Made by a program: the position numbers and the translations under genes. The notes under the pieces are model-generated. The model was not told the origin of the DNA, made no database searches, and saw nothing but the letters and a program-made list of their open reading frames with translations. Positions 1 to 35,184 of a stretch of DNA of 35,184 bases are shown here, piece by piece. Location: the IMG/VR virus record IMGVR_UViG_3300028388_001610, positions 1-35,184 of that record, one strand, 5' to 3'. Origin of the DNA: a virus. Positions within the stretch are counted from its first letter, which is position 1. Each line of letters begins with the position of its first letter.

Positions 1-1296
1 CTGGATCAGGTCAACGGCACCGAGGCAAATCGAATCGTTATTGAGCCGGATAGCGGAGCGTCACCTGTTATCGAATCGCTGGCAGTTAATCGGGTTAGCC
101 ACCTTTGGTTTAGCGGACTGACGTTTACCCACAACGTCGCGAATACCGACTCTCCGGGTACGGTCGGCGGAATCTGGGCGCCGAGTCGATTTTCGCCATC
201 GAACCCAACCGGCGCAGACGTTACGCCCGGCCCGTTTGTGATAGAAAATTGCACGTTTAGCGGTTACAACGAGTGCATAAATTGCACCTATGGCGGAACA
301 GTTCAGCTCAACTTCGGCGGGTTCTTTATTGCAGACAACACGATCATCGGTGACAAACCCGCTGATGTGCTTAGTCGCCCGGCAGACGGCGACGGATGGG
401 GTATCAGGCTTTCTTATAGCCCCGAGAATTTTATCGGGTACAACGAAATCCGCAATTGTGGCGACGGCATGAACGGCGAAGAACGCTGGGATATTGTCGG
501 CAACAAGATATGGGATTGCTCAGACGATGCCATTTCGACGGATGGCTCAGAATCCAACGTTCGTATCTGGGGCAACCGAATTGATAGCATCCGCGCTTAT
601 GCAATCTCTTGGCAACCGCAGAATAGCGGTGGCTGGTATCTTTGCTATAACCAAGTAACAAATTGCGGCTTCGGTGCGTTCAAGTGGCGCTACTCGGATC
701 GCAACGTATTCATCGGGAATACCATTCAGCCAAACCCGAACCCGATTGGTAACTGGATTAGAGGTTATCATCGCAACAACCTTTTCGTTCTCGGCAACGC
801 AAACATCTACTCAAGCGGCGCTGGCGCGGATGATAGAGAAGAAAGGGCAGGCCAGTACCTTCCAAACTGGACTGTAGATACTGACTACAATGGATTCGAT
901 CATAACGAAGACGGTGGCGGCAATTTTGCCTTCTGGGGTTTTGATGGCGTGAACCGCTCTGGATACGCTACTATTGCCGCATTCCGCAGCGCGGCAGCGA
1001 CAGCGGGATCGACTGCAATTTCCCTGGAGGAAAACTCCATCTCTGTTAATGCCGTGGATATTCTGACCTCGACAACATACGACAAAGACACGCCGATAGA
1101 ATTAGCCGCTGGAACAAACGCTGCTGTTGATGCGGGCATTTCGGTGCCGAACCTTGCAAGTGCTACCGTATTGGGAACAGCGACGCCTGACCTCGGCTGT
1201 ATTCAGCGCGGAGCAACACCATATCAAGTCGGCCCACGAACTAGCGAGCTAGGCGTGTCAATGGACCAGCGTACCTATCACTGGAGTATTTACTAA
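1..1296 (+). CDS. Right-handed beta-helix virion protein (5' end missing)
   Basis: The reading frame is open from the first base, so the gene starts outside the window; the ATG-like codon near 238 is internal. Short recurring strands such as FVIENCTFSGY, YNEIRNCGDGM and NRIDSIRAYAIS, rich in Asn and Gly at turns, are typical of right-handed parallel beta-helix (pectate-lyase-like) folds. Phages use this fold for tailspikes and polysaccharide-binding or degrading proteins. No catalytic residues can be assigned from sequence alone. The stop overlaps the next ATG (TAATG), which suggests translational coupling. It lies upstream of the tail terminator and tail tube genes, so a head-fibre, neck or tailspike role are all possible. 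The fold call is fairly safe; enzymatic activity is inference. Confidence 0.75.
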   Translation: MDQVNGTEANRIVIEPDSGASPVIESLAVNRVSHLWFSGLTFTHNVANTDSPGTVGGIWAPSRFSPSNPTGADVTPGPFVIENCTFSGYNECINCTYGGTVQLNFGGFFIADNTIIGDKPADVLSRPADGDGWGIRLSYSPENFIGYNEIRNCGDGMNGEERWDIVGNKIWDCSDDAISTDGSESNVRIWGNRIDSIRAYAISWQPQNSGGWYLCYNQVTNCGFGAFKWRYSDRNVFIGNTIQPNPNPIGNWIRGYHRNNLFVLGNANIYSSGAGADDREERAGQYLPNWTVDTDYNGFDHNEDGGGNFAFWGFDGVNRSGYATIAAFRSAAATAGSTAISLEENSISVNAVDILTSTTYDKDTPIELAAGTNAAVDAGISVPNLASATVLGTATPDLGCIQRGATPYQVGPRTSELGVSMDQRTYHWSIY

Positions 1297-2036
1297 TGGC
1301 AATTACTTTGGTCGGAGTAACCACAGCGATTGATTCTGTTGGGACTATAAATGACTTGAGCATTGATCTACCTGGGGCTTCTCCGGGCGATGATATTGCT
1401 GCAAATGATGTGGCTATCATAACTAATTATCACCGTAGGTCGGGGAACACGCTGCGTCCGACAGGTTTCGATATAGAACGAGAGGACGATGAGAATGCTG
1501 ATAGCACGTTGCTAATTAGCGGTATTTACTCAAAAGTTCTAACTGGCGCAGAGACGACCATAACACAGGTTTTCGACCCGCTGAATCTTGACTCAGCAAA
1601 ATCGTCAATGTGTTTCGTTTATCGCGGTGCCAACACAGCACAATCGTTAGACGTTGCTGCTACTTATGTGTTTCAAAACGATTCGACCCCAAATTTCCCT
1701 GCGATTACCCCTACTAGCGACAACGGTGCAGTTTTGGGAGTGCAAATGGTCGGTGTAACATCACTTGAGTATACGGCGCTTGCCAACCCTGCAACACCTG
1801 CTCTTACATGGGAGAGTTGGTATACGACAGGCCTTCCCTCAGACCAAGTTGCTATTGTTAATATGTTTGCGCTTATGTCATTGGATTACGGAACCGCCGG
1901 TGCACTAACATTTTCTCAAATGAGTCATACATATACCGGAACGGACTTTGCACTTAATAGGCTTTATTCAATTGCTTTGCGCCCTGCACCAGTAGACCCT
2001 ACCCACCCCTTCACATCAGTAACACTGTCTGGATAG
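1296..2036 (+). CDS. Putative beta-rich virion-associated protein
   Basis: A 246-residue protein with no cysteine-rich or catalytic motif that I recognise. It is rich in Ser, Thr, Ala and Val with alternating hydrophobics, as in beta-sandwich virion proteins. It starts at an ATG overlapping the preceding stop. Its layout resembles the protein at 4665-5462: both start MA(I/V)T and both end in a similar tail (HPFTSVTLSG here, NPFASVDITL there), so they may be distant paralogues or share a C-terminal docking segment. Function unknown; a decoration or fibre-associated role is inferred from position between a beta-helix protein and a glycoside hydrolase. Confidence 0.6.
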   Translation: MAITLVGVTTAIDSVGTINDLSIDLPGASPGDDIAANDVAIITNYHRRSGNTLRPTGFDIEREDDENADSTLLISGIYSKVLTGAETTITQVFDPLNLDSAKSSMCFVYRGANTAQSLDVAATYVFQNDSTPNFPAITPTSDNGAVLGVQMVGVTSLEYTALANPATPALTWESWYTTGLPSDQVAIVNMFALMSLDYGTAGALTFSQMSHTYTGTDFALNRLYSIALRPAPVDPTHPFTSVTLSG

Positions 2037-2039
2037 GTC

Positions 2040-3389
2040 GTGAGAAGAAGCGCCATAATTTCGGCTGATCCGCCCAACGTAGCTAGCCCGCTATCGATAA
2101 GTACTGACGGAAGGTACTTCGTGGACCCAAGTAACCAACCTGTCCTTGTAAAAGGTGATACTGCATGGAGTTTGTTTAATCAGATTTCCCTTGCAGACGC
2201 ACGGCTGTACATTGACGATACTGCCACTAGAGGCTTCAACACGCTTCTGGTGTCGATAATTGAAGATTTCTATTCCGACAACACACCGGCGGAAGTAAAC
2301 GTCAACGGCGACAATCCGTTTAACCCAATAAACGATTTCGCAAGTCCGAATGAGGCATATTGGCAACACGTCGATGCTGTAGTCTTATACGCCAAAAATT
2401 TAGGTATAACGTTTTTCTGTGTTCCGTCCTACATCGGGTTTTCCAACGATGGGTGGGCCGCTGAACTGGATGCGGCAACGCAAGCTGATCTTATCTCTTA
2501 CGGTGAATTCCTCGGTGCCAGATACGCATCGTATGGCAACTTTATTTGGCTCGGTGGAGGCGACCGAGCGCTAGATAACCCAGTTGAAGACAGGGCAAAG
2601 CAGGTCGCGTGGGTCGAAGATGTCATGTCTGGAATTATCAGCCAGTGGCCGACAAACGCACCGTGGGGTATTCACACAAGTCTGGATGAAGATCACCGCG
2701 CCAAGTACGGTGCAGACTTTTCGTGGATGAATATCGCAGGGGTCTACACGTACAACGATACGGCAGGAGCAGCCTATACGCTCGCCAATGCTTTCTACAA
2801 CGACACCCCGGCATGGCCGGTGTATTTCCAGGAAGGGAATTACGAGAGCAGTTCAGGGGTAACGGAGAAATTCACACGGACTCAGACCTGGCAATCAGTA
2901 CTTGGTGGTGCGACTGCCGGGTATATATTCGGCAACCATTCAATATGGGCCTTTGGCGCTCAACCAGCGAAATTTTATTCTACTTACACATTGTCTGAGT
3001 TTCAGGATTGGAAAGGTAAGCTGGACACGGTAGGTAGACAGGGCGCAGCGACGGCTGGCGAAATTCTTGAGTCTGTAAGTTGGTACCTTCTTGTACCCGA
3101 TGATGCTGCAACAGTCATAACATCCGCTCTGGGAACAGGCGATAACCGAATTGTCTGTGCAATCTGTTCTGACGACTCTGCCGCGCTTGCTTACGTCCCA
3201 ACAGCGACGAACCCAACCGTAGACATGTCGGAGTTTACCGGAACAGTGGTAGTAGATTGGATTGACCCGATAACCGGCGGTGTCACTTCTGACAACTCGT
3301 ATGCTGCATCCGGCAGTCAGACCATAACACATCCAGGCAATAATTCAGACGGCGAAGCTGACTGGGTTTTACGCATGATAAGTACTTAG
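2040..3389 (+). CDS. Apiosidase-like (DUF4038/GH140-type) glycoside hydrolase
   Basis: A 449-residue protein starting at GTG, 3 bases after the previous stop, with no ATG alternative near the domain start. Residues about 20-80 carry the DUF4038 signature (RYFVDPSNQPVLVKGDTAWS, then RGFNTLLVSIIEDF). FIWLGGGD ending at Asp175 and VYFQEGNYE with Glu265 sit where TIM-barrel strands 4 and 7 would place the acid/base and nucleophile. The last roughly 90 residues look like the small beta domain often annotated as putative collagen-binding in this family. GH140 members cleave apiose from rhamnogalacturonan II, but other DUF4038 proteins have unknown substrates. It has no signal peptide and lies among virion genes, so a virion-borne capsule or glycan depolymerase is the likely role. 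Confidence 0.8.
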   Translation: MRRSAIISADPPNVASPLSISTDGRYFVDPSNQPVLVKGDTAWSLFNQISLADARLYIDDTATRGFNTLLVSIIEDFYSDNTPAEVNVNGDNPFNPINDFASPNEAYWQHVDAVVLYAKNLGITFFCVPSYIGFSNDGWAAELDAATQADLISYGEFLGARYASYGNFIWLGGGDRALDNPVEDRAKQVAWVEDVMSGIISQWPTNAPWGIHTSLDEDHRAKYGADFSWMNIAGVYTYNDTAGAAYTLANAFYNDTPAWPVYFQEGNYESSSGVTEKFTRTQTWQSVLGGATAGYIFGNHSIWAFGAQPAKFYSTYTLSEFQDWKGKLDTVGRQGAATAGEILESVSWYLLVPDDAATVITSALGTGDNRIVCAICSDDSAALAYVPTATNPTVDMSEFTGTVVVDWIDPITGGVTSDNSYAASGSQTITHPGNNSDGEADWVLRMIST

Positions 3390-3398
3390 GAGAAAGGC

Positions 3399-4649
3399 AT
3401 GTTAAAGAGAATCGCGGTTTTCTTTTTTGTACTGCCCACAACCGCATTTAGTGCACACTTCGACATCATCGACCATCCGCAGTTTCCGAATGGCGGGAGC
3501 TATCTTGATACCGGTGTGCCATTGGGTGAGTTCCAGTCGCAGCTACATTGGGGCGTGACGAGAGGTGCAGAACAGCCGATCACGCACATCCACATCCAGT
3601 GCAAGGACTTGCCGCTGTACGCGCACGTAACGCAGCCGTTCGACATCCAGTGCCGGGTGACTCTGTTCCAGTACAACGCCGAGGCAACACTCAATGCGTA
3701 TCGCGGCAAGCTCACGGCCAACTGGCAGAGTGGCGGTACGTCTGCCGGGTTCGCGGGACGCTCCAGTGATGGAGTGTCAATTACCCCTGACCCGAATGGT
3801 GCGGTCAATTCTGAATGGGTGACGATTACGCTTGATCCCGCCTTGTCTCGACGCAGCGGCTATATGTGGTTCCGAGTCGGGGCGTCGGCTACGTTTAACG
3901 TGGAGCCGAATTTTTCGATTCAGGCGACCATCAAGATTCCAGTTCTTATCACGAATGGTGCGCCGGACTCTGGCGCGACGGCAAGCGACTGGCACCCAAA
4001 GACGAGTGGCATTGGTAACCACATCAACGACGCCAATTCGCCGAGCCTGCGCCAGCACGCCTTCATGTATAGTTTCAACGAGGTCGAGTCGCACTGGCCG
4101 ATACTGCCGATCACGCAGCCGTGGCCGGTCACTGTGAAGCTCGGGCGAGCAGAACGTGCATGGGAGAACTGCGGTGTTGAAGAGCATAGCTCGTCGGTCA
4201 GGCTTGATCCGGCACTACACGCCGGGAACCCAGGCCAGTACATCAGCATGTTCTCTGGCGTATCACCTGATCCCCGCTGGAGCTTCCACACCGTCAACCT
4301 TGATCCTCAGTCCCTGTCCGTTGGCCTGCACAAACTAATGGCCGAAGCCACCACGATCAGCAAGCCAAATGCCTGTACTCCGCCCCCTGCGCCGTTTCAG
4401 GACGAGCCGAATATGGAGCAGTCGGGCATCATTCTTGGTAGCTTCTACGTGGGTGAATACGTGCCGCCTACTGAACCGCCCACCGAGCCGCCAACTGAGC
4501 CGCCCGTTGATGATCCGTATCACACGCGCATTTGCGTACACACGGCAAACGCTCGGAAAGAAGCAGAGTTCGGCAGGTACGAGGCTCCTTCCGCAGGTGG
4601 CGGCACAGAGTGCTGGCCGGATGAGATCACTTACGACCGAGTTCGATAG
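3399..4649 (+). CDS. Secreted protein of unknown function with Pro/Glu/Thr linker
   Basis: A 416-residue protein with a clear N-terminal signal peptide (MLKRIAVFFFVLPTTAFSA, cleavage probably after FSA). A strong ribosome site (GGAGAAAGG) lies just upstream. The central part is beta-rich with a few cysteines. A repeated PPTE linker (about residues 353-367) leads to a short C-terminal segment with two cysteines (RICVHTANAR, GTECWPDE). I do not recognise the family. A cleavable signal peptide is odd for a virion protein and suggests that it is exported by the infected cell, or is a moron acquired from a bacterium. Codon use is visibly more G+C-rich than in the flanking genes, which supports separate origin. 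Confidence 0.6.
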   Translation: MLKRIAVFFFVLPTTAFSAHFDIIDHPQFPNGGSYLDTGVPLGEFQSQLHWGVTRGAEQPITHIHIQCKDLPLYAHVTQPFDIQCRVTLFQYNAEATLNAYRGKLTANWQSGGTSAGFAGRSSDGVSITPDPNGAVNSEWVTITLDPALSRRSGYMWFRVGASATFNVEPNFSIQATIKIPVLITNGAPDSGATASDWHPKTSGIGNHINDANSPSLRQHAFMYSFNEVESHWPILPITQPWPVTVKLGRAERAWENCGVEEHSSSVRLDPALHAGNPGQYISMFSGVSPDPRWSFHTVNLDPQSLSVGLHKLMAEATTISKPNACTPPPAPFQDEPNMEQSGIILGSFYVGEYVPPTEPPTEPPTEPPVDDPYHTRICVHTANARKEAEFGRYEAPSAGGGTECWPDEITYDRVR

Positions 4650-4664
4650 AGTAGAGTAGACACT

Positions 4665-5462
4665 GTGGCAGTAACGTATCTTGGTTTTTCTCGTATCGAC
4701 ACCGGCGGTGCGACTGGCGCGACGACACAGACAACGCCATCGTCGGGAGCCACTATTGGCATCTTGATGGACATGTTCTGGGGCGACCACCCAGATTACA
4801 CGTACCAGTCAGTCAGCGTAGATAATCAGTCAGCGACCCTCTCAATAGCTAACAGAACGGACCAGACAACCCCTTTTACAACAGGTGCCATACTTGGCTT
4901 CGTTACTGGGTTTACTTCGGGCTCTAGTGTAGACGTTGTCTGGGATCTCGAGGGGACGACCTATTCATCTAGTGAAGGCGGGCGACTCCACATATTGTGG
5001 TTTTCTGGCGTTGATACTACGACTCCATTTGCTGCGTCCGGAGTAAACTATAATATAAATACGAACTCCGCGACGGTCACACTTAATAGCGTTAATGGGT
5101 TGTTCTGTATCTTCGCAATGGAGGAGTATACAGGCGTAGGAGGGACCGGTATAGTAACTCCTGTAATCACCGGATCCCCAACTATCTCATATCTTACTAA
5201 CGATATTACTTACAGAGCACAGAGATGGGACGTAGGCACTTTTACGGCGAATACCGCAAATACTACGGTCTCTGTTACATCCGACAGAGGTATCGGTTAT
5301 GGTACTGTCATCTTCGCTGCCTTAAACGAAGAGGGAAGTGCTACTAACGATACCGCCAACCCTGCAGGCGCTCAGTCGGTAGGCCAGGCTGGAACAATTA
5401 CGCCGCAAGTAGTTAGTGCAGGACCTATAAACCCGTTCGCTTCAGTAGATATTACGCTGTGA
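4665..5462 (+). CDS. Putative virion protein with one P-x-G-x-x-(A/S) repeat
   Basis: A 265-residue beta-rich protein starting at GTG (MAVTYLGFSRID). Near the C-terminus it carries NDTANPAGAQSVGQAGTI, the same module that is repeated dozens of times in the protein at 5722-9159. It then ends in NPFASVDITL, similar to the end of the 1296-2036 product. This ties it to the neighbouring structural proteins. There is no signal peptide, membrane segment or known catalytic motif. The stop overlaps the start of the next gene. Likely a decoration or fibre component; the exact role is unknown. Confidence 0.6.
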   Translation: MAVTYLGFSRIDTGGATGATTQTTPSSGATIGILMDMFWGDHPDYTYQSVSVDNQSATLSIANRTDQTTPFTTGAILGFVTGFTSGSSVDVVWDLEGTTYSSSEGGRLHILWFSGVDTTTPFAASGVNYNINTNSATVTLNSVNGLFCIFAMEEYTGVGGTGIVTPVITGSPTISYLTNDITYRAQRWDVGTFTANTANTTVSVTSDRGIGYGTVIFAALNEEGSATNDTANPAGAQSVGQAGTITPQVVSAGPINPFASVDITL

Positions 5463-5722
5463 TGACATGTCCGGGCAAAGCAAAACACTGTTGCTGGGTC
5501 AGAGGCAAGGAATGTCGACACATTATTCGCGACTACACAGACGAAAACGGCTATTTTCGTGAAGTTGCTTGCGGATTGCGTGCCGAACTAGGCGATTGGG
5601 ATAAAGTACTAGAAGATCCACGATATCCCGCCAACTCGTGGGCGGCTGGAATAAATTGCAGAGACTGGCCGGAAAGCCCAAAGCAGCATAGAGGCTGCAA
5701 CATCTGCGGAGCGTGTGAGTAG
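5462..5722 (+). CDS. Small cysteine-rich protein
   Basis: An 86-residue protein with nine cysteines, including a CC pair near residue 10 and a C-terminal cluster RGCNICGACE. The spacing suggests metal binding or a disulfide-knitted fold. I chose the ATG overlapping the upstream stop (TGATGA); a GTG 3 bases earlier is also possible. Its stop overlaps the GTG of the next gene (TAGTG), so it appears co-translated with the giant repeat protein. The family is not recognised. It could be a zinc-binding assembly factor or a small virion protein, but nothing visible decides this. Confidence 0.55.
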   Translation: MTCPGKAKHCCWVRGKECRHIIRDYTDENGYFREVACGLRAELGDWDKVLEDPRYPANSWAAGINCRDWPESPKQHRGCNICGACE

Positions 5723-8700
5723 TGGCTACCTGGAATATCACGGTACCAGCGGCATCCGGTGTAGGAGCGTTACTGTCAGACGTAGTCGGTAGCGCAATAA
5801 CACCACCGGGTGACTTTGATGGCGCGACCATTAATAGCGTCGCTGTCAGTGGTACGCCTACGGTAGTAGACAGCGAGAACTCTAACGATAGCATCTGGGT
5901 TCGCTGGTTTGTCCGCACCACGGGCGGTACGGCTGTATACGGCGGTGATGCTAGTGATGCAGCGTCTATATGCTATCACAATGCAAATTTTGATCAGACA
6001 ACACATACTATCGTCGACGGCACTGCACGCAGTCCAGCGCCAACAACAGCAGTTGCTGCCGACTGGGATGAGATTGCGTATAGTTATACCTATACGGTAT
6101 CGGGTAAAGATGACGACAGCACAGTGTCCTGGGCGTCTTTTACCATCGTCGTCGACTACACTCCTTCAGGTAGTACGACTGACGATACCGCTGACCCTAC
6201 GACAGCAGGGGCGACTGGCCAAACCGGCAGTGTAACTGCGATAACCTCAGCCATTGTCTCACCTGCAGGCGTGGCCGTGTCTGGGCTGGCCGGAGCGCTA
6301 ACTAAGTCGTTCATCACTACTGGTCTGTTGGGCGCGGCCGCACTGAGTGGAGCCGGTACGGCCGACGCTGCGATAGGTGGCGGTATAACTGACGCCACTG
6401 CTGAACCAACCGGTGTAGAGGCGACGGCGCTCGTCAAAGATACGGCGTCTACAGTTAACGTCATATACGGCCCAAGTGGCTCGGGTTCTACAGCCGCAGC
6501 CGGTACGGCGGTAGCAGACGCGGCAACAGGTACGATTAGCGACACGGCTTCTCCTAGTGGTGTTGTTTCTACTGGACAGACCGGCAATGTAGCTGTAATC
6601 ACAACTACTACTGTCATAATAGTCCCAGACGGCGCGTCAGCGTCCAGCCAAATCGGCGACGTCGATGTAGCCGCCAATACTAACATAGATGTTACGGCCG
6701 ATGGTGTCTCCGCTACAGGGTCGACAGGTACGGCGATAGCTAGCGTAATCTCTGGTACTACAGATGCTACCGTCGATCCCGTAGGCGTATCATCTACTGG
6801 CGAGGTACAGACGCTAAGCCAGACTACCGTAACTACAGGCGTTCTTGGCAGCTCTTCCACTAGCCAAGCCGGCACGGCTGGTGTGAGTCTAGTAGCCGGA
6901 GCAGAGACTGATCCTTCAGGTGTAAGTGCAGACGCCCAAGCCGGCAACGTAGAGACGGTTACACAACAACTGGCTCTAGCGAATCCGTCCGGTACAGAAG
7001 CGTCTGGCCAAATCGGCGACATCGATGTAGCCGCCAATACTAACATAGATGTTACGGCCGATGGTGTCTCCGCTACTAGCCAGGCCGGTACGGCGATAGC
7101 CAGCGCAATCTCTGGTACTACAGATGTTACCGTCGATCCCGTAGGTGTATCGTCTACCGGCGAGGTACAGACGCTAAGTCAGACTACCGTAACTACAGGC
7201 GTTCTTGGCAGTTCTTCCACTAGTCAAGCTGGCGCGATAAGTGTCGGTCTAACCGCCGGAGCCCAAGCTGATCCTGTCGGAGCGAGCGCGTCTAGTCAAG
7301 CGGGCGTTCCCGCCGTAGTCACTGTGTCGAACGCCTTGGCTACACCAGATGGTGTAGAAGCGCTAGCGCTAGTTAAGGACACGGCGTCTACAGTCAATAT
7401 AGTCTATGGACCGAGTGGCGCGGAGATAGCTAGTGCAATCGGTGTCACCCAAGCGCTGGCGGTAGATCCAGGTAACGCTATAGCTTTACCTGATGGCGTC
7501 GACGCAACTGGTTTAACTAGGCTTTTCGGCATATCATCTACAGACATAGAGCCAGACAGCGTAGATAGCTCTGGATCAGCGGGTATATTGACTGCTGAAT
7601 CTGCAGGACCTGTGTCTAATGCGCAAGCTGATCCGACCGGCGTTCAAGCGATTGCTCAATCTGGCGATCCAAGTATCGCTGCGCAGTTCGACGCGACGAT
7701 AACACTAGATGGCGTGATTACTAGCGGCCAGGCTCAGACACTCAATCGAGCCACCGTAGTTACTGGCATTACTGGTTCGGAAGCGTCCACAGTAGCAGGT
7801 ATAGCCGAAGGCGTACTCGACGGCAATCGCGTTGTCGATCCTGTTGGTGCAGTTGCGAGTGCAGAAGTCGGATCTGTCTCCATAGCGACTACGGGCAGTG
7901 TTACTGCTACGTTTGCCGGCGTAGAGGCTAGCAGCCAGGCCGAGGTATTCGATCAGTCCTCTACATCCTTCGACATTGATGGCGTCGAAACTACGTCAGA
8001 ACCCGGCATTGTCGCTATACAGATTATCGCTGGCCAGATCAACGCTACAGCTTTGCCAGACGGCGCAGCTTCGATCAGCCAAGTAGGCGACGTCGGCATA
8101 GAGGCGTCCGGCAGTGTAGTAGCTCTACCGATAGGTGTTGACGCCTCCGGATTGGCGGAGTCCGTAGACGCCAATACTATAACCAATACGTCAGCACAAC
8201 CAAGCGGTATCGAGGCGGTAGGCCAGGTCGGAGACGCTCAGGCTAGTTCGATTACGAATACGTCGGTCGATCCTATTGGCGCAGTAGCGACAACCGAAGC
8301 CAGCGGTGCTGACCTTGTCGTCAGTGCAGTCTCTCGACCGGTCGGTGCTGAGCTTACAACTGATGTCGGTTCGGTAGATGTCGACTTTATCGGTAGCGTT
8401 ACAGCTCTACCGGACGGCGCTCTCGCTAACGCTCTACTCGGCGACGCCGTAGGCCGTACGTCAGGTACGGAAGTAGTTGTAGCACCCGGAACCCAGACTA
8501 GCGGCGCAGCTGGCTCTGTATCTGTCATCGCCCAACGAGTAGTTACGGCCGATCCTACAGGCGTACAGTCGACAAGTGGGGTCGGCGAAGTAGATACAAC
8601 TTACGGCGCTACTGCATCACTAATCGGCGTAGAGATCTCTAGCGAAGCGGGTACGATATTGACGTCGACGACTTCGTTCGTCATCACACGTCCTATAGGC

Positions 8701-9159
8701 GTATCGTCAATAGTCGCCACTGGTGAAGTAAGCACGTTCATTCTCTCTGGTTCCAACTACTTCACTGAGGCTAGAGACTTAGAGGCGCGTTTCGACGCGG
8801 CCTGGAATCACACAGATATTCAATGGTACGGGGTGCCCTTCACTAGCAAGACTCGATCAGAGTGGGTTAGATTTGTTAACCGATCTGGTCGTGCGGAACA
8901 ACTCTCTACCGGCAATGCTAATAACGCGTATCGGTATAGTGGTTCTGTCGTCATAGAGATTTATGTGCGACCGAATACAGGTTCTATGAGAGCGATGGAG
9001 CTCGCTGGTCTAGCAGAAGATGTTTGGAGAAGTGCGATCTTCTCAGACCTTCGAATGAGTGTACCGAGAATCGAGGAAGATGGAATCGTCGATGGTTGGT
9101 ACAAAGTAAATGTAATCACGTCTTATCAAAGGGACGCCTTTCAGTCTAGGAGTATTTAG
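5722..9159 (+). CDS. Giant repeat protein with C-terminal tail-terminator domain
   Basis: A 1145-residue protein starting at GTG. Residues 1 to about 150 look like a beta-sandwich (MATWNITVPAASG to TIVVDYTP). From about 155 to 1005 there are degenerate repeats of roughly 20-25 residues built on P-x-G-V-x-(A/S)-x(4)-G, a low-complexity beta module seen in phage fibre and decoration proteins. Residues about 1010-1145 (ARDLEARFDAAWN, IQWYGVPF, EIYVRPNTGSM) resemble the DUF4128/gpU-like tail-terminator family, normally a stand-alone protein of about 130-140 residues. The tail tube gene begins 3 bases downstream, exactly where a terminator gene is expected. I see no obvious internal start codon with a ribosome site before the terminator domain. 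The terminator may be released by proteolysis, or the repeats may decorate the tail top. The domain call is from pattern memory, not a search. Confidence 0.7.
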   Translation: MATWNITVPAASGVGALLSDVVGSAITPPGDFDGATINSVAVSGTPTVVDSENSNDSIWVRWFVRTTGGTAVYGGDASDAASICYHNANFDQTTHTIVDGTARSPAPTTAVAADWDEIAYSYTYTVSGKDDDSTVSWASFTIVVDYTPSGSTTDDTADPTTAGATGQTGSVTAITSAIVSPAGVAVSGLAGALTKSFITTGLLGAAALSGAGTADAAIGGGITDATAEPTGVEATALVKDTASTVNVIYGPSGSGSTAAAGTAVADAATGTISDTASPSGVVSTGQTGNVAVITTTTVIIVPDGASASSQIGDVDVAANTNIDVTADGVSATGSTGTAIASVISGTTDATVDPVGVSSTGEVQTLSQTTVTTGVLGSSSTSQAGTAGVSLVAGAETDPSGVSADAQAGNVETVTQQLALANPSGTEASGQIGDIDVAANTNIDVTADGVSATSQAGTAIASAISGTTDVTVDPVGVSSTGEVQTLSQTTVTTGVLGSSSTSQAGAISVGLTAGAQADPVGASASSQAGVPAVVTVSNALATPDGVEALALVKDTASTVNIVYGPSGAEIASAIGVTQALAVDPGNAIALPDGVDATGLTRLFGISSTDIEPDSVDSSGSAGILTAESAGPVSNAQADPTGVQAIAQSGDPSIAAQFDATITLDGVITSGQAQTLNRATVVTGITGSEASTVAGIAEGVLDGNRVVDPVGAVASAEVGSVSIATTGSVTATFAGVEASSQAEVFDQSSTSFDIDGVETTSEPGIVAIQIIAGQINATALPDGAASISQVGDVGIEASGSVVALPIGVDASGLAESVDANTITNTSAQPSGIEAVGQVGDAQASSITNTSVDPIGAVATTEASGADLVVSAVSRPVGAELTTDVGSVDVDFIGSVTALPDGALANALLGDAVGRTSGTEVVVAPGTQTSGAAGSVSVIAQRVVTADPTGVQSTSGVGEVDTTYGATASLIGVEISSEAGTILTSTTSFVITRPIGVSSIVATGEVSTFILSGSNYFTEARDLEARFDAAWNHTDIQWYGVPFTSKTRSEWVRFVNRSGRAEQLSTGNANNAYRYSGSVVIEIYVRPNTGSMRAMELAGLAEDVWRSAIFSDLRMSVPRIEEDGIVDGWYKVNVITSYQRDAFQSRSI
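6642..7260 (+). repeat. 360-bp in-frame duplication inside the repeat protein gene
   Basis: The stretch from about 6642 to 6900 recurs at exactly +360 bp (about 7002 to 7260) with few differences, for example around the shared segments CAAATCGGCGAC (6649 and 7009) and GATGTAGCCGCCAATACTAA. The offset is a multiple of three (120 codons), so the frame is kept. High nucleotide identity against otherwise diverged protein repeats points to a recent tandem expansion of several modules at once. Confidence 0.85.
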
Positions 9160-9161
9160 CT

Positions 9162-10334
9162 ATGACACTCGCATCAAGTAATCGTGCCTCTTTACGCTAC
9201 ATCGCTGAGAGCACTTTCGGGACTACACCGGCTACGCCGGCGTTTAATGAGCTTCGTTATAACGGCGAGTCTCTCAACTACAACATTAACAACGTGGTCT
9301 CTGACGAGATTCGCGCAGATCGCATGACTACTGACCTTATTCAGGTCCAGGCTGATTCGTCAGGTGACATCAATTTCGAGCTGAGCTATAGCGCGTTTGA
9401 TGACTTCATAGCAGCCTCTCTTGGTAGCGCATGGAGCTCTGATCTCGCCGTCGCTGAGTCCGACATCGATGCCGCTGCTGCTGACAATAGCTTCAACACA
9501 GCGGCTGGCGATTTTGTCGCTGATGGTATAGTTGTCGGCAAATGGATTAAGGTGTCAGGATTCACCGACCCAGCTAATAACGGGTTTTTCCGAGTAGTGA
9601 GTGTTATCTCGACCAAGATCGTCGTAGCCGGCGGGACCTTAGTGACCGAACCCGCTGGTGATGCCATCACTATGGTCGGCGCCCACGTACGTAATGGTGT
9701 TACTGAGCTTTCGTTCAGTATTCAGAAAGTGCTCGAGGACGTGTCTCCGAATCAGTACTTCCTCTTTCGAGGCATGCGAGTAGGTCAGATGCAGCTCGCC
9801 TTCGAGACTGCCGCCATTCTTACAGGTACGTTCTCGTTCATGGGTCTATCCACTAAAGCAGACACGACTGGTGAAGCCGGCCAAACACTAGTTAACGCGC
9901 CGACGAACGAGGTGATGAACGCTACCGGCAACGTGCAGAACATTTGGATCGATGACACGATCACGACCGGCACCTACTTCAATAACCTGAACTTGAACGT
10001 TAATGGCAACCTCCGTCCCCAGGACGCGCTCGGCAGTCTTCCGCATATCGGTATAGCCCTAGCTCGTATGGAAGTTACAGCCGACGCGGAGCTCTACTTC
10101 CAGGACGATACTGAGTACCAGAAGTATCTAAATGCCTCGTTCTTCAGCCTTGCGTTCCGAGTTCAGGACAACTCTGGTAACGCGTACATCTTCACTCTGC
10201 CTCGATGCAAGTACGAGACAGGGGAGGTTGTAGCCGGCGGACTTGACCAGGACGTATTTCTGTCGACTACTATTCGGGCGCTACGGGATCCGACGACAGA
10301 TAGCATGGTGCAGATCGATCGCTTCGCGGCTTAA
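9162..10334 (+). CDS. Major tail tube protein
   Basis: A 390-residue protein. The N-terminus (SNRASLRYIAESTFGTTPAT, then LRYNGESLNYNIN and SDEIRADRM) matches the Phage_tube_2 type of siphophage tail tube protein as I know it. The family forms the hexameric rings of the tail tube. An insertion at about residues 100-170 (TEPAGDAITMVGAHVRNG) may be an extra surface domain. It starts at ATG, 3 bases after the terminator-domain gene stop, and is followed by a strong hairpin and a new promoter-like region. Both features fit a highly expressed gene that closes a transcript segment. Confidence 0.85.
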   Translation: MTLASSNRASLRYIAESTFGTTPATPAFNELRYNGESLNYNINNVVSDEIRADRMTTDLIQVQADSSGDINFELSYSAFDDFIAASLGSAWSSDLAVAESDIDAAAADNSFNTAAGDFVADGIVVGKWIKVSGFTDPANNGFFRVVSVISTKIVVAGGTLVTEPAGDAITMVGAHVRNGVTELSFSIQKVLEDVSPNQYFLFRGMRVGQMQLAFETAAILTGTFSFMGLSTKADTTGEAGQTLVNAPTNEVMNATGNVQNIWIDDTITTGTYFNNLNLNVNGNLRPQDALGSLPHIGIALARMEVTADAELYFQDDTEYQKYLNASFFSLAFRVQDNSGNAYIFTLPRCKYETGEVVAGGLDQDVFLSTTIRALRDPTTDSMVQIDRFAA

Positions 10335-10340
10335 TCGTCA

Positions 10341-10377
10341 GTCTGACTCTAGGAGCGTCATACTCCTAGAGTCAGAC
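10341..10377 (+). terminator. Perfect 15-bp hairpin after the tail tube gene
   Basis: GTCTGACTCTAGGAG (10341-10355) pairs perfectly with CTCCTAGAGTCAGAC (10363-10377) across a 7-nt loop. It begins 7 bases after the tail tube stop codon. No T-tract follows, so it is not a classical intrinsic terminator. It could be a 3'-end stabilising or processing hairpin, or a partial terminator that keeps tail tube mRNA abundant relative to downstream genes. Confidence 0.65.
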
Positions 10378-10475
10378 ACGATAGCGCTACTTATTTCGTA
10401 TAAAACAGTCGAGAACGACATAAAATGATACGAAAAGACAGCAAGCTCACGGCAGAGACTGTAATTAGTACTCTG

Positions 10476-10505
10476 CTATTCTCTGCTAGTATAGTACTAT
10501 ACTAG
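10476..10505 (+). promoter_or_regulatory. Conserved promoter/operator motif, copy 1
   Basis: This 30-base block contains a perfect 20-bp palindrome, CTAGTATAGTACTATACTAG (10486-10505), preceded by CTATTCTCTG. The same block, with small changes, occurs at 24366-24395 (- strand) and 29291-29320 (+ strand). Here it sits about 25 bases upstream of the tail assembly chaperone start, in the only sizeable gap of the tail operon. The gap 10335-10530 otherwise holds only the hairpin above. The position suggests a phage-specific promoter or an operator. No clear host sigma-70 -35 box is visible. Confidence 0.55.
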
Positions 10506-10530
10506 TAACTTTAGACGGAGTAATATAGAG

Positions 10531-10962
10531 ATGTTTAATATCGATCAGACAACAGTTGATAAGGAAGAGTCTGGAGTATGGACTCGTTTTCGCGGTAGTG
10601 AGTTTCTTATCGCATCAAGTGGAAGTAATCGATTCCAAAAAATATTCGCAAAGCTTCAGATGCCGTATAGAAAAGAGATACTCAAGAATAGACTAGATCC
10701 TGAGACACAGATCGAGATTATGTCTCGAGCACTGTCTCGAGCCGTAGTCCTCGACTGGCGCGACGTCACTAACAACGACGGTGAGAATGTGCCTTACGAT
10801 GTCGAGATTTGCTACAACGTTATTCGCAATAACGCAGAATTTAGAGACTTTGTTACAGACTTTGCTACCGAAATCAGTAACTTTATCTCTGAAGAGCGAG
10901 ATGAGCTGGGAAAGTTTGCAGAGAAATCATCAACTGGCAAGTCCAATACGGAAGCCGCCTGA
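10531..10962 (+). CDS. Tail assembly chaperone, short form (gpG-like)
   Basis: A 143-residue acidic protein in the position of lambda gpG, between the tail tube and tape measure genes. The ribosome site is GGAG about 12 bases upstream, within ACGGAGTAATATAGAG. It is mostly helical by appearance (ETQIEIMSRALSRAVV, FVTDFATEISNFISEE). The zero-frame stop lies at 10960-10962. Before that, codons CTG GGA AAG at 10906-10914 contain the GGGAAAG slippery heptamer used by lambda G/GT, so this is the non-shifted product. Tail chaperones of this class bind the tape measure protein and tube subunits during assembly and are absent from the virion. Confidence 0.8.
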   Translation: MFNIDQTTVDKEESGVWTRFRGSEFLIASSGSNRFQKIFAKLQMPYRKEILKNRLDPETQIEIMSRALSRAVVLDWRDVTNNDGENVPYDVEICYNVIRNNAEFRDFVTDFATEISNFISEERDELGKFAEKSSTGKSNTEAA

Positions 10963-11243
10963 AATTTCTCGAAGAACTACAAGATAAAGGATTAGAACCG
11001 GATGCGCTCAATAAAAAACCAGAGATACCCATATACTTACTTGAGTATATCGAGGCTTTCTACGCGCTATCTTCGAAGAGATCAGCAAATTTCTCAGGAT
11101 CTAATCCGATATCAATGGCCGATATCGACGCTTATCTTAGACTATTTCCTACTGATAACATTCGTCTCTTTGTATACCTGGTGTCCGAAATGGATGACGA
11201 ATATCTGCAATATCAGTATAACAAGGTGAAGACAAAGAGCTAG
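10531..11243 (+). CDS. Tail assembly chaperone, -1 frameshift fusion (gpGT-like)
   Basis: Slippage at GGGAAAG (10908-10914) moves ribosomes into the -1 frame, which is open from 10905 to a TAG at 11241-11243. The fusion has about 128 zero-frame residues plus about 109 new ones, about 237 in all. The T segment (REIINWQVQYGSRLKFLEEL, then PDALNKKPEIPIYLLEYIEA, ending YNKVKTKS) has no plausible start of its own, so a frameshift best explains why it is kept open. In lambda the same heptamer gives a few percent GT product, and the G:GT ratio is needed for tail assembly. The tape measure ATG follows 3 bases after this stop. Efficiency cannot be judged from sequence. Confidence 0.85.
10908..10914 (+). 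other. Programmed -1 ribosomal frameshift site
   Basis: GGGAAAG is in the zero-frame phase G GGA AAG, matching the X XXY YYZ rule and identical to the lambda G/GT slippery site. It lies 46 bases before the zero-frame stop, and the -1 frame is free of stops from 10905 onward. Confidence 0.85.
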
Positions 11244-11246
11244 GTT

Positions 11247-13892
11247 ATGGCTGAGAATACTCGATTAAATGTAGAAGTTGACGCCAGTAGAGCGACGACG
11301 TCAGTTAATACGCTGACTGCAGCCTTTGCTAGGTTGCAGTCAGCGGCCTCTTCTGTCGGCTCATCATTTACCAGGCTGGGCGGCATTACGACCAGTGTAT
11401 TTGGTCGAATGGCATCACTAGCTGGCGGCGCATTTAGAGTGATGAGGGGCGGATTTAAGGCTATTGCCGCTTCGATAAGGACCTTTATGTCGGTATTTCG
11501 TACGGCATTAAAGCTCGTAGCTATATCAGCGACGACTTTTACACTCTTTGCTCGTAGTGTAGCAGACGCTGGTAATACGATTAACAAGTTTATCAATACT
11601 CTTGTAATCTTGAAGGGCAATACGACCGATGCTACGGCAGAATTGGAAGAACTGTTTAGTCTAGCGAATAGACTAGGTACGTCGTTTACTGCAGCCGCAC
11701 AACCGTTTACTAAATTCGCAGCTGCTGCGGCAGGCGCGCTCAGTGATCAGTCTATTCGAGACGTGTTCGAGGCGTTTTCTACTGTAGGTGTCGCTCTTCA
11801 ATTGGGTCAGTCAGAGGTTACTGGTGTATTCTTAGCGCTCCAACAGATCGCGTCTAAGGGCGTAGTATCCATGGAAGAATTGAGACTGCAGCTCGCTGAG
11901 CGTGTTCCGGGAGCGATGCGACTTGCCGCATCGTCGATGGACATGTCTATGGCTGAATTCGAAAAAGCCGTTCAACAGAGAACTATTAATGCTGGCGAAT
12001 TCTTAGAGCGATTCGCTGCTAAGCTTAAGGCGACATTTGGCGATGCTGCCGAACTAGCGTCTACTCGACTATTCGCTAATATTCAGAGACTAGGTAACGA
12101 GTTGCTCAAGTTTAGACAAAAAGTCTTTGCCTCCGGATTTGAGTCTGGCCTACAAAACCTCGTCCAATCAGCGATTAACTTCTTAAAGGATAACCCAGAA
12201 CTAGCTGAGGCCATGGGCCGATTCTCTGAGAGCGTGTTTAATCGGGTCGCGGATTTCCTCAATAACTTATCCGGTGATAAGGTAATTAGTATCATAAATC
12301 GCATCATAGCTGCGATAGAGACTCTAATCAACGCTCTAAATGTCCTAATCTTTAAGATCCAGATGCTCTTTAACGACGAGCTCAAGTCGCGACTATCGTC
12401 TCTAGCCGATGCCACGGAAGAGTTGGGCGATAAGCTACAGCAACGAGAAGAAGGCAAACTAGTAAGAGAGACTGGACAGATAACAGTCAGTCGAGATAGT
12501 CGGTTTCTTCCGGGAGGCATTACTAGAACCGCTACGCGAAGAGAGATGGCCGAAGCAGTAAACGATACACTAATGGCCGAATCAGCGCTTAATACTATGC
12601 GAATAGCTATAGAAAAGAATAGAGAAGAGTTAGCACAGTTCGGCATAGAGTTTGGTAAGCTACCTGAGGGCATGTTAGACGTGTTTACTGGGGGCGAACT
12701 AGACGTAAGACCAGCAAGAGTTTCTCTACCTCGTATAGAGCCAATACCTGAAGATCGGCGCGGCGCCTTTGATCTCAGCAATCAGCCCGTAAAAGATTTT
12801 GGTATGAGTCCGTCGCTTCTTGATGCGCTAGAGAGAGCCGATCGTATGATAGAGATTACGACCCCAGAGTTCTATCAGAAACTCTTATCAGGAGAGATTC
12901 GTGATGCGATGAGCGACTTAGATAGAGTTACTCTCGACCTCAATGTAGCTAATGAGGCGCAGTCTATCTTACTAGATAAGATTAAGACTACTGAGGAAGA
13001 GCTCGATGCGTTGAGAAAGAGCGACGTTTCAAATGAACAGGCCGCAGAACTCAACCAAAATACTCAGAAACTAAACGAGCTACAGCAAGAATATCTGGCC
13101 GGCGAGGAGCGGAAGAAGGAGCTTAAGGAAGAGCTGATTAAGCTTATGGCCGAGGAGCAGCGATACTTGGCACAGTTTAAGACGTTCCAACAGGAGCTAG
13201 AGGAGACCTTTACGTCGACTCGTGATGTCTTTATAAACATGATCAAGTCTACTGAGGACGCGATCGCTGACTTCGTAGCTACAGGCAAGATGAACTTCAA
13301 GGATCTAGCCGATGAGATCATACGGCAGTTGACCAGAATGGCTGTTCAAGCGTTTCTTACGAGGTTCGTTCTTGGGCCACTTCTTGGTCCTATGAGCGAC
13401 AATATTGGTAGTGGTCTGGGCGGCACGTTTGCGGAACCAACGCCAAACTCTAATATGGGTATGGGCCCACCTGTTGGTCATACCGGTGGAGTATTCCATG
13501 ATGGCGGTATTGTAGAGGGTACGGCCTCTAGATTCAGCTCTCTAAAGCGAAACGAGCGAGCTATAATCGTTGAGCGAGGTGAAGGAGTATTTACGCGAGA
13601 CCAGATGGCCAACATGGCAAGCCTATCCGACGTATCTCGAGTAGCTCGATCAAACATATCTCCAATCAACGTATCTGCACCAACCGTTAACGTGGAGAGA
13701 GGGTCTACTCGGGTTGAAGTTATTAACAACACTCCGTCTCAAGCGGACGTACAGACGATTCCGCAAGGCGACGGATCTGAGTTGATACGGGTGATGATCG
13801 GAGCAGTCGCTAGTGATATAGCGGCTGACGGACCTATTTCACAGACAATGAAGGGTAAGTTCGGTCTAAGAAATCGAACTAATATACGATAA
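11247..13892 (+). CDS. Tape measure protein
   Basis: An 881-residue protein. Residues about 110-260 (AQPFTKFAAAAAGALSDQS, VSMEELRLQLAERVPGAM) match the tape-measure N-terminal domain found in lambda-like siphophages. Residues about 640-715 (FINMIKSTEDAIADFVATGK, then NFKDLADEIIRQLTRMAVQA) match the C-terminal lambda gpH-type domain. Hydrophobic stretches near residues 70-115 are usual for tape measures, which help the genome cross the inner membrane. Long helical, heptad-rich parts lie between. The protein sets tail length, and 881 residues would predict a tail of roughly 130 nm by the usual 1.5 angstrom-per-residue rule. Its stop overlaps the next ATG (TAATG). Confidence 0.9.
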   Translation: MAENTRLNVEVDASRATTSVNTLTAAFARLQSAASSVGSSFTRLGGITTSVFGRMASLAGGAFRVMRGGFKAIAASIRTFMSVFRTALKLVAISATTFTLFARSVADAGNTINKFINTLVILKGNTTDATAELEELFSLANRLGTSFTAAAQPFTKFAAAAAGALSDQSIRDVFEAFSTVGVALQLGQSEVTGVFLALQQIASKGVVSMEELRLQLAERVPGAMRLAASSMDMSMAEFEKAVQQRTINAGEFLERFAAKLKATFGDAAELASTRLFANIQRLGNELLKFRQKVFASGFESGLQNLVQSAINFLKDNPELAEAMGRFSESVFNRVADFLNNLSGDKVISIINRIIAAIETLINALNVLIFKIQMLFNDELKSRLSSLADATEELGDKLQQREEGKLVRETGQITVSRDSRFLPGGITRTATRREMAEAVNDTLMAESALNTMRIAIEKNREELAQFGIEFGKLPEGMLDVFTGGELDVRPARVSLPRIEPIPEDRRGAFDLSNQPVKDFGMSPSLLDALERADRMIEITTPEFYQKLLSGEIRDAMSDLDRVTLDLNVANEAQSILLDKIKTTEEELDALRKSDVSNEQAAELNQNTQKLNELQQEYLAGEERKKELKEELIKLMAEEQRYLAQFKTFQQELEETFTSTRDVFINMIKSTEDAIADFVATGKMNFKDLADEIIRQLTRMAVQAFLTRFVLGPLLGPMSDNIGSGLGGTFAEPTPNSNMGMGPPVGHTGGVFHDGGIVEGTASRFSSLKRNERAIIVERGEGVFTRDQMANMASLSDVSRVARSNISPINVSAPTVNVERGSTRVEVINNTPSQADVQTIPQGDGSELIRVMIGAVASDIAADGPISQTMKGKFGLRNRTNIR

Positions 13893-14242
13893 TGGGTGTA
13901 GCGTATCCAGGCACTCTGCCTCAAAATTTCCAGACTCAGGGCTATAAGGAGACTGGAGCTGATAATCAGATTCGCTCGACTATGGATGTCGGACCTTCTA
14001 AGGTACGACGTCGTACGACGGCAAACATTCGCACAGTTGTTGGCTCGTTCTTCTTAACGCCTTCACAGTATGCGACCTTTAAGACGTTTTACGAGACGAC
14101 TACAGCTTACGGCACGTTACCCCATGATTTCACAGATCCTCACGGTAATACGAATGAGTACAGGTTTGTAAAACCGCCTGTATACACACCGAACGGTAAC
14201 ATTGAGTGGATCGTACAAGTTGAGTGGGAGGAGCTACCATAA
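13892..14242 (+). CDS. Minor tail protein, gpM-like
   Basis: A 116-residue protein directly downstream of the tape measure, where lambda has gpM. The pattern VGSFFLTPSQYATFKTFYET followed by a short beta region and a C-terminal VQVEWEELP fits small tail-tip proteins of the gpM/distal-tail type. The start overlaps the tape measure stop, and its own stop overlaps the next ATG, so it is part of a tightly coupled tail-tip operon. Assignment rests mostly on gene order. Confidence 0.65.
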   Translation: MGVAYPGTLPQNFQTQGYKETGADNQIRSTMDVGPSKVRRRTTANIRTVVGSFFLTPSQYATFKTFYETTTAYGTLPHDFTDPHGNTNEYRFVKPPVYTPNGNIEWIVQVEWEELP

Positions 14243-14718
14243 TGGCTCGCAGCGTATCTCTACCGGCTATACAAGCTTCGTTGGCTCAGCAGACTGACGA
14301 AGTGTTTCTTGTTTTACTTGAGGTGGATCACCCGTCTCTAGGTACACCGATTAGGTTTGTTAATAATAACGAGAACATCACCAGTAATTCCAATGTCTAT
14401 ACGGCTTTTCCATTCGAAGTTACTTTACCTGACGATCAAGAATCTCGTGAACCCAGGGCCGAGCTGCGTATTGACAACATTTCTCGTGAGATAATGGACG
14501 AGGTGAGGTCGATACAAGACCCGCTCACAGTTACTCTGAGCGTCATACTGGCATCTTCACCTAATACGATTGAGTGGGGTCCTCTCGAATTCTTGAGTCA
14601 GGGCGTATCTTACGACGCTACTCGAATTACGTTTTCTCTGATCTATAGCGCGTTCGCCGAAGAACCTTTTCCATATCTGGTATTTGATCAAGTCAATTTC
14701 CCAGGCATGTTTAAGTGA
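14242..14718 (+). CDS. Minor tail protein, DUF1833/gpL-like
   Basis: A 158-residue protein. I take the ATG at 14242, which overlaps the previous stop and has GGGAGGAG upstream, rather than the GTG 18 bases earlier. The sequence (VFLVLLEVDHPSLGTPIRFV, YTAFPFEVTLPDDQ, ELRIDNISREIMDEVR) matches the DUF1833 family, found in siphophage tail-tip clusters in place of lambda gpL. It probably links the distal tail ring to the hub. Lambda gpL carries an Fe-S cluster, but no cysteines are seen here, so metal binding is not expected. Confidence 0.7.
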   Translation: MARSVSLPAIQASLAQQTDEVFLVLLEVDHPSLGTPIRFVNNNENITSNSNVYTAFPFEVTLPDDQESREPRAELRIDNISREIMDEVRSIQDPLTVTLSVILASSPNTIEWGPLEFLSQGVSYDATRITFSLIYSAFAEEPFPYLVFDQVNFPGMFK

Positions 14719-15110
14719 CTAGAGACTGGCAGAAATATATCGGTCTTCCGTATAGAGAGGGCTCGTGGGGTCCGGAGGAGTTTGACTGCTGGGGGCTGTT
14801 ATCAAAATTTTATATGGAGCAGTTCGACATAGATCTCACGTCGGAAATGACTACTTATGTGAGTCATCGTGATAAAATCCGAAGACTGTCAGATAATATA
14901 CGATTCTGGGAACCCATTAATTGTCCAGAATTCGGAGATGCGGCGCTCTTCCTAATTCAAGGACGAGTACCTCATTGTGCGATTTATGTAGGGAACGGAA
15001 AAATTCTTCACTCAGTTGACGGACTATCGTCCTGTGTGCAAGACGTCAATCACCCAAGATGGAAGTCGAGACTTGAAGGATATTATAGACACCGTTCACG
15101 TACTAGCTAA
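14715..15110 (+). CDS. Tail-tip NlpC/P60 peptidase, gpK-like
   Basis: A 131-residue protein starting at a GTG that overlaps the previous stop. It carries the NlpC/P60 layout: catalytic Cys25 in FDCWGL, His87 in PHCAIYVG, and a third polar residue at His99 in KILHS. In lambda the gpK C-terminal domain has this fold, but the N-terminal JAB/MPN metallopeptidase half of gpK is missing here. The enzyme is expected at the tail tip, helping to open peptidoglycan during entry. It overlaps the start region of the J-type gene. Confidence 0.85.
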   Translation: MTRDWQKYIGLPYREGSWGPEEFDCWGLLSKFYMEQFDIDLTSEMTTYVSHRDKIRRLSDNIRFWEPINCPEFGDAALFLIQGRVPHCAIYVGNGKILHSVDGLSSCVQDVNHPRWKSRLEGYYRHRSRTS

Positions 15111-18100
15111 ACCTAATCCGTTTAAGCAAGAAGTACTGGAAACATACATTGGTCCGGGAATGTCTATCCGAGATATTCTCGGCAATGACAGTGACTCGTA
15201 TCTAGTATGCCTAGACGGCGAGATGATACCGTCTGATCAATGGGCGCTTACATTTCCAGCGGCTGACAGTCACGTAGTAATCACACGACTGCCACAGGGC
15301 GATTACGGAAAAGACATTCTTCGTATAGTAGCCTTTGTAGCGGTCCTCTACTTTGCCTGGTGGGCGGCGCCGTCGTTTGCTGGATGGTTCGGCGGTTCTG
15401 TTGCGTTCTGGCAGTCTGCGCTCTCTTTTGCTGGGGTTCTTTTAGTAGGCCTTCTTCTTCCTCCAACCCTGCCTAGCGTAGATAATACTGAGCGAAGGAG
15501 GCTAAATGCTCTAACTGGCACTCGTAATCAGTTCGCTCCGTTCAGTCCGATACCTATAGTGTACGGTACGCATCGACTATATCCTCCGTACGCTTCAGTT
15601 CCCTACACAGAGATTATCGGTGAGGATCAGTACCTCAACTGTATTTTCTGCGTCGGCCTGGGTGAGTATGAGATTGATGGGGCTGACATAAAGATCGGCG
15701 AGACTGTGGTAACTGACTACGAGGATATAGAGGTCCTTCAGACAGACCAGCCGACACAGCCAGACATCTTCGAGGAACAGCTCAGTCTCACACTAGACCA
15801 GGATGCGGAACCCGGAGATTCGCAGACAAGAACCACGCAATCGTCGACGTCTATCGTTGGTCTAGATTTCGTACTTCCTTCTGGACTGATACAGATCGAT
15901 CCGGATGACGGCGATAAGCACTATGTACGAATTCACTTGCTGATTGAGTATCGTATCTCTGGGTCTTCCGACCCATGGGTCAGCATGACTTCTACTGACT
16001 GGGGTAATACTACTCGTGGTGACCAACAGATACGAACTGATGACTCCGCTGGTATTCAACAGGTTTTAGCCGCCCGCCTGGCCTCCACAATTATATCAGC
16101 TTCGTATGGGTCTGTCGAGGTTTCTAATCTAAACAGTTCATGGGTCCAGATCAGCGCGCGTACACGTGACCCATTACGAGTAGGAGTTAAGTTCCCGGCT
16201 GGATCGTCTAATACTTGGGACGTAAGAGTTACGCGAATGCGCACCCAACTCGACAGCCGCGGCACACTAGACTCAACAAATGATACGTGGGATCAATACG
16301 CTGCTACTCTTGTATGGACCTCGTTAAAGAGTATTAACCCAGACCAAACCGCAGTAGCACTTCCAGCGAATACAGCTACGTTCCTGGTCGTTCGTATTCG
16401 AGCAACAGACCAGCTGACTGGCACAATTGACTCACTTAACGTTATAGCTAAGAGACGCCTTCGTAGTTGGAACAAGGTTGGACAGACATTTAATTCAGTC
16501 GCGAGCACGAGAAATCCTGCTTGGGCATTTTTAGACGTATTAACCGGTTTAGGGAACGCGCGACCAATCGCCTCTGGTGACGAGGCAAATAAAATCCTCT
16601 TAGACGACCTAGCTGACTGGGCGACGTATTGTGCCAATGAGAGCTTCTTCTATGATGAAGTCATTGACTACTCTACGTCTGTCTTCGAGGCACTAAGTAA
16701 GATAGCTAGCGTAGGGCGAGCCTCTCTTACAAATCGTGACGGAAAATGGGGTATAATACAGGAGAAATTAGAGGGTACGGCTGTACAGTATTTCACACCT
16801 CGTAATTCTTGGGGCTTCTCGGTTACTAAGCGATTTGTAGACTTTCCACATGCGCTCAAAGTGAGGTTTATTTCAGAGGATGACGGGTATCAGGAGGTCG
16901 AGCGCTACGTTTACGATGATGGCTACAATGTTGGAAATGCGACTAAGTTCGAAGTACTGCAGCTGTCTGGTATCACAGACCCCGATCAGGCTTGGAGAGT
17001 AGGTCGATATACTATCGCATCTACTAAGTTGCGACCAGAGATATTCACATTTAATACGGACGTCGAGCACCTTATCTGTCAGAGGGGAGACCATATACTC
17101 GTAGCACACGATATACCGCTATGGGGTACGGTCTACGGTCGTATTACGGATATTAGCGGTAATCAAGTAACTCTGGACGAGGCAGCTGTACTCGATGGCG
17201 GTACTAGCTATCGTATGAGAGTACGTCTGAATGACGGGACTTCTGTAATAGAAGACCTTACGTCTCAGGGCGGAGAGACATTTACTCATACATTCACGCC
17301 GTCCATACCTGCTGGCATTAGCGTCGGCGATCTAGCTATGGTAGGCGAACTATCCCTCGAAGCCCAGGAGCTCGTAGTAATCGCAGTAGAGCCAGGCTCA
17401 GATCTTAGTGCGCGAATTACTTGCGTAGAGGCCAATGACGCTATAATCAATGCAGATACAGGTACGATTCCAGCGTACACACCCAGCATAACTCTGCCTG
17501 CAGATATAACGACGGTACGACCTGCCCCGCCGTACGATCTTCAAACAAATAGCGGTCAGTTGACGCAGAACGTGGACGGCGCTAGCGTTCTTCGTCCACG
17601 TATAGTAGTTACGTGGTCCTTGGTTGGAGACGCTGATCAGAGATGGCCAGCTCTTAATGGCCAGATAAGATATAGAGAGTACGACGCTACGTTTAAAGGA
17701 GGTACTTGGACGTACATAAGCACCTTTAATGCATTTGCCGCATACGCTGAAATTACAGCTGTTGATATTGGGCTTCAGTATGAGATCCAGATGCGGACAA
17801 TCAGTCCATGGGATAAGTCGTCACCATGGTCGACCGCTGTAATTCATACAGTATCCGATCAGACTATCTCACCGCTTGTTCCTACTAATTTAACCGCAAC
17901 AGCTGTACGCGGAGGAGCATTACTCAGCTGGTCAAACCCAGTATATACCGTATTTGACTTTGTCCAGATCTGGGTGTCCAATACAAATGTCAGATCCAAC
18001 GCAGCAGTTATCGGTACAACTCGTGACGACGTCTTTTATGATAACGTGTCTGAGCCAGATAGAGCGCGATACTATTGGGTAAGAGTTGTAGATAAGTACG

Positions 18101-20592
18101 GCCAGTTTTCTGAGTACGAGCCATCCACGACTACTACCACTGCCGTAGCGTTTCCTCTTATCGAGCAACGACCTATAGTAGCAGACCCATTCATACGACA
18201 AGGCCCGTCCTTTTGGTCCCTTAGTACTGGATCATCGTATGTAGCGGGTGCCGGCACCGACGGTACTGACGTCATACAAGTTAATACGACGAGCTTTGGT
18301 ACCGGATTTACTACTGCAGCCAGACGCGGTCCAAATGACTGGGATACTCTAGCGTTCGATAATATGACGGTAGAGGTGCGGATGCGAGTAAGACTCGTGA
18401 ACGCAGGAGCGGGGGAGTTTTGGAGTCAAGCGCCTATAGTACGCATACTAGTAGAGGATGAGGGAGGAGGCAATCCTACATACTACGGAGTAGCCGGTAA
18501 TCGAGGTGGCCGCATATTTTCTAACACTGATACGCTAAATGTGTGGTATGATACTACGTATATCATCGAGATTGACGCGGAAGAAAATGAGACTCCTCCG
18601 AGATTTATGAGGGTTGACGTCCTCTTTGGAGTAAACCTTATTGGTCCTGTTTTCCAGATAGACTTCATGGAAGCCACAGTATCTCCCGGTCTGTTTAAGC
18701 CGAATGATGCGTCGCAACCAAAGATGACGGGTCTTGTGCCACCGTCACCTAATAATGCGGTCGACTTTTTACGTGCCGACGGTACTTGGGCCACCCCGCC
18801 GGGCGGATCAGCCTCCAATAGTTTCGAAACGCAAACCGTCACCGATACTGACTCGGGCTACTCGTGGTCAGCAACAGGCAGTGCTGTTGCAAGTGTAGCG
18901 ACAGACACTCTAACATGGGTTAGTGGTCAAGACATAGACATCGATGTAGACCCTGCTAGCCAGGCGATTCGGATTTCCGCGAGCTTCAGTGCGGGAGTGA
19001 CATTGTTCAATGGGCGCTCGGGTGCTGTCACTCCAGAACAGGCGGACTATGACTCGTTCTTTTTAACGCCCGCAGAAGGCAACGCTGCATATTTGCCCAT
19101 TGCAGATCATCCACACTCTACCTTCGACCGAGCTAGCAGTGTACTCAGCGGTGCAACTGTGTTTTCGAACATAGTAGTTACTGACGGTATCACCACCGCA
19201 ATTGCTACACGCAACTTGACTGCCGCAGATGTGGGTGCTTTAGGTGTCAATGCAACGGCTGACAACTCTTTAGCATTGGGGGGTGTGGCCGCTTCCGGTT
19301 GGCTTCGATCCAATGTTTCTGACGACTTTGCTGGTGCGACTCTCACCTTTACTGCGGCAGGTGAAGGATTAGAAATAGAGGATGGAGGTAGTAGGGTAGG
19401 TAACGCTACACTAGGGGGCCACACACCGAACGATACGCGCCGTATCAATCTTCGGGACGGCAACCCACCCGCCGATGGGGCTCTGTTAATTACAGCCGAC
19501 TTGTCTGCCGCAAGTGACGCAGGTAGCGAATTAGTTTACATTGACCGTACAAACTTTGAATGGTTAGGTAGCCAAGTCGTTACAGAAGCTACGCTGGGCA
19601 GTAACGCCGTCACATCATTCAATTCGAGACAAGGACCCGTTACGCCTCAGCAGTCCGACTACGACTCGTTCTTTCTCACGCCTGCTGAAGCGGACGCAGC
19701 GTATCTCGGTATCAACGCTACAGCCGATAATTCACTGGCTCTTGGAGGTGTATCTGCGTCTGGGTTCTTGCGCTCTAATCTTGCCGACAACGTAGATGGT
19801 GTTTTAACGTTCAATGCGCGCCCGAACTTCAATGGAGGCACTGGTGGAAGCAGTTCACCCTTTACTGTTGATAGCACGTTTGTCGTAACGAACCTCAATG
19901 CTGACCTCTTAGACGGTGTTCACGCCAGTGGGTTTTTCCAGTCTACATCCAATAATATCGTTTCTGGTGCTGGGCTCATAACCATGTACGATAACCGCTC
20001 TATACGATTTGGTACGGGCGCGGATGTATCGATGTTCTTCGACGGGGTTGATGATTTCTTTGTCAGCATGGCCAATGGTGTCGATTTTCGGGTTCGCGGG
20101 GGTGCTAGCGGCGCAGAACCCATGATCACAGCGCTTGACGATAATGCGGTGGTTTTGTACTTTAATGGAGTTCAAGCGTTTACTACTAGTGCCTACGCTA
20201 CTACTGGGAATACTTCGAGTGCCCGTGTTCGTGACCATCTAAATAATGACTATGATGTAGGTTTCAACGTATCACCATCCGTTGCGTTGACTGCTGACTT
20301 AACACTTGATGACCAACACGTTGGCAAGACGCTCTATAAGACATCCACTACGGCTGGCATCGACATCATATTGCCTACAGGATCGCAGTTTCCTGTAGGA
20401 AGCATGGTTAACTTTGTGAACGCGGGTAATAGTACTGTCAACATCAGCCGCAATACAAACGCACTGTATTGGCTAGATGGATCAACTCTGGTTGGAGGTA
20501 CTGCAAACCGTACAGTTGCGTATGGTGCTGTCATTACTATCTGGCGCCAGCTCTCTGGTGTATACTATATGTGGGGCAACGGAATTTCGTAA
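15073..20592 (+). CDS. J-type tail tip/host specificity protein with fibre repeats
   Basis: About 1839 residues from a TTG at 15073 with GGAAG 8 bases upstream; the frame is open back to 15016, so a GTG at 15034 or TTG at 15016 is also possible. Residues 1-75 look like a ubiquitin-like gpI-type domain (VHVLAKPNPFKQEVLETYIG). Residues about 81-131 hold two hydrophobic segments, as in gpI/gpJ-type proteins. The tail-hub body follows (FSPIPIVYGTHRL), then two fibronectin type III-like domains (about 815-925 and 930-1018). From about 1300 onward there are tail-fibre repeats, and the last 110 residues form a beta tip. It likely combines gpI, gpJ and a receptor-binding fibre in one chain. It ends at TAATG with the next gene. 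Confidence 0.85.
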   Translation: MKDIIDTVHVLAKPNPFKQEVLETYIGPGMSIRDILGNDSDSYLVCLDGEMIPSDQWALTFPAADSHVVITRLPQGDYGKDILRIVAFVAVLYFAWWAAPSFAGWFGGSVAFWQSALSFAGVLLVGLLLPPTLPSVDNTERRRLNALTGTRNQFAPFSPIPIVYGTHRLYPPYASVPYTEIIGEDQYLNCIFCVGLGEYEIDGADIKIGETVVTDYEDIEVLQTDQPTQPDIFEEQLSLTLDQDAEPGDSQTRTTQSSTSIVGLDFVLPSGLIQIDPDDGDKHYVRIHLLIEYRISGSSDPWVSMTSTDWGNTTRGDQQIRTDDSAGIQQVLAARLASTIISASYGSVEVSNLNSSWVQISARTRDPLRVGVKFPAGSSNTWDVRVTRMRTQLDSRGTLDSTNDTWDQYAATLVWTSLKSINPDQTAVALPANTATFLVVRIRATDQLTGTIDSLNVIAKRRLRSWNKVGQTFNSVASTRNPAWAFLDVLTGLGNARPIASGDEANKILLDDLADWATYCANESFFYDEVIDYSTSVFEALSKIASVGRASLTNRDGKWGIIQEKLEGTAVQYFTPRNSWGFSVTKRFVDFPHALKVRFISEDDGYQEVERYVYDDGYNVGNATKFEVLQLSGITDPDQAWRVGRYTIASTKLRPEIFTFNTDVEHLICQRGDHILVAHDIPLWGTVYGRITDISGNQVTLDEAAVLDGGTSYRMRVRLNDGTSVIEDLTSQGGETFTHTFTPSIPAGISVGDLAMVGELSLEAQELVVIAVEPGSDLSARITCVEANDAIINADTGTIPAYTPSITLPADITTVRPAPPYDLQTNSGQLTQNVDGASVLRPRIVVTWSLVGDADQRWPALNGQIRYREYDATFKGGTWTYISTFNAFAAYAEITAVDIGLQYEIQMRTISPWDKSSPWSTAVIHTVSDQTISPLVPTNLTATAVRGGALLSWSNPVYTVFDFVQIWVSNTNVRSNAAVIGTTRDDVFYDNVSEPDRARYYWVRVVDKYGQFSEYEPSTTTTTAVAFPLIEQRPIVADPFIRQGPSFWSLSTGSSYVAGAGTDGTDVIQVNTTSFGTGFTTAARRGPNDWDTLAFDNMTVEVRMRVRLVNAGAGEFWSQAPIVRILVEDEGGGNPTYYGVAGNRGGRIFSNTDTLNVWYDTTYIIEIDAEENETPPRFMRVDVLFGVNLIGPVFQIDFMEATVSPGLFKPNDASQPKMTGLVPPSPNNAVDFLRADGTWATPPGGSASNSFETQTVTDTDSGYSWSATGSAVASVATDTLTWVSGQDIDIDVDPASQAIRISASFSAGVTLFNGRSGAVTPEQADYDSFFLTPAEGNAAYLPIADHPHSTFDRASSVLSGATVFSNIVVTDGITTAIATRNLTAADVGALGVNATADNSLALGGVAASGWLRSNVSDDFAGATLTFTAAGEGLEIEDGGSRVGNATLGGHTPNDTRRINLRDGNPPADGALLITADLSAASDAGSELVYIDRTNFEWLGSQVVTEATLGSNAVTSFNSRQGPVTPQQSDYDSFFLTPAEADAAYLGINATADNSLALGGVSASGFLRSNLADNVDGVLTFNARPNFNGGTGGSSSPFTVDSTFVVTNLNADLLDGVHASGFFQSTSNNIVSGAGLITMYDNRSIRFGTGADVSMFFDGVDDFFVSMANGVDFRVRGGASGAEPMITALDDNAVVLYFNGVQAFTTSAYATTGNTSSARVRDHLNNDYDVGFNVSPSVALTADLTLDDQHVGKTLYKTSTTAGIDIILPTGSQFPVGSMVNFVNAGNSTVNISRNTNALYWLDGSTLVGGTANRTVAYGAVITIWRQLSGVYYMWGNGIS
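19003..19707 (+). repeat. Tail-fibre repeat units in the J-type protein
   Basis: Two copies of a 31-residue unit lie at 19003-19095 and 19615-19707; both contain the shared string DYDSFFLTPAE after a VTP-x-Q motif. Each is followed by another shared segment, NATADNSLALGGV-x-ASG. A third, shorter relative (NLNADLLDGVHASGFFQS) follows at about 19893-19946. The repeats mark a receptor-binding fibre region that can expand or contract. Confidence 0.8.
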
Positions 20593-21026
20593 TGTCAGTC
20601 AGTACCATTTTTAATGTTTCAGCGGCCGCAGGTGTTATCGCAGAGCTGGCAACACCACAGCTCACCAGCGCTACGGCTACTAACATTTCTGTTGGGGGTA
20701 CACCTGCCAACTGCTCTATTACAGTTCATAGAAACGGAGACTATACTAGTACAGGAGCGTCACCTTTCGATCGCACTAATGAATGGTTGCTGTCAGGTGA
20801 TAAAGGCACAGCTGTCGGGGATGATTATGAAGCCTTCCTTTCTGGTTCGGGTAATACCCCATCTGGACCCGCATTAGATGAATGGCACACAATCAGTTCA
20901 GATTTAGTGTGGGTATTGCAAGGAAGCTCAACACTCACTTTTACAGGCACATTACAGATCAGACAGCGGACTGACACGACTAACAATGATAGTGCATCGT
21001 TCAGTCTACAGATTAGCGCTATTTAA
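20592..21026 (+). CDS. Small beta-rich fibre-associated protein
   Basis: 144 residues from an ATG overlapping the J-type gene stop (TAATG); the same frame is open further upstream, but the overlap start is preferred. The protein is rich in Ser, Thr and Gly with alternating strands (ATNISVGGTPANCSITVHR, STLTFTGTLQIRQR). There is no signal peptide or membrane segment. Its position after the tail-fibre gene suggests a fibre tip, fibre chaperone or decoration protein. The family is not recognised. Confidence 0.6.
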   Translation: MSVSTIFNVSAAAGVIAELATPQLTSATATNISVGGTPANCSITVHRNGDYTSTGASPFDRTNEWLLSGDKGTAVGDDYEAFLSGSGNTPSGPALDEWHTISSDLVWVLQGSSTLTFTGTLQIRQRTDTTNNDSASFSLQISAI

Positions 21027-21047
21027 TACTACCCAAAGGAGAAGATC

Positions 21048-21380
21048 ATGCATTCATCGAACGTCCGGTGGGCCGACGTTGAAACCCGCCTAAGTACGGC
21101 TACGGGCAACCTACTAATCACACTTACCCAAGCAGAAGAACTATACCTAGAGTTGTTAGAGGTGTATAATTATGCCGGGAGTTCAGATCAACTCATGGCA
21201 GACCTGTTATTCAAGGAAGTCTGGGAGGGTCGTGGTGATACCCAAGCTTCTGCAGACGAAGTAAGTAAGGTTACCGATGTCCGAAATGCTATTTTGGCCC
21301 TACACGACTTATACCTCGCACTTGACAATAACGCTCTTACAGCAGAAGACCGAGCCACAGCACTAAGGAGGATGAGTTAG
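21048..21380 (+). CDS. Small helical protein of unknown function
   Basis: A 110-residue acidic protein with an AAGGAGAAG ribosome site before the ATG. The sequence is mostly helical (LTQAEELYLELLEVYNYAG, VTDVRNAILALHDLYLALDN) and has no cysteines or signal. It ends with GGAGG placed to serve the next gene. Small genes of this kind often follow fibre genes in siphophages, but I cannot assign a function. Confidence 0.55.
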   Translation: MHSSNVRWADVETRLSTATGNLLITLTQAEELYLELLEVYNYAGSSDQLMADLLFKEVWEGRGDTQASADEVSKVTDVRNAILALHDLYLALDNNALTAEDRATALRRMS

Positions 21381-21604
21381 TGATGCAAGTAACAAAGGCA
21401 CAATTAGAACAGGCATTGCACACCGGACTAAAAATGCTTCGTGATGATAACGTACGTACCCCGAACAGTTGGAATCGCGATTTGATAGTCCTCGACGACA
21501 TAATCAGGAGTCTATTAGCAGGCCAACTGGAAATCAATGTTGTAGGTGAACCTGAGTCACCTGAGCCACTTAAGTCGCATAAAGTAGGCGAAATGCTAGA
21601 ATAA
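21380..21604 (+). CDS. Small protein of unknown function
   Basis: A 74-residue protein starting at a GTG that overlaps the previous stop, with GGAGG 8 bases upstream (inside the previous gene); an ATG 3 bases later is the alternative. One amphipathic helical region (TKAQLEQALHTGLKML, then NRDLIVLDDIIRSLLAGQLE) and an acidic, Pro-containing tail (EPESPEPLKSHK). The family is not recognised. Confidence 0.5.
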   Translation: MMQVTKAQLEQALHTGLKMLRDDNVRTPNSWNRDLIVLDDIIRSLLAGQLEINVVGEPESPEPLKSHKVGEMLE

Positions 21605-21610
21605 GTTAGG

Positions 21611-21622
21611 TAACGATCGTTA
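21611..21622. promoter_or_regulatory. 12-bp palindrome in a short intergenic gap
   Basis: TAACGATCGTTA is a perfect palindrome 20 bases before the start of the small membrane protein gene. It could be an operator or a chance palindrome; no promoter boxes are evident beside it. Confidence 0.25.
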
Positions 21623-21641
21623 ACAATAGAGGAGTAAGATA

Positions 21642-21797
21642 ATGAGTGAAGACATGTTGGTTTTTGGCGGAATAGTTATCGGTTTACTGATCGCTGTAGG
21701 CGCAGTAATGGTTTGGCGACATTCTCAGAAAGGACCTTCGTCAACGGGCGGTCAGACTGGTGAGCGACCGTCCAATAAACCGGAGATCAAGAAATGA
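21642..21797 (+). CDS. Small single-pass membrane protein
   Basis: A 51-residue protein ([20 protein letters not shown]..., ending [10 protein letters not shown]) with a good ribosome site (GAGGAG, 6 bases upstream). One transmembrane segment spans about residues 6-25, followed by Trp-Arg and a hydrophilic, basic tail. Its stop overlaps the ATG of the collagen-like gene (ATGA). The size and topology could fit a small holin or an auxiliary membrane protein, but there is no decisive motif. Confidence 0.6.
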
Positions 21798-22624
21798 GGT
21801 TATTTTTAATCACGCTGCTCTTGCTCGTACCTGTAACAGTGCTAGCAGGAGGCAAATGCGAGCATCCTCGTTTCATGGAGAAGAATTGCGGCGAGCCGCC
21901 GCCAGGTCTACCAGGTCCTCCGGGTCCCGAAGGTCCTCCGGGTCCCGAAGGTCCTCCGGGTCCTGAAGGCCCGCCGGGACCTCCTGGACCTTCGGGTCCG
22001 CCGGGACCGATCGGTCCTCAAGGAGAACAAGGGCCTCCCGGACCACAGGGACCGAAAGGTGATAAGGGCGATCCAGGCGAAGTACCTGTCGAGTGGATAA
22101 CTACGACTAATCAGACATTTAACCAGTTTGATCAGCGATTTGAGTCGTATAGACAGGCAGTAGCCGCCGCTGCCGCTATGCAAGTACATCTTCCACAAGA
22201 TCAAAAGTCTAGACTGACACTTGGTGCAGGGTCTGTCGGAAGCACGCTTGGTCTTGGCATTGGTTATGCGTATCGTATGGATGACGAGCGAAACACAGCT
22301 CTTACGTTAGCAGTTGGACGTGCAGGTAGTGAGACTGCTATACAGGGGTCAGTCGGTTTTGAGTTCGGCGGCAGCAGGCCGCTACCTCCGCCACCGGAAC
22401 CGGTTGTAAGAAAAGAAGTGGTAGAGAGAGTAGTCGTAGACGACCCTCGTACTGCCGAACTAGAGCAAAAACTCGCTATGATGATGGAGTATACGGACCA
22501 ATTGGAGTCTCGCCTGGAGGATCTTGAGAACACCAAACGAGTAGTGCAGAGAACGATCGTGCAGACGCCCTATTTATCTGCAGAGCAAAAGGCAGCCCTA
22601 TCTAGTATAAAGGGAGGCAAGTGA
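21794..22624 (+). CDS. Secreted collagen-like protein with YadA-anchor-like domain
   Basis: A 276-residue protein with a signal peptide ([18 protein letters not shown]). Residues 38-97 are 20 uninterrupted G-X-Y triplets, often G-P-P, which would form a collagen-like trimer. Residues about 115-192 ([18 protein letters not shown], then [20 protein letters not shown] and GSVGFEFGG) resemble the trimeric-autotransporter membrane anchor, a short stalk plus four beta-strands per chain. Canonical YadA anchors end at the last strand; this one continues with a Pro-rich linker and a coiled coil (about 215-250). It may be a phage-made trimer in the host outer membrane, altering the surface or assisting lysis, or a virion fibre. 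It overlaps its neighbours by a few bases. Confidence 0.7.
21914..21967 (+). repeat. Three tandem 18-bp repeats coding collagen triplets
   Basis: GGTCCTCCGGGTCCCGAA occurs three times head to tail (21914, 21932, 21950), the last with one change. Each unit encodes G-P-P-G-P-E. Such identical units can slip during replication and change stalk length. Confidence 0.9.
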
Positions 22625-22908
22625 TGCCAAATTTTATTAAGGACAATGGCGGTATTCTCGTTCTTCTTGTATTCGTGGTAGGTATAGGGGCTGCCTACCT
22701 GGAATGGCGAGTAGCAGAGAATACTGAGGCAGCTGTCAATGATGCCGGCGGAGTGACGCCGGACCAGCTAGCAGAAGTTCAGTCACAAGTAAAAGAAGTT
22801 AGGTCCATGGCCGAGCGTAATGACGAGGACATAGACAAATTGGAAGATAACGACAAGCGTTTTGACGACAAGATCGATCGCATAGTCGATATTCTATTGG
22901 AAGATTAG
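22624..22908 (+). CDS. Single-pass membrane coiled-coil protein
   Basis: 94 residues from the ATG at 22624, which overlaps the previous stop and has AAGGGAGG 7 bases upstream; a GTG 3 bases earlier is possible. One transmembrane segment (GILVLLVFVVGIGAAYLEW) is followed by an acidic coiled coil (DQLAEVQSQVKEVRSMAER, then DIDKLEDNDKRFDDKIDRIV). It shares this plan with the next gene. It could be a lysis or superinfection-related inner-membrane protein; the N-terminal anchor plus periplasmic coiled coil also resembles i-spanins. No firm assignment. Confidence 0.6.
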   Translation: MPNFIKDNGGILVLLVFVVGIGAAYLEWRVAENTEAAVNDAGGVTPDQLAEVQSQVKEVRSMAERNDEDIDKLEDNDKRFDDKIDRIVDILLED

Positions 22909-22935
22909 GTTTAAGGTTGTTTGGGAGTAAGACGT

Positions 22936-23223
22936 GTGGAAGAAGATGGCAAGATCAATGGAGTCAAACTCAATGGATATCGGCCGCGTAGTTATGGAGA
23001 TCTTGTTGCTATCGCCGTCCTTATTTCTATGCTTGTTTCTGTTGTTGCATGGGGCCTAAAGCTGGAGGAGGAACTTAACACTGTTCGCAACGAGTTATTT
23101 CAAATTCGTATGCAAGTAGGTAACGGCATTTTACCTCGCTCAGAGGAACGCATCAATGTCTTGTTTAAAGAAGTAGATGAGCTTCACGAGGATTTTGACG
23201 ACCACAGAAAAAGAGATCACTAG
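22936..23223 (+). CDS. Single-pass membrane coiled-coil protein
   Basis: 95 residues from a GTG at 22936 with GGGAG 8 bases upstream; the frame also offers TTG at 22921, which has a poorer ribosome site. A hydrophilic N-terminus precedes a transmembrane segment (LVAIAVLISMLVSVVAWGL), followed by a helical, charged segment (EEELNTVRNELFQIRMQV, EVDELHEDFDDHRKRDH). It is the last gene of the + strand block, 11 bases before the convergent terminator. Function unknown; it may pair with the preceding protein. Confidence 0.55.
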   Translation: MEEDGKINGVKLNGYRPRSYGDLVAIAVLISMLVSVVAWGLKLEEELNTVRNELFQIRMQVGNGILPRSEERINVLFKEVDELHEDFDDHRKRDH

Positions 23224-23234
23224 TAGGGAACCTC

Positions 23235-23259
23235 AATAGCCCCTGATTCAGGGGCTATT
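23235..23259. terminator. Bidirectional terminator between convergent blocks
   Basis: AATAGCCCCTG pairs perfectly with CAGGGGCTATT around a 3-nt loop. The hairpin lies between the last + strand stop (23223) and the ligase stop on the - strand (23260). The stem ends in AT-rich pairs, but only short T runs flank it, so efficiency may be moderate. It separates the two transcription units. Confidence 0.8.
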
Positions 23260-24342
23260 CTATACGTCCTCTCTCCATCGTGTAGCTACTGGGTGAAATG
23301 GGATGCCGTCTTTAGTGAGCATACTGTACTCTATTGTAACGTGTTTTCCGATATAGTGGTCCGCATTATAGAGTGTTTCTCTCTTGGCGTCAATGCTTCC
23401 AGGCGCGGACACTCTGAATCTCTTTCCGAGACTGTCCTCACACTCTAAAATCGCCCACCCATCTCGTGATTCGTGTATATTGACGCACTTAAATTCAGCA
23501 TCAAACATCTCCTTGACTTTAACAAGAGACTGTGATCTTGCTCCAACCTCATAGCCCTTCATTCCGTGTCGTATAATAGAGCCCTCGTATCCAGATTCTC
23601 TGTGATGTCGTAAGATCGGTCCGATAAAGTCATATGAATCTATCCTCCCAGTTTCTGCGACCATGATGTGTGGATGATCCTCTAATACACGAGCCCGTAG
23701 CATCATGTGTATAGAGTTATATCTCTCTATAAACGGAGCAGAATGAACGATGTCAAAGATAATAAACACCAGATTACGAGACTCTGCTTGATCGCGCTTA
23801 ATCCAGCTAGCGATTGTTTGAAGAGGAGTACCGTGATGGTAAAGCTCACCGTCCAAGATAGTACCAGAAGGAAGATTAGATAAGGAATCCAGTATATGTT
23901 TAACGGATGTGATAGGTTTACCCAGTCTACTCCAAGCGCGTGCGTCACCGTCCTGTACCTCCACCATCATACGATGGCCGTCGTATTTAGGTTGGACGAA
24001 TGCGTTCGTCCAATCGATAGTCGATACACGCTTGAGTGACTGGGCTAGCATTGGTTTTATGTTACCGGAGGCGTCTCGTCCTCGGTTCTTATGTGCTTTA
24101 TCGAGCGATAGACAGTAGCCCTTATCCATCTGCTTGTTGATACGTGACTTAGCTCTACTTATAAGTTGTTCGTTGAGAGTACGACTGGCTTTACCTTCTG
24201 GTACGTCCTCGATCTGCGTCTGAAGCGCTCCACCCAACACACCGTAGTTGATAATGAGCTGATTACCAACGATTTGTATCGACCAGATGCGCTCTCCGCC
24301 GCTCTTGTCTACTTTATAGAGTGTCACTTTTCGGTCTGACAT
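23260..24342 (-). CDS. ATP-dependent DNA ligase with N-terminal WGR domain
   Basis: A 360-residue protein. Residues about 1-75 look like a WGR domain (GGERIWSIQIVGNQLIINYG). The ligase core follows with motif I KYDGHR (adenylated Lys119), DGELY (about 164-168), EGSIIR and LVKVK (motif V). It seals nicks using ATP, probably during lagging-strand synthesis or recombination. The OB-fold part is present but short. The ATG has GGAG 8 bases upstream, and the conserved promoter/operator motif lies directly ahead, so this gene probably has its own transcription start. WGR domains are DNA-binding modules best known from PARPs. Confidence 0.9.
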   Translation of the reverse strand: MSDRKVTLYKVDKSGGERIWSIQIVGNQLIINYGVLGGALQTQIEDVPEGKASRTLNEQLISRAKSRINKQMDKGYCLSLDKAHKNRGRDASGNIKPMLAQSLKRVSTIDWTNAFVQPKYDGHRMMVEVQDGDARAWSRLGKPITSVKHILDSLSNLPSGTILDGELYHHGTPLQTIASWIKRDQAESRNLVFIIFDIVHSAPFIERYNSIHMMLRARVLEDHPHIMVAETGRIDSYDFIGPILRHHRESGYEGSIIRHGMKGYEVGARSQSLVKVKEMFDAEFKCVNIHESRDGWAILECEDSLGKRFRVSAPGSIDAKRETLYNADHYIGKHVTIEYSMLTKDGIPFHPVATRWREDV

Positions 24343-24350
24343 CTATTATT

Positions 24351-24404
24351 CTCCGTTCAGATCGTTCAGTATAGTTATACACTAGCAGAGAATAGTAGAT
24401 ATAC
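24351..24404 (-). promoter_or_regulatory. Conserved promoter/operator motif, copy 3
   Basis: Read on the - strand, a block of about 54 bases runs from GTATATCTA through CTATTCTCTG and ACTATACT to GAACGATCTGAACGGAG. The first 45 bases upstream of the ligase ribosome site match the block at 29291-29335 with only two differences, and the 30-base core matches 10476-10505 more loosely. The core here is AGTGTA-TAAC-TATACT, an imperfect palindrome. Its end includes the GGAG used by the ligase gene. Confidence 0.6.
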
Positions 24405-24643
24405 TACTGTCTCTCCTGTTTCCAACCGCGAGCCATTAGGCACTGTTTTGTTATATTGGCGCGCTCGAAACCGATCGCTATAACTGAACCGTAACCGTAA
24501 TCCGGCACAGCCTTAGTGGCTTCGTACTGACAGGCGGTCTTATCTTTTTCAAACTCGCTGGCCGTAGCACCCGGCTTATTCCAGGTAGCTGTAGCACAGC
24601 CGTGGATCAGAGTAAGTAGTGCTAGCGCTGCGAGTTTTTTCAT
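24404..24643 (-). CDS. Small lipoprotein
   Basis: 79 residues. It has a type II signal peptide (MKKLAALALLTLIHGC, lipid-modified Cys16) and then an extracytoplasmic part with two further cysteines (KTACQYEATKA, TKQCLMARGW) that could form a disulfide. The layout resembles small bacterial lipoproteins of unknown function. A good GGAG ribosome site precedes the ATG. Phage lipoproteins of this size can block receptors (superinfection exclusion, as with T5 Llp), but that role is inference here. Confidence 0.75.
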   Translation of the reverse strand: MKKLAALALLTLIHGCATATWNKPGATASEFEKDKTACQYEATKAVPDYGYGSVIAIGFERANITKQCLMARGWKQERQ

Positions 24644-24659
24644 AGTATTCTCCTAAATC

Positions 24660-25220
24660 TTATACGTTCAGCGTTATACGATCCATGATCCTGGTTAGTC
24701 GGCGTGCCTGCATGATTGCGTCATGATCAGCTCGATGAGGAATGAGATCTGAATCAAATTCTTTCGGCAGAAAGAAGCCGAATTCAGACTTAAATGTTCG
24801 ATAGCATCTCTCTTGCCAGAAATTCCACGGAGCGTCCATATCACACATTTTGTACGCGTGTTTGAGTATGATTAGATCGAATGATGGACTATTGGCCCAT
24901 ATCTTTGGGTAATCTTCTTGTCTTGTTACTCCATCATACCAGGCCGTAAATGCTATTAGAACGCTCTCTATTGACGGGTATATCGATATTTCTAAGGATT
25001 CCTTGGCCTCGTCTGACTGCTCGTCCCACCAGCCGAGCGTGCCCTCGTCGTACGTGTAACTGAAATCGTTCTCAGCATGCATATCATCATAGAACTCTTT
25101 TCGCACACCACCAAGAAATACATTGCGCTGATCGAGAGTACAGGCGCCTATCTGCAGTATGGCAGAAGTCGGACTAACTCCTAAGGTCTCAAGATCTACC
25201 ATTACGTCATATTCGCTCAT
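24660..25220 (-). CDS. DEDDh 3'-5' exonuclease (DexA/RNase T-like)
   Basis: A 186-residue protein with the exonuclease triad. Asp9 and Glu11 lie in VDLETLG, Asp115 in ANSPSFDLIIL, and His162 with Asp167 in HRADHDA. The layout, including the long insert with WWDEQS, resembles phage DexA-type enzymes and Rv2179c-like exonucleases. The substrate could be RNA or single-stranded DNA. The ATG overlaps the stop of the dCMP deaminase gene (ATGA), so it is translated from the nucleotide-modification operon. It may recycle nucleotides or trim RNA. Confidence 0.85.
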   Translation of the reverse strand: MSEYDVMVDLETLGVSPTSAILQIGACTLDQRNVFLGGVRKEFYDDMHAENDFSYTYDEGTLGWWDEQSDEAKESLEISIYPSIESVLIAFTAWYDGVTRQEDYPKIWANSPSFDLIILKHAYKMCDMDAPWNFWQERCYRTFKSEFGFFLPKEFDSDLIPHRADHDAIMQARRLTRIMDRITLNV

Positions 25221-25807
25221 ACTCCTATCTCCTTAAGCAAGCCGCACTCCGTACATTCTCTAAATATCGTACTGTCACTCTTAGTCCGCTTGCTGGAAGA
25301 CACCCAGTGCCGATGCTCGCAGACCTCGTCTATCTCATATATCGTCATTTGTTCTGGGAAATGCTCCCAAATTCTGCCTTCTCTAGAAGACTCCCACATA
25401 TCTCTAAGCTGTTCATGACCTGGGTAGCGATCACTAAATACTATGCGCTGACAGCTTGTATTCATTAACAACTTTATGCAATGTACACACGGACTAGTCG
25501 TACAGTACGCTGTATTTATTGCTTCGACGTCGGAGCACTGAAGAAGTGCATTGGCTTCCGCGTGGATGGCCTCGCACTTATCCAGATCCTGTCCAGAACT
25601 TGACCTAGAACCTTCGCAAGGACGTTCAAGACAATTTGTAACGCCGCGAGCACGGCCATTATACCCAGTAGCAATAACATGATTGAGATTATTGGTAAGG
25701 ACGCAACCAACCTTACGACGAAGACAAGTACCACGTAAACTGACGAGTTGCGCCATCTTGATGAAGTACTCATCAACTTCCATTCTCCCTGCTGTATCGG
25801 TTGTCAT
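25217..25807 (-). CDS. dCMP deaminase
   Basis: A 196-residue protein with the zinc cytidine/deoxycytidylate deaminase motifs: H82-A-E84 (catalytic Glu84) and SPCVHC (Cys107, Cys110). It converts dCMP to dUMP for thymidylate supply. A C-terminal extension carries a second likely zinc site (Cys163, a His near 165-167, Cys185 and Cys188 in ECTEC), which is unusual and not part of the basic fold. The ATG at 25807 has GGAG 7 bases upstream and lies 35 bases inside the hydroxymethylase gene. With a dCMP hydroxymethylase next door, this enzyme would compete for the same dCMP pool, as in T4. Confidence 0.9.
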   Translation of the reverse strand: MTTDTAGRMEVDEYFIKMAQLVSLRGTCLRRKVGCVLTNNLNHVIATGYNGRARGVTNCLERPCEGSRSSSGQDLDKCEAIHAEANALLQCSDVEAINTAYCTTSPCVHCIKLLMNTSCQRIVFSDRYPGHEQLRDMWESSREGRIWEHFPEQMTIYEIDEVCEHRHWVSSSKRTKSDSTIFRECTECGLLKEIGV

Positions 25808-26606
25808 TCAACCACTCCGTAAACTGATGATTCTTTTTATCGCAGTCTTCTGATTTAAAGGACATAAGATTAACTACCTCACGTCTATCAAATATTTCTG
25901 GGCAGTAGATCTCGTAGTACCCGTCACGACCTTCGTCGATAATCTGGTCCAGCATATCAAAGTGTCTCTCATATACGTGGAAGCTGTCGACTTTATGGGT
26001 ATACGTACCAAGCGCTAGTCCCTCGTACGTACTGACGAGCATCTTGTAGACCATCTCGTGTAGAACAGAGAAACAGAAAACGTCGTTAGTGAAACCCCAC
26101 ATAGCGTCCTGGCTACGCATGTTCACGCTCATATAGAGACTATTATCTCGTATACGAAACGAAATACTCTCTGTACAGACGATGTCCTTATTGCCTTCAT
26201 AGAGATGGTTTACGCTGAGCATCGGTATGACGGCCTGTCGCGTATCTCTGTCTCTTATGAGTTGGTCTACGACCCAATCTATACCCGCTTCACCGCCAGG
26301 CATGTACCTCAGTCTGAACCAGTATTGGCCGTAATTAGAGTGCCACCCTCCGCCATCAGGAACCTCTAGATCTTCCCACATAGACGCTGATTTTGTGATC
26401 ATTCGATTATATCGATCGCCTGTAAGATACCACAGCATCTCGTACTTGGCGTAATCAAGGTTGAATTTGCGAGCTCTAAAGGACGTAAATCTACAGCGCG
26501 GCGGGAGCGTCACCATATAGTCCTGTATCTCCAGGACCTTTAGGCCTCTCGGTGATACTAGCTGGCCCTTAGTGCGAAGGTCTTTGTAGACGCTTAGAAA
26601 ACGCAT
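25773..26606 (-). CDS. Thymidylate-synthase-family dNMP hydroxymethylase (probably dCMP)
   Basis: 277 residues with the thymidylate synthase layout: NYGQYW (about 91-96), phosphate-binding RDRDTRQAV (118-126), nucleophile Cys144 in DIVCTES, RSQD (164-167), and DSFHVYERH near 207-215. At the position of E. coli ThyA Asn177, which selects uracil, the ungapped alignment gives Asp175 (GFTND). In T4 dCMP hydroxymethylase an Asp at this place selects cytosine. I therefore infer conversion of dCMP to 5-hydroxymethyl-dCMP with methylenetetrahydrofolate; dUMP hydroxymethylation is the alternative. The gene overlaps the kinase gene upstream and the deaminase gene downstream. Family certain, substrate inferred. 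Confidence 0.85.
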   Translation of the reverse strand: MRFLSVYKDLRTKGQLVSPRGLKVLEIQDYMVTLPPRCRFTSFRARKFNLDYAKYEMLWYLTGDRYNRMITKSASMWEDLEVPDGGGWHSNYGQYWFRLRYMPGGEAGIDWVVDQLIRDRDTRQAVIPMLSVNHLYEGNKDIVCTESISFRIRDNSLYMSVNMRSQDAMWGFTNDVFCFSVLHEMVYKMLVSTYEGLALGTYTHKVDSFHVYERHFDMLDQIIDEGRDGYYEIYCPEIFDRREVVNLMSFKSEDCDKKNHQFTEWLNDNRYSRENGS

Positions 26607-27099
26607 GATCTATTCTCCCTACGAGTTGACGGAATGACATGACCTTAAAGTCATACGATATTACACCTGGCAAGTCATGGGCCATACGAACATAGTTATT
26701 TCGTACTATTTTGTTCTCTGATCTCATACGAGCCTCGTCTTCCTCAGATTCGTAGACTGCACGAGCGTGTCCATCGAGATTTTGTGCCGTACATATCACT
26801 ATAATTACTGGGCTAGAGAGTATTTGATTCACGTAAGAAGCATGCATCTTAAGGTCGGCATCTTCCTGTATCTCCGGTAGATTGCACACGTTACTGATGC
26901 CTGTAAACCTGTCCCATACACACGGATACTTTAGTAACCAGTGAGTCTGGTACAGCATACAAATTTCAGCGTGGGCCATGTCTACTGGTGGCGGACCAGC
27001 GCTAAAAGCATGAATACCGTAGTGCACGCTTAGCTTGCCGACTAGAGTACTCTTACCAGATGCGTCGGCACCCTCGACTATTATCGATGGCTTACGCAC
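26569..27099 (-). CDS. P-loop deoxynucleoside monophosphate kinase
   Basis: 176 residues starting at GTG. The Walker A motif GADASGKST is at residues 10-18, as in thymidylate-kinase-like enzymes. WDRFTG (about 62-67) resembles the DR(Y/F) motif of that family, and a lid-like charged segment (EDEARMRSENKIVR) follows. Between the hydroxymethylase and the pyrophosphohydrolase, it most likely phosphorylates hydroxymethyl-dNMP, the job of T4 gp1, which has a different fold. A plain dTMP kinase role is possible. Overlaps both neighbours. Confidence 0.8.
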   Translation of the reverse strand: MRKPSIIVEGADASGKSTLVGKLSVHYGIHAFSAGPPPVDMAHAEICMLYQTHWLLKYPCVWDRFTGISNVCNLPEIQEDADLKMHASYVNQILSSPVIIVICTAQNLDGHARAVYESEEDEARMRSENKIVRNNYVRMAHDLPGVISYDFKVMSFRQLVGRIDHAFSKRLQRPSH

Positions 27100-27526
27100 T
27101 CTTCTTGGCCTTCTCTAGTATTCGAGCAAACTTCAGCTCTGGGTCCACCCAAGAACTCGGTTTAACTGCGTCGGCAGCATCATAGCCTTCACGACCGACC
27201 TTAGTACCAGACTTCTTAAGAAGATTGGCTTGATGTACAGCGTCGAAGAGTTCGGCATGAGTCTTTTCACCGATTCCGTTCTTGTAGAAGATACCCAGAA
27301 GAAAGTACTCAAGATCAATCAATCCGTCAAGAATGCCTATGAAATCGCCTCTTTCGTACGACTGTTCTATCTCGTCAATTTCTTCTCTCAATTGATGCAT
27401 TGACAGCTTAAACTCATCAACTTTCTGTTGGCCGGGTTCTCGCTTGCTTATGCCCAGTATGCTTCGGTTGAAGTTGATAACATCCAGCATCTGCTTGTTT
27501 ACTGGGATATACTCTATGTCGCTCAT
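27092..27526 (-). CDS. MazG-like/PRA-PH nucleotide pyrophosphohydrolase
   Basis: A 144-residue all-alpha protein with the metal-binding pattern of the superfamily: EEIDE (48-52) and DGLID (67-71). A conserved C-terminal arm follows (DAVHQANLLKKSGTKVGREG). Enzymes of this type hydrolyse dNTPs to dNMP and pyrophosphate. In this operon the economical role is removing dCTP, which supplies dCMP and keeps unmodified cytosine out of phage DNA (the T4 gp56 role). The ATG overlaps the carbamoyltransferase stop (ATGA). Substrate not provable from sequence. Confidence 0.8.
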   Translation of the reverse strand: MSDIEYIPVNKQMLDVINFNRSILGISKREPGQQKVDEFKLSMHQLREEIDEIEQSYERGDFIGILDGLIDLEYFLLGIFYKNGIGEKTHAELFDAVHQANLLKKSGTKVGREGYDAADAVKPSSWVDPELKFARILEKAKKSA

Positions 27527-29184
27527 GTTATTACCACCGTATACACTCGTTTATCCTCATCGTTACTGAGTTGATATTGATGACATCGCAGCACGTCTTG
27601 CATGCTGTACACTATGGGCATTCCGTGCTCGTTAAATGATGTGTTTATGAGCATTTCGTGCTGAGTTTCGACCAGTACTGGGTGTAACCAGTGATCAAAA
27701 TCTACTATCTGAGGGCGACCCGTATATCCCGTAGGATTATCTGGATCATATATAGGAGTATTGTGGGCCGCGCCTAGAAAATCCGGGTCCATCATTCTAT
27801 AGTCTCGCGTACAGATCATGTACTCGAGCGACTTGTGGACCTTCGTAATGTTCTCGAACAGTCTAGTAGACTCTCTTCTCGTGACTATCGGAGCCATTGG
27901 CATGATAGTCGATCGTCCGTTAAGTGAGTTAATGTACTGCACGTTCTCTACAGTTGGTAAAGCGAGTGTAGTAGTATTGCCTAGTGCGCGAGCACCGAAC
28001 TCCATCGAATCTCTTACTACATTAACGATCTTGTTCTTGGCGATAAGATCGTTGATGAAGGGCACATACTCATTTGGGTCGTTTACGAAACAGTGTAGTC
28101 GCTCGCACTCTAACGGATACGTCTCTCGCTTACCCCACATGAGATGTTCCGGCCATACGAAATCTTTCTCCATAGCATGATAGAGTCCGATAGGAGCACC
28201 CTGATCTCCAGCCAGAGGCATTACGCAGAACTGGCCTGGCACGCACTTCGTCAGTTCGTTATTGAGCTTGACGTTCATAAAGAGACCGCCTACGACTATC
28301 AAGTTCTCTGGGTCATGCTCTTTTACGATACTCTTCATTACGTACTCTAGCCTGCTCTGCACGTAAAAAGCGACTATGGCTCGCTTGGCCTCTTCCGAGT
28401 ACTGTCTTTCTACGCCAAGCTTCTTGAGAAATTTGTCGAAGTGGAGAGCATACTGGTATCGAAGAGCGGGAAGAGCATCAAGTGCTAGGAGTGGGTCGTA
28501 TCGATCGACAGTGTCTCTGTCACGAATTATTTCGAGGTGAGTCTCGGCCGCTTTTTCAGCGAGCTCTGTAACTATCTCAATTTCTTCCTCTATGAGATAG
28601 TTGTCAACGTGTGCCTCGTAGCCAAGCAGTTTATACTCATCCTGGTTCTCCCTCATACCCAGGTAAGCAGTAGCGTACTGGTACATTAGACCCAAACTTG
28701 ACTCGTATCCGAAGGACCTTCGGAACAATTGCGGCTCATGATAGTTATCGAGCCAGTATAGAGACATCGTCTCGCCGAAGTTACCGAAACCATCCGCTAC
28801 GAGTACTAGAGTATTACTGGCTGGAATTTCGTCTCCGGCAAACGCGCAGGCCGACCAAGCGTGAGCATCGTGATGGGTAAAGTCCATCGATACCGAGTGG
28901 ACCTTCGCGTTTGGTAGGTTAAAATGGAAGTACAGCGGGTCGAAGTACTTGTCGTGAATTTCCGGTAGCTCACCGTCTACGAACCAATGTGATATGTAGA
29001 CGTCAGCTATATTCTCGAACTCTTTCGGGTACAGTCGCTTAATCTGCTCTATCGCATTACGAGGAAATGAGCTATCACTCTTTTTCTTCGTGAGTCGCTC
29101 TTCCTCATAGCCCGCAATTACGTGACCGTTACGAAGCAGTACGGCACTCGAATTATGTCCTAGTGATAGGAGTAATCGTGACAT
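27523..29184 (-). CDS. Carbamoyltransferase (NodU/CmcH/TobZ family)
   Basis: A 553-residue full-length member. N-terminal SLGHNSSAVLL and EEERLTKKKSDSSFP, metal site HHDAH (104-108), LVLVADGFGNFGETMSLYW, IVVGGLFMNVKLNNEL, PLAGDQGAPIG, FGARALGNTTTLA and the C-terminal LINTSFNEHGMPIV are all family signatures. The family makes carbamoyl-adenylate from carbamoyl phosphate and ATP and transfers the carbamoyl group to a hydroxyl. Leading an operon with a hydroxymethylase, kinase and pyrophosphohydrolase, it probably carbamoylates hydroxymethylcytosine in DNA. RBS AAGGACG precedes the ATG, and a 76-nt structured segment lies just upstream. Confidence 0.9.
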   Translation of the reverse strand: MSRLLLSLGHNSSAVLLRNGHVIAGYEEERLTKKKSDSSFPRNAIEQIKRLYPKEFENIADVYISHWFVDGELPEIHDKYFDPLYFHFNLPNAKVHSVSMDFTHHDAHAWSACAFAGDEIPASNTLVLVADGFGNFGETMSLYWLDNYHEPQLFRRSFGYESSLGLMYQYATAYLGMRENQDEYKLLGYEAHVDNYLIEEEIEIVTELAEKAAETHLEIIRDRDTVDRYDPLLALDALPALRYQYALHFDKFLKKLGVERQYSEEAKRAIVAFYVQSRLEYVMKSIVKEHDPENLIVVGGLFMNVKLNNELTKCVPGQFCVMPLAGDQGAPIGLYHAMEKDFVWPEHLMWGKRETYPLECERLHCFVNDPNEYVPFINDLIAKNKIVNVVRDSMEFGARALGNTTTLALPTVENVQYINSLNGRSTIMPMAPIVTRRESTRLFENITKVHKSLEYMICTRDYRMMDPDFLGAAHNTPIYDPDNPTGYTGRPQIVDFDHWLHPVLVETQHEMLINTSFNEHGMPIVYSMQDVLRCHQYQLSNDEDKRVYTVVIT

Positions 29185-29202
29185 TACACGTCCTTAAATG
29201 GT

Positions 29203-29278
29203 GAGGACGCTGGACAGAAAAGAAGTACTTCGCTGAGTGGGCACTCTTACCTCTCGTCTGGTTGGATCCAGCGTCCTC
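29203..29278 (-). ncRNA. Candidate structured leader of the carbamoyltransferase gene
   Basis: GAGGACGCTGGA (29203-29214) and TCCAGCGTCCTC (29267-29278) form a perfect 12-bp outer stem around 52 bases. Read on the - strand, the inside holds GAGTGCCCACTC (a small hairpin) and the palindrome GAAGTACTTC. The element ends 18 bases before the carbamoyltransferase ATG and begins just after the conserved promoter-like block. It could be a regulatory leader, an attenuator or a small RNA on either strand. I do not recognise a known riboswitch. Confidence 0.45.
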
Positions 29279-29281
29279 GTT

Positions 29282-29335
29282 GTATTTCTACTATTCTCCG
29301 CTAGTATATAACTATACTGAACGATCTGAACGGAG
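29282..29335 (+). promoter_or_regulatory. Conserved promoter/operator motif, copy 2 (on + strand)
   Basis: A block of about 54 bases nearly identical to the sequence in front of the ligase gene, but in the opposite orientation: it points right, into the 3' end of the - strand SSB-like gene. The core AGTATA-TAAC-TATACT (29304-29319) is nearly symmetric, so it may work leftward for the carbamoyltransferase operon. It even retains the CTGAACGGAG end that serves as the ribosome site at the ligase gene. The intergenic gap 29185-29336 holds only this block and the structured element. Confidence 0.55.
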
Positions 29336-29336
29336 A

Positions 29337-30179
29337 TTACCAGGAACTCAACAATGCGTCCATGTCCTCATCCTGCGACTCAGACTGCGCACTCGCTGCC
29401 GGCGGTGCCGGCTGCTCAGCTTCAGTCGCAGCCGGAGCAGCGGGTGCCGACTGATGAGTGACCTGAGCCGCAGAACTGTTCTGATGCTCAAGAACTGGTC
29501 TGTCAGACTCCCACTCCTTCTCATTGGCTCGCTTGAGAGCAATCGTACCCTGCTGCTCGTTAAGCACACCAGCGGCATTGAAGTGCAGCATGGCCCAATC
29601 AGAGTCTTCATCGATACTGATAGTCGTAATTACTGCCTCGAGCGGAATACCTTGCTTGGCCAGGTCTTTGCCGTAATTAGACAGATTCTTGAGTGATGCC
29701 ACAGTAATATTGAGCAGATAGGCCGTGCCGTCCTCGATATTCTTGGCATTGACGACGATCAGTCGCTTGGAGTCACGACAAGCCTTAGCCTTACCGCCGG
29801 ACATCGATTTGGCTGAACCCCACTTATTCTGCGGACATGTAGCACAGTCAGTAGACTGTGGCGAAGTAATCCACGAATCAGGGCGAACACCATCATATGA
29901 TGAACAGTCTGGCGGAGAGCTGTCACCTGGTTCGTAAGCACCTGCGTAGAACGTCTTGGCCATACCATTTTCAGGTTGTACGCCGACGATAACTACGTGA
30001 ATCGGGTCGGCCGTCTTCATCTTAACCTCACCATTTTCGATGAAGTTGAATCGACGTGACTTGAGACTGATTCGAGGTACCGAGTCTACCGTTGATACCA
30101 CCTTGTCTGCATCTGCCTTGGCTTCACCGGCGTCAATCTTTGCCTTCAGCCAATCTGGTAGAGCGAGTTCTTTACTCAT
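29337..30179 (-). CDS. Single-stranded DNA-binding protein candidate
   Basis: 280 residues. Four cysteines (Cys92, Cys112, Cys115, Cys134) in PDCSSYDG, DCATCPQNKWGS and ACRDSKRL suggest one zinc site inside a beta-rich core. A long Ala/Pro/Glu/Ser linker (about 230-265) leads to an acidic, aromatic tail ending DEDMDALLSSW, the hallmark of SSB tails that recruit partner proteins. T4 gp32 also combines a zinc module with an acidic tail. It is close to helicase and nuclease genes. Fold not confirmed; an SSB role is the best reading. Confidence 0.65.
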   Translation of the reverse strand: MSKELALPDWLKAKIDAGEAKADADKVVSTVDSVPRISLKSRRFNFIENGEVKMKTADPIHVVIVGVQPENGMAKTFYAGAYEPGDSSPPDCSSYDGVRPDSWITSPQSTDCATCPQNKWGSAKSMSGGKAKACRDSKRLIVVNAKNIEDGTAYLLNITVASLKNLSNYGKDLAKQGIPLEAVITTISIDEDSDWAMLHFNAAGVLNEQQGTIALKRANEKEWESDRPVLEHQNSSAAQVTHQSAPAAPAATEAEQPAPPAASAQSESQDEDMDALLSSW

Positions 30180-30634
30180 TATTTTCTCCTAACCTGTATT
30201 CCTTCTTCCACAACATACTCGACACCTATTTCCTGAGGTGCCAAACCCTTGTCGCCCTTAGCTAGCTCTTCAGCCATTATTTCCTTAAAGTGTAGCTTGG
30301 CGACACGTTTTTCTACGAGTCCGAAGTCATTCTTTTCAACCATGTAGCGGCATAGCTTTTCCCAACCCTCCGGGCCGGCGACACGAGCAAAGTCTTTGTC
30401 GACTTTGAACGCTGTTCCATGGTCGGTCTTGAAGCTATTAACTCCGAGCTGTCTAGAGACTTCCAGGATATCGGCTTCGATGATAGCCATATCTCCTTTT
30501 GCTCTTATTTCGTACTCTTTGAACTCTCTACGCTTGTCAGATAAGGCATCTCGAATTTCGACATAGGCAGAGACGAGATCATCAATACTCTTCGGTGCTT
30601 CGTCTTCATGTATGAGTGTACTTGCGTCTGGCAT
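30179..30634 (-). CDS. Conserved-looking phage protein of unknown function
   Basis: 151 residues. An N-terminal helical, probably coiled-coil part (IDDLVSAYVEIRDALSDKRR, then IRAKGDMAIIEADILEVSRQ) is followed by a compact domain with NSFKTDHGTAFKVDKDFARV and GPEGWEKLCRYMVEKNDFG, ending in a basic VRRK. The pattern is familiar from phage replication regions, often beside SSB-like genes, but I know no function. The stop overlaps the start of the SSB-like gene, so they are probably co-translated. Confidence 0.6.
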   Translation of the reverse strand: MPDASTLIHEDEAPKSIDDLVSAYVEIRDALSDKRREFKEYEIRAKGDMAIIEADILEVSRQLGVNSFKTDHGTAFKVDKDFARVAGPEGWEKLCRYMVEKNDFGLVEKRVAKLHFKEIMAEELAKGDKGLAPQEIGVEYVVEEGIQVRRK

Positions 30635-30662
30635 CAGTAGTCTCCAACTTAACTAACAGTTC

Positions 30663-30668
30663 ATTATA
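30663..30668 (-). promoter_or_regulatory. Possible -10 box upstream of the SSB-like pair
   Basis: TATAAT on the - strand, 29 bases before the ATG at 30634, in the 65-bp gap after the helicase gene. No good TTGACA-like -35 box is found at 16-18 bp spacing. A weak or activator-dependent promoter is possible. Confidence 0.3.
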
Positions 30669-30699
30669 CACCAGGATTATCCTCAACGTATACTGGTTC

Positions 30700-32097
30700 C
30701 TAACTGGAAGACAGTAGCTCGAGCAGTGCTTGGCTCATGTTTTCCTTTCCATCAAGTGCTTTGTACGTGCGTCGCTCTGCCGGACTATTATGCATTCTCG
30801 TAACAATTTGTGTGCGCTCTTGGCCGGGTCTTATGATACGCGCGTTAGCTTGCTTGTGTACTTCGTTGCTCGGCACCGGTGTAAACCATACGATATGTCT
30901 ACAGGCTACAAGCGTCAGACCGTGTGACGAAGTGGCTGGCTGCGCCACTAGTACCTCCAAATCGCCGTCCTGAAAAGCGTCGTATATGACAGTACGCTTA
31001 TTCTTGTTCAATCCACCATATACGGCGTCGACCTTTACTCCTTTCTTAGCTAAGAAGTCTCTTATCTGAAAAATAGAGGCCTTAAAAGTAGAGAATACGA
31101 GTAACTTATCTCTCCCAGACTCTTCGAATATATCGTAGAGTTCGTTGAGCTTTGGCTTATTATCGATCAGATTAAACTGGCCATCTTCGTCATAAATGCA
31201 TCCGGCTGAGATTTGAAGTAGCTTGAGCGCCTTAACACCGGCATTACTAGCACTTATCTCACCGTTCTGATATTGAGTGAGAAATAATTCCTTCATCTCC
31301 TTGTACATACGAGCTTGTTCGGTACTCATTTTTATCGACCGCTCCTCGTATACCGTTTCTGGGAGGTCGACACAGTCTCTTAGCTTATGTCGTATAGCGG
31401 GCGAGAGGATGTTGGAGACAATGTTTTGCCAGCCAGGTCGAGGTACGTAATTATACATATCGAGCTGAATCATAACAGCGTCACGAAAATACGTCCAATA
31501 ACCGCCGAATTGCTTCAAGCTAGTCGGATTGATGGTCTTAGCCTGACCGAACGCATCTAGCGGAGAATTGGCAGTCGGTGACCCAGTCATTCCCCACAAA
31601 CCTCTTCTCTTTTTCTGACTGTGCACGTGTCTTACTACACGCTGCATACACTTGGTTCTCTGTGACTGGTTATTCTTAAAAGCCGTAAGCTCGTCGATGA
31701 TGATTGCGTCAAACTTCTTAGCCTTTAGCTCATTCTCTATCGTCTTAATACCATCATGGTTAATGATGTAGTAGTGAGCCTTGGTCGCTAGCCGTGCTAG
31801 TCTTTCCTTTTTAGAACCATGTAATACCTGGTATGTACGATGTGGCATTCTGGTTCTTAGTTCCTTTGCCCACACAAAATCAAGAGTTGATAATGGCGCT
31901 ACGATGAGTACACCAGTCTCTATCTTATTGTGAAGGAAGAGTATATCCGTCGCCCAGAGTGATGAGAGTGTCTTACCAGTACCCATCTCATCGAGTATGA
32001 AGCCAACATTATTTCGCAGCATAAACTGCACTGTCTCGACCTGGTGGTCGAACGGCGCGGGTACTCCAGGAAACGGATATGCTTCACGTAGATTCAT
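30700..32097 (-). CDS. SNF2-family DNA helicase/translocase
   Basis: A 465-residue protein with helicase superfamily 2 motifs in order: FDHQVETVQFM (Q-like), DEMGTGKT (36-43, Walker A), IIIDELTAFKN (DExH-type box), GMTGSPTANSPLDAFG (motif III), a C-terminal lobe with LLVFSTFKAS and VDAVYGGLNKNKR, ATSSHGLTLVACRHIVWF (motif V), and QANARIIRPGQ (motif VI, arginine finger). Phage SNF2 proteins of this compact size sit in replication/recombination modules. They remodel forks or strip proteins from DNA using ATP. The start overlaps the end of the upstream gene by 14 bases. Confidence 0.9.
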   Translation of the reverse strand: MNLREAYPFPGVPAPFDHQVETVQFMLRNNVGFILDEMGTGKTLSSLWATDILFLHNKIETGVLIVAPLSTLDFVWAKELRTRMPHRTYQVLHGSKKERLARLATKAHYYIINHDGIKTIENELKAKKFDAIIIDELTAFKNNQSQRTKCMQRVVRHVHSQKKRRGLWGMTGSPTANSPLDAFGQAKTINPTSLKQFGGYWTYFRDAVMIQLDMYNYVPRPGWQNIVSNILSPAIRHKLRDCVDLPETVYEERSIKMSTEQARMYKEMKELFLTQYQNGEISASNAGVKALKLLQISAGCIYDEDGQFNLIDNKPKLNELYDIFEESGRDKLLVFSTFKASIFQIRDFLAKKGVKVDAVYGGLNKNKRTVIYDAFQDGDLEVLVAQPATSSHGLTLVACRHIVWFTPVPSNEVHKQANARIIRPGQERTQIVTRMHNSPAERRTYKALDGKENMSQALLELLSSS

Positions 32098-32578
32098 AGA
32101 AACGAGGCGCCTCCCCTACTACCACGAACGACATCTCCGAGGTAATGAATGATTGCGGTTCTACATGAAACGAGACGTTCTCGACTATAGCTAGAAATTC
32201 TGAGCTCCTCAGCTGGTCGAAAGACGTGGGTATCTCCATTCGTATCGGTGCGCGACCGTCTATGGCTTTGTTCAGGAATTCTACGGAAGCAGCACTCTCA
32301 AGATAGAACGAGATATTGCCCTGAATGAAGGACTTACCTAGAATCACGTCAGGATCGGCCAAGGGTCGACGAACATCGTCAGAGAGTCTGAGGTTATGGT
32401 CTACTGTAACGTCCCACGAAATCACTCCGTTCGGACCGACTTTATACATGTCAGCTTCTATGATGTTAGTGATAATTTCCTTCTCTTGTGCGAAGGTGAT
32501 TATATCTTTGCGGCCACTAGGGACTTGTAGTAAGACTGGTGCTGCCGCCAATCCTTTTAATATGTCTCGTCGGTTCAT
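32084..32578 (-). CDS. Protein with Tat-type signal sequence
   Basis: 164 residues. The N-terminus MNRRDILKGLAAAPVLLQVP reads as a twin-arginine signal (R-R-D-x-L-K followed by a moderately hydrophobic stretch). The remainder is beta-rich (NGVISWDVTVDHNLRL, SFIQGNISFYLESAASVEF, ITSEMSFVVVGEAP), without cysteines or a catalytic motif I recognise. No strong ribosome site is visible upstream. It overlaps the helicase gene by 14 bases. Folded export by Tat is rare for phage proteins. The alternative is that the resemblance is accidental and the protein is cytosolic. Confidence 0.6.
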   Translation of the reverse strand: MNRRDILKGLAAAPVLLQVPSGRKDIITFAQEKEIITNIIEADMYKVGPNGVISWDVTVDHNLRLSDDVRRPLADPDVILGKSFIQGNISFYLESAASVEFLNKAIDGRAPIRMEIPTSFDQLRSSEFLAIVENVSFHVEPQSFITSEMSFVVVGEAPRFYEST

Positions 32579-32610
32579 GGTATTATGTTGTTTTTATCTG
32601 TAAGAATTAG

Positions 32611-33078
32611 TTACAATGCCACCGCTATCAGTACAAGCGCTAAGAGGCCCTGGTATGCCAGGACCTCCGACGCTTTTCTCTTGCGCTCGTCGTCTACTCT
32701 CTCGAGCTCGTTTTGCGCGTTCTGCTGGTGCATTTCAACTTTGTCCACCAGTACATTAAATGCAGCCACAGCTTCGCTAGCTATCTCGCCGTTTCTCTTA
32801 GCTATTTCAGCGTTGGCCGCACCAGTCTCTTGGCATCGCATCTGAAGACCGAGATTGTACGCTTCCATATACACTACGTCTCGTCCATCTATGGTGCCCT
32901 GTAAGAGTTCAGGCCATTCGCACTGAGGCAGTGGATTTACTCCGCTCGCCTCAATCTTCTCTTGCTCAAACGGAATTAGCTCGGCATACGAACTACACCC
33001 TGCGAGAATTGTACTCGTCGAGCAAGTCGCTAACACTGCTACTGTTTTCGCTAATCTTGTCCAGCTTCCTGATCGCAT
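32611..33078 (-). CDS. Spanin-type lipoprotein with C-terminal membrane segment (u-spanin-like)
   Basis: 155 residues. A type II signal ends at the lipobox ILAGC (Cys28). The middle is helical (NAEIAKRNGEIASEAVAAF, then VEMHQQNAQNELERVDDER). The last residues (LAYQGLLALVLIAVAL) are a transmembrane segment at the extreme C-terminus. Outer-membrane lipoylation plus a C-terminal inner-membrane anchor is the plan of unimolecular spanins such as T1 gp11, which fuse the two membranes at lysis. The start lies inside the i-spanin-like gene in another frame, as for Rz1 in Rz, with 86 bp of overlap. It may act alone or with that protein. Confidence 0.7.
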   Translation of the reverse strand: MRSGSWTRLAKTVAVLATCSTSTILAGCSSYAELIPFEQEKIEASGVNPLPQCEWPELLQGTIDGRDVVYMEAYNLGLQMRCQETGAANAEIAKRNGEIASEAVAAFNVLVDKVEMHQQNAQNELERVDDERKRKASEVLAYQGLLALVLIAVAL

Positions 33079-33304
33079 CTTCCTTCCTCTTATTGGCCCT
33101 TGCTTCGGCGTCTTTGAGTTTAGTCACGTGATGATCGATTTTCTCATCATACTCCTCAATCTCAGATTCTTGGAGATCTCGTAACTTATCGTTAGCCTTA
33201 TTTTCGGACCTTCGAGCTGACTTCAGTTTGACTGCGGCCAGCCCGAAGAGTACGGCTCCAACGAATACGTAGAGGTATCGCTTAATTAGAGCAAGATATT
33301 TCAT
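32993..33304 (-). CDS. i-spanin-like (Rz-type) membrane protein
   Basis: 103 residues. One N-terminal transmembrane segment (YLYVFVGAVLFGLAAVKL, about 10-27) is followed by a long, highly charged coiled coil (SENKANDKLRDLQESEIEEY, then KLKDAEARANKRKEDAIRKL). This is the topology of an inner-membrane spanin subunit. It overlaps the holin stop (ATGA) and the downstream lipoprotein gene. Position in a holin/spanin cassette supports a lysis role. Confidence 0.7.
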   Translation of the reverse strand: MKYLALIKRYLYVFVGAVLFGLAAVKLKSARRSENKANDKLRDLQESEIEEYDEKIDHHVTKLKDAEARANKRKEDAIRKLDKISENSSSVSDLLDEYNSRRV

Positions 33305-33582
33305 GTCTTAGCCTTATCCGCATCAATTCCACCAATAGAGTTAGCCATGAATCCAACCATGAAGGCAGATACGTGCGTTAACTCTCCTGCCGACATCAGT
33401 CCGAAATATCCGCCTACACCAGCCATTACGATCAGAAATGTCTTGTACGGATACATCGACAAGTATTGCCACAAACTAAACGTGCCTACAGTCTGGCGCA
33501 CCTCTACTACCTTTTTTACAATGTGAGTGATGTTGCCGAGCAGCATCAATCCAATCGTAGACAGAATGAACATCGTATCCAT
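33301..33582 (-). CDS. Holin-like membrane protein
   Basis: 93 residues with three hydrophobic segments (about 3-20 TMFILSTIGLMLLGNITH, about 48-65 FLIVMAGVGGYFGLMSAG, about 69-83 HVSAFMVGFMANSIG) joined by a basic loop (KKVVEVRQ). Size and topology fit a holin, and it is followed directly by the spanin genes. GAGGT precedes the ATG. No endolysin is recognisable in this window, so the holin assignment rests on topology and context. Confidence 0.65.
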   Translation of the reverse strand: MDTMFILSTIGLMLLGNITHIVKKVVEVRQTVGTFSLWQYLSMYPYKTFLIVMAGVGGYFGLMSAGELTHVSAFMVGFMANSIGGIDADKAKT

Positions 33583-33591
33583 TGCAGTACC

Positions 33592-33843
33592 TCATTTGTG
33601 CTTCAACGATAGTATTAAGTTCCTCAATCGTTTCTTGATTGAGGGTTTTTTGCACGTCGTAGTAGCACGATACCCGAAAGGACCTCCGGTCACTTCGAGC
33701 GCGTAGTAGTCTTTGTATAGTGTAAATCTGTCTACGCGATAGCTGTACTTATGGTTTTCGTATTCTATCTCTTTAGTCTCACCTTCCTCGATACTCGCGG
33801 TAACTTCAGGACCTGATAGAGATAATTTCTTCGACCGTCTCAT
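33592..33843 (-). CDS. Small basic protein of unknown function
   Basis: 83 residues from the ATG at 33843, with AGGA 6 bases upstream; an ATG at 33867 is the alternative. It overlaps the end of the VRR-NUC gene by 38 bases in another frame. The N-terminal and C-terminal ends are Lys/Arg-rich (MRRSKKLSL, KKPSIKKRLRNLILSLKHK), and the middle is beta-rich (YENHKYSYRVDRFTLYKDYY). It could bind nucleic acid; no family is recognised. Confidence 0.5.
   Translation of the reverse strand: MRRSKKLSLSGPEVTASIEEGETKEIEYENHKYSYRVDRFTLYKDYYALEVTGGPFGYRATTTCKKPSIKKRLRNLILSLKHK
33622..33651 (+). terminator. Intrinsic-terminator-like hairpin on the + strand
   Basis: CCTCAATC and GATTGAGG form an 8-bp stem with a 7-nt loop, followed by GTTTTTTG. 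This is a good intrinsic terminator shape for rightward transcription, but it sits inside a leftward gene. It may stop antisense transcription or may be fortuitous, since it overlaps the Lys-rich C-terminal codons of the small basic protein. Confidence 0.35.
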
Positions 33844-34123
33844 AGATTTCCTGCATCTGGTCTTCATTGCGACCGTATACTGTAGCCCAAATGCCACCGG
33901 CTTTCTCGATACGTCGGCCCTCCAGCTTCTGTAATTCTGTAAGCTTACCCTTAATGGTCTTGACCTCAATGCAGACGAAAAGACCTTTAATACACATGAC
34001 CAAGTCTGGCACGCCCCTCTTACCATACTGGCCTACATGAGTGACGTAGATATAGGAGTCAGGGTATCGCTTTAAGATTCTTTCTTTTATCCAGCTCTTA
34101 ACCGCGCCTTCTGGCGTAGGCAT
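33806..34123 (-). CDS. VRR-NUC domain nuclease
   Basis: 105 residues from the ATG at 34123 with AAGGAG just upstream; the longer open frame to 34270 is overlap with the next gene's frame. Catalytic PD-(D/E)XK pattern: GVPDLVMC, then CIEVKTIKGKLTELQ (E-x-K and Gln), followed by GIWATVYG. VRR-NUC proteins, including phage stand-alone forms, cut branched DNA as resolvase-like nucleases. It lies between a Cas4/RecB-like nuclease and the lysis cassette, in the same leftward block as the SNF2 helicase. Confidence 0.85.
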   Translation of the reverse strand: MPTPEGAVKSWIKERILKRYPDSYIYVTHVGQYGKRGVPDLVMCIKGLFVCIEVKTIKGKLTELQKLEGRRIEKAGGIWATVYGRNEDQMQEIYETVEEIISIRS

Positions 34124-34133
34124 TATTTTCTCC

Positions 34134-34823
34134 TTATAACTGCTTGCTAAATTCACACTGCGTGCGAGTTGCCGGGCACCACTTGCAATACTGATTGATC
34201 TTCGGTGGCCAGTTTTTCTCTGCATTGACTTTTTCGTGTTGCTCGACGAAGTGCTTTCTAAACTCGTCATATTGGTCTCGAGTAAATCGCACGTTCACGG
34301 TCTGCTTGTGGTCTACGAAGAAGTAAGCCACATCGATCTCTTCTACTTCTGGCTCGACAGCGAAGAGCATGGCCGCATTGAGGTGTAGCTGGCCGCCATA
34401 CTGATTGTATTCGCGGACCTTTCCAGTTTTGTAGTCACCAATAAGGGCCTTTCTTGGCTTGAATGCTATCAAATCGAGAATGGCTCGAAGATAGGCGCTC
34501 TTGTCGAACCAACCGATCTTATTCCAGTTCTTGTCGATACAGAGTTTTTGTTCTGGCAGTACGCTGGTGTAATTGTCGAAGATCTTTTCGATAATCGGCA
34601 CTGCGTTCTTCGCCTCCTCGGCCATCGGTGGTTTATCGAAGTTCTGACCGGCATTTTTCCACATAACGTAATGCTCAAGTTGCTCGTGAATACGATTGCC
34701 TCGAGCGAAATGTGGATTATTGCTGTCGTCCGGAAATGCTTTGTCCAGAAACTGGAGCTTAAACTTGCGAGGGCAGTTCTGATAAGTACTCAGTCTGCTG
34801 TATGATAGTGCTATCTGTCCCAT
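34134..34823 (-). CDS. PD-(D/E)XK nuclease, Cas4/RecB-like
   Basis: 229 residues. SYSRLSTYQNCPRKFKL (Cys17) at the N-terminus, then AILDLIAFK and IGDYKTGK (Asp and D-x-K catalytic core), GGQLHLNAAML (motif QL), and a C-terminal cluster YCKWCPATRTQC. One N-terminal and three C-terminal cysteines match the 4Fe-4S arrangement of Cas4/AddB-type exonucleases. It probably processes DNA ends during replication or recombination. GGAAGGA precedes the ATG. Confidence 0.85.
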   Translation of the reverse strand: MGQIALSYSRLSTYQNCPRKFKLQFLDKAFPDDSNNPHFARGNRIHEQLEHYVMWKNAGQNFDKPPMAEEAKNAVPIIEKIFDNYTSVLPEQKLCIDKNWNKIGWFDKSAYLRAILDLIAFKPRKALIGDYKTGKVREYNQYGGQLHLNAAMLFAVEPEVEEIDVAYFFVDHKQTVNVRFTRDQYDEFRKHFVEQHEKVNAEKNWPPKINQYCKWCPATRTQCEFSKQL

Positions 34824-34832
34824 TAATCCTTC

Positions 34833-35048
34833 CTATTGTATTCGTCCGATGTAGTTGCCACTTCTGTCATAGATAATTCGATTGGCTTCATCGACCGTGC
34901 CGACAAAGTTTCCCTGACCATCGTAAATTCGAACAGCGTCGTTGGACCTTTTGATGTTCATATTTTCATAGCCAGGATGTAGATTCTCGAGAGCACACGC
35001 CGTGAGCAAGCACGAGCTCGCCAGAAGAATTAGTGTGGACCTTTTCAT
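34833..35048 (-). CDS. Small lipoprotein with paired beta motif
   Basis: 71 residues from the ATG at 35048, which has AGGAG 7 bases upstream; the frame opens 15 bases earlier. Signal MKRSTLILLASSCLLTAC with the lipobox LTAC. The mature part carries two copies of a short motif (VRIYDGQGNFVGTVD and RIIYDRSGNYIGRIQ). Function unknown; a surface or periplasmic role such as exclusion of competing phages is possible but unproven. Confidence 0.7.
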   Translation of the reverse strand: MKRSTLILLASSCLLTACALENLHPGYENMNIKRSNDAVRIYDGQGNFVGTVDEANRIIYDRSGNYIGRIQ

Positions 35049-35059
35049 TATTTTTCTCC

Positions 35060-35184
35060 TCATACGGTCTTTACTGTACCAAACGATGTGCCGACTTTGG
35101 CATCAAATGGTAGCGGAAGCTTAATGTCTCTATTCCATAAATGAGACCAGTTAGTCCGATTAAGTTCATCACGCATTTCACGGG
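35060..35184 (-). CDS. Partial gene, C-terminal 40 residues
   Basis: The - strand frame is open from the window edge to a TGA at 35060-35062 and encodes a tail containing LNRTNWSHLWNRDIKL and ending FGTVKTV. The stop lies next to the ribosome site of the lipoprotein gene, as expected for an operon neighbour. Too short to identify. Confidence 0.5.
   Translation of the reverse strand, partial: REMRDELNRTNWSHLWNRDIKLPLPFDAKVGTSFGTVKTV

Follow-up and report, generated by a model that had tools for sequence, protein, structure and literature searches.

The window, by which we mean the whole stretch of 35,184 nucleotides analysed here, is a fragment without head genes that starts inside a group of inserted genes, and all of the genes described below lie on its plus strand. 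By family matches the inserted genes (238..4649) encode a right-handed beta-helix protein and an apiosidase-like glycosidase, each followed by an unknown ORF; none of them was matched in the pieces searched of contig L160, the tail tube protein of which is 80% identical to that of the window. Next comes a 265-aa ORF (4665..5462) for which no family exceeded the cut-off and which is unrelated to positions 2817-3500 of contig L174; judged by eye, its end resembles one repeat unit (NPAGAQSVGQAG) of the kind described below. A cysteine-rich ORF of 87 aa follows (5459..5722), its stop overlapping by one base the GTG start of a 1145-aa tail-terminator fusion (5722..9159), the main subject of this analysis. 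The tail tube protein (9162..10334; PF18906, E = 1.8e-43) lies behind it, and family matches identify a tail assembly chaperone (10531..10962) and a tape measure (11247..13892) farther downstream.

The fused gene is a single uninterrupted reading frame over its whole length and consists of three parts of even third-position GC (0.471, 0.460 and 0.456): an N-terminal domain, the probable distal head (residues 1-151; 5722..6174), a region of 24-residue repeats with 10 Lys/Arg in 853 residues (residues 156-1008; 6187..8745), and the tail terminator domain (residues 1013-1145; 8758..9156). The initial annotation had placed a terminator-like domain at the C-terminus of a repeat protein, directly ahead of the tail tube gene. 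Both points hold, the former through agreement between a family match and a profile built from relatives, the latter because the ORF ends at 9159 and the tube gene starts at 9162. The repeats that it described ahead of the terminator are likewise present (853 residues, period 24), but it overlooked that residues 1 to about 151 form a separate, non-repeated domain.

Residues 1016-1138 match phrog_179 ('tail terminator', E = 1.8e-15), and the profile derived from relatives puts the domain at 1013-1138 (E = 2e-34), while a match to PF13554 (E = 1.2e-4, 22.7 bits) lies under the cut-off of 27. Identity to the standalone 136-residue terminator of a close relative is 44%, and conserved terminator residues are kept; a close-relative scan with the terminator alone as query was positive in none of five stretches. 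Structure prediction of the C-terminal region, the check proposed in the initial annotation, returned the terminator fold: the model has a pLDDT mostly >90 and matches the terminators of phages T1 (Z 16.1, 1.9 Å, 126 residues) and FCWL1 (with T1: Z 16, 1.9 Å) as well as lambda gpU (Z 10.8-10.9). By sequence and predicted fold, the last 133 residues of the protein make up a genuine siphophage tail terminator. It resembles known siphophage terminators (phrog_179, PF13554; lambda gpU, T1 gp42, T5 p142, RcGTA) in fold, sequence family and pre-tube slot, the slot directly before the tube being the same in relatives with standalone terminators. The siphophage terminators compared are standalone and of about 130-160 residues, a small size that is usual, not essential, in terminators, whereas the window's domain is C-terminal in a protein of 1145 aa and preceded by about 1010 residues. 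Relative to L160, the terminator has diverged more (38% identity) than the tube has, so its function could have changed.

Within residues 156-1008, periodicity is strong at lags of 24 (z = 6.7) and 48 (z = 6.5), against a mean shuffle maximum of 2.3 (300 shuffles), and a 277-nt stretch is duplicated, with 88% identity, at an offset of 360 nt (5 x 72). The region was modelled with a pLDDT <50, so the stalk that it would form need not be rigid, the repeats themselves being clear from the 24-residue periodicity; self-aligned repeat segments lined up poorly and were omitted from the structure job. Searches with the repeats gave no match in phages by tblastn and 0 of 32 stretches in viral_contigs. 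Separately, an NCBIfam search of eight proteins in all gave nothing relevant.

The N-terminal domain, for which a search in phages gave no match, is 53-54% identical to N-termini encoded in contigs L167 and L174. Its AlphaFold model (mean pLDDT 53) has only weak jelly-roll matches, and with low confidence we describe the domain as possibly beta-rich and jelly-roll-like. The cysteine-rich partner has a 57% identical counterpart in L167 (91 aa), and the one-base overlap between partner and N-domain gene recurs in both L167 and L174; N-domain and partner are thus found elsewhere, with different repeats. In L174 the N-domain ORF runs off the contig end, while L167, a podophage-like contig, carries a complete N-domain-repeat ORF of 351 aa with no terminator behind it. 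As the sole complete copy of the cassette is one that no terminator follows, the window probably holds a mobile cassette joined in frame to a terminator. The approximately 1010 residues ahead of the terminator are, judged by these comparisons, an acquired module of N-terminal domain and putative stalk of 24-residue repeats.

The terminator-less protein in L167 also speaks for a rival reading in which the fused ORF yields separate products, through a protease cut or internal initiation, such that an ordinary terminator forms the ring while the N-terminal part is either secreted or a virion protein in its own right. Candidate internal starts upstream of the terminator domain are a TTG at residue 980 and an ATT at residue 1007. 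ATT start codons, however, are very rare, and residues 981-1037, which span the repeat/terminator boundary, contain no ATG, GTG or TTG. Nor is there an ATG within 30 residues upstream of the terminator domain in any of the seven fused ORFs examined in this respect, and the in-frame fusion is kept in nine distinct proteins, though a stop codon would be cost-free if separation were the aim. We consider separate products unlikely.

The eight further distinct fused terminators are L084, ctIqW946, L112, L177, L178, L179, L180 (= L181) and L186. Terminator fusion is therefore not unique to the window; on present comparisons, unrelated phages have made like fusions with different heads. A tube-anchored survey comprised 134 partly redundant rows (125 with and 9 without a terminator; 108 distinct domain sequences). 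From it, together with further fused and second-copy records, 61 rows were hand-chosen for a tree, near-copies being dropped. On another tree, at least three changes between fused and standalone are unavoidable; the 'FUSED 1 change' figure of the 61-row tree refers to FUSED versus SECOND only and not to all rows. In the 61-row tree the window's terminator groups with the standalone terminators of L087 and L160 (support 100/98), and the position of L084, which joins a very long branch, is uncertain. Candidates for additional fusions were rejected: in Alphaproteobacteria, where 19 of 385 genomes matched phrog_179 (20 matches), the five longest prophage frames appear to be read-through, rich in arginine, ahead of a domain that stands alone (stop-to-stop, the G102 and G039 frames are 282 and 167 aa, versus 703 and 442 by the search tool), and in L118 (a 107-residue lead by mechanical count) the domain comes with an ATG of its own, behind an arginine-rich leader.

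This recurrence also counts against the window's fusion being an assembly artefact, or a decaying gene that lost its stop by chance. The source is a metagenomic contig, judged from its assembled sequence, and the divergence of the terminator is high. The architecture, however, is shared by nine distinct proteins, one of them in a genome (ctIqW946) recorded as complete and circular, terminator residues are conserved, and the evenness of third-position GC extends across all three parts of the ORF. An error or decay at this locus seems extremely improbable.

In five related records (L177, L178, L179, L180, L181) the fused terminator is directly followed by a standalone terminator gene; fused and standalone copies within a record are 45-56% identical (four pairs compared) and fall into two sister groups. 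Coexistence of the two genes would allow mixed or double rings. The initial annotation had envisaged, if the protein is not cleaved, six neck arms per hexamer. Neck arms as such gain support from the eight other fusions and from head swapping (see below), whereas the number six is weakened by these coexisting copies. They also raise the alternative that the window's fused copy is an extra paralogue, substoichiometric or forming a second ring, while a standalone copy encoded upstream caps the tube. The window, which lacks head genes, starts inside the inserted genes, so that the region ahead of it might hold such a copy, and the fused chain of ctIqW946 itself holds two terminator domains (2e-11 and 3e-23). 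A separate terminator gene, which the initial annotation had named as counter-evidence, is absent within the window, itself a fragment; phrog_179 has a single match there, and a single place, inside the fused gene, in the complete ctIqW946 genome. Within the stretches available, L186 and L084 likewise lack a second copy, and the window's fused copy sits in the standard slot adjoining the tube. A paralogue of this kind thus appears rather unlikely, if slightly less so than separate products.

The terminator domains of L179 and L180 are identical at 125 of 126 residues, and the DNA on both sides is 83-87% identical in long matches, yet their N-terminal heads (the first ~130 and ~695 residues) give no alignment. 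Heads that differ on a constant terminator are as expected of host-interaction fibres, although the pattern is seen in a clade other than the window's. Among the heads there are weak beta-propeller and F5/8-type-C model matches, DUF2341, and a sub-cutoff Glyco_hydro_16 match. An arm without any host-binding role, serving instead to protect or stiffen the neck or in assembly, would find parallels in the neck passage collar of lactococcal phage TP901-1, reported as non-essential (PMC6669499), and in the neck decoration proteins of phage 812, proposed to reinforce the neck (PMC12886913). Complete head exchange between related phages fits surface interaction better, as do the domain matches in the heads, and we regard a purely structural arm as improbable.

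Among known systems, the larger terminators of phage 812 (gp99) and PVC16 likewise have a core plus additional domains; these touch the sheath or duplicate the core, and the portions of the two sources that concern them describe no N-terminal repeat arm (PMC12886913, PMC11784142). T4 Wac, the TP901-1/936 NPS, A-1(L) gp82-81-80 and R7M ORF28 share with the window's protein a presumed neck place and a presumed anchor/stalk/tip build, its own place being deduced solely from the terminator that would anchor it. These neck whiskers and collar fibres, however, are separate gene products, attached in T4, TP901-1 and A-1(L) to other neck proteins, whereas the window encodes arm and terminator in a single ORF. 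The whisker gene of Alteromonas phage R7M, separate from its terminator, was considered as a counterpart and rejected: its ORF28 (1154 aa, PKD/Ig domains) has no Pfam terminator match, and the phage has its own 140-aa terminator. Evolved Dit and MTP-TpeX, decorated tail proteins with fused carbohydrate-binding modules, offer a further parallel, a structural tail protein with an extra binding module, as proposed here, though the carrier is Dit or the major tail protein rather than the terminator (PMC6669499).

We suggest that the product of this gene is, rather probably, a neck fibre anchored by its terminator domain and bearing an exchangeable head. The C-terminal domain would still join the capping ring of the tail tube, and if the terminator's N-terminal helix lies on the ring exterior, the stalk of each fused subunit would point outward from the head-tail junction; in phage 812, the core is indeed ringed by helices on its outer side (PMC12886913). 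The N-terminal domain would be displayed at the far end of the stalk, where it may contact the host surface or capsule weakly but with high avidity, and recombination within the repeats could exchange heads while the anchor is retained. Some published observations run counter to this. In the T5 terminator the N-terminus contributes to the contact between subunits, and the protein stayed monomeric when it carried a His tag at that end (PMC11784142), so that ring formation might suffer from an N-terminal fusion. In cyanophage A-1(L), no binding to the host was seen for the tip of the neck fibre (PMC10966104), hence a neck fibre need not bind a receptor.

Since fusions of the same kind, with different heads, occur in unrelated phages, their necks probably carry cap-anchored fibres. 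More tentatively, terminators may have been reused again and again, each time independently, as a platform on which neck fibres dock; repeat stalks with swappable surface-binding heads would be fused to their N-termini, a second standalone or tandem terminator in some phages giving a mixed or doubled ring that sets the number of fibres per neck. If so, the component that ends tail growth and receives the head would double as a host-interaction organ in some siphophages, which would account for large 'hypothetical proteins' that occupy the terminator slot. Receptor-like diversity would then be hidden outside the baseplate as well, and phages would have a simple genetic route for adding modules to the neck, with ring stoichiometry becoming a question wherever fused and standalone paralogues coexist.

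The fusion of a long run of repeats to a tail terminator-like domain, proposed in the initial annotation, was borne out: one uninterrupted ORF (5722–9159) encodes an N-terminal domain (residues 1 to ~151), repeats with a 24-residue period (residues 156–1008) and a terminator domain (residues 1013–1145) recognized by its match to the 'tail terminator' family phrog_179 and by a structural model. The repeat periodicity reached z = 6.7 at lag 24 and 6.5 at lag 48 (mean maximum of 300 shuffles, 2.3), and a 277-nt piece of the repeat DNA is duplicated at an offset of 360 nt, i.e. five whole 72-nt units, so the repeats grow in frame. The C-terminal part matched phrog_179 at 1.8e-15 and the siphophage terminator family PF13554 at 1.2e-4, the latter under the family cut-off. 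An AlphaFold2 model of residues 870–1145, with 52 terminator rows as alignment input, had pLDDT of at least 90 for 115 residues, all in the terminator part, and below 50 in the repeats. Its top Foldseek matches were head-to-tail interface proteins of phages FCWL1 and T1, and the likeness suggested earlier held up in VIA-align comparisons with the T1 terminator (Z 16.1, 1.9 Å, 126 residues) and lambda gpU (Z 10.8–10.9). The stretch between residues 980 and 1038 has no ATG, GTG or TTG; ahead of the terminator domain, the closest codons resembling starts are a TTG at 980 and an ATT at 1007.

The terminator domain lies in the slot usual for it, as the last part of one long encoded chain. Downstream are the tail tube, chaperone, tape measure, minor tail proteins and a J-like protein, and upstream (238–5722) a beta-helix protein, an apiosidase-like glycosidase and ORFs without assigned function. 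The glycosidase (2040–3389; PF13204, 9e-57) also carries a collagen-binding-like domain and is possibly a virion-borne glycan hydrolase. Because terminase, portal and major capsid genes were not recognized among the 30 window ORFs scanned, and the IMG/VR record has no completeness value, we treat the window as incomplete, its left end falling within inserted genes upstream of the fused ORF. The expectation that no separate terminator gene would be present elsewhere therefore holds for the record, which phrog_179 matches once, but may not for the whole genome, the record being left-truncated on this reading. Elsewhere in the window, a Nol-like carbamoyltransferase (27523–29184; phrog_1601) lies near thymidylate synthase, dCMP deaminase and MazG-like genes, a group that may be related to DNA base modification.

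Two close relatives, L087 and L160 (the latter a 49-kb contig binned with an Acidimicrobiia MAG), have tail tubes 66% and 80% identical to that of the window and an ordinary gene order: portal, capsid, adaptor, closure, Neck1, terminator, tube (names assigned by order and likeness to loci L083/L084). Their terminators have 136 residues, start with TTG and overlap the preceding gene; the window's domain shares 44% identity (58/131) with the L087 domain and 38% with the L160 one, and the three were joined in two trees (support 99/97 and 100/98). Of the seven window pieces that precede the repeats (six ORFs in 238–5722 and the N-domain), none matched the L160 contig pieces searched; the arm and its neighbouring genes therefore seem to have been added in the lineage of the window. 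L160 instead has ~10 kb between tube and chaperone; by eye, this extra DNA (contig JASJBC010000013.1) includes a methyltransferase-like ORF. The window's terminator is more diverged than its tube, and its third-position GC (0.456) resembles that of the repeats (0.460), not that of the tube (0.592), which at 136 codons is only suggestive.

ORFs in two other phage loci, L167 and L174, have N-termini that share 53–54% identity with the N-domain. In both of these and in the window, a small Cys-rich ORF lies directly upstream with a one-base stop/start overlap (57% identity between that of L167 and window 5459–5722), while the repeats behind the N-domain differ, with 22 residues in L167 and 21 in L174. 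The L167 ORF stops after 351 residues without a terminator, and neighbouring genes have matches to families labelled 'head closure Hc3' and 'DNA ejection'; phrog_179 had no match in the L167 record, nor in any control for the same search. The L174 ORF is cut off by the contig end. The N-domain and its Cys-rich partner thus recur with other repeats as a two-gene cassette, probably mobile, constant in N-domain and variable in repeats, present in different phages, the end of which is joined in frame to the terminator in the window.

Fused terminators recur. A tube-anchored survey of 134 rows yielded a terminator ORF in 125, seven of them with a lead of >60 residues: the window twice (WIN, L001), L084 and L108 (one contig), L086, L112 and L118, the last dropped as a read-through. 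The L084 protein (641 aa; terminator domain 517–638, phrog_179 1.1e-11) has a weak fn3-like stretch ahead of the domain. Its phage also has an enlarged head–tail adaptor (L084:3902–4801; 299 aa, best phrog_477 stretch from residue 127), so that in this phage a second neck protein, besides the fused terminator, is extended. L086 is phage ctIqW946 from Manatee Spring (MW202657.1), with a complete, circular genome of 56,278 bases. Its terminator slot (L086:4729–6369) holds a 546-aa 'hypothetical protein' in which two terminator domains stand in tandem (2e-11, 3e-23); this is the one place that phrog_179 matches in the genome. The preceding gene has a match to the GP4 fibre I family (PF23140, 2.6e-21). 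Ahead of both domains, the 546-aa protein has an N-part that is not a terminator and contains sequence rich in Gly, Ser and Ala. A later scan of 34 new loci (L176–L209) gave 39 terminator ORFs, 32 standalone and seven fused: L180 and L181 (the same 1119-aa protein), L178 (657 aa), L177 (634 aa), L179 (571 aa), L186 (295 aa) and L176, the L112 contig again. Both scans together hold nine distinct fused terminators, including the window's. On a 110-row tree the fused label required four changes, at least three forced by well-supported branches; on a further tree the second ctIqW946 domain formed a pair with a standalone row at 100/93. We read these sequence relationships as separate origins of fusion in the window, ctIqW946 and the L112–L180 clade (L084 and L186 left out).

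In L177–L181 a standalone terminator directly follows the fused one, the two being 45–56% identical within a record (57/126 to 70/125). In the four pairs examined by tree (L181 left out as a copy of L180), fused copies formed one group and standalone copies the other. Such side-by-side genes could possibly give a mixed or double terminator ring. In the stretches examined, L186 has only a fused terminator and L114 only a standalone one. By eye, a small protein between terminator and tube in L114 (2471–3022) has repeat-like sequence, which the C-terminus of the tube (3038–4261) resembles, as though several tail proteins had taken on repeats.

How such an arm would be carried can be considered from known rings. 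In the accessible portions of reports on R4C (PMC10276861) and phage 812 (PMC12886913), the terminator helices sit on the outside of the ring. N-terminal arms would then exit outward, forming up to six fibres with an N-domain at each tip. By analogy, T5 would count against such arms: in the portion available, its terminator's N-terminus contributes to the subunit interface and an N-terminally tagged form is monomeric (PMC11784142). In the sources as accessible, extra domains of terminators bind sheath, whereas the window's terminator carries a repeat arm, and neck fibres are separate proteins, whereas the arm shares one ORF with the terminator. The open-access literature on tail terminators and neck fibres, as far as its accessible text goes, yielded no case of a repeat arm joined to a terminator; the arrangement is apparently a new variant among known terminators and neck fibres, an open-access search being no proof.

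In host-interaction fibres, the outer part is exchanged on a constant anchor. L179 and L180 are 83–87% identical in long DNA matches flanking both sides and their terminators share 125/126 residues, but their N-terminal stretches (~130 residues in L179, ~695 in L180) gave no alignment; similarity begins at residues 133 and 697, inside the repeats. Pfam found DUF2341 (5.6e-16) and, under the cut-off, Glyco_hydro_16 in L180, F5/8-type-C under the cut-off in L179, and a beta-propeller repeat above the cut-off in L177 and below it in L178. Mainly because of this exchange of the outer part on a constant anchor, a swap shown in the L179/L180 clade rather than in the window's own lineage, we favour a surface-binding role for the fused arm.

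Follow-up and report, generated by a model that had tools for sequence, protein, structure and literature searches.

A five-gene cassette on the minus strand

The window (the whole 35,184-nucleotide stretch of viral DNA that was analysed) contains five overlapping genes on the minus strand, running from 29184 to 25217 (Table 1). The initial annotation had described them as an operon for a NodU/CmcH-type carbamoyltransferase (CTase), a MazG-like pyrophosphohydrolase, a dNMP kinase, a thymidylate-synthase (TS)-family hydroxymethylase, and a dCMP deaminase; the open reading frames lie exactly at the positions that it gave, and domain content and selection bear the description out. The CTase matches the Pfam families Carbam_trans_N (6.9e-20) and Carbam_trans_C (1.4e-22), the MazG-like protein PRA-PH (7.1e-07), the TS homologue Thymidylat_synt (4e-19), and the deaminase, which is of the zinc-dependent type, dCMP_cyt_deam_1 (6.5e-19). 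All these matches exceed the curated cut-offs, and the PHROGs assignments agree with the Pfam domains. A syntenic relative, L099, retains all five genes at 64–79% identity with pN/pS of 0.17-0.34, which indicates purifying selection and therefore argues against a chance assembly.

Table 1. Features of the cassette and its borders
Feature	Position	Strand	Remarks
Rv2179c/DnaQ-like 3'-5' exonuclease	24660..25220	-	Pfam 1.2e-36
dCMP deaminase	25217..25807	-	196 aa
TS-family enzyme	25773..26606	-	277 aa
Thymidylate-kinase-fold kinase	26569..27099	-	176 aa, GTG start
MazG-like pyrophosphohydrolase	27092..27526	-	144 aa
Carbamoyltransferase (CTase)	27523..29184	-	553 aa
Operon leader	29185..29339	-	dyad-like promoter/operator element 29279-29339, then long hairpin ~29203-29278
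Conserved gene, phrog_27714	29337..30179	-	upstream of CTase; Cys motif, acidic C-terminus
61-nt inverted copies	24347-24407 and 29279-29339		bracket the cassette

The kinase has no Pfam match above its cut-off. Its P-loop (GADASGKST) matches that of a phage thymidylate kinase in PHROGs (1.2e-4), its AlphaFold model (pLDDT 91.3) matches thymidylate kinases and YorR in the PDB, and its place within the cassettes is conserved. The earlier label of dNMP kinase is thus reasonable; the protein is predicted from the model to be a P-loop NMP kinase of the thymidylate-kinase fold, with 5hm-dCMP as its predicted substrate. The MazG-like protein, with profile matches to the 3nl9 and DR2231 structures, is predicted to be a MazG/DR2231-like all-alpha NTP pyrophosphohydrolase, and as a dCTP and/or dUTP hydrolase it would remove the unmodified precursor. 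Its gene occupies the equivalent position in Xanthomonas phage Xp15, Acinetobacter phages, and Stenotrophomonas phage AXL3. The deaminase carries a C-terminal extension (C-x2-H...C-x2-C) found in L099 too.

The start of the exonuclease gene overlaps the stop of the deaminase gene by 4 nt; the two probably belong to one transcription unit, which does not imply a role in modification. On the other side, the phrog_27714 gene adjoins the CTase gene also in Xp15 and the Acinetobacter phages, and the Cys motif and acidic C-terminus of its product suggest an ssDNA-binding protein. The 61-nt copies could be taken for the termini of a cassette that moves or inverts. Divergent copies at the syntenic places in L099 and a third copy ahead of the gene at 10531 speak against this reading, and a repeated element of promoter/operator type is more likely. 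Neither an Rfam family nor a tRNA was found.

Substrate and acceptor specificity

The TS homologue has the catalytic residue C144, followed by T145 (ThyA 147) and D175 (ThyA 177). This combination of Cys, Thr, and Asp at ThyA positions 146, 147, and 177 is that of T4 gp42; E. coli ThyA has Cys, His, and Asn, and the SPO1 dUMP hydroxymethylase (gp29) Cys, Asn, and Asn. The C-terminal PVAI of ThyA is missing from the window protein, as it is from gp42. The enzyme is thus predicted from its residues to be a dCMP hydroxymethylase of the T4 gp42 type, in keeping with the hydroxymethylase assigned earlier. Asp177 marks a dCMP substrate and alone cannot separate hydroxymethylation from methylation; the former is favoured, indirectly, because the CTase needs a hydroxymethyl acceptor and because the ThyA PVAI is absent.

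The CTase, assigned earlier to the NodU/CmcH type, has 39% identity over its full length of 553 aa (E 3e-116) to the 5hmC carbamoyltransferase purified by Yang et al. 2021, with which it shares one 80-member clade (support 0.97). It is a class III O-carbamoyltransferase with 5hmC or 5hm-dCTP as predicted acceptor. Its AlphaFold model (pLDDT 91.5) contains the Kae1-like and YrdC-like parts of TobZ, the best match in the PDB (E 6e-29, TM 0.73); NovN and GdmN are the other top matches. With these antibiotic O-carbamoyltransferases it has in common the fold, the iron ligands (H104, H108, D131, and D327), and the general base (H10): the GdmN residues H133, H137, D156, and D333 (iron, HxxxH, D, D) and the catalytic H27 are all conserved. 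The acceptor is predicted to differ, being a nucleotide or DNA.

The specificity positions of the window CTase are V389, G402, T404, and N422. By TobZ numbering, which was set by motif spacing and not by direct alignment, Lys443 corresponds to Asn, and W408, G421, and R423 to V (an aliphatic residue), G, and T; the proven enzyme has I, C, and T at these three. The window enzyme agrees with it at two of these published differential positions, whereas the TobZ Gly421 position has the Gly of the unmodified type, as in 11 of the 80 clade members. Asn is found at window position 422 in all 80 members and Thr at 404 in 78; seven cyanophage-type (WGR) CTases have Lys and Arg, respectively.

The clade is also distinguished by its neighbourhood. 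An Asp177 TS gene lies within 3.5 kb of the CTase gene in 58 of the 63 non-redundant members, but next to none of the seven WGR-type genes. The exact order CTase-MazG-kinase-TS-deaminase occurs in 26 of these 63 members; it is shared by Xp15 (gp39-gp35) and the Acinetobacter phages Effie (host: A. calcoaceticus ATCC 23055), HHU4, and MD-2021a. Relatives on viral contigs were recovered by alignment-based scans; a single-sequence scan of the contigs returned none, and megablast and blastn of phage records gave no match at the DNA level. A variant cassette is present in Bacteroides fragilis phages.

Proposed pathway and alternatives

The cassette very probably makes the phage replace the cytosine of its DNA with 5-carbamoyloxymethylcytosine (5cmdC). 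We infer this base from observed features: gene content, catalytic and specificity residues, predicted fold, the conserved cassette, and purifying selection. The carbamoylation reaction itself was shown elsewhere, for the 39%-identical homologue, and by analogy the window enzyme is predicted to catalyze it too. In the proposed scheme, the MazG-like enzyme would degrade dCTP, so that the normal cytosine precursor is gone; the TS-family enzyme would add a hydroxymethyl group to dCMP, and the kinase would phosphorylate the resulting 5hm-dCMP toward 5hm-dCTP. From carbamoyl phosphate and ATP the CTase would form carbamoyl-adenylate at its iron-containing Kae1-like site and move the carbamoyl to the 5-hydroxymethyl oxygen, with either 5hm-dCTP or the single-stranded DNA of the fork as acceptor. 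The deaminase could convert surplus dCMP to dUMP for thymidylate. The substrates of the MazG-like enzyme and the kinase, the order of the steps, the extent of replacement, and the protection against restriction are inferred.

As to timing, Yang et al. raised a route before polymerisation, since their enzyme used 5hmdCTP (PMC8670742). Tentatively, the window CTase, whose gene would be transcribed with those of the MazG-like enzyme and the kinase, might likewise make 5-carbamoyloxymethyl-dCTP, from which the polymerase would put 5cmdC in place of all cytosine; the base would then be completed on the nucleotide, unlike in T4, where decoration follows replication. That the CTase gene is tightly coupled to genes of the nucleotide pool in many phages is consistent with this order of events, though it is no proof.

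The initial annotation had allowed the hydroxymethyl-pyrimidine to be dC or dU. That the base derives from uracil (as 5hmdU or a carbamate of it), with dUMP supplied by the deaminase, is highly improbable: although the cassette does hold a dCMP deaminase and phage dUMP hydroxymethylases such as SPO1 gp29 exist, T4 too encodes a dCMP deaminase, and the comparison with gp29, which has Asn at both ThyA 147 and 177 instead of the Thr and Asp of gp42 and the window protein, weighs against the dU reading. Moreover, the proven CTase is active with 5hmdCTP and inactive on 5hmdUTP (PMC8670742), so that, together with the Asp at ThyA 177, only the cytosine half of the claim is retained. An Agathobaculum 'deoxyuridylate hydroxymethyltransferase' was dropped as a second dU control; it has Asp177, and its annotation is doubtful.

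Most class III CTases have small-molecule acceptors, and the best structural matches here are of that kind. The window enzyme could accordingly carbamoylate a sugar or small metabolite (a host glycan or antibiotic-like compound, as NodU or TobZ), with the TS-family gene separately making 5hmC or 5mC, and cyanophage-type CTases that have no Asp177 TS neighbour do exist. It nevertheless groups with the proven 5hmC enzyme in one clade, almost all of which shows the Asp177 TS linkage that the WGR type lacks, and it has most of the specificity residues; this reading is left with little probability. We regard it as similarly improbable that the final base is something other than 5cmdC, through partial modification or a carbamate intermediate that is replaced or extended by other gene products. 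The record is an incomplete, linear 35-kb fragment, outside which more tailoring genes could lie, and AXL3, with the same four nucleotide genes, has a methyltransferase in the place of the CTase, so decorations are swapped between cassettes. Nevertheless, beside its cassette the window shows no other gene recognisable as DNA-tailoring, and in Xp15 and the Acinetobacter phages, too, the CTase is the only such gene of the cassette. Replacement of cytosine by 5cmdC is the preferred reading; such a disguised cytosine should block many bacterial defence enzymes.

Comparison with known systems

The precedent that the initial annotation named for phage carbamoylation of 5hmC has been published: Yang et al. 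2021 (MetaGPA) established the modification from metagenomic contigs of environmental phages and a purified enzyme (PMC8670742). On modified contigs the CTase, TS, PRA-PH, and dCMP-deaminase domains co-occur, and CTase and TS do so only on contigs that survive selection for modified cytosine (PMC8670742). The window cassette agrees in its homologous CTase of the same clade, its Asp177 TS, and its PRA-PH and dCMP-deaminase neighbours, while it belongs to another phage, has Gly instead of Cys at the G421 position, and includes a kinase absent from that description. It therefore adds to a system already described in chemistry and neighbourhood, and is not a new type. In a literature search this was the only paper on 5cmdC found; the search turned up neither a cultured phage described as having 5cmdC in its DNA nor any DNA chemistry for an isolate with the cassette.

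Through the cassettes of Effie, HHU4, and Xp15, the system can now be traced to cultivable phages. Together with the CTase-TS linkage, these isolates open its occurrence in vivo, its timing, and any protection that it gives against restriction and CRISPR to direct tests. Xp15, Effie, HHU4, and MD-2021a share with the window also the upstream flanking gene, helicase, ligase, and exonuclease, while their CTases are only ~39-43% identical. In public records, the cassette genes of Xp15 and the Acinetobacter phages are mostly hypothetical or 'Nol-like'; the residue signatures could be used to annotate genes so named.

The initial annotation's parallel with the T4 route holds at the level of function and for the hydroxymethylase, a homologue with the same key residues. 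The logic of T4 (gp56, gp42, gp1, and glucosyltransferases) is the same, i.e., removal of dCTP, synthesis of hm-dCMP, phosphorylation, and decoration, but carbamoyl takes the place of glucose and the window genes are gathered in one cassette. By hhalign, orthology of the MazG-like protein to gp56 and of the kinase to gp1 is not detectable (probabilities of 1.3% and 11%, the latter from the P-loop only), so the parallel is functional only. AXL3 encodes a dCMP deaminase, an Asp177 TS, a kinase, and a MazG-like protein in the order of the window, with a class I methyltransferase gene where the window has the CTase. Of 37 enzymes, 35 failed to cut its DNA, and the only 2 that did so recognise sites made up of A/T alone; by analogy with this related cassette, DNA of the window phage is expected to resist restriction and Cas nucleases.

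Carbamoyltransferase and its gene neighbourhood

The window carbamoyltransferase shares 39% identity across its full length with the 5hmC carbamoyltransferase that Yang et al. purified, for which their paper gives the sequence. Both domains of its predicted model (pLDDT 91.5) match TobZ, NovN, and GdmN, and its His104, His108, Asp131, Asp327, and His10 align with the residues that serve GdmN as iron ligands and general base (PMC9633730). Alignment-based scans of viral contigs for relatives yielded 67 and 78 loci, many common to both; among about 94 sequences (FastTree), the window protein and the proven enzyme fall within one clade of 80 members (support 0.97). Asn422 (80/80) and Thr404 (78/80) constitute a clade-wide signature, defined here; seven WGR-type (cyanophage-like) carbamoyltransferases carry Lys and Arg at these positions, which correspond to TobZ Lys443 and Arg423 as assigned by motif spacing. 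Trp is absent throughout the clade at residue 389 (TobZ Trp408). Residue 402 (TobZ Gly421) is Cys in most members but Gly in the window and ten others, so that of the three residues published as differential the window protein carries two.

Divergent carbamoyltransferases at five loci (L078, L087, L088, L090, and L091) adjoin Asp177 TS genes; Phe or Tyr replaces the general-base His10, residue 422 is Leu, and these enzymes may use another acceptor or perform other chemistry on modified cytosine.

The linkage count covers 63 clade members, with near-duplicates, L099, the purified enzyme, and the window excluded; the loci were retrieved with patterns from the same carbamoyltransferase family, which biases the sample. 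In 58 of the 63, a TS-family gene lies within 3.5 kb of the carbamoyltransferase, in every case with Asp177, and in 26 the genes run exactly carbamoyltransferase, MazG, kinase, TS, deaminase. In the small outgroup of seven WGR-type enzymes, no Asp177 TS was found nearby (0/7), and one has a canonical TS (His147, Asn177) at 3.8 kb. The five-gene order also occurs in isolates (Xanthomonas phage Xp15 and Acinetobacter phages Effie, MD-2021a, and HHU4); Bacteroides fragilis phages encode the carbamoyltransferase together with two dCMP hydroxymethylase genes. Two Asp177 TS-family genes lie a few kb apart in seven Bacteroides-phage-type cassettes (L006, L007, L032, L048, L049, L052, and L057).

Predicted cytosine specificity of the hydroxymethylase

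Yang et al. 2021 (PMC8670742) found mostly Asn at ThyA position 177 in TS genes of unmodified contigs and mostly Asp in those of cytosine-modified contigs; position 147 likewise ranked at the top for telling the two groups apart. Asp177 and Thr147 are common to the window TS protein, T4 gp42, Xp15, and AXL3; the corresponding residues are Asn177 and His147 in E. coli ThyA, and Asn177 and Asn147 in the SPO1 dUMP hydroxymethylase. Because the window protein shares both residues with gp42 and, like gp42, is missing the ThyA C-terminus (PVAI), its sequence indicates dCMP as the substrate; these residue tests, with SPO1 as the dU control, settle the predicted specificity of the cassette as cytosine. 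The product would be hydroxymethyl rather than methyl, since the proven homologue of the linked carbamoyltransferase requires a hydroxymethyl acceptor and is without activity on 5mdCTP or 5hmdUTP (Yang et al. 2021, PMC8670742).

An Agathobaculum phage gene annotated as deoxyuridylate hydroxymethyltransferase (in L107) carries Thr147/Asp177 and is therefore more likely dCMP-specific.

Organization and conservation of the cassette

The record (35,184 bases) is classed as linear in IMG/VR and is thus probably a fragment. The plus strand codes for tail proteins of siphophage type (tape measure, J-like tip); from ~23.2 kb onward, a minus-strand block that includes the cassette carries nucleotide and replication genes, among them those for a DNA ligase, exonucleases, and a SNF2-type helicase. 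The location of the five genes in the initial annotation (29184-25217) proved exact, and neighbours overlap by 4 to 38 bases. Four are recognised above curated cut-offs (Pfam and PHROG models); the kinase matches weakly by sequence. Its AlphaFold model (pLDDT 91.3, built from a 28-sequence alignment) has thymidylate kinases and YorR of SPbeta as structural matches. Elsewhere, the glycoside hydrolase is a possible depolymerase, and the first ~1000 residues of the 1145-aa ORF gave no match.

Coordinates of cassette genes and other features (window positions unless a locus is named)
Feature	Position	Strand	Remark
Carbamoyltransferase	27523-29184	-	
MazG	27092-27526	-	
Kinase	26569-27099	-	
TS-family hydroxymethylase	25773-26606	-	
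dCMP deaminase	25217-25807	-	
Deaminase C-terminal extension	25217-25316	-	C-x2-H-x-W...C-x2-C-G zinc-ribbon-like motif, kept in L099
Apiosidase-like glycoside hydrolase	2040-3389	+	putative collagen-binding domain; adjoins beta-helix protein
1145-aa ORF	5722-9159	+	final ~130 residues match tail terminator family
Dyad-like element	29279-29339	-	
Dyad-like element	24347-24407	+	
Dyad-like element	10464-10524	-	
Operon-leader hairpin	29185-29300	-	z -3.9
Leader hairpin, L099	5880-6000		z -3.7
Agathobaculum phage gene	L107 1387-2049		
AXL3 methyltransferase region	L010 3761-6421		

The cassette block is syntenic in L099, 12.8 kb of a contig binned in an Acidimicrobiia MAG (DNA identity 66-76%). 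All five proteins are conserved (64-79% amino-acid identity; adjoining exonuclease 62%), with pN/pS of 0.17-0.34 for the cassette genes. L099 looks like phage DNA itself, so its binning says little about the host.

Two copies of the dyad-like element (ATTCTCCG...CGGAGAATAG), in opposite orientation, are 56/61 identical, and a third matches at 38/61; divergent copies occur at syntenic L099 sites, and the element is probably a phage-specific promoter or operator. The long leader hairpin differs in stem sequence between the window and L099 while its structure is kept, and hairpins also occupy the corresponding gap of several relatives. It has no Rfam match; an attenuator, a terminator of the upstream gene, and a regulatory RNA are candidates.

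Proposed pathway and known systems

MazG would convert dCTP to dCMP, the TS-family enzyme, on residue evidence, dCMP to 5hm-dCMP, and the kinase, presumably, 5hm-dCMP to 5hm-dCDP; the deaminase, by family, would convert dCMP to dUMP. The carbamoyltransferase would add carbamate to 5hm-dCTP and/or 5hmdC in single-stranded DNA, as proven for its homologue. The purified enzyme accepts 5hmdCTP as well as single-stranded DNA (Yang et al. 2021, PMC8670742), and carbamate could be added before or after polymerisation.

Stenotrophomonas phage AXL3 shares the deaminase, TS (Asp177), kinase, and MazG in the same order but, unlike the window, has a class I methyltransferase and hypothetical genes at the place of the carbamoyltransferase. 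Its authors assigned these genes to thymidylate synthesis; of the 37 enzymes they tried, just two cut AXL3 DNA, both with A/T-only sites (PMC7504290). By analogy, from another phage with another decorating gene, this resistance is consistent with the nucleotide genes of the cassette modifying cytosine, and the methyltransferase region likely provides an unfamiliar cytosine decoration.

The initial annotation's view that the cassette mirrors the T4 route holds for function, the pathway logic being alike and the hydroxymethylases homologous, but not for orthology of all steps: in profile comparison the MazG family showed no relationship to gp56 (probability 1.3%), and the kinase family had only the P-loop in common with gp1 (probability 11%). 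Yang et al. (2021) had already published the chemistry together with the enzyme family and the gene neighbourhood; the window cassette is therefore a further member of a known system, to which are added here cytosine specificity predicted from residue comparisons that include a dU control, the Asn422/Thr404 signature, quantified linkage, and named phage isolates that could serve for an in vivo test of the modification.
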